A stretch of 64,000 nt of DNA. Source: Sphaerisporangium sp. TRM90804 (GTDB lineage: Bacteria; Actinomycetota; Actinomycetes; Streptosporangiales; Streptosporangiaceae). The position numbers and the translations under genes are program-made. Below the pieces are notes generated by a model. That model was not told where the DNA came from. It ran no database searches and saw only the letters and a program-made list of their open reading frames with translations. Position 1 is the stretch's first letter. Every line of letters starts with the position of its first letter. Shown here in pieces: positions 1-64,000 of this stretch. The stretch spans positions 62,001 through 126,000 of the forward strand of contig NZ_JARWAC010000026.1 in assembly GCF_029846175.1 (NCBI RefSeq). Reading direction: 5' to 3'.

Positions 1-235
1 CGGTGTCGTCGTCGAACCACATGCCGCCGGTCGCAAGGTAGCGGAACCGGTGGACGCCCTGGGGCAGGATGACGGACACGGTGCGGGTGCCGTTGCGGCG
101 GCGGCGCAGCTCGTGGCGGCCGGGGTTCCAGCCGTTGAAGTCGCCGACGACGCTCACGACGCCGTAGGGGTGGTCCAGCGGCAGGGCGAAGGTGACGCGG
201 GTCTTCCTGCCGAACAGGGTGTTGCGCTTGAGCAT
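1..235 (-). CDS. CBM48 / isoamylase N-terminal-like protein (3' part cut by window edge)
   Basis: Partial gene. The ATG at 235 has a GGGAG ribosome site eight bases upstream, and the frame stays open to the window edge. The visible residues include VVGDFNGW and FRYLATGGMWFDDD, the typical core of an early-set glycogen-binding domain (CBM48/AMPK-beta type). Free-standing proteins of this kind are about 90-110 aa and bind alpha-glucans; the same fold also opens branching and debranching enzymes, so the full product could be larger. It lies downstream of the RamB-like regulator on the same strand, with a 138-bp gap that contains a weak hairpin (292-313). Domain identity is fairly sure; function beyond glucan binding is inference. 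Confidence 0.75.
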   Translation of the reverse strand, partial: MLKRNTLFGRKTRVTFALPLDHPYGVVSVVGDFNGWNPGRHELRRRRNGTRTVSVILPQGVHRFRYLATGGMWFDDDT

Positions 236-373
236 CGAGAGTTCTCCCGGGGGAAGGGTGGCGGTCCAAGCCTTCCGCAGATCCACCCCTTCCGGGCATA
301 TGGACACGCCCGGCGTTACATACTTTTCATCAGCGTTAACCGGCCTGTAGGTATATGCCGCACTGCCGGGGGC

Positions 374-1843
374 TCAGGACGCGGCGTGGCGCTCCAGGAA
401 CGTGTAGACGTCGGCCTCGTCCACGCCGGGGAAGGACCCGGGGGGCAGGGCGGCGAGCACGTGGGAGTTGGCGCGGGCCGAGGGCCAGGCGTACCCCTCC
501 CACCGCTGCGTCAGCTCCGTGGGCGGACGGCGGCAGCAGTCGCCGGAGGGGCAGTTCGACTTGGTCCTGGTGGTGGTCTCGCGGCCGCGGAACCAGCGCG
601 ACTCCCGGTACGGCACCCCCAGCGTGATCGCGAAGTCGCGCTCGCCGGAGGGGTCGACGTGGGCGACGCAGAAGTAGGTGCCGGTGGGTGAGTCGGAGTA
701 CTGGTGGTACACCGAGAAGCGGTCGGGCGAGCGGAACACCTGCCGTCCCGACCAGTGCAGGCACATGCGCTGCCCCTCGATGGCACCCTGCTCGTCGGCG
801 GGGAACACGATGCCGTCGTTCTCGTAGGCCTTGTAGATGATGCCCTCGGCGTCGTTGCGCACGAAGTGGCAGCTCAGGTCGAGGTGGTGGGTGGCCAGAT
901 TGGTGAAGCGGTGCGCGGCCATCTCGTAGGAGACGGCGAAGACGTCCCGCAGGTCCTCCACCGACAGAGCGCGGTCCTGCTTGGCCTCCTTGAGGTAGGG
1001 GACGGCCGTCGCCTCGGGGATGAGCACCGCGGCGGCGAAGTAGTTGGCCTCGGTGCGCTGGCGCAGGAAGTCGGCGAAGTCGCGGGGCTTGTGGTGGCCG
1101 AGCGCCAGGTGCCCGAGGGTCTGCAGCAGGATGGTGCGCGGCGTGTGCATGCCGAGCTGCTCGTGTTTGACGTAGATGCGGCGGTTGCGCAGGTCGGTGA
1201 TCGACCGCACCGACCGCGGCAGGTCCTGCGCGGTCTGCACGGCGAAGCCGAAGTGGGTGACCAGCGCCTGCACGGTGCCCTGCGACAGCGCGCCGGTGCG
1301 GTAGCCGACCGCGGACAGGGCCTCGGCCGCGGCGGCCTCGATCTCGGCGAAGTAGTTGCCCTGCTCGCGCTGCTTGCGGCGCAGCTCGGCGTTGGCCGCC
1401 CTGGCCTCCTCGGGTGTCGCCGTGCCCTTGGCCTGGCGGGAGCGCAGCTCCTCGTACAGCCCGAGGATGTGCTCCAGCACGTCGTTCGGGACGCGGGCGG
1501 AGACCTTCAGCCGGGGCAGGCCGAGGCCGGCGTAGAGCGGGTCGCGCTGGGCCTCCTCCAGGGCGATCTCCAGCTGGGCCCGGCGGTTGGGGGCCTGCCT
1601 GCGCAGCAGCTCCTCGACGGGAACGGCCAGCGCGACGGCGAGCGACTTCAGCAGCGACAGCTTGGGCTCGCGCTTGCCGTTCTCCAGCAGCGACAGCTGG
1701 CTGGGCGCCCTCCCCACCCGCTCGCCGAGCTCCGACAACGTGAGCCCGCGCTGCTTGCGCAGGTGCTTCAGGCGCTGGCCGAACGCCAGGAGGTCGAGCT
1801 CCTGCGTCAAAGACAGCGGTTCTTCTCCCACCAAGGAGGCCAT
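374..1843 (-). CDS. ramB: RamB-type XRE regulator with IrrE/ImmA-like domain
   Basis: 489 aa. An N-terminal XRE helix-turn-helix (about residues 20-75, with LGERVGRAPSQLSLLENGKR) is followed by an IrrE/ImmA-type peptidase-like domain and a C-terminal DUF2083-like region with clustered cysteines (NCPSGDCC). This is the architecture of RamB, which controls acetate and glyoxylate-shunt genes in corynebacteria and mycobacteria. The metallopeptidase signature is degenerate: where HExxH is expected the sequence reads QTLGH, so a ligand-sensing rather than proteolytic role is likely. The gene is divergent from isocitrate lyase, as in mycobacteria, which supports the name. RamB-like TTTGC boxes lie on both sides of the intergenic region. 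Start ATG at 1843, with a weak AGGA upstream. Confidence 0.88.
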   Translation of the reverse strand: MASLVGEEPLSLTQELDLLAFGQRLKHLRKQRGLTLSELGERVGRAPSQLSLLENGKREPKLSLLKSLAVALAVPVEELLRRQAPNRRAQLEIALEEAQRDPLYAGLGLPRLKVSARVPNDVLEHILGLYEELRSRQAKGTATPEEARAANAELRRKQREQGNYFAEIEAAAAEALSAVGYRTGALSQGTVQALVTHFGFAVQTAQDLPRSVRSITDLRNRRIYVKHEQLGMHTPRTILLQTLGHLALGHHKPRDFADFLRQRTEANYFAAAVLIPEATAVPYLKEAKQDRALSVEDLRDVFAVSYEMAAHRFTNLATHHLDLSCHFVRNDAEGIIYKAYENDGIVFPADEQGAIEGQRMCLHWSGRQVFRSPDRFSVYHQYSDSPTGTYFCVAHVDPSGERDFAITLGVPYRESRWFRGRETTTRTKSNCPSGDCCRRPPTELTQRWEGYAWPSARANSHVLAALPPGSFPGVDEADVYTFLERHAAS

Positions 1844-1853
1844 GAGGCGATCC

Positions 1854-2076
1854 TAAGCGCAAATTCGACACATCTTCCAGTAGCGCGGCCGCCGGAACGC
1901 CGCGCGCCGCGTCCGCCGGACGGGGCGAGGGTTTCCGGCCGGTGCGGCGTGAGCTGGATCACACGAATTGGTCTAGGCCATATAGAAAAGTTTGCATTTC
2001 TTCTAGGTGTAATACTGGCGAGTATTCACTTAAGGCGAAAACTATCCCGATTTTTCATGATCCAGGCCTTTGCATA
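1854..2076. promoter_or_regulatory. ramB-aceA intergenic region with RamB-like boxes
   Basis: Three TTTGC-containing motifs resemble the RamB box (roughly AAAACTTTGCAAA in corynebacteria): AAAAGTTTGCATTT at 1986-1999, CTTTGCATA at 2068-2076, and on the minus strand AATTTGCGCTTA at 1854-1865, just upstream of the regulator's start. The stretch 1960-2080 is clearly AT-richer than its surroundings, as expected for a promoter. Assignment to RamB is inferred from motif similarity and gene context. Confidence 0.5.
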
Positions 2077-2136
2077 TCGCCTGAGGCGGCACAGACTCGA
2101 AGCAAGCGCCCAGAGGACGCCAAAGGAGTCAACAAA

Positions 2137-3429
2137 ATGAAAGATCGCCTCAAGGGAGCTGCAGACGAGCTGCGGCAGGAGTGGGAGATCGACCCGCGCT
2201 GGTCGAACGTCGAGCGGACCTTCACGGCCGAAGACGTCGTTCGGCTGCGCGGCTCCGTACAGGAGGAGCACACTCTCGCCCGCCTCGGCGCGGAGCGGCT
2301 GTGGTCCCTGCTGCACAGCGAGGAGTACGTGCACGCGCTCGGAGCCCTGACCGGCAACCAGGCCGTGCAGCAGGTGAAGGCGGGGCTGAAGGCGATCTAC
2401 CTGTCGGGCTGGCAGGTCGCCGCGGACGCCAACCTCGGCGGCCAGACCTACCCCGACCAGAGCCTCTACCCGGCCAACTCGGTGCCGGCGGTGGTGCGGC
2501 GGATCAACAACGCGCTGCTGCGGGCCGACCAGATCACCTGGTCCGAGGGCGACGGCGGGGCGCCGCACTGGCTGGCGCCGATCGTCGCCGACGCCGAAGC
2601 CGGGTTCGGGGGCGTCCTGAACGCCTTCGAGCTGATGAAGGGCATGATCGCGGCCGGTGCCGCCGGCGTGCACTGGGAGGACCAGCTCGCGTCGGAGAAG
2701 AAGTGCGGCCACCTCGGCGGCAAGGTGCTGATTCCGACGGGCCAGCACGTCAAGACCCTCAACGCCGCCCGCCTGGCGGCCGACGTGTGCGACGTGCCCT
2801 CAGTGATCATCGCGCGGACCGACGCCCAGGCCGCGACGCTGCTGACCAGCGACGTCGACCCGCGCGACCAGCGGTTCACCACCGGTGAGCGCACGGCCGA
2901 GGGCTTCTACCGGGTGCGCAACGGCATCGAGGCCTGCATCGCCCGCGGCATCGCCTACGCGCCGTACTCCGACCTGCTGTGGATGGAGACCTCCACGCCC
3001 GACCTGGACGTGGCCCGACGCTTCGCCGAGGCGGTCAAGGCCGAGTACCCCGACCAGCTGCTCGCCTACAACTGCTCGCCGTCGTTCAACTGGAAGCAGC
3101 ACCTGGACGACGCCACGATCGCCAAGTTCCAGCGCGAGCTCGGGCACATGGGCTACCGCTTCCAGTTCATCACCCTGGCGGGCTTCCACTCGCTGAACTA
3201 CTCGATGTTCGACCTCGCGCGCGGCTACGCCGAGGACGGCATGACGGCGTACGTCGGGCTCCAGGAGGCCGAGTTCGCCGCCGAGTCCCGCGGCTACACC
3301 GCGACCCGCCACCAGCGGGAGGTCGGCACCGGGTACTTCGACCTGGTCAGCACGGCCGTGGCGCCGGACTCCTCGACGGTGGCGCTCAAGGGCTCCACCG
3401 AGGCCGAGCAGTTCGCCGAGACGCGCTGA
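2137..3429 (+). CDS. aceA: isocitrate lyase
   Basis: 430 aa, the usual length of the short bacterial (Icl1-type) enzyme. It cleaves isocitrate to glyoxylate and succinate, the first step of the glyoxylate shunt used during growth on acetate or fatty acids. The catalytic signature KKCGH is intact (Cys190), and [14 protein letters not shown], the VHWEDQ metal-site region and NCSPSFNW are all present. The ATG at 2137 has AAGGAG eight bases upstream; the longer in-frame extension back to 1942 reads through the AT-rich promoter and is rejected. Malate synthase is not adjacent. Regulation by the divergent RamB is expected. Confidence 0.97.
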
Positions 3430-3468
3430 CACCACGTCCCCGGCGCGGCGCCGGGCACCCCACGAGCC

Positions 3469-3526
3469 CGCGGGCGCGTCCGGCAACATCCGCTTTGGGC
3501 AGCGGCCCCCTCCGGACGCGCCCGCG
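3469..3526. terminator. hairpin after isocitrate lyase
   Basis: A perfect 15-bp inverted repeat (arms 3469-3483 and 3512-3526) with a 28-base loop that holds its own 5-bp stem (3490-3494 with 3501-3505). There is no strong T-run, as is common in actinobacteria. It lies between convergent genes. Confidence 0.7.
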
Positions 3527-3562
3527 TTCCACGTCCCCGGCCGGGGGCGTGGAGGGACGCGG

Positions 3563-3596
3563 CGGGCCCCGGGATCGGCGACGATCGCGGGGCCCG
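3563..3596. terminator. second hairpin between aceA and the kinase gene
   Basis: Arms 3563-3577 and 3582-3596 pair over 15 bp with one mismatch around a GCGA tetraloop. It probably terminates the minus-strand kinase transcript as well as readthrough from aceA. Confidence 0.65.
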
Positions 3597-3648
3597 TCCC
3601 GTCAGCGGGCTCGTCACCGGCCGGAGCGGTTCACGGACGCCCGGGCGC

Positions 3649-5262
3649 TCAGGTGATGGGCGTCTCGACGGCCGTGGGGGTGGGGGGCGGCACCGTCGGG
3701 GAGGGGGTCTCCTCCCCGTCGCCCCACTCGGGGATCTGGGTGATGCTCACGGTCGGCTTGGGCTTGGTGCGGGTGGGCCGCGGCTCCCCGGTGGGGCACG
3801 GCTTCTCCTTGCCCTTCTTGTTGGTGCACGTCTCGGGGCCCTCGGGCGTGGACGGCTGCGTGGGGCGCCTGGTGGGCGACGGGATCGGCGTCTGCCAGGG
3901 GCTGCGGCTGGGCGTGCCCTCCGAGGGCTCGCCCGGGCGCGTGGAGCCGGCCGTCGGCGTGGAGGTGTGGGTCAGTCCGGGGGGATGGACGACGCCGCCC
4001 GAGCGCCGCGGGCCGGACGCGGCGACGACCGCCCCGCCGGTGCCGGCGTCCGCCCCGGGCGCGGGCGTCTTCTGGAACGGCATCACCACCGGCACGCGCT
4101 CCTGCGGGCCGCCGGAGATGGCGTCGATGGTGCCGGCGCCGTTGCCGCCCGCCGCCACGACCGTCACCGCGGCGATCGACACCGTGGCCAGGGCGGCGAA
4201 GCCCGCGTGCGAGGCGTGGCCGCGCCGCGCCGCCGACCGTCGGGCGGCCCGGGCCCCGGTGGTGCCCGTGGCGGGCGCGTCGACGACCGCCTCGCCTCCG
4301 GAGTCCACCAGCCGCAGGCGCCCCCCGGCCGAGGCCGGGTAGGGCACGGGCACCCAGATCTCCTCAAGGACCGCCGCGACCGCCTGCCGCGGGTCCCAGG
4401 AGCGGTCCACGCCGCCGGCGTTCAGCAGCCACGCCAGCAGCGTCGCGGCGTCCGGCCGCTCGTCGGGCTCCTTGGCCAGAGCGGCCGAGACCGGGCCCCA
4501 CAGCAGTTTGGGCACCGAGGCCAGGCGCGGTTGCTCGACCAGGATGCGCCGGGTCAGCACCTCGGCGTCACCGGTGCCGAACGGGTGGTGGCCGGTCGCC
4601 GCGTAGGCGACCAGGCAGCCCCACGCGAACACGTCGGAGGCGGGGATCGCCGGGCCGCCGGTCAGCCGCTCGGGGGCCACCCATCCGGGGCTGCCCATGA
4701 CCTGGCCGGCCTGCGTGTGGGCGACGGCGGCGTCGACGTCCCTGGCGATGCCGAAGTCGATGACCCTCGGGCCGTCGGGCGACAGCAGCACGTTGCCGGG
4801 CTTGAGGTCGCGGTGCACGAGCCCCGCCTCGTGGATCGCCACCAGCGCCGCCGCCGAGCCCAGCGCCACCCCGTACGCCAGGTCGGAGGTGAGCGGGCCG
4901 CGCGCCTTGATCACCTGCGAGAGGGACGGCCCGGTGATGTGCTCGGTGACGAGATACGGGCGGTCGCGGTCGGTGCCGTCCTCCAGGACCGGGGCGGTGC
5001 AGAACGGGACCACGCGCCGGGAGAAGTCGACCTCCTCGGCGAACCGCGCCCTCAGCGTCGGGTCGGCGAGATGGACCGGGTGCGGCGTCTTGAGCGCGAC
5101 GAGGCCGCCCCCGGGGCGCTCGGCGAGGTAGACGACCCCCATGCCGCCCGCGCCGAGGCGGCCGAGCAGGAGGTAGCGCCCGATGATGACCGGGTCGCCG
5201 ACCGTCAGCGGCCGAACCCCTGGAGGCGTCCCGCCGGGGGCGCCCGATCCGCCACGTGCCAT
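3649..5262 (-). CDS. membrane-anchored serine/threonine protein kinase
   Basis: 537 aa. The N-terminal Hanks-type kinase domain spans about residues 28-285: Gly-rich loop [14 protein letters not shown] lysine (K58), catalytic HRDLKPGN (D152) and DFG (D169). A basic linker leads to one transmembrane segment (about 353-372), then a Pro/Thr/Ser-rich extracellular tail of about 165 aa without recognisable PASTA repeats. That layout matches actinobacterial PknB-family sensor kinases, with the kinase in the cytoplasm. Start ATG 5262 is chosen because GAGAGG sits about ten bases upstream and the sequence before it is not kinase-like. The ligand is unknown. No phosphatase gene is adjacent. Confidence 0.93.
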
Positions 5263-5769
5263 CCGGGATGACCTCTCTTCGAGTGGTGCAGCACAGGCCA
5301 CTGTGGCGCTCCAGAAGGGCATTCGGCGCGTACTAGTTCGAAGTGGCATGGCAGGTAAGGCGACTGATACCAGGAGGTAAGTAACTGCAGTGTCACGTGT
5401 GACGTGACGTGGCGGAAGTGACCACGACTCGGACGCCCCTGCCTCGGCGATCCCGCCGTTGACGGACGCGCGACGGGCCGATGACGAATTACGGTCAGGC
5501 CCTGCCGGGGCCCCGCGTCGATGACCGGCCCGGTCCGCGAAGCCCTCCGAGTAACGCGCCGTACGGCGGCGCCGGCTTCACCGACCCCCTTCTCACCGAC
5601 GCGGCGCCGGAGATGGGCACTTCGTGAGCGAGGGAGAGATCCGCGGGCTGGGCGGGGGCGCCCTGGAAGGCGTGCCGGAGGCGTCGTTTCCGGAACGGGG
5701 GACGGTTGAACCGCGGGCGGTGGCGCGGAGGAAGGCCCCGCCTGTGCGCCGGCGGGGGCGGGGTTATGG
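5263..5769. other. 507-bp stretch without a convincing gene
   Basis: No open frame here has normal codon bias. The part next to the kinase (about 5300-5480) is AT-richer and probably holds the kinase promoter. A hairpin with arms 5736-5742 and 5757-5763 lies just past the stop of the esterase gene and could be its terminator. Confidence 0.5.
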
Positions 5770-6783
5770 TCAGGCCGCGTCGCTGGCGGCGGGGGCGGGG
5801 GCTGCGGCCGGTCGGGTTCCGGTCGTCGCCTCCTCGACGGCGTCGACGAAGCGCTGGATGTGGCGGAAGACGAGCCGGGCCTCGGGGACGACGTCGGCCA
5901 GCATGGCGAACACGTGCGGCATGCGGGGCCACTCCTCGTAGGTGACCGCGACGCCGGCCTCGCGGGCGCGCAGGGCGACCCGGCGGCCCTCGTCGCGCAG
6001 CACCTCCGTCGAGCCGGTGACGATCATGAGCGGGGGCAGGCCCTCGTAGTCGCCGTAGACGGGCGAGACCAGCGGGTCGCGGCAGTCCAGGCCGGCGGTC
6101 CAGCGGCGCGCGAGCCATTCGACCCGGCCGGCGGACAGCATCGGGTCGACCCAGGTGTTGGCCCTGCGCGGCGTGTCGGACAGGTCGGTCCAGGGCGACA
6201 GGCAGACGGCGGCGGCGGGCTGCGGCAACCCCCGGTCGCGCAGCGCGAGCAGGGTGGCGAGGGTCAGGTGGCCGCCCGCGGAGTCGCCGGCGAGCACGAT
6301 GTCCGAGGCGGCGTACCCCTGGTCGAGCAGGCCCTGGTAGGCCTCCAGGGCGTCGTCCAGCGACGCGGCCAGCGGGTGGGTCGGCCCCTGGCGGTAGTCC
6401 AGCGCCAGCACCGGGCGCCGGGTGGCCGCCGACAGGCGCCAGGTGATCGGCCGGTGGGTCGCCGGGGAGCAGAAGAAGTAGCCGCCGCCGTGGAAGTAGA
6501 GCACCACCTTGCCCTCGTCGACGTCCTGCCCGGCACGCACCCACTCCGCGCCGCACGCCCCCGAGCCTTCCTTGACGATGGACACGGCGTCGGGCACGGG
6601 GATGGGAAGCGGCAGCCGCTCCCCCATGGAGACCAGGCGCGCGAACAGCGTGACCGCGACGCCGTGCCGCAGCAGCAGCGCCGACATCGGCTTGGTCGTG
6701 CCGCGCAGGAGCGCGTTCAGCGCGGTGGCCTGCCAGCTCATGGGATAGGACGTGGTGACGTCCACGTCGATCTCCTGCTGCAT
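5770..6783 (-). CDS. alpha/beta-hydrolase fold-3 esterase (HSL family)
   Basis: 337 aa. It has the two hallmarks of the hormone-sensitive-lipase family: the oxyanion motif HGGGYFF and the nucleophile elbow GDSAGG, with downstream MPHVF supplying the likely catalytic histidine. These enzymes hydrolyse short-chain acyl esters in the cytoplasm; the natural substrate is unknown. There is no signal peptide. The ATG at 6783 is preceded by a perfect GGAGGT seven bases away, so it is preferred over the ATG at 6798 that lies upstream of that site. It is divergent from the ABC transporter operon that follows. Confidence 0.9.
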   Translation of the reverse strand: MQQEIDVDVTTSYPMSWQATALNALLRGTTKPMSALLLRHGVAVTLFARLVSMGERLPLPIPVPDAVSIVKEGSGACGAEWVRAGQDVDEGKVVLYFHGGGYFFCSPATHRPITWRLSAATRRPVLALDYRQGPTHPLAASLDDALEAYQGLLDQGYAASDIVLAGDSAGGHLTLATLLALRDRGLPQPAAAVCLSPWTDLSDTPRRANTWVDPMLSAGRVEWLARRWTAGLDCRDPLVSPVYGDYEGLPPLMIVTGSTEVLRDEGRRVALRAREAGVAVTYEEWPRMPHVFAMLADVVPEARLVFRHIQRFVDAVEEATTGTRPAAAPAPAASDAA

Positions 6784-6974
6784 GCGCCGGACCTCCATAC
6801 CCAGGTCAAGCCGAACCGTGTTCTATCTACCGACGGGTATACCCCGGTTTACACGCGTGTTACATGCTTTGTCGAGGGTAGGGGGAGATATTTGACCTGG
6901 TGGGGGGCTTCCAGGGCCCTCCGCAGGGGTTACCCGGAGAAAACAAGAGGCCCGCCGCGAGGGCGGCCGATAGG

Positions 6975-7793
6975 ATGCGGACTCCGCCGTCCTGGAGGTG
7001 TCCGACCTTCTCGCTCTATCTGACGATCTTCAGGTACGGCTTCCGCCGCCACGCCGCCTACCGGGCCGCGGCCGTCGCCGGAGCGTTCACCAACACCGTC
7101 TTCGGCATCCTGCGCGCCTACGTGCTCATCGCCCTGTGGCAGGCGCGCCCTGGGCTCGCGGGCTACGACGTCGCCGACGCGGTCACCTTCTGCTTCCTCA
7201 CCCAGGCGTTCATCGGCCCCATGCAGGTGTTCGGCGGCACCCTGGACCTCGCCCAGCGGGTGCGATCCGGCGACATCGCGCTCGACCTGGTGCGCCCGGG
7301 GTCGCTGCTGCTCTGGAGCCTCGCCGACGACCTCGGCCGAGCCGCCTACCTGTTCCTCCTCAGGAGCATCCCGCCGACGCTCGTCGGCGCCGTGCTGTTC
7401 GGCATCCGCTTCCCGGCGGAGGCGCTCACCTGGGCGGCCTTCGCGCTGTCGGTGGTCATCGGCGTCGTCGTGAGCTTCGGGCTGCGCTACCTGGTCGCGC
7501 TGTCGTCCTGCTGGCTCTTCGACGACCTGGGCGTCCAGTCGCTGTCGCTGGTCATGACGACCTTCTTCAGCGGCATGATCCTGCCCCTGGTGATCTTCCC
7601 GGGGTGGCTCGGCACGCTGGCGCGCGCGCTCCCGTGGGCGGCCATGGTGCAGGTGCCGGCCGACGTCTTCCTCGGGAAGGCCGACCTCGCCGGCGCGCTG
7701 GCCTTCCAGGCGCTGTGGGCGGCGGCGCTGCTCGCGGCGGGCGCCCTCGCCACCCGGGCCGCCCGTCGCAAGGTGGTGATCCAGGGTGGGTGA
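6975..7793 (+). CDS. ABC-2 family transporter permease, subunit 1
   Basis: About 272 aa with six predicted membrane segments and no ATPase motifs. The segment RSGDIALDLVRPGSLLLWSL and the overall layout match the actinobacterial ABC-2 permease group that occurs in pairs with a single ATPase (ABC2_membrane_6/DUF990 type). Start ATG 6975 is the most plausible but lacks a clear ribosome site. A second permease starts 7 bp after the stop and an ATPase follows, giving an exporter operon. Substrate unknown. Confidence 0.85.
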   Translation: MRTPPSWRCPTFSLYLTIFRYGFRRHAAYRAAAVAGAFTNTVFGILRAYVLIALWQARPGLAGYDVADAVTFCFLTQAFIGPMQVFGGTLDLAQRVRSGDIALDLVRPGSLLLWSLADDLGRAAYLFLLRSIPPTLVGAVLFGIRFPAEALTWAAFALSVVIGVVVSFGLRYLVALSSCWLFDDLGVQSLSLVMTTFFSGMILPLVIFPGWLGTLARALPWAAMVQVPADVFLGKADLAGALAFQALWAAALLAAGALATRAARRKVVIQGG

Positions 7794-7800
7794 GCCGTAG

Positions 7801-8598
7801 ATGACCGACCTCGTGCGCACGTACGTCCTGCTGGCCTACACGTGGGTGCGGGCCGCCGCGCAGTACCCCGTGTCACTGGCGATCACGACCGTCGCCGCCT
7901 TCCTGGTCACCGCGCTGGACGTGGCGGCCATCGCGGTGATCTTCACGCACACCCGCTCGCTGGCCGGCTTCACCCTGCTGGAGGTCATGTTCCTCTACGG
8001 GACGGCCGGCCTGTCGTTCGCCATCGCCGACCTGCTGTTCGGCAACGTCGACCGGCTGAGCCAGCACGTGCGGGCGGGAACCTTCGACGCGATGCTGATC
8101 CGGCCCGCGAGCCCTTTCGTCCAGATGGCGGTGGAGCGGTTCGCCTTCCACCGCGTCGGCCGGATCGCCCAGGCGGGCGTCGTGCTCGCGATCGCCCTGC
8201 CGGGGCTGGAAGTGCCCTGGCGGCGCGCGTGGATGATCCCGGTGATGGTGGTGTGCGGCATCGTCATCTTCACCGCGCTGTGGACGCTCGGCGGGGCGCT
8301 GCAGTTCCTGCTCACCGACGCGCCGGAGGTGGCCAACGCGTTCACCTACGGCGGCGGGCAGCTCACGCAGTACCCGCTGAGCGTGTACGGCGACGACCTG
8401 GTGCGGGGCGTCACGTTCATCGTCCCGCTGGCGTTCGTCAACTGGCAGCCGGCGCTGTACGTCCTGGGCCGCCCCGACCCGCTCGGCCTGCCGCACCTGC
8501 TGCGTTTCCTGAGCCCGGCGGCCGCCCTCGCCCTGGCCTGCGTCGCGGCGCTCGCGTGGCGGGCCGGGCTGCGCCGTTACCGATCCACCGGGAGCTGA
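7801..8598 (+). CDS. ABC-2 family transporter permease, subunit 2
   Basis: 265 aa, polytopic, paralogous to the preceding gene. The motif RAGTFDAMLIRPASPF lies at the same position as the RSGDIALDLVRPGS segment of its neighbour. The two probably form a heterodimeric channel for the ATPase encoded next, with one base between this stop and the following start. Substrate unknown. Confidence 0.87.
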   Translation: MTDLVRTYVLLAYTWVRAAAQYPVSLAITTVAAFLVTALDVAAIAVIFTHTRSLAGFTLLEVMFLYGTAGLSFAIADLLFGNVDRLSQHVRAGTFDAMLIRPASPFVQMAVERFAFHRVGRIAQAGVVLAIALPGLEVPWRRAWMIPVMVVCGIVIFTALWTLGGALQFLLTDAPEVANAFTYGGGQLTQYPLSVYGDDLVRGVTFIVPLAFVNWQPALYVLGRPDPLGLPHLLRFLSPAAALALACVAALAWRAGLRRYRSTGS

Positions 8599-8599
8599 C

Positions 8600-9379
8600 A
8601 TGATCGAGCTCGACGGCGTCGGCCGTTCGTTCACGGTGCGGCAGGGGCCGCGCTGGCGGCGCCGCGGGGGCCCGCGTGTCGTGCACGCCGTCCGCGACCT
8701 GTCGTTCCACGTGGCGGCCGGGGAGTTCGTGGGATACCTGGGGCCCAACGGCGCGGGCAAGTCCACGACGATCAAGATGCTGACCGGCATCCTCGCCCCG
8801 ACCAGCGGCCGCATCCAGGTGGCCGGGCTCGACCCGTCACGGCGGCGCGCGGTGCTGGCCCGGCGCATCGGCGTGGTGTTCGGGCAGCGGACGACGCTGT
8901 GGTGGGACCTGCCGCTGCGCGACAGCTTTCACCTGGTCCGCCACCTTTACAAAGTAGATCGGACTGTGCACGCGGCCCGGCTGGCCGAGCTGTGCGAGGT
9001 GCTGGAGCTGGGCGGCTTCCTGGACACGCCGGTCCGGCAGCTCAGCCTGGGCCAGCGCGTGCGCGGCGACATCGCGGCGGCGCTGCTGCACGACCCGGCC
9101 GTGCTGGTGCTGGACGAGCCGACGATCGGGCTGGACGTGGTGAGCAAGGCGGCGGTGCGGGAGTTCCTGCGGACGCTGAACGCCGAGCGCGGCACCACGG
9201 TGCTGCTGACCACCCACGACCTCGGCGACATCGAGCGGCTCTGCCGCCGGGTCATGCTGATCGACCACGGCCGGCTGGCCTTCGACGGGACCGTCGACGA
9301 GCTGCGGGCGACGGCGCCCGGCGAGACGTCCATCGAGGACGTCGTGACCCGCCTCTACACGCGCCCGTCGCCGTCGTGA
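8600..9379 (+). CDS. ABC transporter ATP-binding protein
   Basis: 259 aa, a complete nucleotide-binding subunit: Walker A GPNGAGKST, an ABC signature of the form LSLGQRVRGD, Walker B VLVLDEP and H-loop TTHD. The LSLGQR signature, in place of LSGGQ, is seen in the subgroup that works with DUF990-type permeases. It is the last gene of the three-gene operon and starts one base after the second permease. Confidence 0.93.
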   Translation: MIELDGVGRSFTVRQGPRWRRRGGPRVVHAVRDLSFHVAAGEFVGYLGPNGAGKSTTIKMLTGILAPTSGRIQVAGLDPSRRRAVLARRIGVVFGQRTTLWWDLPLRDSFHLVRHLYKVDRTVHAARLAELCEVLELGGFLDTPVRQLSLGQRVRGDIAAALLHDPAVLVLDEPTIGLDVVSKAAVREFLRTLNAERGTTVLLTTHDLGDIERLCRRVMLIDHGRLAFDGTVDELRATAPGETSIEDVVTRLYTRPSPS

Positions 9380-9400
9380 CGGCGCCGGGCGCCGCCCCGG

Positions 9401-9904
9401 TCAGTAGTAACCGGCGGGCTCGGGGTTCTCCTCGTACTCCTGCTCGCGGCGGCGGCCGCGCGAGGCCCACCGGGACGGCATGAGCACCGGGACGAACAAC
9501 GCCAGGCCGGCCAGCGCGAAGACGCCCGTGCCGAGCAGGTCCTGCATGCCCCTGCCGGCCTGGACGATCATCGGGTCCAGCGAGGCCCCGGTGGGGGCCA
9601 GGCTGAGCGCGCGGCTGACGTCCAGCGCGTAGACCACCGTCCACGCCAGCAGCACCATGGAGGGCACGAACGTGGCCAGCGGCGAGACCCTGCCCGCCAG
9701 GACGAGACCCAGCACGAGCCCGGCCACCAGCATGCCGCCGATGCCGACCAGCGCCCGGGTGTCCCGCACGGGGTCGACCGCGTTCGCGGCCCCGCTCGCG
9801 ACGCTGACCAGACCCCGCGCGGCGTCCTGCGAGGCCCACCCGGCGCCGGCCAGGAGCACCGCCGTCACCACGACGCCGAGCAGCAGCCCGAGAAAGTGCC
9901 GCAT
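9401..9904 (-). CDS. four-segment membrane protein of unknown function
   Basis: 167 aa with about four hydrophobic segments and a charged tail (RGRRREQEYEENPEPAGYY) likely to be cytoplasmic. No family is recognised. The start ATG 9904 follows GAGGTG at a normal distance; the longer frame to 9943 is rejected. It is convergent with the ABC operon (21 bp between stops) and divergent from the next membrane protein. Confidence 0.75.
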   Translation of the reverse strand: MRHFLGLLLGVVVTAVLLAGAGWASQDAARGLVSVASGAANAVDPVRDTRALVGIGGMLVAGLVLGLVLAGRVSPLATFVPSMVLLAWTVVYALDVSRALSLAPTGASLDPMIVQAGRGMQDLLGTGVFALAGLALFVPVLMPSRWASRGRRREQEYEENPEPAGYY

Positions 9905-10042
9905 GGTCACCACCTCGCTCATCGCGCATGTGAAGTGCGGCAAACAGTAGCGACAAAACCCCTATGGCGGCAGATGCCGCCCGGGCACCGTGCTGACGCG
10001 GCCGAGACACGGCGGCCCGGCCGTGACACGATGTGGGGCGTC

Positions 10043-10621
10043 ATGAATGCCCGGCTCCCCCTGCGCCTCGTGCGGGCGTCCGCCTTCGCGGTCGTCTGCG
10101 TGACGCTGGCCGTGCTCGGGCACCGGGTGGCCGGCGGGGCCGGGCCGCCCGAGTGGGCGACGACGGCCGGCGTCGCCGGGGTGGCGCTCGCGGCGGCCTG
10201 CATGGCGGGGCGCGAGCGGTCGCCGCAGACGATCATCGGCTCGCTCGCCGGCGCGCAGGTGGCCCTGCACCAGCTCTTCGACCTGTCCTCGGGGGGCGGC
10301 GGCTCGGTCCTGAGCCTGCACCCCGCGCACGCGGAGGGCCTGGGCGCGGGCATCGGCATGATCGTGGCCCACCTCACCGCCACGCTGCTCACCGGCTGGT
10401 GGCTGGCCCGGGGCGAGTCGGCCCTGTGGTCGGTGCTGCGCCGGGCGGGCGCACGCGCGGCCGTCCTGCTGCGCCGCCTGCTCGGCGTGCCGGGCGGCGG
10501 CGCGGACGGCCCGCGCCGGCCCGGCGCCCTCGTGTTCCGGTGTGACACCCCGCTTCCGGCACGGCGGGAGCTGCGCCATGCCGTCCGCAGGCGCGGCCCT
10601 CCACTTCCCGCCGCCTTCTGA
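10043..10621 (+). CDS. small membrane protein upstream of a YcnI-type gene
   Basis: About 192 aa with four to five hydrophobic segments and a basic C-terminus (RRELRHAVRRRGPP). It contains several potential metal-ligand histidines (ALHQLFD, LHPAHAEG, VAHLTA), which fits the copper-related gene downstream, but no catalytic motif is recognised. ATG 10043 or ATG 10031 could be the start; neither has a strong ribosome site. A copper-linked role is inferred from neighbourhood only. Confidence 0.6.
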   Translation: MNARLPLRLVRASAFAVVCVTLAVLGHRVAGGAGPPEWATTAGVAGVALAAACMAGRERSPQTIIGSLAGAQVALHQLFDLSSGGGGSVLSLHPAHAEGLGAGIGMIVAHLTATLLTGWWLARGESALWSVLRRAGARAAVLLRRLLGVPGGGADGPRRPGALVFRCDTPLPARRELRHAVRRRGPPLPAAF

Positions 10622-10738
10622 AGAACCCGGCCGCGAGCCCCCGCCGACGGGGGCGCTCCTCGCGGCGCCCGGCCCCGCGCGCGTCCCGCCCGGGCCCGGC
10701 TCGGACGTTCCCTTTTCGCGGATGAAGTGGAGATCCCC

Positions 10739-11482
10739 ATGTCGTTCAGCTCTGCCGGCCGCCGCGCGGCCGTCGTCCTCGCGGGCGCCCTCGCGCTCAC
10801 CGCCGGCCTCGCCCTGCCCGCGCTCGCCCACGTCAGCATCAACCCCGGCACCGCCGAGAAGGGCGGCTTCACCAAGGTCGCCTTCCGCGTGCCCAACGAG
10901 CGGGACGACGCGTCCACGACCCGGCTCGTCGTCGACTTCCCCAAGGACCACCCGCTGCCGTTCGTGTCGGTGCGGCCCGTCTCGGGGTGGAAGGTCGAGG
11001 TGACCGAGAGCAAACTGCCCAAGCCGGTCACGACCGAGTACGGCGAGATCACCGAGGCGGTCACCCGGGTCACGTGGTCGGGCGGGAAGATCGACGCCGG
11101 CCAGTTCCAGGAGTTCGAGGTGTCGATGGGCATGATGCCCGACGACACCGACCAGCTCATGTTCCCCGCGGAGCAGACCTACTCCAGCGGGGAGGTCGTG
11201 AAGTGGGCCGACCCGCCGAAGGCCGACGGGTCGGAGGCCGAGCACCCGGTGCCGACGCTCAAGCTCGTGGCCCCGGCCGCCGGCGGGGACGCCCACGGCG
11301 CCGCTCCCTCCGCCACGCCCACGCTGGCCGTCCAGGCGCAGCCGGCCGGGCACGCCGAGGCCGCCTCCGCCTCCGACGGCACGGCCCGGGTACTCGCGGG
11401 CGTCGGCATCGCCGTGGGCCTGGCGGGCGTCGCCGCCGCCGTCGCCGCCCTGCGCCGCGGGCGCGGCGCGCCGCAGGCCTGA
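10739..11482 (+). CDS. YcnI-like (DUF1775) copper-binding protein
   Basis: 247 aa: signal peptide (residues 1-31, ending ALPALAH), a YcnI/DUF1775 domain, an Ala-rich linker and a C-terminal transmembrane anchor ending in Arg residues. After cleavage the mature protein would begin with His (HVSINPGTAEKGG), the residue that forms the copper-binding histidine brace in characterised YcnI. A conserved Trp (SGWKVEV) is present. It likely handles Cu(II) on the outer face of the membrane. ATG 10739 follows GTGGAG; the GTG at 10727 lies within that site. The PCuAC or Sco genes often found beside such proteins are absent here. Confidence 0.88.
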   Translation: MSFSSAGRRAAVVLAGALALTAGLALPALAHVSINPGTAEKGGFTKVAFRVPNERDDASTTRLVVDFPKDHPLPFVSVRPVSGWKVEVTESKLPKPVTTEYGEITEAVTRVTWSGGKIDAGQFQEFEVSMGMMPDDTDQLMFPAEQTYSSGEVVKWADPPKADGSEAEHPVPTLKLVAPAAGGDAHGAAPSATPTLAVQAQPAGHAEAASASDGTARVLAGVGIAVGLAGVAAAVAALRRGRGAPQA

Positions 11483-11500
11483 CCGGTCACCGCCCGGCCG

Positions 11501-11533
11501 GGGCCCGGGGTGCCGTCACGGCGCCCCGGCCCC
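11501..11533. terminator. bidirectional terminator
   Basis: Arms 11501-11515 and 11519-11533 form a nearly perfect GC-rich stem (one G-U pair and one mismatch) around a TCA loop, between the convergent YcnI-type gene and the ABC permease gene. Confidence 0.75.
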
Positions 11534-11545
11534 GGGGGGCGACGG

Positions 11546-12679
11546 TCAGCTGGTGATGTCCCGGCTGGTGAAGCGGCCCCAGGCGATCGCGCCGGCGATC
11601 AGCGCGTAGGAGGCGAAGGCGAACAGGCCCTGGGTCATCACGTCGGTGGCGACCGGGTCGCGCATGGCGCCGTCGAACGTGCTCCACCAGGTGGTCAGCA
11701 GGTACGGCCTGATCGGCTCCAGCTGCGGGATGAGCGAGAAGACCTGGAAGAACACCACACCCACGACGCTTCCCGCGACCGCGCCGATGGGCACCTCGGT
11801 CATGGTGGAGACGGCGATGCCGATCGCCCCGAAGGCCGCCATGCCCGCGGCGCAGTAGGCGACGACCAGCAGGAGGCGCAGCAGCCCGTCGAACAGCGGG
11901 ATCGTCGTGCCCGACAGCAGCGTGACCGGGCCGACCGGGAACAGCGCGAAGCCGGTGACCAGCGCGGCCAGCGCCACCACCGCGCAGGCGGCCAGCGCGA
12001 AGACGGCCATGTTGGCGAACTTCACCAGCAGCAGCCGGGTGCGACCGGCCGGAGCAGTGAGCAGGTACCTGAGCGTGCCGCCGCCCGCCTCCCCCGCGAT
12101 CGACTCGCCGGCGACGACCGCCACCGCCAGCGGGAGCAGGAGCTGGATCAGCATCGACATGGCCACGAAGGTGAGCATCACGCCGTTGCCGGCCACCTGG
12201 GTGACGATCGACGGGGTGTCCTCGTCCATGCCGACCACGCGCAGCACGACGCCCATGATCACCGGCACGACGGCCAGCACGACCAGCATCGCGATGTTGC
12301 GCGGCCTGCGGAAGGTCAGCCCCAGCTCCGACCGGAGCAACCGCCCCGTCGCCCGCAGCGGCCGGGGCCGCATGGGCTCCGCGAACGGCCCGCCGGCCCC
12401 CGCCCAGGCGGCCGTTCCAGCCGCCCGCCCGGCGCCGGCCGGCCTCCCGTCCTGGTCGGCGACGCGCCCGGCGGCCCGCCCGTCCACGAGGCTCCCGGCC
12501 CCGCCGGAGACGGTTCCATCCGCCCGCCCGTCGGCCGCGCCGGAGACGGTTCCATCCGCGCGCCCGTCCACGAGGCCCCCGGCCGCGCCGGAGGCGGTCG
12601 CACCGGTACGGCCGGAGGGCTTCCCGGCGTCCGGCCGGGCCGAGCCCGCCGAGTCCCGGGTGGTTCTAGCCGTCGACAT
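11546..12679 (-). CDS. ABC-2 type transporter permease
   Basis: 377 aa. A long low-complexity N-terminal extension (about 110 aa of Ala/Gly/Arg/Asp repeats such as DGTVSGAADGRADG) precedes six membrane segments beginning at NIAMLVVLAVVPVIMG. The C-terminal part has the MTEVPIGAVAGSVVG and SRDITS segments typical of ABC-2 exporters. The start overlaps the ATPase gene upstream by 14 bp, so the two are translationally coupled. The repetitive N-terminus is likely disordered and may be variable among strains. Confidence 0.88.
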   Translation of the reverse strand: MSTARTTRDSAGSARPDAGKPSGRTGATASGAAGGLVDGRADGTVSGAADGRADGTVSGGAGSLVDGRAAGRVADQDGRPAGAGRAAGTAAWAGAGGPFAEPMRPRPLRATGRLLRSELGLTFRRPRNIAMLVVLAVVPVIMGVVLRVVGMDEDTPSIVTQVAGNGVMLTFVAMSMLIQLLLPLAVAVVAGESIAGEAGGGTLRYLLTAPAGRTRLLLVKFANMAVFALAACAVVALAALVTGFALFPVGPVTLLSGTTIPLFDGLLRLLLVVAYCAAGMAAFGAIGIAVSTMTEVPIGAVAGSVVGVVFFQVFSLIPQLEPIRPYLLTTWWSTFDGAMRDPVATDVMTQGLFAFASYALIAGAIAWGRFTSRDITS

Positions 12680-13670
12680 CGAAGCCCTCCCCTGTCAGGT
12701 CCACGAAGACCTCCTCCAGACTCGGCCGCAGCACGGCGAGCCCCCTGACCGCCACGCCCGCGCCGACCAGCTCGGCGCAGACGCGCTCGGGCGGGACGCC
12801 GCCGATCTCGGCGGACACCTCGCCGTCGGCGGCGCGTACCCCGGCCAGTTCGAGCCGGTCGAGCACCGCCGCCGCGCGGGCGGCGTGCGGGGTCTCCACG
12901 CGAAGGCGGGCGGCGTGCCCCGCCGTCAGCTCGGCGATCGGCCCCTGGGCGACCAGCCGCCCGGCGCGCATCACGCCGATGTGGGAGCACATCTGCGCCA
13001 CCTCGGCCAGCAGGTGGGAGGACACGAACACCGTGGTGCCGTCGGCCGCGATCTCCTTGATGAGCGACCGCACCTCGCGGGTGCCCTGCGGGTCGAGGCC
13101 GTTGGTCGGCTCGTCGAGCACGAGCAGCTCGCGCGGGCCCAGCAGGGTGGCGGCGATGGCCAGCCGCTGGCGCATGCCCAGCGAGTACGCCCGGTACCGC
13201 TTGCCGGCCGCGGCGCCGAGCCCCACCCGGTCGAGCGCGGCGCCGACACGCGCGCCCACCGTGCGCGGGTCGGCGAGCGGGTCGGCGGCGTCGTACCGGC
13301 GCAGGTTCGCCTCACCCGACAGGTACGGGTAGAAGGCGGGCCCCTCGACCAGGGCTCCCACCTTCGGCAGCGCCTCGGAGAGCCCCGCGGGCATGGGCCG
13401 GCCGAGCACCTCGCACGCGCCGCTGGTCGGCTGGACCAGGCCGAGCAGCATGCGGATGGTCGTGGTCTTGCCCGACCCGTTCGGGCCCAGGAAGCCGAAG
13501 ACCGAGCCGCGCGGCACCGTGAGGTGGAGGTCGTCGACGGCCACCTGGCCGCCGGCGAAGCGCTTGGTGAGCCCGCGCGACAGGATCGACGCCGGCTCCG
13601 TCGAGGCCCCGGCCGGGGCGCCCCGAGGGGACGCCGCCTCGGGCGCCCCCTCCCCCGTCATGGTCGTCAT
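12666..13670 (-). CDS. ABC transporter ATP-binding protein
   Basis: 334 aa: Walker A GPNGSGKTTT, signature YSLGMRQRLAIA, Walker B LLVLDEPTNGLD and H-loop SSHLLAE. The C-terminal extension ending LRPSLEEVFVDLTGE is typical of drug and lipid export ATPases. The start ATG 13670 forms an ATGA overlap with the stop of the DUF2092-like gene; translation from upstream would run antisense through that gene. It is the middle gene of a three-gene operon. Confidence 0.93.
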   Translation of the reverse strand: MTTMTGEGAPEAASPRGAPAGASTEPASILSRGLTKRFAGGQVAVDDLHLTVPRGSVFGFLGPNGSGKTTTIRMLLGLVQPTSGACEVLGRPMPAGLSEALPKVGALVEGPAFYPYLSGEANLRRYDAADPLADPRTVGARVGAALDRVGLGAAAGKRYRAYSLGMRQRLAIAATLLGPRELLVLDEPTNGLDPQGTREVRSLIKEIAADGTTVFVSSHLLAEVAQMCSHIGVMRAGRLVAQGPIAELTAGHAARLRVETPHAARAAAVLDRLELAGVRAADGEVSAEIGGVPPERVCAELVGAGVAVRGLAVLRPSLEEVFVDLTGEGFDVDG

Positions 13671-14848
13671 CCGCGGCCGGCCGCCTCTGCCAGCGCCTCG
13701 GGGGTGACGGCCCCGACCAACAGCCTGCCGTCGTCGGTGAACAGCGCCGACACCAGCTTGGTGCGCAGGACCTTGCCGCTGCCCCACGGGCCGGAGATCT
13801 GCTTGGCCGACTTCAGCACGGAGTTCACGAGCCGGCCGGGGTCGGCGGCCTCGCCGTGGCGCCCCCCACCGGCGGGCGACGCGGTCAGCTCGGCCAGGGA
13901 GAACGGCAGCTCCGCGACCGTCGTCCAGCCGCTGCCGAAGGTGCGCGGCGCGCCGGCGTGCTTGGCCGCGTGGTCACCCGCGCCCTCGCCCCACGGCGTT
14001 GCCCCGGCCTCGGAGGCCGCCGAGCCGAGCTCCTGCGTCTCCACCTTGGCCCCCGCCGGCGGGGTGAAGGCGAAGTTCTCCGGGGCGGGCGTCGAGAACG
14101 ACACCTGGGTGAAGCCGACCTCGAACGCCGGCTCGGCCGTGCCCTTGGCGTAGACCTGGACGCGCAGCGGCATGTAGTTCTCGCCGTCCAGGGCCACCTT
14201 GACCCGCTCGACCAGGGACTTGGCGTCCTTGGGCGCGAGGACGAGCTGGTAGGCGGCGCGTCCGGCGACCGTCTGGCCGTTCTCGACGGTGACGGCGGTG
14301 TCCTCGCCGGCGGCCTTGAGCAGCTCGGCGGCCGCCGCGTCCGGGGTCAGCGCCGACGGCAGGGCCGACCGCGCGGTGCCGGGCGTCCCGGCCTCCGGCT
14401 TGGCCGGCAGCTTAATGCGGGTGGCGGTGTTCTTCTCGCTGTCCCACAGCCAGGCCTGGCCCTCGCCGTCGGAGATCAGGTCGGTCTCGCTCATCTGGCC
14501 GGGCAGCGCGATGCGCAGCCGGTCGTCGCCGCCGTACCAGACCTTGACGGTGTGCGAGCCCGACAGCAGGGACAGCGGCGAGCTGCTGGCCCCCGACGGG
14601 ATCGGCAGCGCCGGCAGGCCCAGGGAGGCGGTCTCCACCACGGTGCCCGACATGGCGGGCGGGCTGTGCCGCTGCGCGGTCTTGGCGACCTCGGCCAGGA
14701 GCTGCTGCGCGGTGCGCTCGGGAAGGGAGGGCTCACCCTGGACGGCGGCGACCACCGGGCCCGCCCCCACCGCGGCGCCCACCACCGCGACGGCGGCGAC
14801 CGGCACCCCCCACCTCATGGCGCGTGTCCTTCTCGACTGGGTCGGCAT
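13667..14848 (-). CDS. DUF2092 / LolA-like secreted envelope protein
   Basis: 393 aa: signal or anchor segment (residues 15-40), then an outer-membrane-lipoprotein-carrier-like domain (VWYGGDDRLRIALPGQMSETDLISDGEGQ and similar strand-rich stretches). In Gram-positive relatives such proteins sit outside the membrane and may bind lipids or act with a partner exporter or sensor. ATG 14848 follows GAGGAG; the longer frame begins with TTG and is not preferred. It is first in the operon with the ATPase and permease, and divergent from a two-component system, suggesting a sensor and response module for envelope stress. Confidence 0.82.
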   Translation of the reverse strand: MPTQSRRTRAMRWGVPVAAVAVVGAAVGAGPVVAAVQGEPSLPERTAQQLLAEVAKTAQRHSPPAMSGTVVETASLGLPALPIPSGASSSPLSLLSGSHTVKVWYGGDDRLRIALPGQMSETDLISDGEGQAWLWDSEKNTATRIKLPAKPEAGTPGTARSALPSALTPDAAAAELLKAAGEDTAVTVENGQTVAGRAAYQLVLAPKDAKSLVERVKVALDGENYMPLRVQVYAKGTAEPAFEVGFTQVSFSTPAPENFAFTPPAGAKVETQELGSAASEAGATPWGEGAGDHAAKHAGAPRTFGSGWTTVAELPFSLAELTASPAGGGRHGEAADPGRLVNSVLKSAKQISGPWGSGKVLRTKLVSALFTDDGRLLVGAVTPEALAEAAGRG

Positions 14849-14915
14849 GTCACTCCTCAACGTTATGTCCTCGATCTCGACACCATCAGGCTGCCGCGAA
14901 CCCCCTGTGCCGAAG

Positions 14916-14967
14916 CTGAGACCGCCTGAGACCGCTCTCAGGCGGGACGCCTCTCAGGCGGGTCTCA
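14916..14967. promoter_or_regulatory. CTGAG/CTCAG repeat array (probable response-regulator operator)
   Basis: A 52-bp array in the divergent promoter region: CTGAGACCGC twice in tandem (14916-14925, 14926-14935), then CTCTCAGGCGGG at 14935-14946 and 14951-14962, ending GTCTCAG. The left and right halves are inverted copies of one another. This is what a cooperative OmpR-type regulator site looks like. Its position suggests control of both the DUF2092-ABC operon and the two-component genes. Confidence 0.6.
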
Positions 14968-15016
14968 GCAGGAGGCAGCAAGATGGGGGGACATGCCGGT
15001 CGTGTGAGGAGTCCAG

Positions 15017-15691
15017 ATGCGGGTGCTCGTCGTGGAGGACGAGAGGCGGATGGCCGCCGCGCTGCGCCGCGGGCTGCAGGCGGAGGGCTTCGCCGTCGAC
15101 CTGGCCCACGACGGCGAGGAGGGGCTGCACCTCGCCAGGGAGGGCGACTACGACGCCGTCGTGCTGGACATCATGCTGCCCAGGCTGTCGGGCTACAACG
15201 TGTGCAAGCGGCTGCGGGCCGAGGAGAACTGGGTGCCGATCCTGATGCTGTCGGCCAAGGACGGCGAGTACGACCTCGCCGACGGCCTGGACCTCGGCGC
15301 CGACGACTACCTGACCAAGCCCTTCTCGTACGTGGTGCTGGTCGCCCGGCTGCGTGCGCTGCTGCGCCGCGGGGCGCGGCGCCGGCCGGCCGTGCTGCGT
15401 TCGGGCGACCTCACCCTGGACCCCGCGAGCCGCGCCGTCGCGCGCGGCGGCGCGGCCATCGAGCTCACCCCGCGCGAGTTCGGCCTCCTGGAGTTCCTGC
15501 TGCGCCGTCCCGGCGAGGTGGTGTCCAAGACCGAGATCCTCGAACACGTCTGGGACACCTTCGACACCGACCCCAACATCGTCGAGGTCTACGTCGGCTA
15601 CCTGCGCCGCAAGATCGACGCCCCGTTCGGCCGCAACGCGCTGCAGACCGTGCGCGGCGCCGGGTACCGGCTGGCGGGCGATGGCGGCTGA
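15017..15691 (+). CDS. OmpR/PhoB-type response regulator
   Basis: 224 aa. The receiver domain has VVEDE near the N-terminus, phosphoacceptor VLDIMLP and KPF; the winged-helix DNA-binding domain includes LTPREFGLLEFLL and the C-terminal VRGAGYRL. It belongs to the MprA/TcrA/CseB-like actinobacterial group. The start of the histidine kinase gene overlaps its end by 11 bp. It probably binds the CTGAG array just upstream. Confidence 0.95.
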   Translation: MRVLVVEDERRMAAALRRGLQAEGFAVDLAHDGEEGLHLAREGDYDAVVLDIMLPRLSGYNVCKRLRAEENWVPILMLSAKDGEYDLADGLDLGADDYLTKPFSYVVLVARLRALLRRGARRRPAVLRSGDLTLDPASRAVARGGAAIELTPREFGLLEFLLRRPGEVVSKTEILEHVWDTFDTDPNIVEVYVGYLRRKIDAPFGRNALQTVRGAGYRLAGDGG

Positions 15692-17159
15692 GCCCGTGCA
15701 CGGCCCGCGGACGCCGCTGGCGTGGTGGCGGCGCAAGAGCCTGCGGTTCCGGCTCACCGCCACCGCCTCGGCCGCCCTGGCGGTCGCGCTCGCCGCCGCG
15801 GCGTCGCTGCTGGTGAGCGTGCTCGGCAGGGCGCTCATCTCCTCCACCGACGACGTCGCCTACCAGCGGGCCAGGGAGGTGGCGGCCCTCGCCGACGCCG
15901 GCCGGCTGTACGACAACTCGGTGGCCGTCTCCGACGGGACGATCGTGCAGGTGCTGGACGCGAGCGGCCGCATCACGCACGTCACCCTGGGCGGGGACCG
16001 CCTGGTGCCGCTGCTGAACGCCCGCGAGCGCGCGAGCGCCCCGCCCGACGGCCGCGGCCGGATGGTGGACGGCGACCAGTACGGGATCCCCGGCCCGCTG
16101 CGCGTGGTCGTCGTCCGGGCCGACAACGGCCGTACGGTGATCGCCGCGCGGTCGTTCAAGGACGTCGCGGAGAGCCTGTCCACGACCGTCCACATGCTCG
16201 CCATCGGCACGCCGCTGCTGCTGGCGCTGCTCGGGGCCGCCGGCTGGATGATCATCGGTCGGACGCTGCGGCCGATCACGGCGCTGCGCCGGGGGGCCGC
16301 CGAGATCAGCGGCACCGCGCGGTCGCGGCGGCTGCCGGTGCCCGAGGCCCACGACGAGGTGCGCGAGCTGGCCACCACGCTCAACGACATGCTCACCCGC
16401 CTGGAGACGGCCGACGCCTCCCAGCGCGCGCTGGTCTCCGACGCCGCCCACGAGCTGCGCAGCCCGCTGGCGAGCATCCGCCTGCAGCTGGAGGTGGCGC
16501 TCGGGCACCCGGAGGGGCAGGAGTGGCGCGAGACCGCCGAGGGCGTCCTGGAGGACACGCTGCGCCTCGCCAGGCTCGCCGAGGGCCTGCTCACGCTCGC
16601 GCGGCTGGACGAGCGCCGCGTCCGGGCCCGCCGGGAGCCGGTCGACCTGGGCGAGCTGGCCGCCTCGATGGCCGACCGGTACGACGGCGCGGTGGTCAAG
16701 GCGGGCACGGTGGAGCCGGCGGTCGTGGCCGGGGACGCCATGGACCTGCAGCGGGTGCTGGTCAACCTTCTGGACAACGCCGTCCGGCACGCGGACTCGC
16801 GGGTCGTCGTCGAGGTGCGCGCGCGGGGGGACGCGGCGGAGGTCACGGTGTCCGACGACGGCCCCGGCATCCCGGCGGCCGACCGCGAGCGGGTGTTCAA
16901 CCGCTTCACCCGCCTGGACAGCGCACGCAGCCGCGACGAGGGCGGCGCCGGCCTGGGCCTGGCCATCGTGCGGGAGACCGTGCTCGCGCACGGCGGCACC
17001 GTCCGCCTGGAGGACGCCGGCCCCGCCGCCGTCCCGCCGTGGGAGACGCCGCCCGGCGCCGCGGCCCCGGGCCCCGCCGGCGGCGCGCCTGAGGAGGGGC
17101 GGCGAGCCGCGGGCCCCGGCCTGCGGGCCGTGGTACGGCTCCCGCTCGCCCGCCCCTGA
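15681..17159 (+). CDS. sensor histidine kinase
   Basis: 492 aa. Two transmembrane segments (about 28-50 and 172-193) bracket an extracytoplasmic sensor domain of about 120 aa, followed by HAMP, HisKA with phosphoacceptor His257 (SDAAHELRSPLASIR), and HATPase_c with N box NLLDNAVRHA, DDGPGIP and GGAGLGLAI. The start ATG 15681 lies within the 3' end of the regulator gene. Partner of that regulator by overlap and orientation. Signal unknown; the neighbouring DUF2092-ABC operon suggests envelope stress. Confidence 0.94.
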   Translation: MAAEPVHGPRTPLAWWRRKSLRFRLTATASAALAVALAAAASLLVSVLGRALISSTDDVAYQRAREVAALADAGRLYDNSVAVSDGTIVQVLDASGRITHVTLGGDRLVPLLNARERASAPPDGRGRMVDGDQYGIPGPLRVVVVRADNGRTVIAARSFKDVAESLSTTVHMLAIGTPLLLALLGAAGWMIIGRTLRPITALRRGAAEISGTARSRRLPVPEAHDEVRELATTLNDMLTRLETADASQRALVSDAAHELRSPLASIRLQLEVALGHPEGQEWRETAEGVLEDTLRLARLAEGLLTLARLDERRVRARREPVDLGELAASMADRYDGAVVKAGTVEPAVVAGDAMDLQRVLVNLLDNAVRHADSRVVVEVRARGDAAEVTVSDDGPGIPAADRERVFNRFTRLDSARSRDEGGAGLGLAIVRETVLAHGGTVRLEDAGPAAVPPWETPPGAAAPGPAGGAPEEGRRAAGPGLRAVVRLPLARP

Positions 17160-17465
17160 CGCCGCGGGGCGACGGCACGGCCTCGCTCCCCCGCCCCTGA
17201 CCACCGGGCGAGGACCCGGCTTGCACTCCCCGGCCCCGGCCGCCGGCGGGGCCGGGAGACCTCCGGGTTCGTGACCGGGGAGACGCCGTCCCGGCAGGTC
17301 ACACGCGGGTGCCCCCTATGCCGCCGGACCGCGACCTGAGCATGCCTCATATAACGGGGGTAGAACTGGTAATGTCCCGGCCGTCCTGGTCCGGCACGCC
17401 AGGGCCCGCGCCTCGCAGCCGCCATTCCGCCATTCCGCCGTGCCCCCGTCGCCAGGGAGAACCAC
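17160..17465. terminator. gene-free 306 bp with terminator hairpin and promoter of next gene
   Basis: A 10-bp GC stem (17229-17238 with 17247-17256) probably ends the two-component transcript. Further on, around 17345-17375, an AT-richer stretch with TATAAC and TAATGT could hold the promoter for the PLP-enzyme gene. Confidence 0.55.
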
Positions 17466-18899
17466 GTGCTACCCGAGAACGGCCGATCCACCGAGGAGCT
17501 CCTGGCCGAGATCAGCCGGCTCCGGCGGGACGACCTCGAGGTGCGCGGCGGCACCGTCACCGCCTACGTCTACGACACCGGCCGGCCGGAGGTGCACGAG
17601 GCGGCGGCCCGCGCCTACTTCGAGATGCTCGAGGTGAACACGCTGGACCCGACGGCGTTCCCCAGCGTCGTCGCGATGGAGAAGCAGGTCGTGGGCGCGG
17701 TGGCCGAGCTGCTCGGCGGGGGGCCGCACACGCCGGGGATCTTCACCAGCGGCGGCACCGAGTCGATCATGCTGGCCGTGAAGGCCGCCAGGGACGCCCG
17801 TCCCGTCGCCGGCACGCCGCGCATGGTGGTGCCGGTGACCGCCCACCCGGCCTTCCACAAGGCGGGCCACTACCTGGGCGTCGAGGTCACGCCCGTTCCG
17901 GTGGACCCGGCCACCTTCCAGGCCGACCCCGCCGCGGTCGCCGCGGCGATCACGCCGGACACCGTGCTCGTCGTCGCCTCGGCCCCCTCCTACCCGCAGG
18001 GCGTCGTCGACCCGGTGACCGAGATCGCGGCGCTGGCCGCCGGGCGCGGGGTGCTGTGCCACGTGGACGCCTGCGTCGGCGGCTGGCTGCTGCCGTGGCT
18101 GGCCGAGGCGGGCGCGGACGTGCCGCCGTTCGACCTGTCGGTGCCGGGCGTGACCTCGATCTCCTGCGACCTGCACAAGTTCGGGTACGCCCCCAAGGGC
18201 GCCTCGGTGGTGCTGTTCGCCGACCCGGCGCTGCGGCGGGCCGCCTACTTCGCCTCCGCCGCGTGGCCCGGGTACACGCTGATCAACGCCACCGTGCAGA
18301 GCTCGAAGTCGGCCGGGCCGCTCGGCGGCGCCTGGGCGACGCTGAACGCGCTCGGGCGCGACGGCTACATCGCGCTGGCCCGCGACACGTTGAAGGCCAC
18401 CCGGCGGCTGGTCGAGGGCATCGGCGCGATCCCCGGGCTGCGGGTGCTGGGCGAGCCGGAGTCGTCGCTGGTCGCGTTCGCCGCCGAGGACGCCGAAGAG
18501 CTGGACGTGTTCGCGCTGTCGGACGAGGCGCGCGCGCTCGGCTGGTTCCTGCAGCCGCAGCTCTCCTACGCGGGCATCCCGCCGAACCTGCACATCACCG
18601 TCACCGGGGTCACCCTGGCGGGCGTGGAGGCCATGCTGGACGCGATCGAGCGGGCCGCGACGGCCGCCAGGGCGCGCGGGCCGGTCCAGATCCCGCAGGG
18701 CCTGACCGACCTGCTCGCCTCGGTCGACCTGGACACGCTGGACGACGCGACGTTCGCCGAGCTGGCCGCGTCGGTCGGCGTCGACCTCACCGGCTCGGGC
18801 CAGCCCAGGATGGCCATGGTCAACGCGGTGCTGGACGCCCTGCCCGCGGCCACCAGGGAGGCGATCCTGGTCAGGTTCCTGTCGGTCATCTACGGGTGA
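17466..18899 (+). CDS. PLP-dependent group II decarboxylase / aspartate aminotransferase-fold enzyme
   Basis: 477 aa. The fold-type I PLP enzyme signature is clear: TSGGTES for phosphate binding, HVDACVGG and the Schiff-base lysine in SCDLHKFGYAPKG. Layout and length resemble glutamate decarboxylases and sphingosine-1-phosphate-lyase-like enzymes; which amino acid or lyase substrate it uses cannot be read from the sequence. The GTG start at 17466 follows GGGAG. Its 3' end overlaps the convergent folP2-like gene by 10 bp. Confidence 0.85.
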   Translation: MLPENGRSTEELLAEISRLRRDDLEVRGGTVTAYVYDTGRPEVHEAAARAYFEMLEVNTLDPTAFPSVVAMEKQVVGAVAELLGGGPHTPGIFTSGGTESIMLAVKAARDARPVAGTPRMVVPVTAHPAFHKAGHYLGVEVTPVPVDPATFQADPAAVAAAITPDTVLVVASAPSYPQGVVDPVTEIAALAAGRGVLCHVDACVGGWLLPWLAEAGADVPPFDLSVPGVTSISCDLHKFGYAPKGASVVLFADPALRRAAYFASAAWPGYTLINATVQSSKSAGPLGGAWATLNALGRDGYIALARDTLKATRRLVEGIGAIPGLRVLGEPESSLVAFAAEDAEELDVFALSDEARALGWFLQPQLSYAGIPPNLHITVTGVTLAGVEAMLDAIERAATAARARGPVQIPQGLTDLLASVDLDTLDDATFAELAASVGVDLTGSGQPRMAMVNAVLDALPAATREAILVRFLSVIYG

Positions 18900-19762
18900 G
18901 GCGGCGCGGGCGAGAGCTCGCCGGGGAGGCCGTCGCGCAGGCGGGCGACCGCGGCCAGGGCGGCCCTGGCCGACGCGGGGTCGTGGACGCGGAACACCCG
19001 GGCGCCCTGCCAGGCCGAGACCGCCAGGGTGGCCAGGCTGCCGGGGTGGCGCCGGTCGACCGGGAGGCCGCCGAGGGTCTCGCCGACGAAGTCCTTGTTG
19101 GAGACGGCGACGAGGACGGGCCACCCGGTGTCCACCAGCTCGGTGAGCCTGCGGCTGACCTCCAGCGAGTGCCAGGTGTTCTTGCCGAAGTCGTGCGCCG
19201 GGTCGACCAGGATCGCGTCCTCGCGCACCCCCGCGCGCACGGCGCGGGCGGCCAGGCCCGTGGTGCGGGCGACGACGTCGGCCACCACGTCGGCGTAGCC
19301 GGCGCGGTGCGGCCGGGTGCGGGGCTCGGCGCCGCCGGCGTGCGCGCACACCAGCCCGATGCCGTGCGCGGCCGCGACCTCGGCCAGGGCGGGGTCGTAG
19401 CCGCCCCAGGTGTCGTTGAGCAGGTCGGCTCCGGCGCGGGCGACGACGTCGCCGACCTCGGCCCGCCAGGTGTCCACGCTGATCAGCAGCTCGGGGTGGG
19501 CCTCGCGCACGGCGGCCACCAGGCCCGCGACCCTGCGGATCTCCTCGCCGGCGTCAACGGCCTCGCCCGGGCCCGCCTTCACCCCGCCGATGTCGACGAT
19601 GTCGGCCCCGGCGCGCGCGGCGCCGGCCACGGCGGCGAGCGCGGCGCGGAAGCCGTACGTCCTGCCCCGGTCGTAGAAGGAGTCGGGCGTGCGGTTGATC
19701 ACGGCCATCACGGCGAGATCGCCCGGCCGGAACTCGCGGTCACGCAGGCGCAAGGTATGCAT
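18890..19762 (-). CDS. folP2: dihydropteroate synthase homologue, FolP2 type
   Basis: 290 aa, TIM-barrel fold of the DHPS family: MAVINRTPDSFYD, DIVDIGGVKAGPG, ISVDTWRAEV, LLNDTWGG and VDPAHDFGKN. The NRTPDSFYD variant (where the canonical family has N-x-TPDSF[S/A]DGG) is typical of the actinobacterial FolP2 branch, reported in mycobacteria to lack or have poor DHPS activity. So a role in folate synthesis is uncertain. It stands alone, without folK or folB neighbours. Confidence 0.85.
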   Translation of the reverse strand: MHTLRLRDREFRPGDLAVMAVINRTPDSFYDRGRTYGFRAALAAVAGAARAGADIVDIGGVKAGPGEAVDAGEEIRRVAGLVAAVREAHPELLISVDTWRAEVGDVVARAGADLLNDTWGGYDPALAEVAAAHGIGLVCAHAGGAEPRTRPHRAGYADVVADVVARTTGLAARAVRAGVREDAILVDPAHDFGKNTWHSLEVSRRLTELVDTGWPVLVAVSNKDFVGETLGGLPVDRRHPGSLATLAVSAWQGARVFRVHDPASARAALAAVARLRDGLPGELSPAPPHP

Positions 19763-19907
19763 CGCGGCAAGCGTACGCCCGTCGCGCGGGGGCGCGGCCC
19801 GGCCGTGGAACGGTCCCGCCCGCGTGCGGCGTCCTCACCTCGACGACGCGCTTCGACCACCGTGGCCGCCTCGCCGGCCAGGGTCGCCCGGGAACGCTCC
19901 AAACCGG

Positions 19908-20777
19908 TCAGACGGCTGTGCCGCTTTCGGCCACGGCGAGAAAGTCCTGCGCCATGCCGGGCAGGCGCCTGCGCGCGTGGACGAGCGCGATGATGCGCCG
20001 CAGCGCCGGGTCGAGCGAGCGGACCACCAGCCCGGCCTTCACCGCCTGGTCGGACATGCCGCGATACCACAGCAGCGAGGCCGAGGACGCCCGGATGGCC
20101 GTCAGCCAGCCGCCGCGCTCGTCGGTCTCCCCCGCCACCGACGGCCGCACGCCGTAGGTGGCGAAGAGCTGGTCGAACTCCCTGCGCCGGGCGCTGCCCG
20201 GAGGAGGCAGGACGAGGCGCATGCCGTTCAGCCGCGTGATCGGGACCACGTCGGGCAGGTCGAGGCCGGGCGGCGAGACCAGGACGATCTCCTGCCGTTC
20301 CAGCGGGTGGCTGACGAGATCGGCCGGGACGGGCAGATCGGTCAGGCCCAGATCGGCTCGCTGCTCGCGGATGGCGTTCACGACGCCGTCCCGGCCGTCA
20401 CATCTGACGATCTGCACCCGTACGCCCGGGTGCTCGGAGACGTAGACGGGCAGGAGACGGCCGGCCAGGCCGGGCTCCAGGCTCGGAGGGGACGCGATGC
20501 GCAGCTCGCCTGCGCCGGAGTGCGTCTGCGTGGCGAGGGCCTCGATCTCGTGGACCGCCTCGAGGGCCTCCTTGGCGAGCTTCACGACGCGGCGGCCCTG
20601 GGCGGTCACGACGACTCCCCGGCCCGAACGCGCGAAAAGCGTCATGCCGAGCTCGCGTTCCAGATCGCGGATCGCGCGGGAAAGCGCGGGCTGCGCGATG
20701 TAAAGCGACCTGGCCGCGTCGGTCATGGTGCGGTGCTCCGCAGTGGCGACCACATAACGGAGCTGCTGCAGATTCAT
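19908..20777 (-). CDS. LysR-family transcriptional regulator
   Basis: 289 aa. N-terminal winged helix-turn-helix (residues 1-60: FVVATAEHRT-like start, AARSLYIAQPALSRAIRDLE) and a periplasmic-binding-fold effector domain. It is divergent from the zinc metallopeptidase gene with about 200 bp between them, so that gene is the most obvious candidate target. The effector is unknown. ATG start at 20777. Confidence 0.93.
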   Translation of the reverse strand: MNLQQLRYVVATAEHRTMTDAARSLYIAQPALSRAIRDLERELGMTLFARSGRGVVVTAQGRRVVKLAKEALEAVHEIEALATQTHSGAGELRIASPPSLEPGLAGRLLPVYVSEHPGVRVQIVRCDGRDGVVNAIREQRADLGLTDLPVPADLVSHPLERQEIVLVSPPGLDLPDVVPITRLNGMRLVLPPPGSARRREFDQLFATYGVRPSVAGETDERGGWLTAIRASSASLLWYRGMSDQAVKAGLVVRSLDPALRRIIALVHARRRLPGMAQDFLAVAESGTAV

Positions 20778-20980
20778 GCACTCGAAGCTAGGGCAGAGGA
20801 GTGCGGCGATTCCGGAACATCGCAGAGATCACCTTGGATGATTTCAGAATGTAACCAGATACCGCGACTTCCGTGACTACTGGGAATTGAGTTGTGTTCT
20901 GCCCAAAATGGTCGAGAATGTGGATCTTGTGACTGGGGAGTTCTGCTCGGCCTTCTGAGGCCGGGAAGGGGGCGCGCATC

Positions 20981-22618
20981 ATGGGGAGCGACGAACGGCG
21001 GCCTCCGCCCCCTCCACCGGGCGGCCGCCACCCTTACGCCCCGCGCCCCGCGGCGCCGCAGCCGCGCCCCCAGGGCTCCGCCCCGCCGCCGGGCGCCGCC
21101 CCACCGTACCCGCCGCGCGGCCCGGACCAGCCGCCGCCGGGATACCCCCCGCAGGCCGCACCCGGGGCGCACGGGGCACCCACGCCCGCCCCGCCTCAGC
21201 CGCCGTACCCGCCCCGGGGGCCGTACGGCCGGCCGTCGCAGGGGGAGCCTCCGCAGGGGCCCGGACAGCCGCCTCGGGGGCCGTACGGGCAGCCCCCATA
21301 CGGGCGGCCGCCGTACGGGCGGCCCGCGCCGGCACCTCCCGCCTATCCACCCCAAGGGCCGCCGCACGGGCAGCCCGGGCAGCCCTCGCAGGGACCTCCC
21401 GCCTACCCGCCCCAGGGGGCGCCGCACGGGCAGCCCGCGCCGGGACCTCCCGGATACCCGCCTCAGGGGGCACCGCCCGCTGGGCCGTACGGGCCGCCGG
21501 GCCACGGACCCGGCCCGGTGGCCGGACCGCCGGGCGGGCGCCCGCACCGGCTGCCGCCCCCGCGAGGGCCGGTGGGGCCGTACGGGCCCCGCGGCGGCCC
21601 CGGGCACGCGGGTTGGGCGCCGCCGCGGCGCAAGTCCAGCGCCGGGGTGGTGATCGGCGGCCTTCTCGGCGCGGTCGCCGCCGTGTTCGTGCTGCTGGTG
21701 GTCGGCGGCGCGCTGCTCAAGAGCGCCCGGCAACCGCAGCCGCCGTCGCCGGTGGCCATTCCGACGTTCACCTTCCCGACCGACGCGCCGTTCACCCGGG
21801 CGCCGGACGACACCACGCGCACCGGCGAGCCGCGCGCCACCCCCGCGCCGTCGGAGGCCCTCACCCGGACCCGCGTGTTCAGGCCGAACACCACCCTGAC
21901 CCGCAACACCGTCTACACGATCGGCGCGCTGCCGCGCTCGGCCTGCCGCGCCCCCGCGACCGACATCTTCGACAACGCCCGGATGAAGGCGCTGATCCTG
22001 CGGACGGGGCAGTGCATGAACCGCACGTGGGGCCCCGTCCTGCGCAAGGCCGGCATCGACTTCGCCCCGCCCGGGTACGCGATCGCGGCGCGCGGCGGCA
22101 GGGGCGCGTGCGGCGACTTCCCGCAGCGCGGCAGCATCGTGCCGTACTACTGCCCGCGCAACACGACGATCTACGCCTCCACCTCGGCGATGGCGGGCGG
22201 CCGCGGCAACCAGCGCGGGTACGGCGCGCTGTCCACCTGGCACGGGGCGATCATCGGGATGATGTCCCACGAGTACGGGCACCACGTGCAGCATCTGACC
22301 GGGCTGTCCAACTCCTGGTGGAGCCGGACGCTGGCGTCGCGTTCGGAGGGCGGCAGGCTGGCGCTGAGCCGGCGGCACGAGCTCCAGGCCAACTGCTTCG
22401 GCGGGATGTGGATGAGGGCGGCGGCGGCGAGCTACCCCATCCCGCCCGCCCGGCGCGCCACGCTGTTCAACTTCTTCTCCAACGTGGGCGACTGGCCGGG
22501 ATACCCGCGCGACCACGGCTCCCCCGCCAACAGCGGCCGGTGGTTCAGGCAGGGGTACCAGCGCGGCACGGCGGCCCAGTGCAACACGTGGCTGGCCTCC
22601 TCTTCCAGCACGTCATGA
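20981..22618 (+). CDS. membrane-anchored neutral zinc metallopeptidase (YpfJ-like)
   Basis: 545 aa. A Pro/Gly/Tyr-rich cytoplasmic region (residues 1-215) with recurring YPPQGxPHGQP units, one transmembrane helix (about 218-246), then an extracellular domain of the putative neutral zinc metallopeptidase family. The zinc motif HEYGH is at 430-434, and RRHELQANCFGGM supplies the downstream glutamate. The Pro-rich N-terminus is characteristic of actinobacterial members and likely disordered. Substrate unknown; cell-surface proteolysis is inferred. GGGAAGGGGG precedes ATG 20981. Confidence 0.88.
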   Translation: MGSDERRPPPPPPGGRHPYAPRPAAPQPRPQGSAPPPGAAPPYPPRGPDQPPPGYPPQAAPGAHGAPTPAPPQPPYPPRGPYGRPSQGEPPQGPGQPPRGPYGQPPYGRPPYGRPAPAPPAYPPQGPPHGQPGQPSQGPPAYPPQGAPHGQPAPGPPGYPPQGAPPAGPYGPPGHGPGPVAGPPGGRPHRLPPPRGPVGPYGPRGGPGHAGWAPPRRKSSAGVVIGGLLGAVAAVFVLLVVGGALLKSARQPQPPSPVAIPTFTFPTDAPFTRAPDDTTRTGEPRATPAPSEALTRTRVFRPNTTLTRNTVYTIGALPRSACRAPATDIFDNARMKALILRTGQCMNRTWGPVLRKAGIDFAPPGYAIAARGGRGACGDFPQRGSIVPYYCPRNTTIYASTSAMAGGRGNQRGYGALSTWHGAIIGMMSHEYGHHVQHLTGLSNSWWSRTLASRSEGGRLALSRRHELQANCFGGMWMRAAAASYPIPPARRATLFNFFSNVGDWPGYPRDHGSPANSGRWFRQGYQRGTAAQCNTWLASSSSTS

Positions 22619-22853
22619 CGCCCGAAACCGGCGGCCGTCACCTTCGAACCCTGGCTTGACGGGTGCGCGGCGACCGCCGGACGACAGGCGGGCTTCGGTT
22701 ATTTGTCACCGTCCCATTGCCCAATATTGGTCTTGAGTCGGCCATGTCCGTGTATGGGGGTTAGAATCCTGGAATTCCGTTAGATCTACGGGGGCCGACG
22801 TAGGCGTTCTGCCTGGTGAGCGGCTGGATTGCGACAGGCAAGAGGGAGCGCCC

Positions 22854-24596
22854 GTGACCACGCCTGGTAACGCGGGGGAGGCGGCTCCGGGGGGCCGCGC
22901 GGCCGCTGAGCAGGGCGGCGACGGCCCGCCGCCCCCGACCCGGCCCCGCCGGCGGCCCCCGCGCGCACGGCGCCGTCCCGCCCCGGACCAGCCTCCGGCC
23001 GCGGGCCCGACCCCCGACCAGCCTCCGGCCGCGAGCCGGCCCCCGGACCGGCCACCGGCGCCGGACCGGCCACCGGCCACCGCCCGCCCCGCGGCGGCCA
23101 CCCGGCCGCCGCGTTACGCCACGCCTCCCACCGCCGCCTCCCTCATCGGGTGGACGGCGCTGTCGGCCCTGGTGCCCGGCGCGGCCCACCTGCGGGCCGG
23201 GCGCCGCCGGGCCGGGTTCATCCTGCTCGGCGTCTTCGGCGCGCTCATGGTGGGCGCCGCGACGTTCGCGCTGGCCCTGGGGTCCAACCTCGGGCTGGCG
23301 GTCAAGGACAGCACGCTGGCCGCCGTGATCGTCGTGGCGTCCGCCGGCGCGCTGGGGTGGTTCACCCTGGTGATCATGTCCTACATCGCGTTGCGGCCCG
23401 ACCGGCTGCCGCAGACGGGGCAGATCGTCTCCGGCGTGGTCGTCGGGGTGCTGTGCGTGGCCGTGATGGCCCCGTTCGCGGTGACGGCGAGCAGCATGAT
23501 GACCGTGCGGGAGACCGCCAACGCCGTCTTCCCCTCCGACCCGCACCCGACCGCCGTCCCGGTGCAGCAGGAGGACCCCTGGAACGGCCGCCACCGCGTC
23601 AACTTCCTGCTCGTCGGCGGCGACGCCGCGGGCAACCGGACCGGCGTGCGGACCGACAGCATGACCGTGGCCAGCGTGGACGTCAGGACCGGCGACTCGG
23701 TGATGTTCGGCCTGCCGCGCAACCTGCAGTACGTCCGCTTCCCCAAGGGCGACCCGCTCGCCGCGCGGTTCCCGAACGGCTTCACCGGCGACTCCGGGCA
23801 GGGCCTGCTCAACGAGCTGTGGCAGTACGCCGAGGACCACCTCGGCAAGGGCAAGGGGCCGCAGGAGCTCAAGAGCGCCATCGGCCACACCCTCGGGTTC
23901 AAGATCGACTACTACGCCATCGTCGACATGTACGGCTTCGCGGCGCTGATCGACGCGATCGGCGGGCTGCGCATCCGCGTCGAGAGCGACATCAAGTGGG
24001 GCGGCGACTTCGGCACCGCCGGCACCATCAAGGCCGGCTACCAGCGGCTCGACGGCGAGCACGTGCTCTGGTACGGCAGGTCGCGGGTGGGCAGCGACGA
24101 CTTCTCGCGCATGTCGCGGCAGCGGTGCGTCATGGGCGCGCTCCTGGACCAGGCCACGCCCAGCGTCGTGCTCGCCAACTTCGGAAAGATCGCGTCGGCC
24201 ACCCGGCACATGTTCCGCACGGACATCCCGCGCGATCTGCTGGAGCACCTGGTGCCGCTGGCGCTGAAGGTCAAGGACGCCAGGACGACGAGCCTGCAGT
24301 TCGTCCCGCCCGCCGTCTGGCCGGGCGCCGCCGACTGGGCGAAGATCCGCCGCATGACCGACCAGGCGATCCGCGAGTCTACCCGGCCCGAGCGTCGCAC
24401 CCTGACCGCCGGGGTCGGCGCCACGCCCGGCGCCTCCGTCTCGGGCTCCCCCACCGCCGCGCCGGGCACCACGCCCACCCCGGCCGCCACCGCGCCGGAC
24501 GGCACCGCCAAGAGCTCCGGCAAGCCCCGGACGCCCACGCCGAACCGGTCGAAGCAGCCCGCCGCCAAGTCCCTCGCCCAGGCCTGCGGCTTCTAG
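22854..24596 (+). CDS. LytR-CpsA-Psr (LCP) family cell-wall ligase
   Basis: 580 aa. A Pro-rich cytoplasmic N-terminus with repeated DQPPAA units, about three membrane segments (roughly 112-134, 145-170 and 180-208), then an extracellular LCP domain (about 240-430): VNFLLVGGDAAGNRTGVRTDSM, FGLPRN, IDAIGGLRI and the GRSRVGSDDFSRMSRQR segment with its conserved Arg/Asp set. LCP proteins transfer undecaprenyl-linked polymers such as arabinogalactan or teichoic acids to peptidoglycan. Members with several membrane segments before the domain are a recognised variant. The Ser/Thr/Pro-rich C-terminal tail is probably disordered. GTG start, with GAGGGAG upstream. Confidence 0.9.
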   Translation: MTTPGNAGEAAPGGRAAAEQGGDGPPPPTRPRRRPPRARRRPAPDQPPAAGPTPDQPPAASRPPDRPPAPDRPPATARPAAATRPPRYATPPTAASLIGWTALSALVPGAAHLRAGRRRAGFILLGVFGALMVGAATFALALGSNLGLAVKDSTLAAVIVVASAGALGWFTLVIMSYIALRPDRLPQTGQIVSGVVVGVLCVAVMAPFAVTASSMMTVRETANAVFPSDPHPTAVPVQQEDPWNGRHRVNFLLVGGDAAGNRTGVRTDSMTVASVDVRTGDSVMFGLPRNLQYVRFPKGDPLAARFPNGFTGDSGQGLLNELWQYAEDHLGKGKGPQELKSAIGHTLGFKIDYYAIVDMYGFAALIDAIGGLRIRVESDIKWGGDFGTAGTIKAGYQRLDGEHVLWYGRSRVGSDDFSRMSRQRCVMGALLDQATPSVVLANFGKIASATRHMFRTDIPRDLLEHLVPLALKVKDARTTSLQFVPPAVWPGAADWAKIRRMTDQAIRESTRPERRTLTAGVGATPGASVSGSPTAAPGTTPTPAATAPDGTAKSSGKPRTPTPNRSKQPAAKSLAQACGF

Positions 24597-24640
24597 AACC
24601 GTCAGGCCCGGCCGGCAGGCCGGCCGTTGAACCTGTCGGC

Positions 24641-24775
24641 GTGAGACCGGCGGCCGTCCCACCCGCCCGTCAGACCCGGCGGCCGTCAGACCCGGCGCCG
24701 TCTCACCCGGCCGTCAGACCCGGCGGCCGGCGGACCCGGCCGTCATTCCCGGCGGCCGGCGGACCGGCCGCGCCC
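24641..24775. repeat. GC-rich degenerate direct repeats downstream of the LCP gene
   Basis: CGTCAGACCCGGCGGC-like units recur at 24668, 24684, 24712 and (diverged) 24741. A longer unit, CCCGGCGGCCGGCGGACC, is duplicated at 24719 and 24748. Spacings are 16 and 28-29 bases. No coding potential is seen; the region lies between convergent genes. Confidence 0.6.
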
Positions 24776-24806
24776 GGACGGGCGGTGCCGTAGGACGGCG
24801 CCGCGC

Positions 24807-26861
24807 TCACGGCGCGGAGACCGCCCGGGCGGTGCGCGGGAGCAGGACGAAGGCGCCCAGGTAGATGAGGGCGGCCGCGACGAGCAGGCCCTGGTAGCCG
24901 ATCACGAGGGACAGGTACTCCAGGCATCCGCCGAGGATCGCGCCGAGCAGGTTGGCGCCGAAGGCGACGGTGCCGTCGGCGGTCTGCGCGAAGCGCTTGG
25001 CGAAGACGACGTTGGCGGCGAAGATCGGCAGGAACGCGACCACCACCGCGCAGACGCCGCGCAGCGGCAGGGGCAGGCCCAGCAGCCATGAGTTGGGCAC
25101 CAGCGCGGCCAGCACCAGCCCGCCGAACAGGATCGCGTACATGACCGGCAGGGGTGGAGTTCGGAACCTGCGGGTCACCTCCACCGCCGCGAGCACGGCG
25201 ACCAGCACGCCCGCGAAGACGATGGCGTTCACCACCCAGGTGGTGCCGAACAGCAGGGCGAAGCCGGTGATGCTCTTGGTCTCCAGCAGCAGGAACCCGA
25301 CGCCGAGCAGGAAGAGGTCGGCGTAGGGGCGCATCCTGCGGAACGGCCCGGCGACCGCCCGTACCGCGATCAGGCTGACCAGCAGGATCAGGCCGAGCGC
25401 GATGAGGTACAGGGACGGGATGTCGCGGCCGTGCAGGTACAGGAACGGGCGGTCGTCGACGGCGGGGGGCGGGGTGTCGGCCTGCGCGCCCGCCCACTCG
25501 CCGCCGCAGCGCTGCGCGGCGGCGTTCACACCCGCGGTGATCACGGCCTGCCGGCCCGCGCCGACCTCGTCCACGCAGGGACGGTGGCCGAAGGCCGCCT
25601 GGGCGGTGGAGGCGAGCCGGTCGACCAGCCACTGCTCGCGGTAGTAGTTGTACATCGAGAACGCCCCGCCCGGCTTGAGGCGGTCGCGCGCGGCGCGCAT
25701 GGCCTCCTCGGTGAACAGGTAGCTCTCCAGGCGCAGCGAGCTGGCCCCGGACACCAGGGTGAGGGAGTCGGGCAGCGCGAACAGGATGAGGTCGTACTTC
25801 TTGCCGGTGGACTCCAGGAAGGCGCGGCCGTCGGTGATGTGGGTGGTGACGCGGGGGTCGCCGTAGGGCCGGTCGGGGTGGTGCAGGGCGCCCAGCTCCC
25901 TGAGCCGGGGGTCGATCTCCACCGCGTCCACGTGCTTGGCGCCCTTGGACAGGGCGATCGCCACGTCGGTGCCGCTGCCCGCGCCCACGATCAGCACGTC
26001 GTCGAGGGAGGTCACCGCGGCCCGCTCGTACGGCAGCGCGTACTGGCGCTCCCACTGCAGCCGGTTGACCGCGGGGACGGCCTGCTGGTGCGGGATGCCG
26101 TTCACCGATATGTCCATGACGGCGACGCCGGCGATCGACAGGTACTTGGAGGTCACCTTGTAGTAGGGCGACCACAGCGCGCCCGCGGTGAGGGTCTCGA
26201 CCGCGAGGGCGCCCACCACCACCATCGACGGCACCGTCACCAGGGCCAGGTAGCGCACCAGCGAGCGCGGCTGGAGCAGCACCCCGTAGGCGATGGCGGC
26301 GACCGCGCCCCAGACGACCGGCGGGGCGCCCGCGAACGACAGCAGCGAGAACAGCGCGATGCCGGTGAGGCTGCCGATGAGGTCGTAGCGGTAGGCCTCC
26401 AGCCGGTCGAGCTCGGGGAAGCACCGGCCGACCAGCTCGGCGGGCCCCATCAGCACCAGCGCCGCCGCGGCGAACACGATCGGCAGGATGGCCCAGGCGG
26501 GCGGGCCGGTGGTGGACAGGCTGGTGAAGTACAGCACGCCCTCGGTCTCGCGGTTCACCGTCACCGGGAAGAACAGCACGATCAGCACCAGCACGGCCAG
26601 CACGATCGGCGAGTAGTAGGGCTGCCTGGCGCTGCGGCCCACCCGGAGGAAGCCCAGCCCGATTCCGAGGAAGGAGCCCAGCAGCACGAAGTTCGTGAAG
26701 TAGCTGAGATGGACGATATTCGACCCGGTCCAGCGGATCAGCGCCAGTTCGAGGAAGAGCATGAAGGCGCTGGCGACCACCAGCCTCGGCCGCACCGGGA
26801 GACGCTGCTCCTCTCCGCTGCCGGATTCGGGACGTGACGGGGTGTCCACCTTGGCGATCAC
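24807..26861 (-). CDS. polytopic membrane protein with spermidine-synthase-like domain
   Basis: About 684 aa. Several membrane segments at the N-terminus, a Rossmann SAM-binding domain in the middle (VLIVGAGSGTDVAIALSKGA, VDAVEIDPRL, DGRAFLESTGKKYDLILF), then a second set of membrane segments. This matches large membrane-bound spermidine synthase-like proteins of actinobacteria. Whether it makes polyamines is unknown; the aminopropyltransferase acidic gate is not obvious, so another SAM-dependent reaction is possible. The start is uncertain: GTG 26861 is chosen, GTG 26930 is an upstream alternative, and neither has a good ribosome site. Confidence 0.82.
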   Translation of the reverse strand: MIAKVDTPSRPESGSGEEQRLPVRPRLVVASAFMLFLELALIRWTGSNIVHLSYFTNFVLLGSFLGIGLGFLRVGRSARQPYYSPIVLAVLVLIVLFFPVTVNRETEGVLYFTSLSTTGPPAWAILPIVFAAAALVLMGPAELVGRCFPELDRLEAYRYDLIGSLTGIALFSLLSFAGAPPVVWGAVAAIAYGVLLQPRSLVRYLALVTVPSMVVVGALAVETLTAGALWSPYYKVTSKYLSIAGVAVMDISVNGIPHQQAVPAVNRLQWERQYALPYERAAVTSLDDVLIVGAGSGTDVAIALSKGAKHVDAVEIDPRLRELGALHHPDRPYGDPRVTTHITDGRAFLESTGKKYDLILFALPDSLTLVSGASSLRLESYLFTEEAMRAARDRLKPGGAFSMYNYYREQWLVDRLASTAQAAFGHRPCVDEVGAGRQAVITAGVNAAAQRCGGEWAGAQADTPPPAVDDRPFLYLHGRDIPSLYLIALGLILLVSLIAVRAVAGPFRRMRPYADLFLLGVGFLLLETKSITGFALLFGTTWVVNAIVFAGVLVAVLAAVEVTRRFRTPPLPVMYAILFGGLVLAALVPNSWLLGLPLPLRGVCAVVVAFLPIFAANVVFAKRFAQTADGTVAFGANLLGAILGGCLEYLSLVIGYQGLLVAAALIYLGAFVLLPRTARAVSAP

Positions 26862-27039
26862 GGGTCTCAACGTAGCCAAACGCCGACCCCGGCGAAAGCC
26901 TTGACGACCTGCCGAATGGAGCGTTGCCACCCGGAAGGGGCGCCAGGCCGCAGAGTCGGCCGGTCAAAGGCGGGCGGACGCGGGCGGACGCCCCGCCGGG
27001 CCGATGAAAGCCTCATAGGGGGAAGCGGGCCGAAATTCC

Positions 27040-27076
27040 TTCGGCATTTCACCCGGCTATCGGGTGAAATGCCGAA
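27040..27076. repeat. perfect 16-bp inverted repeat in a divergent promoter region
   Basis: Arms TTCGGCATTTCACCCG (27040-27055) and its exact complement (27061-27076) around the loop GCTAT. It sits in the 305-bp gap (26862-27166) between the divergent spermidine-synthase-like and subtilase genes, where no gene is seen. It could be an operator, an attenuator or a terminator of an unseen transcript. Confidence 0.65.
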
Positions 27077-27166
27077 CGACACGGTGTTTCTGCAGGTAGA
27101 CGCGGTCGGACGGTATGCAGGAACGTGGTGGCGTCCGGTCGATCCACGTGCCGAGGTGGTGTTCCC

Positions 27167-28531
27167 ATGCGGGTCCTGATCCAGCTCCGCCCCACACCCG
27201 ACGTCGTCGCCGCGGTGGCGGCCCCCGACCTGGTGGCCACCACCGCCGACGTCACCGACGAGCTTCCCGGGGTGGCGCTCGACCACTCCTTCACCCCCGT
27301 CGCGCTCCCCCGGGCCCAGCCCGCCAGCCCCGGCGGCGACCCGCTGTCGCTCAACCAGCCTCTGGTGTTCTCGATGGCGGCGGAGCAGGCCTCGGTCCTG
27401 GTGCGGGGGGAGATCTCCGACGACGAGGGCTCGGCGCGCGTGGCCCTGCTGCCCGGCCGCCACCGCGACGTCGTCGGCGTGTACGCCGACCCCGTGATCG
27501 AGACCAGCCTCACCTGCGGCGGGTCCCCGCCGGTCGGCACCTGGCGCGACGTCGAGCGCATGCTGTCGGTCCCCGAGCTGCGCGCCGAGGGCTACGACGG
27601 CGCGGGCGTCGCGCTCGCCGTCTGCGACACCGGCGTCAACGCCGCCCACGTGGCCGAGGGGCTCGGTCTGGAGGTCGCCGTCGACCGCGAACGGAGCTGG
27701 AACCCCGGCGGCGTCTCCGGCGACGCCGGGGAGTTCGACGTCGACCACGGGACGATGTGCGCCTTCGACGCGCTGATCTGCGCCCCCCGCGCCTCGGTGA
27801 TCGACATCCCCGTCCTGCTGTCGCGGCGGCGGGGCGGCACCGCGATGGACGGCCTGCTCTCGGACGCCGTGGCGGCCTTCGCCCACCTGCGCACCGTGCT
27901 GGAGGCGCAGCCGCCCGAGAGCCGGGCGCTGGTCGTCAGCAACAGCTGGGGGTGCTTCTCCCCGCTGTGGGACCTCGCGCCCGGCCAGCCGGGCAACTAC
28001 TCCGACAACGCGGCCCACCCGTTCAACATCATCGTGGGCAGCCTGGAGCAGGCGGGCGCCGACATCCTGTTCGCCGCCGGCAACTGCGGCACCGAATGCC
28101 GAGATCGCCGGTGCGCCTACCCCGACCGGCCGATCGGCGGCGCGAACTCCCACCCGCAGGTGCTGTCGGTCGGCGGCGTCGACACCGACGGCCGGCGGGT
28201 GGGCTACTCCTCCAAGGGCCCGGGGCGGCTGAGCGACCGCAAGCCCGACATCTGCTCGTACACGCATTTCTCCGGCTCCAAGGCCTTCGGCGAGGACAAG
28301 CCCGACTCCGGCACCTCGGCTGCCTGCCCCGTCGCCGCCGGCCTGGTGGCCGCCGTCCGCACCCGCTGGCCCGCCTCCCTGATCTCCCCCGCCCAGCTCC
28401 GCACCCTCCTGCACCGCACCGCCGACGACCGCAGCGACGTGGGCTTCGACTACGAGTACGGCTACGGCGTCACCGACACCGCCGCCCTGCTGTCCGCCCT
28501 GAAACGCCGCGCCTCCCGCCTTCCCCTGTGA
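27167..28531 (+). CDS. S8 subtilisin-like serine protease without signal peptide
   Basis: 454 aa. The catalytic triad is intact: Asp154 (VCDTGVN), His194 (DVDHGTMC) and Ser384 (SGTSAACPVAAGL), with oxyanion Asn306 (FAAGNCG). The first 130 residues are not catalytic and begin MRVLIQLRPTPDVV with no hydrophobic leader, so the enzyme is probably cytoplasmic or exported by an unusual route. Several cysteines (C118, C153, C198, C205, C307, C311, C316) are unusual for a secreted actinobacterial subtilase. ATG 27167 follows GAGG; the longer frame from 27125 reads through the leader. A 76-aa gene follows 98 bp downstream and is probably its partner. Confidence 0.9.
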   Translation: MRVLIQLRPTPDVVAAVAAPDLVATTADVTDELPGVALDHSFTPVALPRAQPASPGGDPLSLNQPLVFSMAAEQASVLVRGEISDDEGSARVALLPGRHRDVVGVYADPVIETSLTCGGSPPVGTWRDVERMLSVPELRAEGYDGAGVALAVCDTGVNAAHVAEGLGLEVAVDRERSWNPGGVSGDAGEFDVDHGTMCAFDALICAPRASVIDIPVLLSRRRGGTAMDGLLSDAVAAFAHLRTVLEAQPPESRALVVSNSWGCFSPLWDLAPGQPGNYSDNAAHPFNIIVGSLEQAGADILFAAGNCGTECRDRRCAYPDRPIGGANSHPQVLSVGGVDTDGRRVGYSSKGPGRLSDRKPDICSYTHFSGSKAFGEDKPDSGTSAACPVAAGLVAAVRTRWPASLISPAQLRTLLHRTADDRSDVGFDYEYGYGVTDTAALLSALKRRASRLPL

Positions 28532-28629
28532 CGCCCCCCGGCCCGGCCGGGGCCCTCGGCCGGAGACCGGAACCCGCCGCGTGGGCAAGCTCGGCCTCCC
28601 CCGGCCGGGCGGGCGCGTAGCGTGGTGAC

Positions 28630-28860
28630 ATGGTCCTGATCACGGTCCGGCTGCCGGTGGAGGCCACGATGCAGGACGCCCTGCGAACGCTGGGCCTCCA
28701 CGAGGACGACGTGGACACCGCCTACGGCCTGGTGCCGCTCGACCCCGGCCAGGGCCTGTACGCCCTGCGCGTCACCGAGACCGCCGCCGGCCGCCTCCCC
28801 CCGGAGGCGGACGGCCCCTTCTCCGACCCGCCCATCGAGCCCTACGGCCCCCCGCACTGA
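28630..28860 (+). CDS. 76-aa protein, putative partner of the subtilase
   Basis: Short acidic protein with good third-position GC bias. No family is firmly recognised. The body (ITVRLPVEATMQDALRTLGL, then YGLVPLDPGQGLYALRV) alternates short hydrophobic strands and a helix, as in subtilase propeptides or I9-type inhibitors, and the tail is Pro/Gly-rich (SDPPIEPYGPPH). There is no signal peptide. It is on the same strand, 98 bp after the protease. A role as trans-acting chaperone, inhibitor or substrate of the protease is inference. Confidence 0.65.
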   Translation: MVLITVRLPVEATMQDALRTLGLHEDDVDTAYGLVPLDPGQGLYALRVTETAAGRLPPEADGPFSDPPIEPYGPPH

Positions 28861-28989
28861 TCGGCCCCGCTCGGGGGCCCGGCCGGTCGTGCGGCGTTCC
28901 TCGCGCCGACGCCGGAGACGACGGGACCGGCGGGCCGCGGGCCGGCAAACCGGAGGAGGCGGGGAGGCGGGCCGGTTGGTCCTGCCGGT

Positions 28990-30510
28990 TCACCCGTCCG
29001 GCGGCGGCAGGGCCGGGAGCACCACCGAGAAGGCGGCGCCGTGGCCCGGGGAGGTGCGCAGGTCGATCCGGCCGCCGTGCGCGGCGGCCAGGGAGCGGGC
29101 GATGGCGAGGCCGAGGCCTGCGCCCCCGCGTCCCGTCCTGGTGCGCGAGGCGTCCGCGCGGTAGAAGCGGTCGAACACCCGGTGGGCCTGTTCCGGCGTG
29201 AGGCCGGGGCCGTGGTCCTCGACCACCAGCACGGCCTCCGCTCCCACGGTGCCCACGCCGATCCGCACGGCGCCGCCGGCCGGGGTGTGGGCGACGACGT
29301 TGCCCACCAGGTTGCTCACCACCTGGCGCAGGCGGGCCTCGTCTCCCAGCACCGGCGCCGAGGTGGGCGCGCCGCCCCCGAAGGGGCCGCTCAGCTCGAC
29401 GGGCCGTTCGGGGGCGAGCGCCCGCAGGTCCAGGCGCGCGTCGGCGGCGAGGGTGCGCAGGTCCATCGGGGCCAGGTCCAGCGGGAGCGACTCGCCGCCC
29501 TCGTCCAGCCGGGCGAGCAGCAGCAGGTCCTCCACCAGGCGGGCCAGCCGTCCCGACTCGCTCTCGATGCGGGCCATCGCCACATCGGGGTCGTCCAGGC
29601 CGCCCATCCGGTACAGCTCGGAGAAGCCCTTGATGCCGGACAGCGGCGTCCGCAGCTCGTGGCTGACGTCGGCGACGAACCGCCGCAGCCGCGCCTCGGA
29701 GTCGGTGCGCGCGGCGAACGCCCGCTCGATCTGGCCGAGCATGCCGTTCAGCGACACCGCCAGCCGCCCGACCTCGGTCTCGGGCGACGCGGCGTCCTGG
29801 ACCCGCCGGGTGAGGTCGCCGGAGGCGATGGCCGCCGCCGTCTCCTCGATGCGGCGCAGCGGGCGCAGCCCCGCCCTGATCGCGAACCATCCGGCCAGTG
29901 TGAGCACGGCGAGCAGGGCGGCGCCGGTGATCACGTAGGCGGTGCGCAGCCTTCCCACGGTTGAGGCGACCGGGGCGAGCGACGCCGCCACGACGACGGA
30001 GCTGCCGGGCTCCGGCCGGGGCCCCACGGTGAGCGGCATCCTGTCGCGGACGGCGGCGACCACCCGCCAGGGCTCGGCCCCGTCCCGCGCCGGCGCGTCG
30101 AACAGCCGGCGGTCCAGGCGGGTCACGGCCGCCGTGTCGAGCCCGGACAGGACGGGGCCGCCGGAATCCGGGCCTTCGCCGAGGTGGGCCTCCGCCAGCA
30201 CCTGCCCCCTGGGGGACAGCTGCGCGATGTAGACGTCGGCGATCAGGTCGAGGCCGCCGGTCAGCGCCCGCCCGGAAACACTCTGGGCCCGCAGGTCGGG
30301 CGGCAGCACCATGGCCAGCGCGCCGATCGTGCGCAACTGCCGGTCGACCCGCTCGACGAGCGCGCCGCGCAGCAGCCCGACCAGGATGGAGCCGCTCACC
30401 AGGAGCCCCGTCGCGAGCAGCGCGCTGGTGATCAGCAGCAGCCGCGCCCGCAGCGACATCCGCCCCCACCCCCGCGCCCGCGCCCGCGCTCGCGCCAGGC
30501 GTCCCCTCAT
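28990..30510 (-). CDS. sensor histidine kinase
   Basis: 506 aa. Two transmembrane segments (about 22-45 and 190-212) bracket an extracytoplasmic sensor domain, then HAMP, HisKA with His284 (FVADVSHELRTPLSGIKG), HATPase_c with N box NLVGNVVAHTP, DHGPGLTPEQ and GAGLGLAI. The sequence resembles the TcrY/PrrB/MprB-like group. The start ATG 30510 overlaps the response-regulator stop as ATGA, so the pair is coupled. Signal unknown. Confidence 0.94.
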   Translation of the reverse strand: MRGRLARARARARGWGRMSLRARLLLITSALLATGLLVSGSILVGLLRGALVERVDRQLRTIGALAMVLPPDLRAQSVSGRALTGGLDLIADVYIAQLSPRGQVLAEAHLGEGPDSGGPVLSGLDTAAVTRLDRRLFDAPARDGAEPWRVVAAVRDRMPLTVGPRPEPGSSVVVAASLAPVASTVGRLRTAYVITGAALLAVLTLAGWFAIRAGLRPLRRIEETAAAIASGDLTRRVQDAASPETEVGRLAVSLNGMLGQIERAFAARTDSEARLRRFVADVSHELRTPLSGIKGFSELYRMGGLDDPDVAMARIESESGRLARLVEDLLLLARLDEGGESLPLDLAPMDLRTLAADARLDLRALAPERPVELSGPFGGGAPTSAPVLGDEARLRQVVSNLVGNVVAHTPAGGAVRIGVGTVGAEAVLVVEDHGPGLTPEQAHRVFDRFYRADASRTRTGRGGAGLGLAIARSLAAAHGGRIDLRTSPGHGAAFSVVLPALPPPDG

Positions 30511-31232
30511 CGGCGCGGCTCGCGCAGGACGTAGCCGACGCCGTGGACGGTGTGGATGAGCCTGGGGCCGGTCGCGTCGAGCTTGCGGCGCAGGTAGCTG
30601 ACGTAGGTGTCGACGATGCTGGCGTCCCCGGCGAAGTCGTACTGCCACACGTCGTCCAGGATGCGGGCCTTGGACACGACCCGCCCGGCGTTGAGCGCGA
30701 GGTAGTGCAGGAGGCGGAACTCGGTGGGAGACAGCCGCACCGGCCTGCCGCCGCGCAGCGCCTGGTGGCCTTCGGGGTCCACCTCCAGGTCGCCGACGAC
30801 GAGGGTGTGCGCGCCGGGGGAACCGGTGCGGCGCAGCACGGCCCGGATTCGGGCGATCAGCTCCTCCAGGTCGAACGGCTTGGTGACATAGTCGTCGCCG
30901 CCGAGCGTGAGGCCGGTGACCTTGTCCTTCGGGGAGTCGCGGGCGGTGAGGAACAGGACGGGCACCGGCGGGCGCGACTGCTCACGCAGCCGGCGAACGA
31001 CCTCGAAGCCGTCCAGGTCGGGCAGCATCACGTCGAGCAGCACCAGGTCGGGCGGCTGGTCGCGGGCCGCCTCGACGGCCTCGGCGCCGGTGGCGGCGGA
31101 GGTGACGTCGAAGCCCGCGAACCGCAGCGTCGCCGAGAGCAGCTCCCGCACGGTCGGCTCGTCGTCCACGACCAGCAGCCGCTCCCCCGTGTGCGCGCCC
31201 CGGGAGCCGCGCCCCGCCTCGTCCGCCGCCAT
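30507..31232 (-). CDS. OmpR/PhoB-type response regulator
   Basis: 241 aa: receiver with VVDDE, phosphoacceptor LLDVMLP and KPF; winged-helix domain with LSPTEFRLLHYLALN and HGVGYVLREP. Close in type to TcrX/PrrA-like actinobacterial regulators. ATG 31232 is preferred because GGAGGAGATG lies upstream; the longer frame to 31343 runs through a 39-bp tandem duplication. The gene follows the ABC and membrane-protein genes on the same strand after 172 bp. Confidence 0.93.
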   Translation of the reverse strand: MAADEAGRGSRGAHTGERLLVVDDEPTVRELLSATLRFAGFDVTSAATGAEAVEAARDQPPDLVLLDVMLPDLDGFEVVRRLREQSRPPVPVLFLTARDSPKDKVTGLTLGGDDYVTKPFDLEELIARIRAVLRRTGSPGAHTLVVGDLEVDPEGHQALRGGRPVRLSPTEFRLLHYLALNAGRVVSKARILDDVWQYDFAGDASIVDTYVSYLRRKLDATGPRLIHTVHGVGYVLREPRR

Positions 31233-31237
31233 CCGCT

Positions 31238-31315
31238 CATCTCCTCCAACTCGACGCCCCTCCGGCACCACCCGACCATCTCCTCGCACCCGACGCCACT
31301 CCGGCGCCGCACTCC
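31238..31315. repeat. imperfect 39-bp tandem duplication in the response-regulator leader
   Basis: Units 31238-31276 and 31277-31315 share CATCTCCTC, CGACGCC and CTCCGGC at the same offsets. On the minus strand each unit carries a GAGGAGATG sequence, so the ribosome-binding site and an ATG were duplicated together. Confidence 0.55.
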
Positions 31316-31404
31316 CCTTCCAAGGCCGCACCGCATCCAGCACCCCTGCTCCGGGTCTTCCGACATCGCGTCCGGCGCCGCCCGTTCGTCTCCCGGAGGC
31401 GACG

Positions 31405-33114
31405 TCATCCAGCCCGTGGCCGTGCCCGGGCCGGCCCGGATCGGCCGGCCAGGCCGCCCAGGAGACCGGCCAGCGCGCCGGCCGTCAGGCCGCACACGAC
31501 GGCCGTGAGGACGTCGCCGCCCAGCCCGGTGGAGGCGAGCGGCACGGCTCCGCCGAGCAGCCGTACGCCGACCGTCACCGAGCCGCCGGACGCCACCGTG
31601 ACCAGTGGCAGCAGCACGGCCCACACCAAGGCCATCGCGCCCGCTCCCCATCCTGCCCGGCCTAACGCCTCCGCAGGCCGCATCCGCCGGGCGGCCGTGA
31701 TCCCCGCGACCAGCAGGACCGCTGCCCCGAGCACCGTGAACGCCGCCATCGGCCACGGCCACGTATCCGGCACGGACATCATGTCCGGTCCTCCCGCGCC
31801 GGAGACCCGCCCCGGGCCGCCGGTCCGGCCGGGCTCGCCCGCCGGGGAGCTCGCCCAGGGGACGCCGAGCCCGGCGCCCAGGGCGGCGAGAACCGCGTTC
31901 GGCCCGGCCAGCAGGGTCGCCCCCGCGACGACCGGCCGGAGCGTGACCGCCGAGACGACCAGCCCGAGGAGGGTCACCGCGGCCACGAGCCCCAGGACGA
32001 CGCCGGCCGAGGCGGCGGCGGCCTCCCTCAGCGCGGCCAGTGCGCGCGGGCGCGTGGAGGGCCGGTTCCGGTGGGCCGCGAACAGACCGGCCGCTGCGAC
32101 CATCGCCGGCACGACGATCGGGGCGACGCCCGGCTCCGCGCGGAACCCTGCCGTCACCTCCTCCAGCACCCGCCCCAGCCCGGCGCCGGAAGGCCCGGCG
32201 CCGGGGAGCAACTCCGCCAGGTCGCCTATCGCCACGGTTCCGAGGGCCGCCGCCGACACGGCCGCGACGGCGCCGATCATCGTGCCCGCCGCGGCGGCCG
32301 CCCGCACCACCGCCGGGAGCAACGCCCGCCACCGCGCCCCGTCCGGCTGGGCCGGAGCCGCCGGCGCACCCGGCTGCTCCGCCACCGCGAAGCCTGGTGG
32401 GCGCGAGCGGCGCGACATCCGGGCAAACAGGACGGCGAGGGTGATCAGGCCCGCGAGGGTGACGCCCAGTAGGACGGTGGAGAGCCGGCCCTCGACCGTG
32501 AGGTCCGCCAGGCGACCGAGCTGCCCGGTCCCCGGCAGGCCGGGCAGTCCCGGCCGCGCCCCCGCGGGTGGCGCGAGCGCGGCCTGTCCGGAGACGGTGA
32601 GAGCGCCGCCGGTCGCCAGGACGAGCGCGGCGGCCGTGAGAGCGCCCAGCGGGGCCAGCGAGCCCGCCCCCAGCAGGTACAGCCCGGTGGCCGCGACGAC
32701 GCCCATCGCGGCCACCGCCCCCAGGGCGGCCACCACGCCCCGTCCGGCCTCCCGCACCGGAAACCACCCTGCTCCCGGCCAGGGCGCCGACCGCCCAGGC
32801 AGGGACCCGGAGCGCCCGGGCGCGCTCCCGGGCCGGTGACCGCGACCCACCACTCCCGGCCAGGACCTCCACCACCCCGGCCGAGACCCGGAGCGTCCCG
32901 GCGAGGATCCGGAGTACCCCGGCGCGCTCCCGGGCCCGCGACCGCGACCCACCACTCCCGGCCAGGACCTCCACCACCCCGGCCGAGACCCGGAGCGTCC
33001 CGGCGAGGACCCGGAGTACCCCGGCGCGCTCCCAAGCCGGTGACCGCGACCCGCCGCGCCTGGTGGGGACGTCGGGCCCGGGGGCTCGGCTGGGGGGCGT
33101 GGCGACGGCGGCAT
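31405..33114 (-). CDS. polytopic membrane protein with 34-aa N-terminal repeats
   Basis: 569 aa. The start ATG 33114 overlaps the ABC permease stop (TGATG), so translation is coupled. Residues about 22-125 are 34-aa tandem repeats rich in Gly, Arg, Ser, Pro and Trp (units beginning GRGHRLGSAPG and GRGRGPGSAPG, then a diverged third). After these come about ten hydrophobic segments separated by Ala/Gly/Pro loops and a short basic tail. It resembles streptomycete multi-span proteins of unknown function (possibly the so-called streptophobe group), but this is a weak match from memory. Its place in an ABC-transporter and two-component cluster suggests an accessory envelope role. Confidence 0.7.
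   Translation of the reverse strand: MPPSPRPPAEPPGPTSPPGAAGRGHRLGSAPGYSGSSPGRSGSRPGWWRSWPGVVGRGRGPGSAPGYSGSSPGRSGSRPGWWRSWPGVVGRGHRPGSAPGRSGSLPGRSAPWPGAGWFPVREAGRGVVAALGAVAAMGVVAATGLYLLGAGSLAPLGALTAAALVLATGGALTVSGQAALAPPAGARPGLPGLPGTGQLGRLADLTVEGRLSTVLLGVTLAGLITLAVLFARMSRRSRPPGFAVAEQPGAPAAPAQPDGARWRALLPAVVRAAAAAGTMIGAVAAVSAAALGTVAIGDLAELLPGAGPSGAGLGRVLEEVTAGFRAEPGVAPIVVPAMVAAAGLFAAHRNRPSTRPRALAALREAAAASAGVVLGLVAAVTLLGLVVSAVTLRPVVAGATLLAGPNAVLAALGAGLGVPWASSPAGEPGRTGGPGRVSGAGGPDMMSVPDTWPWPMAAFTVLGAAVLLVAGITAARRMRPAEALGRAGWGAGAMALVWAVLLPLVTVASGGSVTVGVRLLGGAVPLASTGLGGDVLTAVVCGLTAGALAGLLGGLAGRSGPARARPRAG
32838..33041. repeat. 102-bp tandem repeat inside the membrane-protein gene
   Basis: Two nearly identical 102-bp units start at 32838 and 32940, with the beginning of a third at 33042 and a degenerate copy on the other side (about 32736-32837). 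The period is a multiple of three and encodes the 34-aa repeat. High identity between the units implies recent expansion. Confidence 0.85.
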
Positions 33115-34067
33115 CAGGCGTCCCGCCCGCGGAAGGCGGCGTAGGCGAGGAGCATCAGGGCGGCGGCGTAGGCGCACAGGACGCCGAAGCCCGGCCACGG
33201 GTCGAGCAGGGCGGGATCATGGCGCAGGCTGAGCAGGCGTCCGCCGGCCGTCGTGGGCCAGTACGTCACCACGAACCGAGCCAGCCAGCCGGGGAAGAGC
33301 GGCGACATCGCCGGGATCAGCAGGCCCACCATCGTCACGATGGTCAGCGCCCCGGCCGTGGAGCGGACCAGCGTTCCCAGCGCCAATCCGATCAGGCAGA
33401 AGGCCGCCACGACCAGCCCGGCCCCGGCGAGCGCCCGCGGCACCCCCGGCTGGCCGAAGGAGTAGGCGGGCACCCCCTGGGCGGCGAGCACGGCCGCGCC
33501 GGTGAAGTACACGGCCAGGCCGGCGGCCCAGCCGGCGACCAGCCCCATGGCCGCGCAGACGACCGCCTTGGCCGCCAGGACGCGCCCGCGGCGCGGCACC
33601 GTGATCAGGGTGCCCGGCATCGTGCTGGTGGCGTACTCCACGGTCACGGCCCGCAGGCCGAGGTAGCCGGCGACGAGCACGATGAACAGCTGGGCACGGA
33701 AGACGGAGGCGAAGGGGTCGAAGGAGGCCCGGTCGGCCGGCGGCAGTTCCCCGTACTCCCTGGCCCCCGCCCCGCCGAACATGGCACCGAACAGCCCGCC
33801 GACCGCCACGACGGCGAACAGGGTGATCCAGGTCGACCGCAACGTGCGCGTCTTGCACCACTCGGAGCGCAGCACGTCGCGAAACCCGCTCCGGCGCGCC
33901 GCGGCCCTACCGGCTCCCGCTGGGCCGGCGGTCCCGCCCCGCCGCCCGTCGATCCCGTCACTCGCCGCCCCGCCCACCGCTCCGTCCGGGAGCGATGCGG
34001 GTTCGCCTGTGCCCGGGGGCCCGGGGTGCGGGGACGCGGGGTGCGGGGGGTTGGTGCGGTGGGTCAT
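33114..34067 (-). CDS. ABC-2 type transporter permease
   Basis: 317 aa: a Pro/Gly-rich N-terminus of about 65 residues, then the conserved FRDVLRSEWCKTRTLRSTW helix and six membrane segments typical of ABC-2 permeases working with drug-type ATPases. ATG 34067 overlaps the ATPase stop (ATGA). The 3' end overlaps the next gene's start by one base. Substrate unknown; antimicrobial or lipid export is plausible. Confidence 0.88.
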   Translation of the reverse strand: MTHRTNPPHPASPHPGPPGTGEPASLPDGAVGGAASDGIDGRRGGTAGPAGAGRAAARRSGFRDVLRSEWCKTRTLRSTWITLFAVVAVGGLFGAMFGGAGAREYGELPPADRASFDPFASVFRAQLFIVLVAGYLGLRAVTVEYATSTMPGTLITVPRRGRVLAAKAVVCAAMGLVAGWAAGLAVYFTGAAVLAAQGVPAYSFGQPGVPRALAGAGLVVAAFCLIGLALGTLVRSTAGALTIVTMVGLLIPAMSPLFPGWLARFVVTYWPTTAGGRLLSLRHDPALLDPWPGFGVLCAYAAALMLLAYAAFRGRDA

Positions 34068-34969
34068 CGGGGGGCTCCGTTCGTGGTGCCGTATTCGAGG
34101 CTGCCGCCGGTCATGCGCATGAAGGCCTCTTCCAGGGACGGGCGGCGCGGGGTCAGCTCGTGCAGGACGACGCCCTCGGCGGCGGCCAGGCGGCCGACCT
34201 GGTCGGCGGCGGCGCCGGTGACGACCAGGGCGTCGCCCTCCCGGCGCACGGCAGCGCCCGAGGCGGTGAGGCGGCGGGCGAACGCGGAGCCGTCCGGGGT
34301 GCGGACCAGGACCTCCTCCGCGCCGGCCACCGCGTCGGCGGGGGTGTCGGCGATGAGCCGTCCCCGGCCGAGCACGATGAGGTGGTCGGCGGTGAGCGCC
34401 ATCTCGGCCATCAGGTGGCTGGAGACCAGCACCGTGCGCCCCTCGGCGGCCAGGCCGCGCATCAGCGTGCGGATCCAGATGATCCCTTCGGGGTCCAGCC
34501 CGTTCACCGGCTCGTCGAACAGCAGCACCCCGGGGTCGCCGAGCAGTGCGGCGGCGATGCCGAGCCTGCGGGTCATGCCGAGCGAGAAGCCGCCCACGCG
34601 GCGGCGGGCGACGGAGCCGAGGCCGACGGCGTCGAGCACCTCCTCCACCCGGCCACGGGGGATCCCGTTGCTCAGCGCCAGGCAGAGCAGGTGGTCGCGC
34701 GCGGTTCTGCGCGGGTGGACCCCGGCCGAGTCCAGCAGGGCGCCGACCGACCGCATCGGCGCGGGCAGGCCGGCGTACCGGCCGCCCAGCACGCGCGCGG
34801 TGCCGGCGCTCGGCGCGTCCAGCCCCAGGATGAGGCGCATGGCGGTCGTCTTGCCCGACCCGTTGGGGCCGAGGAAGCCGGTCACCGCGCCCGGCCTGAC
34901 GTCGAACGTCAGGTCGTCCACCGCCAGAACCGGGCCGTAGCGTTTGCTGAGACCCCTCACCTCGATCAT
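34064..34969 (-). CDS. ABC transporter ATP-binding protein
   Basis: 301 aa: Walker A GPNGSGKTTAMR, signature FSLGMTRRLGIA, Walker B VLLFDEPVNGLDPEG and H-loop SSHLMAE. The C-terminal PRRPSLEEAFMRMTGG is the usual tail of export ATPases. ATG 34969 has AGAGGAG upstream. It is first of a probable operon running through the permease and the repeat-bearing membrane protein toward the two-component genes. Confidence 0.93.
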   Translation of the reverse strand: MIEVRGLSKRYGPVLAVDDLTFDVRPGAVTGFLGPNGSGKTTAMRLILGLDAPSAGTARVLGGRYAGLPAPMRSVGALLDSAGVHPRRTARDHLLCLALSNGIPRGRVEEVLDAVGLGSVARRRVGGFSLGMTRRLGIAAALLGDPGVLLFDEPVNGLDPEGIIWIRTLMRGLAAEGRTVLVSSHLMAEMALTADHLIVLGRGRLIADTPADAVAGAEEVLVRTPDGSAFARRLTASGAAVRREGDALVVTGAAADQVGRLAAAEGVVLHELTPRRPSLEEAFMRMTGGSLEYGTTNGAPR

Positions 34970-35318
34970 CGGTGCTCCTCTCCGGACATGCGCGAGTCGA
35001 TGCCGGGAAGGCTGGCGCACCCGGCTGGAGGGCTTCTGGGCGATCCTGTGAGAGCCCTGTGAACCGCCCCCGCCCCCGCGGGCCCGCCCGGCCCGTCCCG
35101 CCGCGCCGACCGGCGCGAGCACCCGGTGCGCCCGGCCCGCCCCCGCGCGGTTTCCCAGACGACTCCAAGGTCACGAACGACGGAGACGCGCCCGGCGGCC
35201 CGGCGCCACAGAGGACGGTGAGCAGATTCCCGTCAGTGACCTACAAAAGATTGGAAACGGTGTGCAGAATCCAGTAGGTTTCTCGACACGAGCAGGCCAG
35301 GCCTCAGGGGGAACGTGT

Positions 35319-36275
35319 ATGGCCGCCGACGCGCCGGCAGCGCTGATAGAGGCTTCGAGCCTGACGAAGGTGTACGAGAGGGGCGGCGGCCGCGCGGGGT
35401 TCACGGCCGTCGACGGCATCGACTTCCAGGTGCGCCGCGGCGAGGCCTTCGGGCTGCTCGGCGCCAACGGGGCCGGGAAGTCGTCGACCATGCGCATGAT
35501 CGCCTGCGTCTCGCCGCTCACCGGGGGCGGGCTGCGCGTCCTCGGCCACGACAGCGTCACCGACGGCCCCGCCATCCGGGCGCGGCTCGGCGTGGTCCCG
35601 CAGGACGACACGATCGACGGCGAGCTCACCGTCCGCGAGAACCTGCTCATCTACGGCCGCTACTTCGGGCTGTCGTGGAAGGTGCTGCGCGAGCGCAGCA
35701 CGCGGCTGCTGGAGTTCACCCGCCTGTCGGACAAGGCCGGCGACTCGGTCTCGACCCTCTCGGGCGGCATGCGGCGCAGGCTCACCATCGCGCGGGCACT
35801 CATCAACGAGCCCGAGATCGTGCTGCTCGACGAGCCCACCACCGGCCTCGACCCGCAAGCCCGCCACCTGCTCTGGGAGCGCCTGTTCCAGCTCAAGGAG
35901 GACGGCGTGACGCTGCTGCTCACGACGCACTACATGGACGAGGCCGAGCAGCTGTGCGACCGCCTGGTCGTCATGGACGCCGGCAGGATCGTCGCCGAGG
36001 GCGCCCCGGCCGAGCTGATCGCCCGCCACACCAGCCGCGAGGTGCTGGAGCTGCGCTTCGACCGGCTGGAGCGGCAGACCATGACCGACAGGTGCCGGGG
36101 CCTGGTCGAACACATGGAGGAGCTGCCCGACCGCCTGCTGCTGTCCACCGACGACGGCGAGGAGACGCTCGGCGCGGTGCACCGGCGGGGCGTGCGGCCG
36201 GTGACGGCCCTGGTCCGCCGGTCCAGCCTTGAGGACGTCTTCCTCAAGCTCACCGGGCGCTCGCTGCTCGACTGA
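35319..36275 (+). CDS. ABC transporter ATP-binding protein (NodI/DrrA type)
   Basis: 318 aa: Walker A GANGAGKSSTMRM, signature LSGGMRRRLTIARALI, Walker B IVLLDEPTTGLDPQARH and H-loop TTHYMDEAEQL. The LDPQARHLLWERL and THYMDEAEQLCDR segments are characteristic of NodI-like nodulation or lipooligosaccharide exporters. ATG 35319 follows AGGGGGA at eight bases. Two NodJ-like permeases follow, so this is one exporter with a heterodimeric channel. In actinomycetes such sets export lipids or drugs; the substrate here is unknown. Confidence 0.93.
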   Translation: MAADAPAALIEASSLTKVYERGGGRAGFTAVDGIDFQVRRGEAFGLLGANGAGKSSTMRMIACVSPLTGGGLRVLGHDSVTDGPAIRARLGVVPQDDTIDGELTVRENLLIYGRYFGLSWKVLRERSTRLLEFTRLSDKAGDSVSTLSGGMRRRLTIARALINEPEIVLLDEPTTGLDPQARHLLWERLFQLKEDGVTLLLTTHYMDEAEQLCDRLVVMDAGRIVAEGAPAELIARHTSREVLELRFDRLERQTMTDRCRGLVEHMEELPDRLLLSTDDGEETLGAVHRRGVRPVTALVRRSSLEDVFLKLTGRSLLD

Positions 36276-36379
36276 CCACCGGCCACCGCACGCGCGGGGC
36301 GGCGGACGTCCTCCGCGAGCCGGCCGACGCCGCTGGACCGACCACCTCACCCCCGGCGCGACTTCGATGACGAGGAGAC

Positions 36380-37174
36380 ATGGACACGCTGGTCAGGGCG
36401 TTCTCGGCGCCCGCGTTCCGCGAGCTCGGCTACTGGCTGTTCCGATACCGCCGCACCTGGCGCGGGTCGATCGTGATCAGCGTGGTGAACCCGCTGCTCT
36501 TCCTGGCCGCCCTCGGCCTGGGGCTGGGCACCCTGGTCGACCGCGACGGCGGCGCCTACCTGCGGGGCGACTCCTACCTGGAGTTCCTCCTGCCGGGCCT
36601 GCTGGTCGCCGCCGTCATGCAGACCACGTTCCTGGAGGCGGCCGGCCCGGTCATGCAGGGCGTGCTCGCGCGCGGCAACTACCGCGCCGCCGCCTCGACG
36701 CCGCTGTCGCCGGCCGACATCCTGCACGGGCACCTCATGTACTGGACCCTCCGGGCGGTCATGAACGCCACGCTGTTCACGCTCGTGAGCATGCTCTTCG
36801 GCGCGGTGGAAGCCTCCAGGATCCCGCTGCTCGTACCGGTCGCGGTGCTGGTCGCGGTCGCGTTCGCCACCCCGGCCGCGGCCTGGTCGGTGACCATGAC
36901 CCGGCCGTCCCAGATCAACTCGATGTTCCGGTTCGCCATCCTGCCGCTGTACATGTTCTCCGGCACGTTCTTCCCGATCGAGCAGCTGCCGTCCTGGCTC
37001 TGGCCGGTGGCGTGGGCGACGCCGCTGTGGCACGGCGTCGACCTCGGCCGCACGGTCGCGCTGGGCACGGCCACGCCGCTCGGCACGCTGGCCCACCTCG
37101 GCTACCTGGTCGCGATGGCCGTCGCCGGCCTGCTGCTGGCCCGCCGCAACTACCGTCGCCGGCTGCACGTCTGA
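36380..37174 (+). CDS. ABC-2 permease (NodJ-like), first
   Basis: 264 aa with six membrane segments. Typical NodJ-type features: NPLLFLAALGLGLGTLV near the N-terminus, MQTTFLEAAGPVMQGVLARGNYRA in the first loop, and FRFAILPLYMFSGTFFPIEQLPSWL before the last helices. GAGGAGA precedes ATG 36380. It pairs with the permease that starts 34 bp downstream. Confidence 0.92.
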   Translation: MDTLVRAFSAPAFRELGYWLFRYRRTWRGSIVISVVNPLLFLAALGLGLGTLVDRDGGAYLRGDSYLEFLLPGLLVAAVMQTTFLEAAGPVMQGVLARGNYRAAASTPLSPADILHGHLMYWTLRAVMNATLFTLVSMLFGAVEASRIPLLVPVAVLVAVAFATPAAAWSVTMTRPSQINSMFRFAILPLYMFSGTFFPIEQLPSWLWPVAWATPLWHGVDLGRTVALGTATPLGTLAHLGYLVAMAVAGLLLARRNYRRRLHV

Positions 37175-37208
37175 GCCGCCGAGAGAAGCCGAGACAAGAG
37201 GAGCCTTC

Positions 37209-38015
37209 GTGACGGCGACGATCGCGGGCGCGCCCGCCGAGATCCCGAGGCGCCCCGGCCATGCCTGGACGATGGTCGAGCGCAACCTGATGATCTACCG
37301 CCACACCTGGCCGGTGCTGCTCGCCGAGATCCTGGAGCCGTTGCTCTACCTGCTGGCGTTCGGCGTCGGCATCGGCACGCTCGTCGGCGAGGTGCCCTGG
37401 CTGCGCGACACCGCGATCACCTACCCGCAGTTCGTGGCGCCGGCCCTGCTCGCCACCGCCGCGATGAACGGCGCCATGAACGAGACCACGTTCAACATGT
37501 ACGGCAAGCTCACCACCGACAAGACGTACGAGTCGATCCTCACCACGCCCATGTCGGTCCGCTCGGTGGCCCTGGGCGAGGTGTGCTGGGCGCTCATCCG
37601 CGGCACCCTCGTCACCACCGCGTTCCTGGTCGTGGTGAGCGCGCTGGGCCTGGCGCGCCTGCCGGCCGCGCTGCTCGTCGTCCCCAGCGCGCTGCTCATC
37701 GGCTTCGCCTTCGCGTCGGCCGGGCTGCTCACGGTCACGTTCCTGCGCGACTGGCAGGACTTCCAGCTCATCCAGCTCGTGATGCTGCCGATGTTCCTGT
37801 TCGCCACGACGTTCTTCCCGCTGGAGGTGTACCCGCCCTTCGTCCAGGTGCTGGTGCGGGCTCTGCCGCTCTACCACGGCATCGAGATCGTGCGGGCCTC
37901 CTTCCTGGGCACGGGCGGCGCCCACCTGGCCACCGCCGTGGTCTACCTCGCGGTCTTCGGCGCGGTGACCCTCGCCGTCGCCGTACGCCGCCTCGAACGC
38001 ACCCTGCGCACCTAG
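37209..38015 (+). CDS. ABC-2 permease (NodJ-like), second
   Basis: 268 aa, paralogous to the preceding gene: EPLLYLLAFGVGIGTLV, MNETTFNMYGKLTTDKTYESIL, and LPMFLFATTFFPLEVYPPFV at matching positions. GTG start with AGAGGAG upstream. It completes the ATPase-permease-permease operon. Confidence 0.92.
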   Translation: MTATIAGAPAEIPRRPGHAWTMVERNLMIYRHTWPVLLAEILEPLLYLLAFGVGIGTLVGEVPWLRDTAITYPQFVAPALLATAAMNGAMNETTFNMYGKLTTDKTYESILTTPMSVRSVALGEVCWALIRGTLVTTAFLVVVSALGLARLPAALLVVPSALLIGFAFASAGLLTVTFLRDWQDFQLIQLVMLPMFLFATTFFPLEVYPPFVQVLVRALPLYHGIEIVRASFLGTGGAHLATAVVYLAVFGAVTLAVAVRRLERTLRT

Positions 38016-38218
38016 GCCCGGCACGATACCGGGAAAGGACAATCACCCCCGGACCGAACAACGGACCACAAATCCACTCGCGTTAGTCGAAAGAAAGACG
38101 GCGGGCGAAGTCCTCGAATTCATCGCCCTATATCGCCGGCGAATTCCCGACACGGGAAAACAAGGATCTCCGCGGGTGGAATCGTTCCACTGGAATCCGC
38201 TCACCCGCTCCTTCTAGA

Positions 38219-41014
38219 ATGTCGGCCACCGACTTTCAGGCGATCGGACCGGCGATGAGACGTGGTGCGGGTTCCTCACAGTCAGACGCCTACGACGTAT
38301 TCATCTCCTACAGCCATCGCCGGGACACCGGGCTGGCGGAGGCGTTGCAGTCGGAGCTGCAACGTTTCGCCTGTCCCTGGTACCGACCGAGGGTGCTGCG
38401 CGTCTTCCGCGACAAGACGAGCCTTTCGGCCAGCCCCTTCTTATGGCCCATGATCGAGCAGGCCCTCGGCGTGTCCGGCTGGTTCGTGCTCATGGCGTCC
38501 ACGGCTTCCGCGCAGTCCCCGTGGGTGCGGAAGGAGGTGGACTGGTGGGTGGCCAACCGGTCCCCGGAGCGCATGCTGATCGCCCTCACCGAGGGGACGA
38601 TCACGTGGGCGGGAGACGACTTCGACTGGCGCCGCACCGATGCGATCCCTCCATCCTTGTCAGGGGTCTTCGCCCACGAACCGCTCTGGATCGATCTGCG
38701 CGCACTGCGGCCGCCGGAGGATCCGGGGACGACGCCCGAGCGTCCCCGGTTGGGCGACATCGTGGCGGAGTTCGCCGCTCCCGTGCACGGGGTGCCGAAG
38801 GATTCGCTGGTCGGGGAGCACGTCCGGCGCCGGCGACAGACCAAGCGGGTGATCCGGCAGGTGGTCGCCCTGCTCGCCACGCTGGCGCTCATCGCGTCGA
38901 TCGCCGCCGTGGTGGCCTTCGCGCAGCGCGACGAGGCGATCCGGCAGGCCACGATCGCCACGGCCGGGCGGGCCGGCGCCGAGGCCGAGGCCCTGCTGCC
39001 CAGGCAGGTGGACGTCGCGCAGCTCGTGGCCGTGGAGGCGTATCGCATGTGGCCGGACGCGCAGACGCGGTCGGCGCTGTTCGGCGCGGTGACGGCGAGC
39101 CCGGCGCTCGTGCGGCACCTGCAGGCCGGTGGTCGCGTCTCGGCCGTCGGCGGTTCCATGGACGGGCGGACCGTCGTCGCGGGGACGCACGACGGGCGGG
39201 TGCTGCGCTGGCGGGCGGCGGACGGGGCCAGGACGGCGTCCTTCGAGCTGGCGAAGGCGGTCAGGAGCGTCACCGCCGACCGCACGGGCCGGGTCGTGGC
39301 CGCCACCGACGGCACCTCGGTGCTGACCGAGCCTCCCGGACGTCTCCCGAAGACGTGGGGCGGGGCCATCGGGGGCCTCGCCCTGTCGCCGTCCGGGCGG
39401 TTCCTGGTCGTGGCCGCCGGAGACAGGCTGACGAGGGTCGAGCTCGCGACGGGCGCGCTACGCGCCACACGCACCCTCGTCACGGCCCTCTCGGTGGCGA
39501 TGCCCGACGAGACGAAGATCGTGGTGAGCAGCGTGAGCGGGCAGTGGGAGCACTACACCGGCGCGGACCTGCGGCGCGGTCTCAGCTCGCTCCACTCACC
39601 CATGGGCGTGCACGGTTATGCCCCCACGCTCGCGAACAACGGCGCCTACCTCACCTTCACCCGCACCTTCGGCGGGCCCCTGCCGATCTACCCCACCAGC
39701 GTCGCGTTGTCGATCGCGGACGACTCCGCGCCGCAGGAGGCGCTCTCCCACGGCACCTCACCCCAGGCGATCGCCGTCAGCGACGACGGCGTCCACGCGG
39801 CGGTGGCCGACGGGAGCGCGATCTACGTGTCCTCCGTCGAGGCCGGTGTCGAGCAGACCACCCTTCCCGGCAGCGGTGTGGTGATCGACGGAGGACTGCG
39901 TTTCCTCGGCGACCGTGACCATCTCGTGTCGGCGTCCGGGCAGTCCGTCGCGCTGTGGGACCTGGATCACGCGGGACGCATCGCGCAACAGGCGGAGGTG
40001 CGCCTGACGGGGGCGTGCAGCGGATGCGGTGCGCCGCACACCGAGGTGAGCGCCGACGGCAAGCGCGTGGCCGTGCAGACCGACGGGTCGGCGGGCCTCT
40101 TCTCCGTGTACGACTGGGGCCGGCGGACCGGCGACGTCTTCGAGGCGGCCCGGCGGATTCTCGGGTGGAGCGCCGACGGCTCCGGGCTCTTCCTGGCCAA
40201 CACCGAGAACCGCCTCGAAACGCTCAGCATGCGCGACTCCAGCCGGGCCATGCGGCACACCACCGGGGAGCTGCCGCTCGAGCCGATCGCCGTGTCCAGG
40301 GACGGGCGGGATCTGCTGATCCTCGACACGGCCGGGGCGCTGGAGGTCCGCGCGGCCTCGACCGGGTCGCTTCGCCGCCGGATCGAACCCCCGGAAGGGC
40401 TGGATGCGGTGCTCCTGCCGGTCGTCGACTTCCAGCGGGGGATCGTCGTGGCCGAAGGCCTCGTCGAGTTCGCGTCACACGCCGTTCTCTACGACCTCAC
40501 CTCGGGAAAGAGCCGCATCGTGGGGTCCGGGCGCGCGCAGAACATCTCCGTGGGAGCCGGGCACGTCGTCGTCCAGCGTCGCGACGGCGACCTCGAGTTC
40601 TGGGACCGGTCGGGCACCCGACTGGAGCGCAGGATCACTCGCGACGCGAGCTTCAGCCCCGACGAGTTGTCCCCGCGAAGCATCCCGGCCGTCGGCGCCG
40701 CTTCGCTCGTCCAGCGTACTTCCGACGGCGTGATCGTGATCACCGACCTGACCACGAGAACCGACGTGGGCACCCTGCGACTGCCCGGCGAATGGGTCCA
40801 GGCCAAGACCTCGATGAGGCTCACCGACGACGGAACACACCTCGTCACCGCCGCGGACGCCGGCGGCGAGAACGGGTTGCTCGTCCGCTGGGCCCTGACC
40901 CCGTCCGCCTGGATCTCAGCCGCCTGCGCCTCCGTCGGACGGGATCTCACCGCCGCCGAATGGCGCCGCTACGTGGGCACCCCGCCCCCCGAGAACCTGT
41001 CCTGCGCCCGGTGA
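38219..41014 (+). CDS. TIR domain - transmembrane - beta-propeller protein
   Basis: 931 aa. A TIR domain (about 22-165) opens with YDVFISYSHRRD; the NADase-type glutamate is present in SPWVRKEVDWW (E106), matching the WVxKE of catalytic TIR domains. A basic stretch and one transmembrane helix (about 212-236) follow, then a repeat-rich region (about 290-890) of strand-forming WD40-like units (DGRTVVAGTHDGRVLRWRAADG, SADGKRVAVQTDG). The C-terminus (ISAACASVGRDLTAAEWRRYVG) is the cap seen on propellers of bacterial NLR-like and caspase-like proteins. It may sense a signal through the propeller and act through the cytoplasmic TIR. The start lacks a clear ribosome site; ATG 38255 is an alternative. 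Upstream DNA (38050-38218) is AT-richer. Confidence 0.88.
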   Translation: MSATDFQAIGPAMRRGAGSSQSDAYDVFISYSHRRDTGLAEALQSELQRFACPWYRPRVLRVFRDKTSLSASPFLWPMIEQALGVSGWFVLMASTASAQSPWVRKEVDWWVANRSPERMLIALTEGTITWAGDDFDWRRTDAIPPSLSGVFAHEPLWIDLRALRPPEDPGTTPERPRLGDIVAEFAAPVHGVPKDSLVGEHVRRRRQTKRVIRQVVALLATLALIASIAAVVAFAQRDEAIRQATIATAGRAGAEAEALLPRQVDVAQLVAVEAYRMWPDAQTRSALFGAVTASPALVRHLQAGGRVSAVGGSMDGRTVVAGTHDGRVLRWRAADGARTASFELAKAVRSVTADRTGRVVAATDGTSVLTEPPGRLPKTWGGAIGGLALSPSGRFLVVAAGDRLTRVELATGALRATRTLVTALSVAMPDETKIVVSSVSGQWEHYTGADLRRGLSSLHSPMGVHGYAPTLANNGAYLTFTRTFGGPLPIYPTSVALSIADDSAPQEALSHGTSPQAIAVSDDGVHAAVADGSAIYVSSVEAGVEQTTLPGSGVVIDGGLRFLGDRDHLVSASGQSVALWDLDHAGRIAQQAEVRLTGACSGCGAPHTEVSADGKRVAVQTDGSAGLFSVYDWGRRTGDVFEAARRILGWSADGSGLFLANTENRLETLSMRDSSRAMRHTTGELPLEPIAVSRDGRDLLILDTAGALEVRAASTGSLRRRIEPPEGLDAVLLPVVDFQRGIVVAEGLVEFASHAVLYDLTSGKSRIVGSGRAQNISVGAGHVVVQRRDGDLEFWDRSGTRLERRITRDASFSPDELSPRSIPAVGAASLVQRTSDGVIVITDLTTRTDVGTLRLPGEWVQAKTSMRLTDDGTHLVTAADAGGENGLLVRWALTPSAWISAACASVGRDLTAAEWRRYVGTPPPENLSCAR

Positions 41015-41046
41015 CCCGCCGTCACAGGGCGGTCCGTGACGGCGGG
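41015..41046. terminator. terminator after the TIR gene
   Basis: A perfect 11-bp stem, CCCGCCGTCAC (41015-41025) with its complement at 41036-41046, and a 10-base loop, starting immediately after the stop codon. Confidence 0.8.
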
Positions 41047-41120
41047 CGACGACCGTGCGCGCCGGACGGGCGACCCGGTCGAGGCCCGGCGCCCGCCGGC
41101 CGGCGCGCCGCCGAGGACGG

Positions 41121-41735
41121 TCAGCGTGAGTAGTGCTCGACGACGAGCTGCTCGTCGACGGGGATCGCGACCTGCGCGCGCTCGGGCCGGGAGACCAGCG
41201 TGAACCGCAGCTCGTCGAGGTTCACGTCGAGATAGGGCGCGGTGATCTCGTCGGCGTAGGTGCCCTCGGCCGCCGCCACGAACGGCTGCGCCTGGCGCGA
41301 CCTGGGGCGCACGGCGACGGTCTGCCCCGGCTTGACGAGGTAGCTGGGAATGTCCACCTTGCGGCCGTCGACGGTGATGTGCCCGTGGTTGACGTACTGG
41401 CGGGCGGCGTAGATGGACGGGGCCAGCCCGGCCCGCAGCACGAGCGAGGCCAGGCGGCTCTCCAGCAGGCTGACCAGCTCGGCGCCCGAGCGTCCGGGCC
41501 GGCGCACCGCCAGGTCCCAGTACCGCCTCATCTGCCGCTCCGAGACGTCGTAGTACCAGCGCAGCTTCTGCTTCTCCATCCGCCGCAGGCTGTAGTCGCC
41601 GGCGGCGCGGCGGTTGGTCTTGCGGCCGTGCTCGCCGGGCGGGTAGGGCCGGTTCTCGAAGTAGCGGACGGCCTTGCGGGTGAGCGGCACACCCGCCCTC
41701 CTGGAAAGTCGCACCTTCGGTCCGGTGTAGCGCAT
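41121..41735 (-). CDS. rpsD: ribosomal protein S4 paralogue, cysteine-free
   Basis: 204 aa with the S4 N-terminal domain (YTGPKVRLSRRAG, PYPPGEHGRK) and the S4 RNA-binding domain (LESRLASLVLRAG, ARQYVNHGHITVDGRKVDIPSY), ending VDEQLVVEHYSR. The N-terminal region that carries four zinc-ligand cysteines in the C+ form of S4 has none here, so this is a zinc-independent copy. It stands alone, not in the rpsM-rpsK-rpsD-rpoA operon, so it is probably a second, conditionally expressed copy. ATG 41735 follows GTGGAG. Upstream lies an iron-box-like operator rather than a Zur box. Confidence 0.92.
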   Translation of the reverse strand: MRYTGPKVRLSRRAGVPLTRKAVRYFENRPYPPGEHGRKTNRRAAGDYSLRRMEKQKLRWYYDVSERQMRRYWDLAVRRPGRSGAELVSLLESRLASLVLRAGLAPSIYAARQYVNHGHITVDGRKVDIPSYLVKPGQTVAVRPRSRQAQPFVAAAEGTYADEITAPYLDVNLDELRFTLVSRPERAQVAIPVDEQLVVEHYSR

Positions 41736-41757
41736 GGCGTTCTCCACGTGGTTAGCT

Positions 41758-41785
41758 TTACCTTAGTTAGGTAAGCCTAACCTAT
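41758..41785. promoter_or_regulatory. IdeR/DmdR-type iron box between S4 paralogue and DUF2470 gene
   Basis: TTAGGTAAGCCTAACCTAT (41767-41785) matches 18 of 19 positions of the DtxR/IdeR consensus TWAGGTWAGSCTWACCTWA. It overlaps a second near-palindrome, TTACCTTAGTTAGGTAA (41758-41774), so two dimers could bind. It lies 23-40 bp from the S4 start and 32-59 bp from the DUF2470 start, a position suited to repress both when iron is plentiful. Confidence 0.85.
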
Positions 41786-41816
41786 ATTGACGATGCGACG
41801 ACGAGGAGCCCCGGCC

Positions 41817-42557
41817 ATGCACGTGACCGTCCCACCGATCACCGAACGAGTCCGCAGCCTCGCCGCCACGGCGGTCCCCACCCATGTCTCCCTTGACGGC
41901 TCGGCCCACGCGGCCAGGGGCGGGGTGGACGACGCCGGGCGCCCGCTGCTGCTGGTCAAGCCGGGCGACCCCCTGCACGGCGTGCCGGACGCCGACGACG
42001 TGGTGGTCACCGTCGACCTCGCCGCCTGCCGCACCCTCGGCGGCGCCGACCAGGCGCGCGGCCTGCTGAAGGTGCACGGGTGGGCGCAGGCCGTGCCGCG
42101 TGAGCTGGTGCGCGAGGCGGCCGTGGCGGTGGCCGGCCGGTGCCCGGACGAGGCGCTCTTCGCCGCCGTGGAGGGCGGCCCGGCCGGTTCGCGCCTGTTC
42201 CGGGTGGACGTGGGCTACGTGATCTACCTGACCGGCCAGGAGTCGGGCATGCTGGACGCCGAGGACTACCTCGGCGCCGGGCCCGACCCGCTGCTGGACG
42301 CCGCCGAGCGCATGCTGGGCCACGTCAACGAGTCCCACCGCGACCAGCTCCAGCACGCCATGCGCGTCCTGCTCGGCCACCCGGTGCCCGACGTCTGGCT
42401 GTGGGAGCTCGACCGCTACGGGGCGACCGTCCGCTCGGGGATCGAGGACCCCACGCTCATCCGCCTGCCGTGGCCGTCGCCGGTCGACGGCCCGGCCGAG
42501 CTGGAGCGGGCCCTGGCCTGCCTGCTGTGCCCGCACGGGAGCGCGCCGGGCGCCTGA
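41817..42557 (+). CDS. DUF2470 domain protein (HugZ/heme-utilisation-like)
   Basis: 246 aa. The C-terminal third has the DUF2470 signature (HVNESHRDQLQHAMRVLLG, then VWLWELDRYGATVRSG). The N-terminal part looks like a split-barrel flavin-reductase-like domain (HAARGGVDDAGRPLLLVKPGDPLHG) of the pyridoxamine-oxidase/HugZ type. Such proteins are linked to heme or iron use. ATG 41817 follows GAGGAG. The iron box just upstream implies induction under iron starvation. Confidence 0.87.
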   Translation: MHVTVPPITERVRSLAATAVPTHVSLDGSAHAARGGVDDAGRPLLLVKPGDPLHGVPDADDVVVTVDLAACRTLGGADQARGLLKVHGWAQAVPRELVREAAVAVAGRCPDEALFAAVEGGPAGSRLFRVDVGYVIYLTGQESGMLDAEDYLGAGPDPLLDAAERMLGHVNESHRDQLQHAMRVLLGHPVPDVWLWELDRYGATVRSGIEDPTLIRLPWPSPVDGPAELERALACLLCPHGSAPGA

Positions 42558-42563
42558 CCCGGC

Positions 42564-43790
42564 TCAGGCCGTCGCGCGCTGCGAAGGGGACGCCATTCCG
42601 GCGCCCGCCGGCAGGACGGCGTCGGCGGCGGTGTCGAAGGCCTCGGGGGCCAGGACGTGGTCGATGACCATGAGCGCGCAGCCGGTGATCCCGGCCCCCG
42701 GGCCGAGCCGGCTGCGCTCGATGCGCAGGCTGCGCGTGGACAGCGCCGTCGAGCGCCGGTAGACCACCTCGCGCACCGCCGACACCAGCGGCTGGAACGC
42801 CTCCGCCACGTCGCCGCCGAGCACCACCACCGCGGGGTTGAGCAGGTTGACCGCGCTCGCCACCACCTCGCCCAGCAGGCGGCCCGCGCGGCGCACGACG
42901 GTCATCGTCTCGGCGTCGCCGGCGCGCACCAGCCGCGTGACGTCGGCCAGCGTGAAGACCTCGCGCCCGCGCGCCCGCAGGTCGCGCAGGATCGCGGTGC
43001 CGCTGGCCACCGAGTCGACGCAGTCGACGTTGCCGCACCGGCACAGCACGCCGCCGCCGTCGCGGACCGGGATGTGCCCGATCTCCCCGGCCGCGCCGAG
43101 CGCGCCGCGCAGGATCTCGCCTCCGGCGATCACGCCGGCGCCGATGCGGGTGGACACCTTGACGAACAGCAGGTCGTCGACGCTGCGGGCGTACGACGCG
43201 CGGTACTCCCCCATGGCGATGACGTTGACGTCGTTGTCCACGAAGACGGGCACCGGGTAGCGCTCGGAGATCAGCGGCGGGATGACCACGCCGGTCCAGC
43301 TCGCCATCACGCGGGCGCTCTCGGTGCGCCCGGCGGCGAACTCGACGGTCGCGGGGACGCCCATGCCGACCCCGCGGACGGCCGACAGCGGGCGTCCGGC
43401 GAGCAGGTCGGCCCAGACGTCCATCAGCAGCGGCAGCACCACGTCGGGGCCGCGCTCGACGTCGATCTCCAGGTCGGTGCGCGCCAGCTCGGCCCCGGCG
43501 AGGTCGCACACGGCGATCTGGGTGCGGCTGGCGCCGAGCGAGGCGGCCAGCACGACGCCGCCCGCGGCGTTGAAGCTCAGGCGGGCGGGGGGCCTGCCGC
43601 CCGTGGAAGGCCCGTCGGTGTCCTCGGCGATCAGGCCGGCGGAGAGCAGCTCGGTGACCCGCAGCGCCACGGCCGGCCGCGACAGCCCGGTCATCCTGCC
43701 GATGTCGGCGCGCGTGAGGGCCTCACCGGTGCGGATGAGGCGCAGGACCTCCCCGCTGCCGGCGACCGTGGACGCTGATCGTCGAACCAT
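42564..43790 (-). CDS. ROK-family transcriptional regulator
   Basis: 408 aa. N-terminal winged HTH (TRADIGRMTGLSRPAVALRVTELLSAGLI) and a ROK sugar-kinase-like domain with FVDNDVNVIAMGEYR and the zinc motif CRCGNVDCVDSVASG. These proteins bind sugars and repress sugar catabolic genes. It is divergent from the Entner-Doudoroff operon across 143 bp that contain an inverted repeat, so it is the likely regulator of zwf-edd-glk-eda. ATG 43790 is chosen; the frame before it crosses the promoter. Confidence 0.92.
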   Translation of the reverse strand: MVRRSASTVAGSGEVLRLIRTGEALTRADIGRMTGLSRPAVALRVTELLSAGLIAEDTDGPSTGGRPPARLSFNAAGGVVLAASLGASRTQIAVCDLAGAELARTDLEIDVERGPDVVLPLLMDVWADLLAGRPLSAVRGVGMGVPATVEFAAGRTESARVMASWTGVVIPPLISERYPVPVFVDNDVNVIAMGEYRASYARSVDDLLFVKVSTRIGAGVIAGGEILRGALGAAGEIGHIPVRDGGGVLCRCGNVDCVDSVASGTAILRDLRARGREVFTLADVTRLVRAGDAETMTVVRRAGRLLGEVVASAVNLLNPAVVVLGGDVAEAFQPLVSAVREVVYRRSTALSTRSLRIERSRLGPGAGITGCALMVIDHVLAPEAFDTAADAVLPAGAGMASPSQRATA

Positions 43791-43812
43791 CGGCACAGTC
43801 AACCACACCCTC

Positions 43813-43893
43813 TTTTGTAAACCAAAATTCCTAAGTTGCTCACCCCTAATGCCAAAACTGTGGTTGTGCGCCACCATAAGATCCGGCTAGTGT
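43813..43893. promoter_or_regulatory. operator and promoter between ROK regulator and zwf
   Basis: TTTTGTAAACCAAAA (43813-43827) has exact 5-bp inverted arms and is a candidate ROK operator. TTGTGC (43864-43869) and TAGTGT (43888-43893), 18 bp apart, form a plausible promoter facing zwf. The region is much AT-richer than its flanks. Confidence 0.5.
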
Positions 43894-43933
43894 CCGATCT
43901 GTCCCCTACTTGGTGAAAAACGGAGTCTCCCCC

Positions 43934-45531
43934 GTGCCTGAGCCAGCCACCACGCTCGCCCCGCCCTCCCCGTCCGCGCCCGACGACGCCCGCGCGCTCG
44001 ACGCCCGGGCGGAGCCCGAGGCCACCTCGGAGCGGTCCGCCGCGCCGGCGATCGAGGCGGGGGGCGACGGCGCGCACCTGGCCGACCTCGTCGTGTTCGG
44101 CGGCACCGGCGACCTGTCCATGCGCAAGCTGCTCCCCGCGCTGTTCCACGCGGACCGCGACGGGCGGCTGGCCCCGCAGACCCGCGTCATCGCCCTGTCG
44201 CGCGGCGCGCTCAGCGACGACGACTTCCGCGACAAGGTGCGGGCGGGGGTGCGGCCGGGGCTCTACCCCGACGACGCCGACGGCTGGGAGCGGTTCCTGG
44301 AGCGGCTGCACCACGTCGCCGTCGACGTCGGCGACCCCGGCCACGACGGCTGGGGCTCGATGCGCCGCCTGCTCGCCGGGCGCGACGAGATCGACCGGGT
44401 GTTCTACCTGGCCAGCCCCCCGATGACGTTCGGACCGTTCTGCCGCGCGCTGGACACCGCGGGCCTGGTGACGCCCCGCTCGCGTGTGGTGCTGGAGAAG
44501 CCGCTCGGACGCGACCTGGCCGGCGCCCAGCAGATCAACGCCGAGGTCGGCGCCATCTTCGACGAGCACCGCGTCTTCCGCATCGACCACTACCTGGGCA
44601 AGGAGACCGTCCAGAACCTGCTGGTCCTGCGCTTCGCCAACGCGTTCCTGGAGCCGATCTGGAACTCGTTGTGGATCGACCACGTCCAGATCACCGCGGC
44701 CGAGTCGGTCGGCACGCCCGGCCGTCGCGGTTACTACGACCACGCGGGCGCGCTGCGCGACATGGTGCAGAACCACCTGCTCCAGCTCCTGTGCATGGTC
44801 GCGATGGAGCCGCCCGCGCGCAACGACCGCGAGTCGATCCGCGACGAGAAGGTCAAGGTCCTGCAGTCGCTGCGCCCCATCACCGGCGGCGAGGCGAGCC
44901 GGTTCACCGTGCGCGGCCAGTACGTGGCGGGCGAGGTCGACGACGAGCCGGTGCCCGGCTACCTCGACGAGCCCGACAAGACGCCGCCCACCGAGGCCTC
45001 GCGCCGGGTGGAGACGTTCACCGCGATCCGCGCCGAGATCAAGAACTGGCGCTGGGCCGGCGTGCCGTTCTACCTGCGCACCGGCAAGCGGCTGCCCGAC
45101 CGCCGCTCGGAGATCGTCGTGCAGTTCAAGGACGTGCCGCACTCGATCTTCCCCGGCGGCGGCCCCAACCGCCTGGTGCTGCGGCTGCAGCCGAGCGAGG
45201 GCATCGACCTGCACATCATGGCCAAGGAGCCGGGAGCCGGCGAGATCGTGCTGCGCCCGGTGCCGCTCAAGCTGAGCTTCGCCGACACCTTCCGCGCCCG
45301 CGTCCCCGAGGCGTACGAGCGGCTGCTGATGGACGTGCTGTCGGGCAACCCCACGCTGTTCATGCGGCGTGACGAGGTCGAGGCCGCCTGGCGGTGGATC
45401 GACCCGATCATCGCCGCCTGGGAGGCGAGCGAGGCCCTGCCCGAGCACTACATGGCCGGGACCACCGGGCCGAGCGCCGCTCACGAGCTCCTCGCCCGCA
45501 GCGGCCGCGCCTGGCACGAGGAGGACAACGC

Positions 45532-45535
<4 letters not shown>
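43934..45535 (+). CDS. zwf: glucose-6-phosphate dehydrogenase
   Basis: 533 aa. Oxidises glucose 6-phosphate to 6-phosphogluconolactone with reduction of NAD(P). Nucleotide-binding [12 protein letters not shown], active-site RIDHYLGKE and the substrate-binding [10 protein letters not shown] are intact. An extra Ala/Pro/Glu-rich N-terminus of about 45 aa precedes the domain. GTG 43934 has GGAG eight bases upstream; TTG 43910 is less likely. First gene of the Entner-Doudoroff operon. No 6-phosphogluconolactonase gene is present; spontaneous hydrolysis or a distant pgl must serve. Confidence 0.96.
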
Positions 45536-47420
<1,885 letters not shown>

Positions 47421-47424
<4 letters not shown>

Positions 47425-48470
47425 CCTCACCGGTCCCACCACCCTCCCCGGAGGGTCCCTGGCTCGTCGCCGACATCGGCGGCACCAACGCCCGCTTCGG
47501 CCTGGTCGTCGAGCCCGGCGCGCGTCCCGCGGCCGTCGCCGTGCTGCCCGGCGCCGGGCACGTCGGGCTGCCGGACGCCGTGGACGCCTACCTGGCCGGG
47601 CACGCGGGCGGGGCGCGCCCGGTCGCGGCCTGCCTGGCGGTCGCCGGGCCGGTCAACGCCGACCTCTACCGGCTCACCAACACCGGGTGGTCGGGCTCGG
47701 CGACCGCGCTGGGCATCCCCCATGTGGAGCTGCTCAACGACTTCGAGGCGCTGGCCCTCGCCCTGCCGCACCTGGAGGGCGCCGACCTCGCCTCGCTCGG
47801 CGGCCCCGATCCGGCGCCGGACATGGTGAAGGCGGTGCTCGGCCCGGGCACCGGCCTGGGCGTCGCCGGGCTGGTCCCGGCGCGGTCGGGGTGGGTGCCG
47901 GTGCCCGGCGAGGGCGGGCACGTCTCGGCACCCGCCGTCACCGACCTGGAGATCGAGGTCATCCGGGCGCTGCGCGCGGACGGCATGTCGTTCGTGGACG
48001 CCGAGCACCTGCTGTCGGGGCCGGGCCTGGTGCGGCTGCGCCACGGGCTGGGGCTGGTGGACGGCGTCCGCGTCGAACCGCTCGCCGCGCCGGAGATCGT
48101 CGCCCGGGTGGACGACACGCTGTGCGCGCGGACGGTCGACGTGTTCTGTGGCCTATTGGGGAGCTTCGCCGCTAATGTCGCTCTTACGCTGGGAGCGCAC
48201 GGCGGAGTGTACCTCGGGGGTGGGATCGTGCCGCGGATCGTCCGACGGATCAACGACAGCGACTTCCGGCGCCGGTTCGAGGCCAACCTCGTGCTGTCGG
48301 GCTACCTGACCGGGATCGCCACCACGGCGATCGTCGCCGAGCAGCCGGCGCTGACCGGCGCCGCCGCCTGGCTCGCCCAGCGCGTCGCCGACCGCGAGTC
48401 CACCCTCACGGCGCCGGGGGCACCGCGGTCCCCGTCGCCGTCCCCGCAGGCAAGGAGTACCGCGAAGTGA
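47421..48470 (+). CDS. glk: glucokinase, Glk (PF02685-like) type
   Basis: 349 aa. Phosphorylates glucose with [41 protein letters not shown] and VPGEGGHVS are typical of the proteobacterial-style Glk family, unlike the ROK-type glucokinase usual in actinobacteria. The last 25 residues are a Ser/Pro-rich extension. It overlaps edd and eda through GTGA junctions. Confidence 0.93.
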
Positions 48471-49081
48471 CCATCCTCGACCTCGCCCCCGTCGTCCCGG
48501 TCGTCGTGATCGAGGACGTCGGCACGGCGGTCCCGCTGGCCCGCGCCCTGGTGGCGGGGGGCCTGCCGGTCATCGAGGTGACCCTGCGCACGCCGTGCGC
48601 CCTGGACGCCGTGCGCCGGATCGCCGCCGAGGTGCCGGACGCGGTGGTCGGCGCCGGCACGGTGCGCACCCCCGCCGACGTCGAGGCCGCCACCCGGGCG
48701 GGCTCCCAGTTCCTGGTCAGCCCGGGCTGCACGCCCAACCTGGTGAACGCGATGGAGGGCAGCGGGCTGCCCTTCCTGCCGGGCGCGGCCACCGCGTCGG
48801 AGGTCATGGTGCTGGCCGAGCGCGGCCTGAACGAGCTGAAGTTCTTCCCGGCCGTCCCGGCCGGCGGGATCGCCTACCTCAAGGCCCTGGCCGGGCCGAT
48901 CCCCGAGGTGCGGTTCTGTCCGACCGGCGGCATCCGGCCGGAGACGGCGCACGAGTTCCTGGCGCTGTCGAACGTCGGCTGCGTCGGCGGCACCTGGCTC
49001 ACCCCGGCCGACGCGATCGCCTCCGGGGACTTCGGCCGCATCGAGAAGCTGGCCTCCGAGGCGGCCGCACTCCGGCACTAG
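48467..49081 (+). CDS. eda: KDPG aldolase
   Basis: 204 aa, the full family length. Cleaves 2-keto-3-deoxy-6-phosphogluconate to pyruvate and glyceraldehyde 3-phosphate. The Schiff-base lysine is K125 in NELKFFPA, with general-base E37 (VIEVTLRT), GAGTVRT and the phosphate loop FCPTGGI. GTG start overlaps the glk stop. Last gene of the operon. Confidence 0.95.
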
Positions 49082-49174
49082 CCCGACGCGTTTCGCCCGC
49101 GCCCCTCCTCCCTCGGACCGCGGGCGATCGCCATGGAGGTCGCCGCGACCCGATGCGACGTTCATGGGACCACG

Positions 49175-49210
49175 GGGCTCGCGGGCGTCTCACCAGGCGC
49201 CCGCGAGCCC
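49175..49210. terminator. bidirectional terminator after eda
   Basis: A perfect 13-bp stem (49175-49187 with 49198-49210) and a 10-base loop between convergent eda and the sugar-porter gene. Confidence 0.8.
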
Positions 49211-49228
49211 GCCTCCGCCGCGGACGGC

Positions 49229-50683
49229 TCAGCCGGACGTGCGCCGGGAGGCCGCCATCGACAGCGACGGGGCGAGATCCTCCAGGGAACGGCGCTCGGC
49301 GTCCACCGCGAACCTCAGCGCGACCGCGCCGGCGAACGCCATCAGCCCCGCGGCGAACAGGTAGCCGTAGAACAGCCCGGCCGGGTCGGGACTGCTCCGG
49401 TCGCCGATCAGCGCGCCGAACACCACCGGCCCGAGCGCGCCGAACCCCTGGGCGACCGAGAAGAACAGCGCGATGGCCAGCGCCCTGATCTCCAGCGGGA
49501 ACAGCTCGCTGACCGTCAGGTAGCCGGAGCTGGCCGCCGCCGAGGCGAAGAAGAAGACGAGCATCCACAGCATCGTCTGGGTGGTGGCGGTGAGCGCCCC
49601 GCCGCGGAACAGCCAGGCGGTGACGGCCAGGAGCGCCCCGGCGGCGAAGTACGTCCCGGAGATCATCACGCGGCGGCCGAGGGTGTCGAACAGCGGCCCG
49701 AGCAGGAACGGGCCGGCCAGGTTGCCGACGGCGAAGACCAGCAGGTACTTCGACGCGTCCTGCGGGGACACGCCGTAGAAGACGTTCAGCACCAGCACGT
49801 AGGTGAAGAAGATGGAGTTGTAGAGGAACGACTGGCTGATCATGAGCGTGACGCCGAGGAAGGTCCGCGACGGGTACTCCCGCAGGACGACCCGCGCCAG
49901 CTCCCGGTAGGTCGGCGCGCCGTGCGGGCGCAGCTCGATGGCTTTGCACTCCTCCACGCGCGGCAGCGCGCGGCCGCTCCGGGCGACCGACGCCTCGATC
50001 TCGGCCGTCGCCCGTTCGGCCGGCTCCTGACGGCCGTGCGTGACCAGCCAGCGGGGGCTCTCGGGCAGATGGCGGCGCAGGCGCCAGATGAGCAGGCCGA
50101 TCAACGGCCCGATCAGCAGGCCCACGCGCCAGCCCAGGTCGACCGGAAGCAGGTCGGGGTCGAGCAGGACGTACGTGCTCGCCGTGCCGATGATGGCGCC
50201 CAGCCAGTAGGTGCCGCTGACCGCCAGGTCGACCCGGCCCCGGTAGCGGGAGGGGATCAGCTCGTCGATCGCCGAGTGGACGGCCGCGTACTCCCCGCCG
50301 ATTCCGGCCCCGGCGAAGAACCGGAACACCAGCAGGAACGCCAGGTTCGGCGAGAACGCCGTGATGCCGTTGGCCACCAGGTACAGCGCCAGCGTCAGGA
50401 TGAACAAACGACGCCGCCCGAACCGGTCGGAGAGCCGCCCGAACACCAGCGCCCCCGCCACCTCGCCGGCGAGGTAGACGCTGGCCGTCAGCCCCACCTC
50501 GACGGTCGTCAGCCCGAGCGTCTCGCGCTCCCGCAGCACCGACCCGACCGCGCTGGCGATCGTGATCTCCATGCCGTCCAGCACCCACGCCACACCCAGC
50601 GCGACCACCAGCTTCGTGTGGAACCCCGACCACGGCAGCCGATCCAGCCGCGCCGGGATCAGACTCCGGACGACGCCCCCCAT
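49229..50683 (-). CDS. MFS sugar-porter-type transporter (copy 1)
   Basis: 484 aa with about 12 membrane segments. GRLSDRFGRRRL in loop 2-3, PESPRWL after helix 6 and ELFPLEIRALAI are MFS sugar/organic-acid porter motifs. ATG 50683 is preferred; GTG 50689 is possible. It is close to the paralogue at 52563-54023, with a stretch (50179-50435) almost identical at DNA level. Proximity to the Entner-Doudoroff operon suggests glucose, gluconate or a related substrate; this is inference. Confidence 0.92.
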   Translation of the reverse strand: MGGVVRSLIPARLDRLPWSGFHTKLVVALGVAWVLDGMEITIASAVGSVLRERETLGLTTVEVGLTASVYLAGEVAGALVFGRLSDRFGRRRLFILTLALYLVANGITAFSPNLAFLLVFRFFAGAGIGGEYAAVHSAIDELIPSRYRGRVDLAVSGTYWLGAIIGTASTYVLLDPDLLPVDLGWRVGLLIGPLIGLLIWRLRRHLPESPRWLVTHGRQEPAERATAEIEASVARSGRALPRVEECKAIELRPHGAPTYRELARVVLREYPSRTFLGVTLMISQSFLYNSIFFTYVLVLNVFYGVSPQDASKYLLVFAVGNLAGPFLLGPLFDTLGRRVMISGTYFAAGALLAVTAWLFRGGALTATTQTMLWMLVFFFASAAASSGYLTVSELFPLEIRALAIALFFSVAQGFGALGPVVFGALIGDRSSPDPAGLFYGYLFAAGLMAFAGAVALRFAVDAERRSLEDLAPSLSMAASRRTSG

Positions 50684-50932
50684 GGTCACCCAGCGTAGCG
50701 ATCATGACGGTCGAGCCGTCCGGATCACGCCGGGGGCGCGCGGTGCGGCGCGGCCGTGCCGCACCGGCCTCCGGTGACGCGCCTGCCGATCGCGACGGGG
50801 AGAGCGGCGGTCGGTCACCGGGATCCGGTGATACCGCGGTGAAACCCGGGAGGGCGACAGTGAGCGCGCGGGAGGCCGGATTCCCTCCCACTCCTCCCCC
50901 GCCGCCGATGCGGCCGCGTCGAAAGGAATCGA

Positions 50933-52525
50933 ATGCCCTCCCCGAAAAGGCACCGGTCATCCCGATCTCTCCTGTACCGCGCGTGTTCCGTCATGGCCAT
51001 GCTGGGCACGATCGCCGTGACGGCGTGGATCTCACCGGTCACGGCCCACGCCGACGACCCGCAGGCCGCCGCAGGCCCCCGCCCGCTGTTCCAGCTCCCC
51101 TTCCCGTGCGGCGAATCATGGCTGCTGCAGACGTACCCCGGGCACGACGACTACGACATCGACATGACCGCCACCTCCGGCGGCAGCCGCGGGCGGGCGA
51201 TCGTGGCGGCCTACGGCGGCACCGTCGTCTCCCGTGGCTACGAGGAGGACGGCGGCGGCAACTACCTGCGCATCGACCACGGCGACGGCTGGCAGACGCG
51301 CTACCTGCACATGATCGAGCCGGCGTCGGTCTCGCTCGGCGAGAGCGTGTCCATCGGGCAGCAGATCGGCAGGGTCGGCACCACGGGTGACTCCTCCGGC
51401 GACCACCTGCACTTCGAGCAGCTGCGGGACGGCTCGAAGGTGGAGTCGTGGTTCGACGGGAAGCCCTCCGGCATCACCACCGACGGATCCCCGGAGGGGG
51501 AGCCCCAGTCCGGCCCGGTGACCCTGGTCAGCAAGAACTGCGACGGCCGGCAGGGATCGGCGAGCCCGCTCCTGGCCTACGACGCCGGCACCACGACCGT
51601 GATGTACCGCTGGGGTTCCACCGGGACGGCCTTCCGCAACCTCTCCACCGCGACCCACGAGTCCTTCGACCTGGACAACGTCGGTGGCCGCGTCGCCGCC
51701 GGCGACGTCAACGGCGACGGCAGGGACGACACCGTCATGGCCCACCAGAACGCCGACGGCACCTTCTCCTTCAAGGTCCTGCTGCACGGCACCATCGCGC
51801 CGGTCAACTGGTACACCTCCGGCCCGTTCGACCTCACCCCGGTCGGCAACCGGCTCATCGTGGGCGACTTCGACGGCAACGGCAGGGCCGAGCCGATCCT
51901 GGCCTACGACAGCGGCACCGCGACCATCCTGTACCGCTGGTTCTCCACCGGAGCCTCCTTCAGCAGCCTCAGCACCGCCACCTACACCAACGACCTCGAC
52001 AACGTCGCCGAGCGCGTGGCCGCCGGGGACGTCGACGGCGACGGCAAGGACGACACCGTCATGGCCCACCGGAACCCCGACGGCACCTTCTCGTTCAAGG
52101 TCTTCAGCAGAGGCACCAACGCGCCCGCGAACTGGTACACCTCCGGCCCGTTCAACCTCGCCCCGGTCGGCAACCGGCTCGTAGTCGGCGACTGGAACGG
52201 CAACGGCACGGCCGAGCCGATCCTGGCCTACGACAGCGGCACCGCGACCATCCTGTACCGCTGGTTCTCCACCGGAGCCTCCTTCAGCAGCCTCAGCACC
52301 GCCACCTACACCAACGACCTCGACAACGTCGCCGAGCGCGTAGCGGCCGGGGACGTCGACGGCGACGGCAAGGACGACACCGTCATGGCCCACCAGAACG
52401 CCGACGACACGTTCACCTACAAGGTCTTCGCCGGCGGCACCGGCGCACCCGCGAACTGGTACACCTCCGGCCCGTTCAACCTGGCCCCCGTCGGGAGCCG
52501 GTTGCTGCTGGGCAGATGGCTGTGA
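50933..52525 (+). CDS. secreted M23 peptidase with FG-GAP/VCBS-like repeats
   Basis: 530 aa. Signal peptide (residues 1-41, cut near AHADDP), then an M23 LytM-type domain (about 55-175): GHDDYDID for the first zinc ligands, RYLHM and GDHLHFE. Next come three ~108-aa repeats (LLAYDAG or ILAYDSGTATILYRW..., each with DVNGDGRDD or DVDGDGKDD calcium-loop-like motifs), a partial beta-propeller of the FG-GAP type. The last two repeats are almost identical in DNA sequence. AAAGGA precedes ATG 50933. Likely a cell-wall or secreted endopeptidase. A palindrome (TCACCGGGATCCGGTGA, 50815-50831) lies upstream. Confidence 0.9.
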   Translation: MPSPKRHRSSRSLLYRACSVMAMLGTIAVTAWISPVTAHADDPQAAAGPRPLFQLPFPCGESWLLQTYPGHDDYDIDMTATSGGSRGRAIVAAYGGTVVSRGYEEDGGGNYLRIDHGDGWQTRYLHMIEPASVSLGESVSIGQQIGRVGTTGDSSGDHLHFEQLRDGSKVESWFDGKPSGITTDGSPEGEPQSGPVTLVSKNCDGRQGSASPLLAYDAGTTTVMYRWGSTGTAFRNLSTATHESFDLDNVGGRVAAGDVNGDGRDDTVMAHQNADGTFSFKVLLHGTIAPVNWYTSGPFDLTPVGNRLIVGDFDGNGRAEPILAYDSGTATILYRWFSTGASFSSLSTATYTNDLDNVAERVAAGDVDGDGKDDTVMAHRNPDGTFSFKVFSRGTNAPANWYTSGPFNLAPVGNRLVVGDWNGNGTAEPILAYDSGTATILYRWFSTGASFSSLSTATYTNDLDNVAERVAAGDVDGDGKDDTVMAHQNADDTFTYKVFAGGTGAPANWYTSGPFNLAPVGSRLLLGRWL

Positions 52526-52549
52526 CCCGAGGCGGATGACGCCCGCCCG

Positions 52550-52579
52550 CCCCGAGCGGTCTTCAGGAACCGCTCGGGG
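52550..52579. terminator. terminator shared by the M23 gene and the second sugar porter
   Basis: A perfect 11-bp stem (52550-52560 with 52569-52579) and an 8-base loop. The stop codon of the minus-strand transporter lies in the loop, so the structure overlaps its coding end. Confidence 0.75.
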
Positions 52580-54023
52580 ACGGGGCGGCGTCGCGCATGG
52601 ACAGGCTGGGCGCCAGGTCCTCCAGGGAGCGGCGCTCGGCGTTCACCGCGAAGAACCAGGCGATGACGCCGGCGCCGACCATCATGGCGGCGGCGAGCAG
52701 GTAGCCGTAGAACAGGCCGGTGGGGTCGGGGTTCGCCTCGTCGCCGATGAGCGCGCCGAACAGCAGCGGGCCGAGCGCGCCGAAGCCCTGGGCGACGGAG
52801 AAGAACACCGCGATGGCCAGGGCGCGGATCTCCAGCGGGAACAGCTCGCTGACCGTCAGGTAGCCGGAGCTGGCCGCCGCCGAGGCGATGAAGAAGATCA
52901 CCGACCACAGCAGGGCGAGGGTGGTGGCGGTGAGGACCCCCTCGTTGAACAGCCATCCGGTGACGGCCAGCAGGAGGCCGGAGCTCACGTAGGTGCTGGA
53001 GATCATCACCCGGCGCCCGACCGTGTCGAACAGCGGGCCGAGGATGAAGGGGCCCGCGAGGTTGCCGACCGCGAAGGCCAGCAGGAACTTGGAGGCGTCG
53101 CTGGCCGACACCCCGTAGAAGGTGTTCAGGATGATGACGTAGGTGAAGAAGATCGCGTTGTAGAGGAACGACTGGCTGATCATCATCGAGGCGCCGAGGA
53201 TCGTGCGCTTGGGGTACTCCTTGAGCAGCACCCGCACGATCTCGCGGTACGACGGGGCGCCGTGCGGGCGCATCTCCATGGCCTTGCTCTCGTCGACCTG
53301 CGGCAGCCGGACGCCGCTCGCCTCGACGGCCGCCTCGACCTGCTCGACGGCCCGCTCGGCCTCCTCGTGCCGGCCGTGCATGAGCAGCCAGCGCGGGCTC
53401 TCGGGCAGGTGACGGCGCAGCACCCAGACCAGCGCGCCCAGCACGGGGCCGATCAGCAGGCCCAGGCGCCAGCCGAGGTCGACCGGCAGGATGTCGGGGT
53501 TGAGCAGGATATAGGTGCTCGCCGTGCCGATGATGGCGCCCAGCCAGTAGGTGCCGCTGACCGCCAGGTCGACCCGGCCCCGGTAGCGGGAGGGGATCAG
53601 CTCGTCGATCGCCGAGTGGATGGCCGCGTACTCGCCGCCGATTCCGGCCCCGGCGAAGAACCGGAACACCAGCAGGAACGCCAGGTTCGGGGAGAACGCC
53701 GTGATGCCGTTGGCCACCAGGTACAGCGCCAGCGTCAGGATGAACAAACGACGCCGCCCGAACCGGTCGGAGAGCCGTCCGAACACCAGGGCGCCGGCGA
53801 CCTGGCCGATCAGGTAGACGGTGGCGGTGAGGCCGACCTGGACGGCGGAGAGGCTGAGCGTCTCCCGCTCCTGCAGCACCGAGCCGACCGCGCTGGCGAT
53901 CGTGATCTCCATGCCGTCCAGCACCCACGCCACACCCAGCGCGAGCACCAGCTTGGTGTGGAACCCCGACCACGGCAGCCGGTCCAACCGCGCCGGCACC
54001 AGCGTCCGCACAGTGTTCTCCAT
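52563..54023 (-). CDS. MFS sugar-porter-type transporter (copy 2)
   Basis: 486 aa, 12 membrane segments, the same motifs as copy 1 (GRLSDRFGRRRL, PESPRWLLMHG, ELFPLEIRALAI). It differs mainly in loops and at the C-terminus (MRDAAPSPSGS). ATG 54023 has AAGGCGGG upstream; the longer frame to 54086 is rejected. The pair arose by duplication and flanks the M23 gene. Confidence 0.92.
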   Translation of the reverse strand: MENTVRTLVPARLDRLPWSGFHTKLVLALGVAWVLDGMEITIASAVGSVLQERETLSLSAVQVGLTATVYLIGQVAGALVFGRLSDRFGRRRLFILTLALYLVANGITAFSPNLAFLLVFRFFAGAGIGGEYAAIHSAIDELIPSRYRGRVDLAVSGTYWLGAIIGTASTYILLNPDILPVDLGWRLGLLIGPVLGALVWVLRRHLPESPRWLLMHGRHEEAERAVEQVEAAVEASGVRLPQVDESKAMEMRPHGAPSYREIVRVLLKEYPKRTILGASMMISQSFLYNAIFFTYVIILNTFYGVSASDASKFLLAFAVGNLAGPFILGPLFDTVGRRVMISSTYVSSGLLLAVTGWLFNEGVLTATTLALLWSVIFFIASAAASSGYLTVSELFPLEIRALAIAVFFSVAQGFGALGPLLFGALIGDEANPDPTGLFYGYLLAAAMMVGAGVIAWFFAVNAERRSLEDLAPSLSMRDAAPSPSGS

Positions 54024-54278
54024 CGCGACCCGCCTTGCGCTCGCCTCCAGCCCGCCCGGACCGGCCCAGCCGTACCGAGCGGGCACCCGGCCAACGCCCC
54101 TTCCCGACCGGCACCCCTCCTAACTGGCAGATCATGACAAGTGCGATCGAGCCGGGCGCCCCCGTGTCGGCAGCGGGCCGGCGTGCGGCCGGGCGGCGCG
54201 CTCGCCCCGCACGGCGGATGGTCGCGGCGATGCCGGGCGCGTCCACGCGGACCGCGCGCACGGCCGGTGACGAACGCG

Positions 54279-55232
54279 TCAGCGCGGGCCGTGTGCGCGA
54301 CCGGCGCCGGGCGCGTCAGAGGGGCCGTGGGCCCGGCCGAGCAGGGTGTCCTCGTCGGCGGGGTTCTCGTGGGTGCCCTCGGAGGTGCACGCGTGGGCGC
54401 CGGAGACGGCGCCGAGCCGCGCGCACTCCTCGGGCGGCAGGCCGCGCAGCCGGCCGTAGAGGAACGCCGAGACGAACGCGTCGCCCGCGCCGTCGCTGTC
54501 CCTCACCGGGCCGGGCAGCGGGGCGGCCCGGACGTGCCGGACCTCGTCCGCGCCCTCGGCGAGCAGGTAGGACCCGGCGGCGCCGGCCGTGCAGACGACC
54601 AGCGAGGCGCGCCCGCGCGCGATGACGTCGCGCATCACGCGGGAGGGGTCGCCGAGCCCGGCCGACGACAGGAACACCAGGTCGGCGGAGTAGGCGAAGT
54701 CCCTGTGGTAGTCGTTCTCGCCGTCCCAGTCGTGCAGGTCGGTGGAGGTCGGCACGCCGAGCGCGCGCAGCTCAGGGAGCAGGTGGCGGGAGAAGTCGGT
54801 GATCGAGACGTGGACGTGCCGCGCGCCGCGGATCGCCGGGCGGTACAGCTCCTCGGGCAGCCGCTGCCCGGCGGCGGCGCGCGGGTCGAACAGCGAGGTG
54901 CGCCTGCCGTCCGGGCCGACGAGCAGCACGCTGCGCCGCGTGCCCTCCGGCACCACCGCCCACCCGAACTCGACCCCCCGCGCGGCCAGGTGGTCGCGGA
55001 CGAGCGCCCCCTGCGGGTCGTCGCCGATCAGGTCGACGAGCTTCACCCGCAGCCCGAGCGCGTGACACCCGAGCGCCACCCCACTGCCGGTGTTCCCGAT
55101 GCGGTCGACCACCGGCGGCACCACATGGGTGTCCGCGTACGGCAGCGGCAGTGCCGGCACGTACACGGTGGTGTCGACCCCAGAGCCCCCGACCACCACG
55201 ACGTCGTACACCACACGGTCATCCCGGTTCAC
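54279..55232 (-). CDS. PfkB-family carbohydrate kinase
   Basis: 317 aa. Ribokinase fold with DRIGNTGSGVALGCHALGL near the N-terminus and the ATP/anion-hole motif DSDGAGDAFVSAFLYG containing the catalytic Asp. Sugar or nucleoside specificity cannot be read; fructokinase, ribokinase or adenosine-kinase-like activities are all possible. The GTG at 55232 is used as start, but GTG codons a few residues downstream are alternatives. It stands near sugar-uptake genes. Confidence 0.88.
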   Translation of the reverse strand: MNRDDRVVYDVVVVGGSGVDTTVYVPALPLPYADTHVVPPVVDRIGNTGSGVALGCHALGLRVKLVDLIGDDPQGALVRDHLAARGVEFGWAVVPEGTRRSVLLVGPDGRRTSLFDPRAAAGQRLPEELYRPAIRGARHVHVSITDFSRHLLPELRALGVPTSTDLHDWDGENDYHRDFAYSADLVFLSSAGLGDPSRVMRDVIARGRASLVVCTAGAAGSYLLAEGADEVRHVRAAPLPGPVRDSDGAGDAFVSAFLYGRLRGLPPEECARLGAVSGAHACTSEGTHENPADEDTLLGRAHGPSDAPGAGRAHGPR

Positions 55233-55266
55233 GGCGTCCTTGCTATCACACGCGCGCCGATGGAGC

Positions 55267-55845
55267 TCAGGCGCGCGGCGTACGGGCGGCGAGCCACTGC
55301 TCGCGGGTGACGGCGTACTCGACCTCCCCGAGGTCGCTGCCGGGAAGCGGTTCGTCCCACTCCAGGTGGAAGGTGCGGACGTAGCGCAGCCCGACGGACG
55401 TCATCGTCGCCCGCGAGGCGGTGTTGACGGCCATGGTCTCGGCGAAGACGCGGTCGAGGCCGAGGTCCTCGAACCCGTGGCGGACCAGCTCTCTGGCGCC
55501 CTCACTGGCGAGCCCGCGCCGCCAGTGCCGCCGCAGCAGCCGGTACCCCAGCTCCGCCTGCCCCTCCACCGGGCCCTGGTCGGCCCGCTCCGGCGACTCC
55601 AGGATCCACCACCCGACGAACTCCCCGCCGACGAGCCCCGCCCAGAACCCGAGCCCCGGCACCCGCCCCGCCGCCGCGAGCCGCCGCCGGTGAGAGCCCT
55701 CCACCTCCTCCCGGGTGCGGGCCCGCCCGTCGCCGAGGTAGCGCATGACCTCCGGGTCGGCGTCGAGCTCGACCTCCCCCTCCAGGTGGTCGTCCGACAG
55801 CGGGACGAGCGTGATCCGGCCGGTCGTCAACGTCTTCTGAGCCAT
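55267..55845 (-). CDS. GNAT-family N-acetyltransferase (RimJ/RimL-like)
   Basis: 192 aa. ITLVPLSDDHLEGEVELDADPEVMRYL at the start, ELGYRLLRRHWRRGLASEGARELV for acetyl-CoA binding and VFAETMAVNTASRATMTSVGLRYVR near the C-terminus are characteristic of GNAT enzymes that modify N-termini or small molecules. ATG 55845 is chosen from the family alignment; upstream codons are low-complexity. Confidence 0.88.
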   Translation of the reverse strand: MAQKTLTTGRITLVPLSDDHLEGEVELDADPEVMRYLGDGRARTREEVEGSHRRRLAAAGRVPGLGFWAGLVGGEFVGWWILESPERADQGPVEGQAELGYRLLRRHWRRGLASEGARELVRHGFEDLGLDRVFAETMAVNTASRATMTSVGLRYVRTFHLEWDEPLPGSDLGEVEYAVTREQWLAARTPRA

Positions 55846-56090
55846 GGCCGCATTCTGCCTGGCGCTCCCCGACCGGCTCATCCCTATTTCCGCCCGGGCC
55901 GCCCATCCCGCCCACTCCGCCTGTTCCGCCTGTTCCGCCCGCCGCCGGGGTCGTCCGCGCACGACCCGCACGGCCGCGATCGGGCCCACCGGCGCGTGAC
56001 GCCGATGGCCGAGGGTTCCGGACCGCCCGCGAGGTCCCGTCACGGCGTCAGCCCTTGCCCGTCTTCGGCCGTATTCAAGATGCTGGGTTC

Positions 56091-56471
56091 ATGGACTTCA
56101 CGAGCACCCCACGCAACCGCGACCTCCTGGTGGCGTCCAGGCAGGTCGCGGGCGCACTCGGCTTCACGGCGGCCGACGTGACCGAGCTCGCCGTCAGCAT
56201 GGGCGGCGAGGGCCGCGGCGGCTGGTCCACCGCCGAGCTGCTGCTGGTCGCCCTCGCCGAGCTCACCCGGCGCGACCCCGGCCGTCGTGACCTGGTCGGC
56301 GCCGCCGAGGCCGGCGACATCCTGGGCGTCACCGGCGGCGACCTCCACCGGCTGGCCGAGCGTCCCGGCTTCCCCGAGCCCCGCTACGTCCTGGCCGCGG
56401 GCAAGCTGTGGGCCCGGTCGGACATCGTCGCCTTCAACGCACGCAAGGACCGCCGCCCGGGGTCCGCCTGA
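56091..56471 (+). CDS. small protein with excisionase/MerR-like HTH
   Basis: 126 aa. The second half (GAAEAGDILGVTGGDLHRLAERPGFPEPRYVLAAGKLWARSDIVAF) has the AlpA/excisionase-type winged-helix pattern: helix-turn-helix, then a FPEP..LAAGKLW wing, then IVAF. The N-terminal 55 residues are not recognised. No integrase is nearby, so it is probably a chromosomal regulator. DNA binding is inferred. No strong ribosome site. Confidence 0.65.
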   Translation: MDFTSTPRNRDLLVASRQVAGALGFTAADVTELAVSMGGEGRGGWSTAELLLVALAELTRRDPGRRDLVGAAEAGDILGVTGGDLHRLAERPGFPEPRYVLAAGKLWARSDIVAFNARKDRRPGSA

Positions 56472-56826
56472 ACCGCCGCGCAGAAGCGCTCCGGCGCGCG
56501 GGCGATGTACGTTTCATGCGGCCGGTCGTGGGCCTCGTCCCAGGGGTCTCGTATCGTCCCTGGTCAGCGGGGAAGAGAGGGGTCAGGACGGCCTGGTGTC
56601 GCCTCCCCGGACGCAAGGCGCGGGTGCGGGCCTGGTTGTGACGGCGGGCGAGCGGATACCGTCCGGTCGGAACGTCAGGGCAAGGAACCCGCCTGGTCGG
56701 TGTCGTACTCCGCTCGCATCCGGGCGGGATGCGACCGGGCCGGGCGTGTCGCGTGCCCGGACGCGCTCCGGTCCCGGGGAACCCCTGTCCTCCGGACCTC
56801 GACGAAGCCCCTTCACTGGAGCCGAC
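56472..56826. other. 355-bp leader before the sugar dehydrogenase gene
   Basis: No gene with normal codon bias. Weak inverted repeats around 56535-56565 (CCCAGGGG with CCCTGG) might be a structured leader, but no known riboswitch consensus is recognised. Confidence 0.4.
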
Positions 56827-58398
56827 ATGCCAGGAAAACGCTGGGCAGCCCCCGTGCTGCTCGCCTTGTCCCTGCCACTGCTCGCCCCCGCGCTCACTCC
56901 ACCGGCCGTCGCGGCGTCATCCTCATCGGCCCCGGCCGCGTCTTCGTCCGTCGCCGGCAGCGGCGCACGGGCGTCGCGGGCCGCCGCCCTGCCGCCGCTG
57001 GAAGAGATCAACACGGTCACCACCCAGGTCGCCTCCGGGTTGCGGCGCCCCGTCGCCATCGCCGCGCCCGACGACGGGACGAACAGGCTGTTCATCGTCG
57101 AGAAGCGCGGCACCGTGCGCGTCTACCACCCGACCACCGGGCTCGGGCAGACGATCATCGACGTCACGGCGTCGGTGGACGAGTCCGACAACGAGCGCGG
57201 CCTGCTCGGCATCGCCCTGGCGCCCGACTTCGCCAGGAGCCAGGTGCTCTACCTGGCCTACACCGCGCTGCCGGACGGCGCGGTGACCCTGGGCCGCTAC
57301 CGGATGAGCACCGGGACCCTGGAGCCGCTGCTCTCCCAGGAGCACTCCCAGTTCGGCAACCACAACGGCACCCAGATCGCCTTCGGCAACGACGGCTACC
57401 TGTACATGAGCATCGGCGACGGCGGCGGCGCCGGAGACCCCTTCAAGTCAGGGCAGCGACTGGACACCCTGCTGGGCAAGATCCTGCGCGTCGACGTGAA
57501 CCGCAAGTGCGGCACCCTGGCCTACTGCGTCCCCCAGAACAACCCGTTCGTCGGCGTCGCGAACGCCCGGCCGGAGATCTGGATGTACGGCGGACGCAAC
57601 CCCTGGCGCTTCTCCATCGACCGCGCGGACGGCTCGATGTGGATCGGCGACGTCGGCCAGGGCAGGTGGGAGGAGATCAACCACGTCAAGACCGGGCGGC
57701 AGGCGGGCGCGAACCTCGGCTGGTCGTGCTACGAGGGGTTCGAGGTCTTCGACCAGGCCCAGTGCCGGTCCGGCGTCACGTACACCAAGCCGGTCTTCAC
57801 GTACTCGCCGTACACCGGCGGCTGCGCGGTCACCGGCGGAGAGGTGTACCGCGGCGCGCAGTACGCCAACCTGGTCGGCGGCACCTACATCGCCACCGAC
57901 TACTGCTCCTCCGACGTGTGGGCGCTGCGTGAGGACGGCCGGGGCGGCTACCTCAAGGCCCAGATCGGCGAGATGCCCACGCAGGTCACCGCGTTCGCGC
58001 ACACCCCCGCCGGCGAGCTCTACGTCGTCAACGACCTTCCGGGCGGGCTGCACCGGGTGGCGTTCGAGCGGTCCGCGCCGACCTGCCGGGTCAAGGTCGT
58101 CACGCAGGGCTGGGGCCGCGGCATGACCGTGGACCTCACCATCACCAACACCGGCACCGCGCCGGTCGACGGCTGGACGCTTACCTTCACCCTGGCCCTG
58201 GGCCAGACCGTCACCTCGGACTGGAACACCGACCTCACCCAGGGCAGCAACGTCGTCACCGCCTCCAACGCCACGCACAACGGCGCCATCGCCCCCGGCG
58301 CCAGCGTCACCATGGGCTACCTGGTCAGCCACACGGGCGACGCGGCACTTCCGAGCATGTTCGCCCTCAACGGAGACACCTGCTCCATAGGCGCCTGA
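56827..58398 (+). CDS. secreted PQQ-type sugar dehydrogenase with C-terminal CBM2
   Basis: 523 aa. Signal peptide (residues 1-32), a Ser/Ala linker, then a soluble glucose/sorbosone dehydrogenase-like propeller (about 62-415): NRLFIVEKRGTVRVY, RGLLGIALAPDF, NHNGTQIAFGNDGYLYMSIGDGGGAGDP, GGRNPWRFSID and GWSCYEG. A family 2 cellulose-binding module ends the protein (about 422-523: GWTLTFTL, GSNVVTASNATHNGAIAPG). It likely oxidises sugars at the surface of polysaccharides. GGAG precedes ATG 56827. Confidence 0.9.
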   Translation: MPGKRWAAPVLLALSLPLLAPALTPPAVAASSSSAPAASSSVAGSGARASRAAALPPLEEINTVTTQVASGLRRPVAIAAPDDGTNRLFIVEKRGTVRVYHPTTGLGQTIIDVTASVDESDNERGLLGIALAPDFARSQVLYLAYTALPDGAVTLGRYRMSTGTLEPLLSQEHSQFGNHNGTQIAFGNDGYLYMSIGDGGGAGDPFKSGQRLDTLLGKILRVDVNRKCGTLAYCVPQNNPFVGVANARPEIWMYGGRNPWRFSIDRADGSMWIGDVGQGRWEEINHVKTGRQAGANLGWSCYEGFEVFDQAQCRSGVTYTKPVFTYSPYTGGCAVTGGEVYRGAQYANLVGGTYIATDYCSSDVWALREDGRGGYLKAQIGEMPTQVTAFAHTPAGELYVVNDLPGGLHRVAFERSAPTCRVKVVTQGWGRGMTVDLTITNTGTAPVDGWTLTFTLALGQTVTSDWNTDLTQGSNVVTASNATHNGAIAPGASVTMGYLVSHTGDAALPSMFALNGDTCSIGA

Positions 58399-58621
58399 CC
58401 GGCGAAGCGCCGTTCCGACCAGAGAACCCTCCGGCCCGGCCCCGAACGTGCCGGCCGGAGGGCCGCGGCCGGCCGGAGGACTGGAGAGCGCCGCCTCATC
58501 ACCACTCGTCCCGGATACCCGGTGCCCCACGGCGCTCCGCTGTGGGATCATGCGCTCGTCGTCCTGTCGACACCGGGCCGGTCTCCGACCCGCAGCGACC
58601 GAGTGAATCGCGGGGACCGGG

Positions 58622-59467
58622 ATGCGAAGCTCGATGAGGCGCCGCCGTGTCATCGCCTGGACGGCCGGGGGCGTCGCCGTGCTGCTCGTGCTGGCGGCCG
58701 GGGTGGTGTGGAGTGCCGCGCGCTTCGACGGGCGGCGCGTGGCGATGGCGGGGCTGCCGTTCGATCTGGTGATCCAGCCGGGAGTCACCGGGCCGGAGGT
58801 CCGCGCCGTCGAGGACGGCCTGCGGCTGGCCGACCGCCACCTGCGATCCGCCCTTGGCCAGGGGGTGCGCGAGCGGGTGGAGGTACGGCTCGCGCGTGGC
58901 CAGGGGTGCCGGTGGCGGACCTCCGCCGACGGCCCGAGCACCGCCTGGGCCGAGCCCCGGCTGATGTGCGTGAACACCCTGTCACCCGGATGGCGCGAGG
59001 CGATGACCGCGGGCACCGGACAGGCGCAGGACGTGATCGCCCACGAGCACGTCCACAACCTCCAGGGCCAGGTGGGTTGTTTCCGCGCCGCCGACGACCA
59101 CGAATGGCTATGGCTGTTCGAGGGGATGGCCGTCCATCTCGCCTACCGGGCGATGGTCGACGGCGGGCGGTGGCGCGAGGAGGACGAGATCGGCAGGATC
59201 CGCTCCTGGGGCGCCGACGACCCCTCGCTCGGCCCGCTGTCCGGTTTCGAACGCACGGGCGCCGGCCTCGGCGATCCGGCGTACGCGCTGTTCCACCTGG
59301 CTGTCCGCTCCCTGGCCCGCGGCCCGAACGGCACCCCCGCGCTCCTGGACTTCTGCCGCGCGACCGCCCAGGGCCGCCCCTGGCGCACCGCGTTCGCCGA
59401 CGCGTTCGGAATCACGCTGGACACCTTCTACACCAAGTTCGAGCAGCTACGCCGCGGCACGATCTGA
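58622..59467 (+). CDS. membrane-anchored HExxH putative metalloprotease
   Basis: 281 aa. An N-terminal transmembrane anchor (about 10-32), then an extracellular domain with HEHVH (141-145) and a downstream glutamate in WLFEGMAVHL (E167), the gluzincin pattern of peptidase-MA-like proteins. Two or three cysteines (C96, C116, C151) could form disulphides. No named family is recognised. ATG 58622 directly follows a GGGG stretch. Confidence 0.75.
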   Translation: MRSSMRRRRVIAWTAGGVAVLLVLAAGVVWSAARFDGRRVAMAGLPFDLVIQPGVTGPEVRAVEDGLRLADRHLRSALGQGVRERVEVRLARGQGCRWRTSADGPSTAWAEPRLMCVNTLSPGWREAMTAGTGQAQDVIAHEHVHNLQGQVGCFRAADDHEWLWLFEGMAVHLAYRAMVDGGRWREEDEIGRIRSWGADDPSLGPLSGFERTGAGLGDPAYALFHLAVRSLARGPNGTPALLDFCRATAQGRPWRTAFADAFGITLDTFYTKFEQLRRGTI

Positions 59468-59529
59468 CGGCCCAGAACCTGTTTCTCAGATCTCCTGACA
59501 GTGGGCGTCAGTTTCGTGACGCTCCGTGC

Positions 59530-59580
59530 ATGGGTCGTGGTGATCTGACGAATGCGGAGTGGGAGCGGCTGAAGCCGCTG
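59530..59580 (+). pseudogene. N-terminal fragment of an IS5-family transposase
   Basis: The frame reads MGRGDLTNAEWERLKPL, the typical beginning of an IS5-family transposase, then abruptly loses similarity at about 59580. The matching C-terminal fragment lies at 61546-61707 on the same strand, so the element was split or deleted. Confidence 0.8.
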
Positions 59581-59689
59581 TATCGCGCGCGCCACGATGC
59601 AATCTGCCATCGAAGTTCGTCCGCCGCCTTGAGACGATCGGTCTGTGAGCAGGCAGAGCGGGCCGGCTCGCTCCAGAGCCTGTTCGCGG

Positions 59690-59886
59690 CTGTCGTGCAA
59701 GGCCTTGTCGCCGCTTCCGGTCAGCCGCGTCTCGGGAGTCTTTCGCCAGTGGATACCCAGGACGAGGGCAAGCACGTTCCCGCCGACGATCGTCAGCGTC
59801 GCTCCGCTGAAGTGCAGGGGAAGCGTGCCGTTCTGCTGTGCCTGCAGGGAACCGTGGAAGGTTCCGACAAGGATGTAGCCGATCAT
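59690..59886 (-). pseudogene. membrane-protein gene remnant
   Basis: A minus-strand frame from ATG 59886 reads MIGYILVGTFHGSLQ and GATLTIVGGNVLALVLG, clearly hydrophobic and gene-like. It then turns into non-coding-looking sequence near the transposase fragment. It resembles part of a DUF998-type integral membrane protein, from memory and with low confidence. Probably a gene truncated by the rearrangement. Confidence 0.35.
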
Positions 59887-59967
59887 GGTCACGATTGATC
59901 GTGGGTGCGCGGGTGATGCTGATGTCGGTTTCTCCGGGATGATGTGGTCGGGCTCGTCGACGATCCG

Positions 59968-60552
59968 TCAGCGGCCGAGGGTGCTGCTGGTGGCGGGGTG
60001 CAGGCCCTGGTCGAGAAAGTTGATCATCCAGGTGAAGCTGTCGTCGACGGATGCGTCGATCTGGAACCCGCCTGCCGCTTCCAGGGTCGAGAACCCGTGC
60101 AGGGCGCTGCGGAGCATCCGCAGGGCGTGAATCTCCTGGCCGGAGTCCAGGTGGTAGCCGCGCAGCATGGCCGCCCAGGAGGCGACCACCCGCTCGACGG
60201 CGGGGATGAGCGGGTCGTCGGGTCCGGTCGGGCGGGCAGCATTGGCGGCCGCGTACCGGCCGGGGTGTTCCTGCACGTAGGTCCGCATCGCTTGGGCGCC
60301 GGCGGCGAGGGCATCGCTGCCGGCCCGACCCTGGATGGCGTCGCGAATGGCGTCAGCGAACTCGGCCATGGACACGATGGCGATGCGGTGGGCCAGATCG
60401 GCCTGGCTGGTGACGTGTTTGTAGAGCGCGGGGGTCTTGACTCCGAGCCGTTCGGCGAGCATGCCCATGCTGAGGTTCTCGAAGCCGATCTCGTCGATCA
60501 GGGCGGCGCCGGCCTCGGTGACCGACAGCGGGGTGAGCCGGGCCCTAGGCAT
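59968..60552 (-). CDS. TetR/AcrR-family regulator
   Basis: 194 aa. N-terminal HTH (GFENLSMGMLAERLGVKTPALYKHV) and a C-terminal domain of the WHG/TetR_C_33 type (RYAAANAARP, RMLRSALHGFSTLEAAGGF, WMINFLDQGL). The start overlaps the hydrolase stop by 8 bp, so the two are coupled. It most likely represses its own operon through the GTTAA-type repeats upstream of the hydrolase. Lies between transposase fragments. Confidence 0.92.
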   Translation of the reverse strand: MPRARLTPLSVTEAGAALIDEIGFENLSMGMLAERLGVKTPALYKHVTSQADLAHRIAIVSMAEFADAIRDAIQGRAGSDALAAGAQAMRTYVQEHPGRYAAANAARPTGPDDPLIPAVERVVASWAAMLRGYHLDSGQEIHALRMLRSALHGFSTLEAAGGFQIDASVDDSFTWMINFLDQGLHPATSSTLGR

Positions 60553-61381
60553 TCGTCAGGGTCCTGTCGAGGAAAGGCCGGGCCAGCGCGAGGACTTGAT
60601 CCGGCGCCTGGACGTGTGCGTAGTGACCGGCACCCTCAATGACGGCGAGCTCGCCGAGGCCCCTGGGCAGATCGGCGATGATCTTCTCGCCCTCGGCGCG
60701 GGGGTCGGCCCAGTCGGGGTCGAGGCTGCCCTCGATGACCAGGACCGGGCAGGTGACGTTGGCCAGCTGCGCGCCGGCGTCGGTCGGGCTGGTCTTGCAC
60801 ATGGCCTGCAGAACCTTCATCCGGCCGGGCTCCGTCAGCTTCGCCTCGATACGCGTCAGTTCGGCGTCCCAGTCGGCGGGCTTGACCGGATAGGCCGCAT
60901 CGAGGTACTTCTTCCAGCTCGCCAGACTTCCCAGGACCATGACCCGCGCCATCTGGCTGTAACCGGTCCGGAAGCGCTTCACCCTCATCAGCCCGCCAAG
61001 ATCGAGGGGTTGTACGCGGGTGAACGGCGCCAGCTCGATGATGCCGTTGATCAGATCGGGCGCGGTGGCTGCCGCGATGGTGGCCGCGCCGCCGCTGATC
61101 GACTGGCCGATGATCACGGCGGGGCCGCCGAGGTGGCGCACGACGGCGATGAGGTCGCCGGCGATGTCGGTGCGGCTGTAGCCGTCCCAGCCCAGGCTGG
61201 AGTCGCCGCAGCCGCGGATGTCGACGTTGGCGACCCGGTACCCGGCGTCGGCCAGGGCCGGAGCCAGGAAACGGTAGGAGTGCCGACTGTCGCCGATACC
61301 GTGCGCCAGGACGACGAGAGGGCCCCGCCCGGACACCTCATAGGCGAGGTTGTTACCGGCGATGCTCAAGTACTCGGTCAT
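60545..61381 (-). CDS. alpha/beta hydrolase
   Basis: 278 aa. Canonical fold: HGIGDSRHSYRFLAPALADAGYR, nucleophile GQSISGG, acid in VIEGSLDPDW and catalytic histidine in GAGHYAHVQAPDQV. Similar enzymes include esterases, haloalkane-dehalogenase-like and lactone hydrolases. ATG 61381 has GGAGG upstream. First gene of the hydrolase-TetR pair. Confidence 0.9.
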   Translation of the reverse strand: MTEYLSIAGNNLAYEVSGRGPLVVLAHGIGDSRHSYRFLAPALADAGYRVANVDIRGCGDSSLGWDGYSRTDIAGDLIAVVRHLGGPAVIIGQSISGGAATIAAATAPDLINGIIELAPFTRVQPLDLGGLMRVKRFRTGYSQMARVMVLGSLASWKKYLDAAYPVKPADWDAELTRIEAKLTEPGRMKVLQAMCKTSPTDAGAQLANVTCPVLVIEGSLDPDWADPRAEGEKIIADLPRGLGELAVIEGAGHYAHVQAPDQVLALARPFLDRTLTNA

Positions 61382-61400
61382 GACGACCTCCACAAGATTG

Positions 61401-61435
61401 GTTAACGGCACTATCTGTAGGTTAACGCCATTAAC
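61401..61435. promoter_or_regulatory. probable TetR operator upstream of the hydrolase
   Basis: GTTAACGCCATTAAC (61421-61435) has perfect GTTAA/TTAAC arms. A direct copy, GTTAACG, occurs 20 bp away at 61401, that is, on the same helical face. Both lie 20-54 bp upstream of the hydrolase start, in a notably AT-rich patch. Confidence 0.6.
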
Positions 61436-61545
61436 TACGTGCGTCAAGCGATCTTCTCGACGGCTCCTCACCGCGGCCTGGCGCTCGACCCGTCATCGAC
61501 CACGCCGGATCCGGTGCCACGGATTGGGCCGGCCGTCCTCGTCGG

Positions 61546-61707
61546 CGGCCGGACAGCATCAGCGCCGACAAGGCCTACAGCTATCGCGAAACCCGGCGCT
61601 ACCTGCGCAGGCGTAAGATCTCGCACACCATTGCCGAGCCTCGTGATCAGCGGGCCAACCGCCGTAGACGCGGCTCTGCCGGGGGCCCGCCTTCGCACGC
61701 TTCATCG
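61546..61707 (+). pseudogene. C-terminal fragment of an IS5-family transposase
   Basis: The plus frame reads DSISADKAYSYRETRRYLRR, then AEPRDQRANRRRRGSAGGPP, the catalytic-core and basic region of IS5-type transposases (usually DKAYSSRANRxYLRRRGI...RGGRPP). The terminal ERxFxRLK region is missing. Together with 59530-59580 it flanks the hydrolase and TetR genes. Confidence 0.8.
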
Positions 61708-61847
61708 ACGGACATCGACGGACATCGACCACATCGGGCTGAAGCCCCTAAAGAAGCACAGCCAGAGCCGGAGCGTCCCTGGGGCGCGCAGGCGAGGACC
61801 ATGTCCGAAGGCGCGCCACGATCTCGTACCGGCCGGGTAGGTAAGGG

Positions 61848-62891
61848 TCAGCGATTGACGAGGGGGCCGGAGCCGGTGCTGCCTCTTACCACCAGTTCGG
61901 GTTGGAAGATCAGCTCGGCGTTCTTGGGGGCGGCGCCGTCGATCTCCTCCAGGAGGGTCTGGACGGCCGCGACGGCCATGGGGCCGATGGGCTTGCGGAC
62001 GGTGGTGAGCGGGGGGTCGGTGAAGGCGATGAGCGGGGAGTCGTCGAAGCCGACGACCGAGACGTCGCCGGGGACGGCCAGGCCCCGCTCGCGGGCGGCG
62101 CGGATCACGCCCAGGGCCATGAGGTCGCTGGCGCACACCACGCCGGTGCAGCCGCGCTCGATGAGCGCGGCCCCGGCGGCCTGGCCGCCCTCGACGCTGA
62201 ACAGCGAGTGCTGGATGAGCGGCTCGCAGTCGGAGACGCCGAGCAGGTGGGCCATCGCCTGGGTGAAGCCCTCGATCTTGCGGATGACCGGGACGAAACG
62301 CCGCTGCCCGAGGGCCAGGCCGATGCGCTGGTGGCCGAGGTCGACCAGGTGCTGCACCGCCAGGCGGGCCGCCATGCGGTCGTCGGGCGAGATGAACGGC
62401 GCCTCGATGTGCTCGCTGTACCCGTCGACCAGCACGATCGGCAGGCCCCGGTCGGTGAGCCGGGTGTAGCGGTCCATGCGGGCGGTGGTGTCGGCGTGCA
62501 GGCCGGAGACGAAGATGATGCCGCTGACGTCGCGTTCGAGCAGCAGCTCGGTGAACTCGTCCTCCGGGGCGCCGCCCGGGCTCTGCGTGCACAGCACGGG
62601 CGTGTAGCCGTGCTGGGTCAGCGACTTCTCGATGGCCTGGGCGAACGCCGGGAAGATGGGGTTGTCCAGCTCGGGCGTCACCAGGCCGATCAGGCCGTTG
62701 CTGCGCTGCCGCAGCCGCTGCGGGCGCTCGTACCCCATGAGGTCGAGGGCGGTGAGCACGAGCTGGCGCGTGCTCGCCGACACGCCCGTCTTGCCGTTCA
62801 GCACCCGGCTGACCGTCGCCTCGCTCACGCCCGCCTGTGCGGCGATGTCGGAGAGTCGGGCGTTTCCGTTCACGCTGGGTACTTTACGCAC
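61848..62891 (-). CDS. LacI-family transcriptional regulator
   Basis: 347 aa. N-terminal HTH (LSDIAAQAGVSEATVSRVLNGK) and a periplasmic-binding-like sensor domain (GLVTPELDNPIFPAF, VVCASDLMALGVIRAARE, VVGFDDSPLIAFTDPPLTTVR). Overlaps the end of the alpha-glucosidase gene by 8 bp if GTG 62891 is used; GTG 62873 would remove the overlap. It likely controls alpha-glucoside use, the sugar cleaved by its neighbour. Confidence 0.93.
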   Translation of the reverse strand: MRKVPSVNGNARLSDIAAQAGVSEATVSRVLNGKTGVSASTRQLVLTALDLMGYERPQRLRQRSNGLIGLVTPELDNPIFPAFAQAIEKSLTQHGYTPVLCTQSPGGAPEDEFTELLLERDVSGIIFVSGLHADTTARMDRYTRLTDRGLPIVLVDGYSEHIEAPFISPDDRMAARLAVQHLVDLGHQRIGLALGQRRFVPVIRKIEGFTQAMAHLLGVSDCEPLIQHSLFSVEGGQAAGAALIERGCTGVVCASDLMALGVIRAARERGLAVPGDVSVVGFDDSPLIAFTDPPLTTVRKPIGPMAVAAVQTLLEEIDGAAPKNAELIFQPELVVRGSTGSGPLVNR

Positions 62892-64000
62892 GCCCGGCCG
62901 CCCACCACGCCGCGGAGTCGGCGGCGAGCACGACGCTCCGTCCCCTTTGGGCGACGGGGGCGCTGGCGAGCAGGAGGTCTCCCGGGCGGGGCAGCTCGAC
63001 CGGCTCGCCGGTCATGTTGACCGTGCAGACGAAGTCCTCGCCCCGGCCGAACACCAGCGTGCCCGGCGGGGAGCCGTGCCACCGCATCGTCCCGTCGCCG
63101 AGCGCGGCGTGCCCGCGCCGCAGGCGCAGCGCCGCCCGGTACAGCGAGAGCGTCGAGCCGGGGTCGCCGGCCTGCGCCTCGACGGTGAGCGGCGCCCAGG
63201 AGCGCGGCATCGGCAGCCAGGTGTCCGCGACGCCCGGCGGGCCGAACCCGAACGGCGGCTCGGCGTGCGCCCACGGGATCGGCACCCGGCACCCGTCGCG
63301 GCCGTCGCCGGGGGCGCGCAGCCGCTGCGGGTCCCGGCACACCTCGTCGGGCAGGTCGAGCACCTCCGGCAGGCCCAGCTCCTCCCCCTGGTAGACGTAG
63401 GCCGAGCCCGGCAGTGCGAGCATGAGCAGGGCCGCCGCCCTGGCCCGGCGCACGCCGGCCTCGCCGCCGCCGTACCGGGTCACGTGCCGCTTGACGTCGT
63501 GGTTGGACAGCACCCACGTCGACGGCGCGCCGACCGGGCTGACGGTCGCGATCGACTCGTCGATCACGACGCGCATCACGGCCGCGTCCCACGGCGCCTT
63601 CAGGAAGTGGAAGTTGAACGCCTGGTGCAACTCGTCGGGCCGCACGTAGCGGGCCAGGCGCTCCTGCGTCGGCGCCCACGCCTCGGCGACGCCGATGCGC
63701 TCGCCCTCGTAGGAGTCCAGCAGGCGCCGCCAGCCGCGGTGGATCTCGTGCACGCCCTCCTGGTCGAAGTACGGCAGCACCGCGGTGCCGAGCAGCTCGA
63801 CCTGCCCGGCCGTGCCGATGTCGGGCAGCCCTGGGGCCTTGACCATCCCGTGGGCCACGTCGACGCGGAAGCCGTCGACGCCCAGGTCCAGCCAGAACCG
63901 CAGGATGGCCGTGAACTCCTCGTGCACCTCCGGGGAGTCCCAGTTGAGGTCGGGCTGGCGGTGGTCGAACAGGTGCAGGTACCACTCGCCGTCGGGCAGG
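62884..64000 (-). CDS. GH13 alpha-glucosidase (5' part outside the window)
   Basis: The visible part is about 371 aa and the frame is open to the window edge. GH13 landmarks are QPDLNWDSPEVHEE, the nucleophile Asp in GFRVDVAHG, the acid/base Glu in GVAEAWAPTQERL and the third acid in LSNHDVKRH. The QPDLNW and MVK pattern fits oligo-1,6-glucosidase/alpha-glucosidase rather than alpha-amylase. Cytoplasmic hydrolysis of maltose or isomaltose-type oligosaccharides is expected. It precedes the LacI gene in the transcription direction. Confidence 0.92.
   Translation of the reverse strand, partial: LPDGEWYLHLFDHRQPDLNWDSPEVHEEFTAILRFWLDLGVDGFRVDVAHGMVKAPGLPDIGTAGQVELLGTAVLPYFDQEGVHEIHRGWRRLLDSYEGERIGVAEAWAPTQERLARYVRPDELHQAFNFHFLKAPWDAAVMRVVIDESIATVSPVGAPSTWVLSNHDVKRHVTRYGGGEAGVRRARAAALLMLALPGSAYVYQGEELGLPEVLDLPDEVCRDPQRLRAPGDGRDGCRVPIPWAHAEPPFGFGPPGVADTWLPMPRSWAPLTVEAQAGDPGSTLSLYRAALRLRRGHAALGDGTMRWHGSPPGTLVFGRGEDFVCTVNMTGEPVELPRPGDLLLASAPVAQRGRSVVLAADSAAWWAAGRA

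Follow-up and report, generated by a model that had tools for sequence, protein, structure and literature searches.

Why a spare, cysteine-free gene for ribosomal protein S4 (uS4) should share a predicted iron box with a divergent DUF2470 gene is the question raised by one locus of the window, the 64,000-nucleotide stretch of DNA analysed here, and the features concerned are collected in Table 1. The 19-mer at 41767-41785, TTAGGTAAGCCTAACCTAT, lies midway between the divergent starts 41735 and 41817, exactly between the two genes as the preliminary description had placed it. The S4 gene is more likely to start at ATG 41735, which has GGAG upstream, than at GTG 41747, and the likely start of the DUF2470 gene is ATG 41817. 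Scored against TTAGGTTAGGCTAACCTAA, which we take to be the iron-box consensus, TTAGGTAAGCCTAACCTAT matches in 16/19 positions on the given strand and in 17/19 on the opposite strand. With the degenerate palindrome TWAGGTWAGSCTWACCTWA, likewise our assumed form of the iron box, the match is 18/19, which reproduces the value claimed previously. A second palindrome, described before as overlapping the box, is indeed present with a score of 13/19, and is here separated from it by one base. No other 19-mer in the 64-kb window exceeds 13/19, leaving the iron box alone there, and none of 5,000 dinucleotide shuffles of the box's own upstream region reached 17. A chance match or an AT-rich artefact was rejected on the window scan and these shuffles together with the whole-genome scan and the background counts given below. 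On the other side of the S4 gene, a gene at 38219-41014 (+) encodes a 931-aa protein with a TIR_2 domain at its N-terminus and WD40-like repeats, these scoring below the Pfam cut-off, at its C-terminus; some 100 bases separate the end of this gene from the S4 stop, and its TIR-repeat architecture is as in some signalling/defence proteins.

Table 1. Positions in the window of the divergent S4 and DUF2470 genes and of the palindromes between them.
Feature	Position	Strand	Remark
Cysteine-free (C-) stand-alone uS4 paralogue, 204 aa from ATG 41735	41121..41735	-	Longer GTG frame to 41747
Weaker second palindrome, 13/19	41747..41765		Lies toward S4, one base off the iron box
IdeR/DmdR-type iron box (predicted)	41767..41785		About 31 bases from either start codon
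Split-barrel + DUF2470 (DRI) heme-protein relative, divergent gene, 246 aa from ATG 41817	41817..42557	+	

The box belongs to a class of sites that marks iron genes elsewhere in the same genome. Allowing up to 3 mismatches, the box pattern gave 24 strand matches at 12-13 places in the 8.3-Mb genome, and the same pattern read backward as a control gave 1 match in the whole genome; a match with a single mismatch occurs at three places, 41767-41785 being one. Five of the ten other box regions adjoin genes named by Pfam as FecCD, Ferritin, siderophore-interacting protein, Lys/Orn oxygenase and FTR1. The remaining five have ABC exporter, sucrase/ferredoxin-like, ATP-grasp and winged-helix regulator genes, one of these regions being without a recognised gene. 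An IdeR/DtxR-type repressor was found as one match in the genome, and the locus consequently has what marks a member of an IdeR/DmdR regulon, namely a box near the start codon, a site class that marks iron genes and a cognate regulator. A weak iron box of the same genome (L194, C25:96820) stands beside a winged-helix regulator gene which by eye is of the SufR type, and a link between IdeR and Suf is possible there.

The S4 encoded in the window is a full-length uS4 (TIGR01017 202.2 bits with a cut-off of 177.2; NF003717 227 bits) without Cys in its first 45 residues, in keeping with the stand-alone cysteine-free S4 gene first described. It shares 46% identity with the genome's main S4, which sits in the order S13-S11-S4-rpoA and carries C9, C12, C26 and C31, thereby settling an earlier suggestion to look for metal-ligand cysteines in the main rpsD. 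These four cysteines align one to one with those of T. thermophilus uS4; in the window paralogue they and the intervening loop are lost and the core uS4 residues are retained. A Cys4 main copy in the ribosomal operon and a Cys-less paralogue elsewhere make up a C+/C- pair, the C+ form of uS4 being defined as CXXC-CXXXXC (PMC10450194). The T. thermophilus cysteines are reported to hold Fe4S4, not zinc (PMC10450194, PMC6555806), with long-wavelength X-ray data confirming the cluster (PMC6555806), and the main copy here has the CXXC-CXXXXC motif at the T. thermophilus cluster positions. By analogy, actinobacterial C+ uS4 would carry a [4Fe-4S] cluster; the documented cluster is that of a thermophile's uS4, and zinc might take its place in actinobacteria. 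The S4 cysteines, earlier assigned to zinc, are thus more probably ligands of an Fe-S cluster, the uS4 motif binding Fe4S4 according to the same two reports (PMC10450194, PMC6555806). Control by iron had looked odd in the preliminary description because the cysteines were taken as zinc ligands, and is to be expected because the motif binds Fe4S4.

The strength of a zinc-based explanation was gauged with a single 15-base pattern, presumably representative of Zur sites. At the S4 locus no Zur-like site was found, the best score against the pattern being 8/15, and none of the 95 two-copy C- upstreams described below scored above 10/15. Allowing up to 2 mismatches in the whole genome, the pattern occurs at one place, with 13/15, before a Pfam-confirmed znuA gene. 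The upstream region accordingly has no Zur box of the one pattern scored, such as a member of the Zur regulon would have, and Zur control was rejected by this score (8/15 here vs 13/15 at znuA). A zinc-sparing C+/C- pair under Zur, as for S14, S18, L28, L31, L33 and L36, draws on the long-standing name of Zn finger for the uS4 motif and on the treatment of S4 as zinc-binding by Chen, Roberts and Luthey-Schulten in 2009; in 26 genomes the same study saw no Zur site close to an S4 paralogue, and it left their regulation open (PMC3087516). With these site counts and with Fe4S4 found in uS4 (PMC10450194, PMC6555806), Zur control is highly improbable. Control by iron rather than zinc, as first proposed, is supported by the class of the box, by its conservation, by the genes that adjoin other boxes of this genome and by the failure to find a Zur-like site here.

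The locus is thus likely an IdeR/DmdR-controlled swap of an Fe-S uS4 for a cluster-free uS4, that is, an iron-sparing switch. When iron is sufficient, Fe(II)-IdeR/DmdR on the (double) box would repress both divergent genes, and ribosomes would use the main alpha-operon uS4 with C9xxC12...C26xxxxC31 carrying [4Fe-4S]. When iron is short, the repressor would leave, and the cluster-free uS4 would be made and enter new 30S subunits; by its taking over, ribosome assembly would become independent of the Fe-S supply and iron would be spared. The DUF2470/split-barrel protein may handle heme, either by degrading it for iron or in heme-dependent control. The gene pair, the box and its conservation, the cysteine pattern and the box neighbours are read from the genomes themselves, and the binding of IdeR, the direction of control and the incorporation of C- uS4 into ribosomes are what we infer.

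Conservation of the box was scored as a match of at least 14/19 within 150 bases upstream of the C- start. A search of 120 genomes of the same family gave 40 with a close C- copy and C+, 13 with a distant C- copy and C+, and 28 with C- only, leaving out G009 and G047 with two S4 matches each. The 345 genomes of the class gave 25 two-copy genomes outside the family, leaving out G120 and G396 (two matches), and 15 sole-C- controls were hand-picked from the same list. Named loci were the best 80 of at least 592 stretches, these 80 being Actinomycetota by title; copy number was tested for 50 of these 80, and the other 30 (27 without box, 3 with box) stand outside that test. The box was found before the two-copy C- genes in 40/40 close relatives, 10/13 divergent ones, 25/25 from other families and 17/17 named loci (from the best 80 of at least 592 stretches). 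Together this is 92/95 two-copy C- genes vs 0/55 C+ genes, for which the best score is 11/19. The 95 leave out G524, G508 and three genomes of family f75, which are treated below; the box is missing in L074, L076 and L077. C9, C12, C26 and C31 are present in all 55 C+ copies examined. Two-copy genera among the best 80 of at least 592 stretches are Blastococcus, Geodermatophilus, Actinocorallia, Dactylosporangium, Micromonospora, Actinomadura and Streptomyces. L205 and L083 apparently come from a single genome, and distinct proteins were therefore also counted; with identical proteins removed, the box is found in 91/94 two-copy C- genes. Two further two-copy loci of the same family, L094 and L095, outside the 95, have a box of 16/19 each. 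Background in the same loci never reached 14/19 (0/686,790 positions, 0/4,446 windows) and shuffled upstreams did so in 3/4,040 cases. An independent-pairs test of the box vs the presence of C+, with 4 pairs on supported branches, was not significant.

Most of the 40 close relatives have two overlapping boxes, and a column-by-column comparison puts these among the most conserved intergenic segments; such a double box suggests two repressor dimers. The preliminary description had pointed to other Streptosporangiales as the place to look for the same S4/DUF2470 pair, and it recurs there, these 40 close two-copy relatives having the DUF2470 gene in 39 cases by tblastn. The same search found a divergent DUF2470 gene in 8/13 distant sets, in 12/25 outside the family and in 13/17 named two-copy loci (from the best 80 of at least 592 stretches). 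Seven further upstream ORFs, six of them missed by tblastn, gave a Pfam DUF2470 match at E up to 0.1 in 3/7. In family f14, the divergent S4 partners (upstream ORFs of L121, L127 and L129) have no Pfam match, and in a profile comparison with the DUF2470 partner alignment the L121 ORF matches weakly (hhalign 93%).

The partner protein in the window has a C-terminal DUF2470, and its structure model (pLDDT 94.7) resembles At3g03890/HOZ with TM up to 0.77, the glutamyl-tRNA reductase-binding protein (GBP) with TM 0.66-0.67 and MSMEG_6519 with TM 0.60-0.65. All three are described as split-barrel + DUF2470 proteins (PMC11014987), and the partner has the split barrel followed by DUF2470 that marks the HugZ/HOZ/DRI heme proteins. 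The gene had been called DUF2470/HugZ-like from the start, and both the DUF2470 match and the closeness of the model to the heme-binding HOZ, MSMEG_6519 and GBP bear this out. The mycobacterial DUF2470 gene Rv3839 is reported to be IdeR-dependent (PMC13258150), and with the heme-binding structural relatives this makes the link with heme use, also drawn before, a fair one. In S. griseus a DUF2470 gene with a DmdR1-like motif is a predicted iron target (PMC8914203).

That DUF2470 genes are iron targets elsewhere, as in Rv3839 (PMC13258150) and the S. griseus prediction (PMC8914203), is also what would be seen if the box served the DUF2470 gene only and S4 merely shared the intergenic region with iron-independent expression. 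Genomes with a sole S4 often keep the box beside DUF2470, by tblastn in 12/33 named sole loci (among the best 80 of at least 592 stretches), which points the same way. Placement of the box argues for S4 as a target: in 40/40 close relatives the best box starts 35-85 bases before the S4 start, mostly at -50, and the second copy is usually nearer S4. At L132 an 18/19 box lies 52 bases from S4 and no divergent ORF of at least 90 aa starts within about 550 bases, at L321 a palindrome stands directly before S4, and none of the 55 C+ copies has a box. With an S4 paralogue of Planobispora rosea rising together with iron genes (PMC8269224), a box for the DUF2470 gene only is unlikely.

In P. rosea fermentation, 56 of 64 ribosomal genes changed, and EV45_RS15600, an S4 paralogue with 45% identity to the core copy, was the only ribosomal gene with the opposite trend (PMC8269224). 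It peaks at 39 h in a cluster with most iron and phosphate transport genes, and biomass was raised by iron feeding and by phosphate feeding, each, both being limiting (PMC8269224); this double limitation counts against the profile as evidence for iron in particular. The likeness to the present case is that of a Streptosporangiaceae S4 paralogue rising with iron transporters; it differs in that the available text of that report has no 'iron box' wording or Fe-S link and proposes that EV45_RS15600 is neofunctionalised and outside the active ribosome (PMC8269224).

Roles outside the ribosome are known for S4 proteins. An S4 duplicate that has been neofunctionalised and is no longer built into ribosomes, as the P. 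rosea authors see it, would agree with the opposite expression trend and the 45% identity (PMC8269224). The protein itself argues otherwise, since it retains the core residues and the scores of a uS4 equivalog, and other genera have as their sole S4 an orthologue from the same strongly supported clade. Among the 28 same-family genomes with C- only, 8 were rechecked and none of the 8 has an S4 besides the C- orthologue; these sole-S4 orthologues fall in the same strongly supported clade as the window-type paralogue. Because the orthologue is the only S4 elsewhere, the C- clade makes working ribosomal proteins and replacement of the main copy is feasible, and the neofunctionalised reading of EV45_RS15600 is doubted for the same reason. 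The non-ribosomal duplicate, weakened by the sole-S4 orthologues, is quite unlikely.

What counts against the iron-sparing swap is that the box is often kept where the C- copy stands alone. A score of at least 14/19 was found in 17/28 same-family sole-C- genomes, the remaining 11 scoring 12-13, in 4/15 sole-C- class controls and in 19/33 named sole-C- loci (from the best 80 of at least 592 stretches). L107-L110 and L113, sole-C- loci of the same family outside the 28, score 13/19 each. The complete chromosome of S. lavendulae has one S4 match in the genome, which is C- and has kept a canonical box. L216 and other sole-S4 Streptomyces loci likewise have a canonical iron box, 41 bases from the start of the only S4. 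An essential sole S4 is not iron-silenceable, and the box therefore need not mean tight repression; as sole-C- genomes must make S4 in iron-rich medium, repression would be weak or bypassed there, or the box a relic or for DUF2470.

A cysteine-free S4 may have arisen a second time in another class. A search of the phylum covered 248 genomes, of which 211 were outside the class, and 5 of those had two S4 matches. In three f75 genomes the C- S4 keeps the C+ insert and is missing three or all four of the cysteines; in the tree it falls inside the C+ clade (100/99), adjoining the C+ copies from these genomes (90/83). An AU test with all C- forms as one clade gave p-AU 0.066, by which a single origin is not rejected; the case for an independent origin is made by the retained insert and the tree support (100/99, 90/83), not by the AU test. 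The palindrome TTAGGGTKACCTAA occurs in 2/3 of the f75 C- upstreams, starting 72 and 17 bases before the start, and one of the three copies is without a box. At L321 only 3 bases separate the end of the palindrome from the predicted start, too few for a ribosome-binding site of the usual kind. With at most 1 mismatch, TTAGGGTKACCTAA was found at 9 places in the three f75 genomes including the two S4 sites, and the reversed control at 0. The other sites adjoin a DtxR-family repressor gene, PNPOx-DUF2470, FeoB, a phosphopantetheinyl transferase and ABC transporters, and judged by these neighbour genes TTAGGGTKACCTAA is probably the iron box of the f75 lineage. The other two of the five genomes add no support. 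G508, of another class, has a C- S4 copy without a box. G524 has two 3-cysteine S4 copies, also without a box; among the G508 and G524 upstreams one ended at a contig edge. The two G524 copies, L318 and L320, are alike in 158/200 positions and have their three cysteines in a shortened N-terminal motif.

Among known systems, the Zur-controlled S14, S18, L28, L31, L33 and L36 are alike in having a Cys4 main copy, a metal-free paralogue outside the main operon and a metal-sensing repressor; unlike them, the present case would concern iron as an Fe-S cluster, with an IdeR/DmdR-type box, uS4 and a heme-related partner. The C+/C-(IV) S4 pairs of Chen et al., which include the Actinobacteria Salinispora and Frankia, share the C+ copy in the alpha operon and the C- copy outside, but were read as zinc, and the word 'iron' does not occur in that main text (PMC3087516). 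IdeR/DmdR/DtxR regulons with Rv3839 share the box class and the heme-domain gene, but the available text on Rv3839 has no ribosomal partner and 0 occurrences of 'ribosomal' (PMC13258150). A 2004 list of operons predicted to be under DtxR in C. diphtheriae includes rpsD as part of the entire alpha operon, which unlike here is the alpha-operon copy and not a spare S4 (PMC524172). No proposal of iron control of an S4 paralogue was found in the open-access literature, seen mostly at listing level. Metal-sparing ribosomal paralogues are known for zinc, and for the proposed iron/Fe-S version the comparative case is strong.

On balance we favour, with more reserve than for the locus itself, a widespread uS4 switch from Fe-S to cluster-free form that evolved at least twice under DtxR-family control, ribosome composition reporting iron status; loss of the Fe-S copy would have left many Streptomyces with a permanently iron-free uS4, the old box often being kept. 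If true, this would lend physiological meaning to the Fe-S cluster of uS4, answer why there are S4 paralogues without Zur sites, as left open in 2009, and account for the odd P. rosea expression. Many actinomycetes would then change ribosome composition on iron exhaustion, and decoding accuracy and antibiotic production under iron limitation could possibly be affected.

Outside Actinomycetota two matches were inspected, on Comamonas and Pseudoalteromonas plasmids, and both are stretches of ribosomal operon. The plasmid records, NZ_CP083452 and NZ_CP099945, hold the part of the ribosomal operon around rpsD and could be misfiled chromosome pieces.
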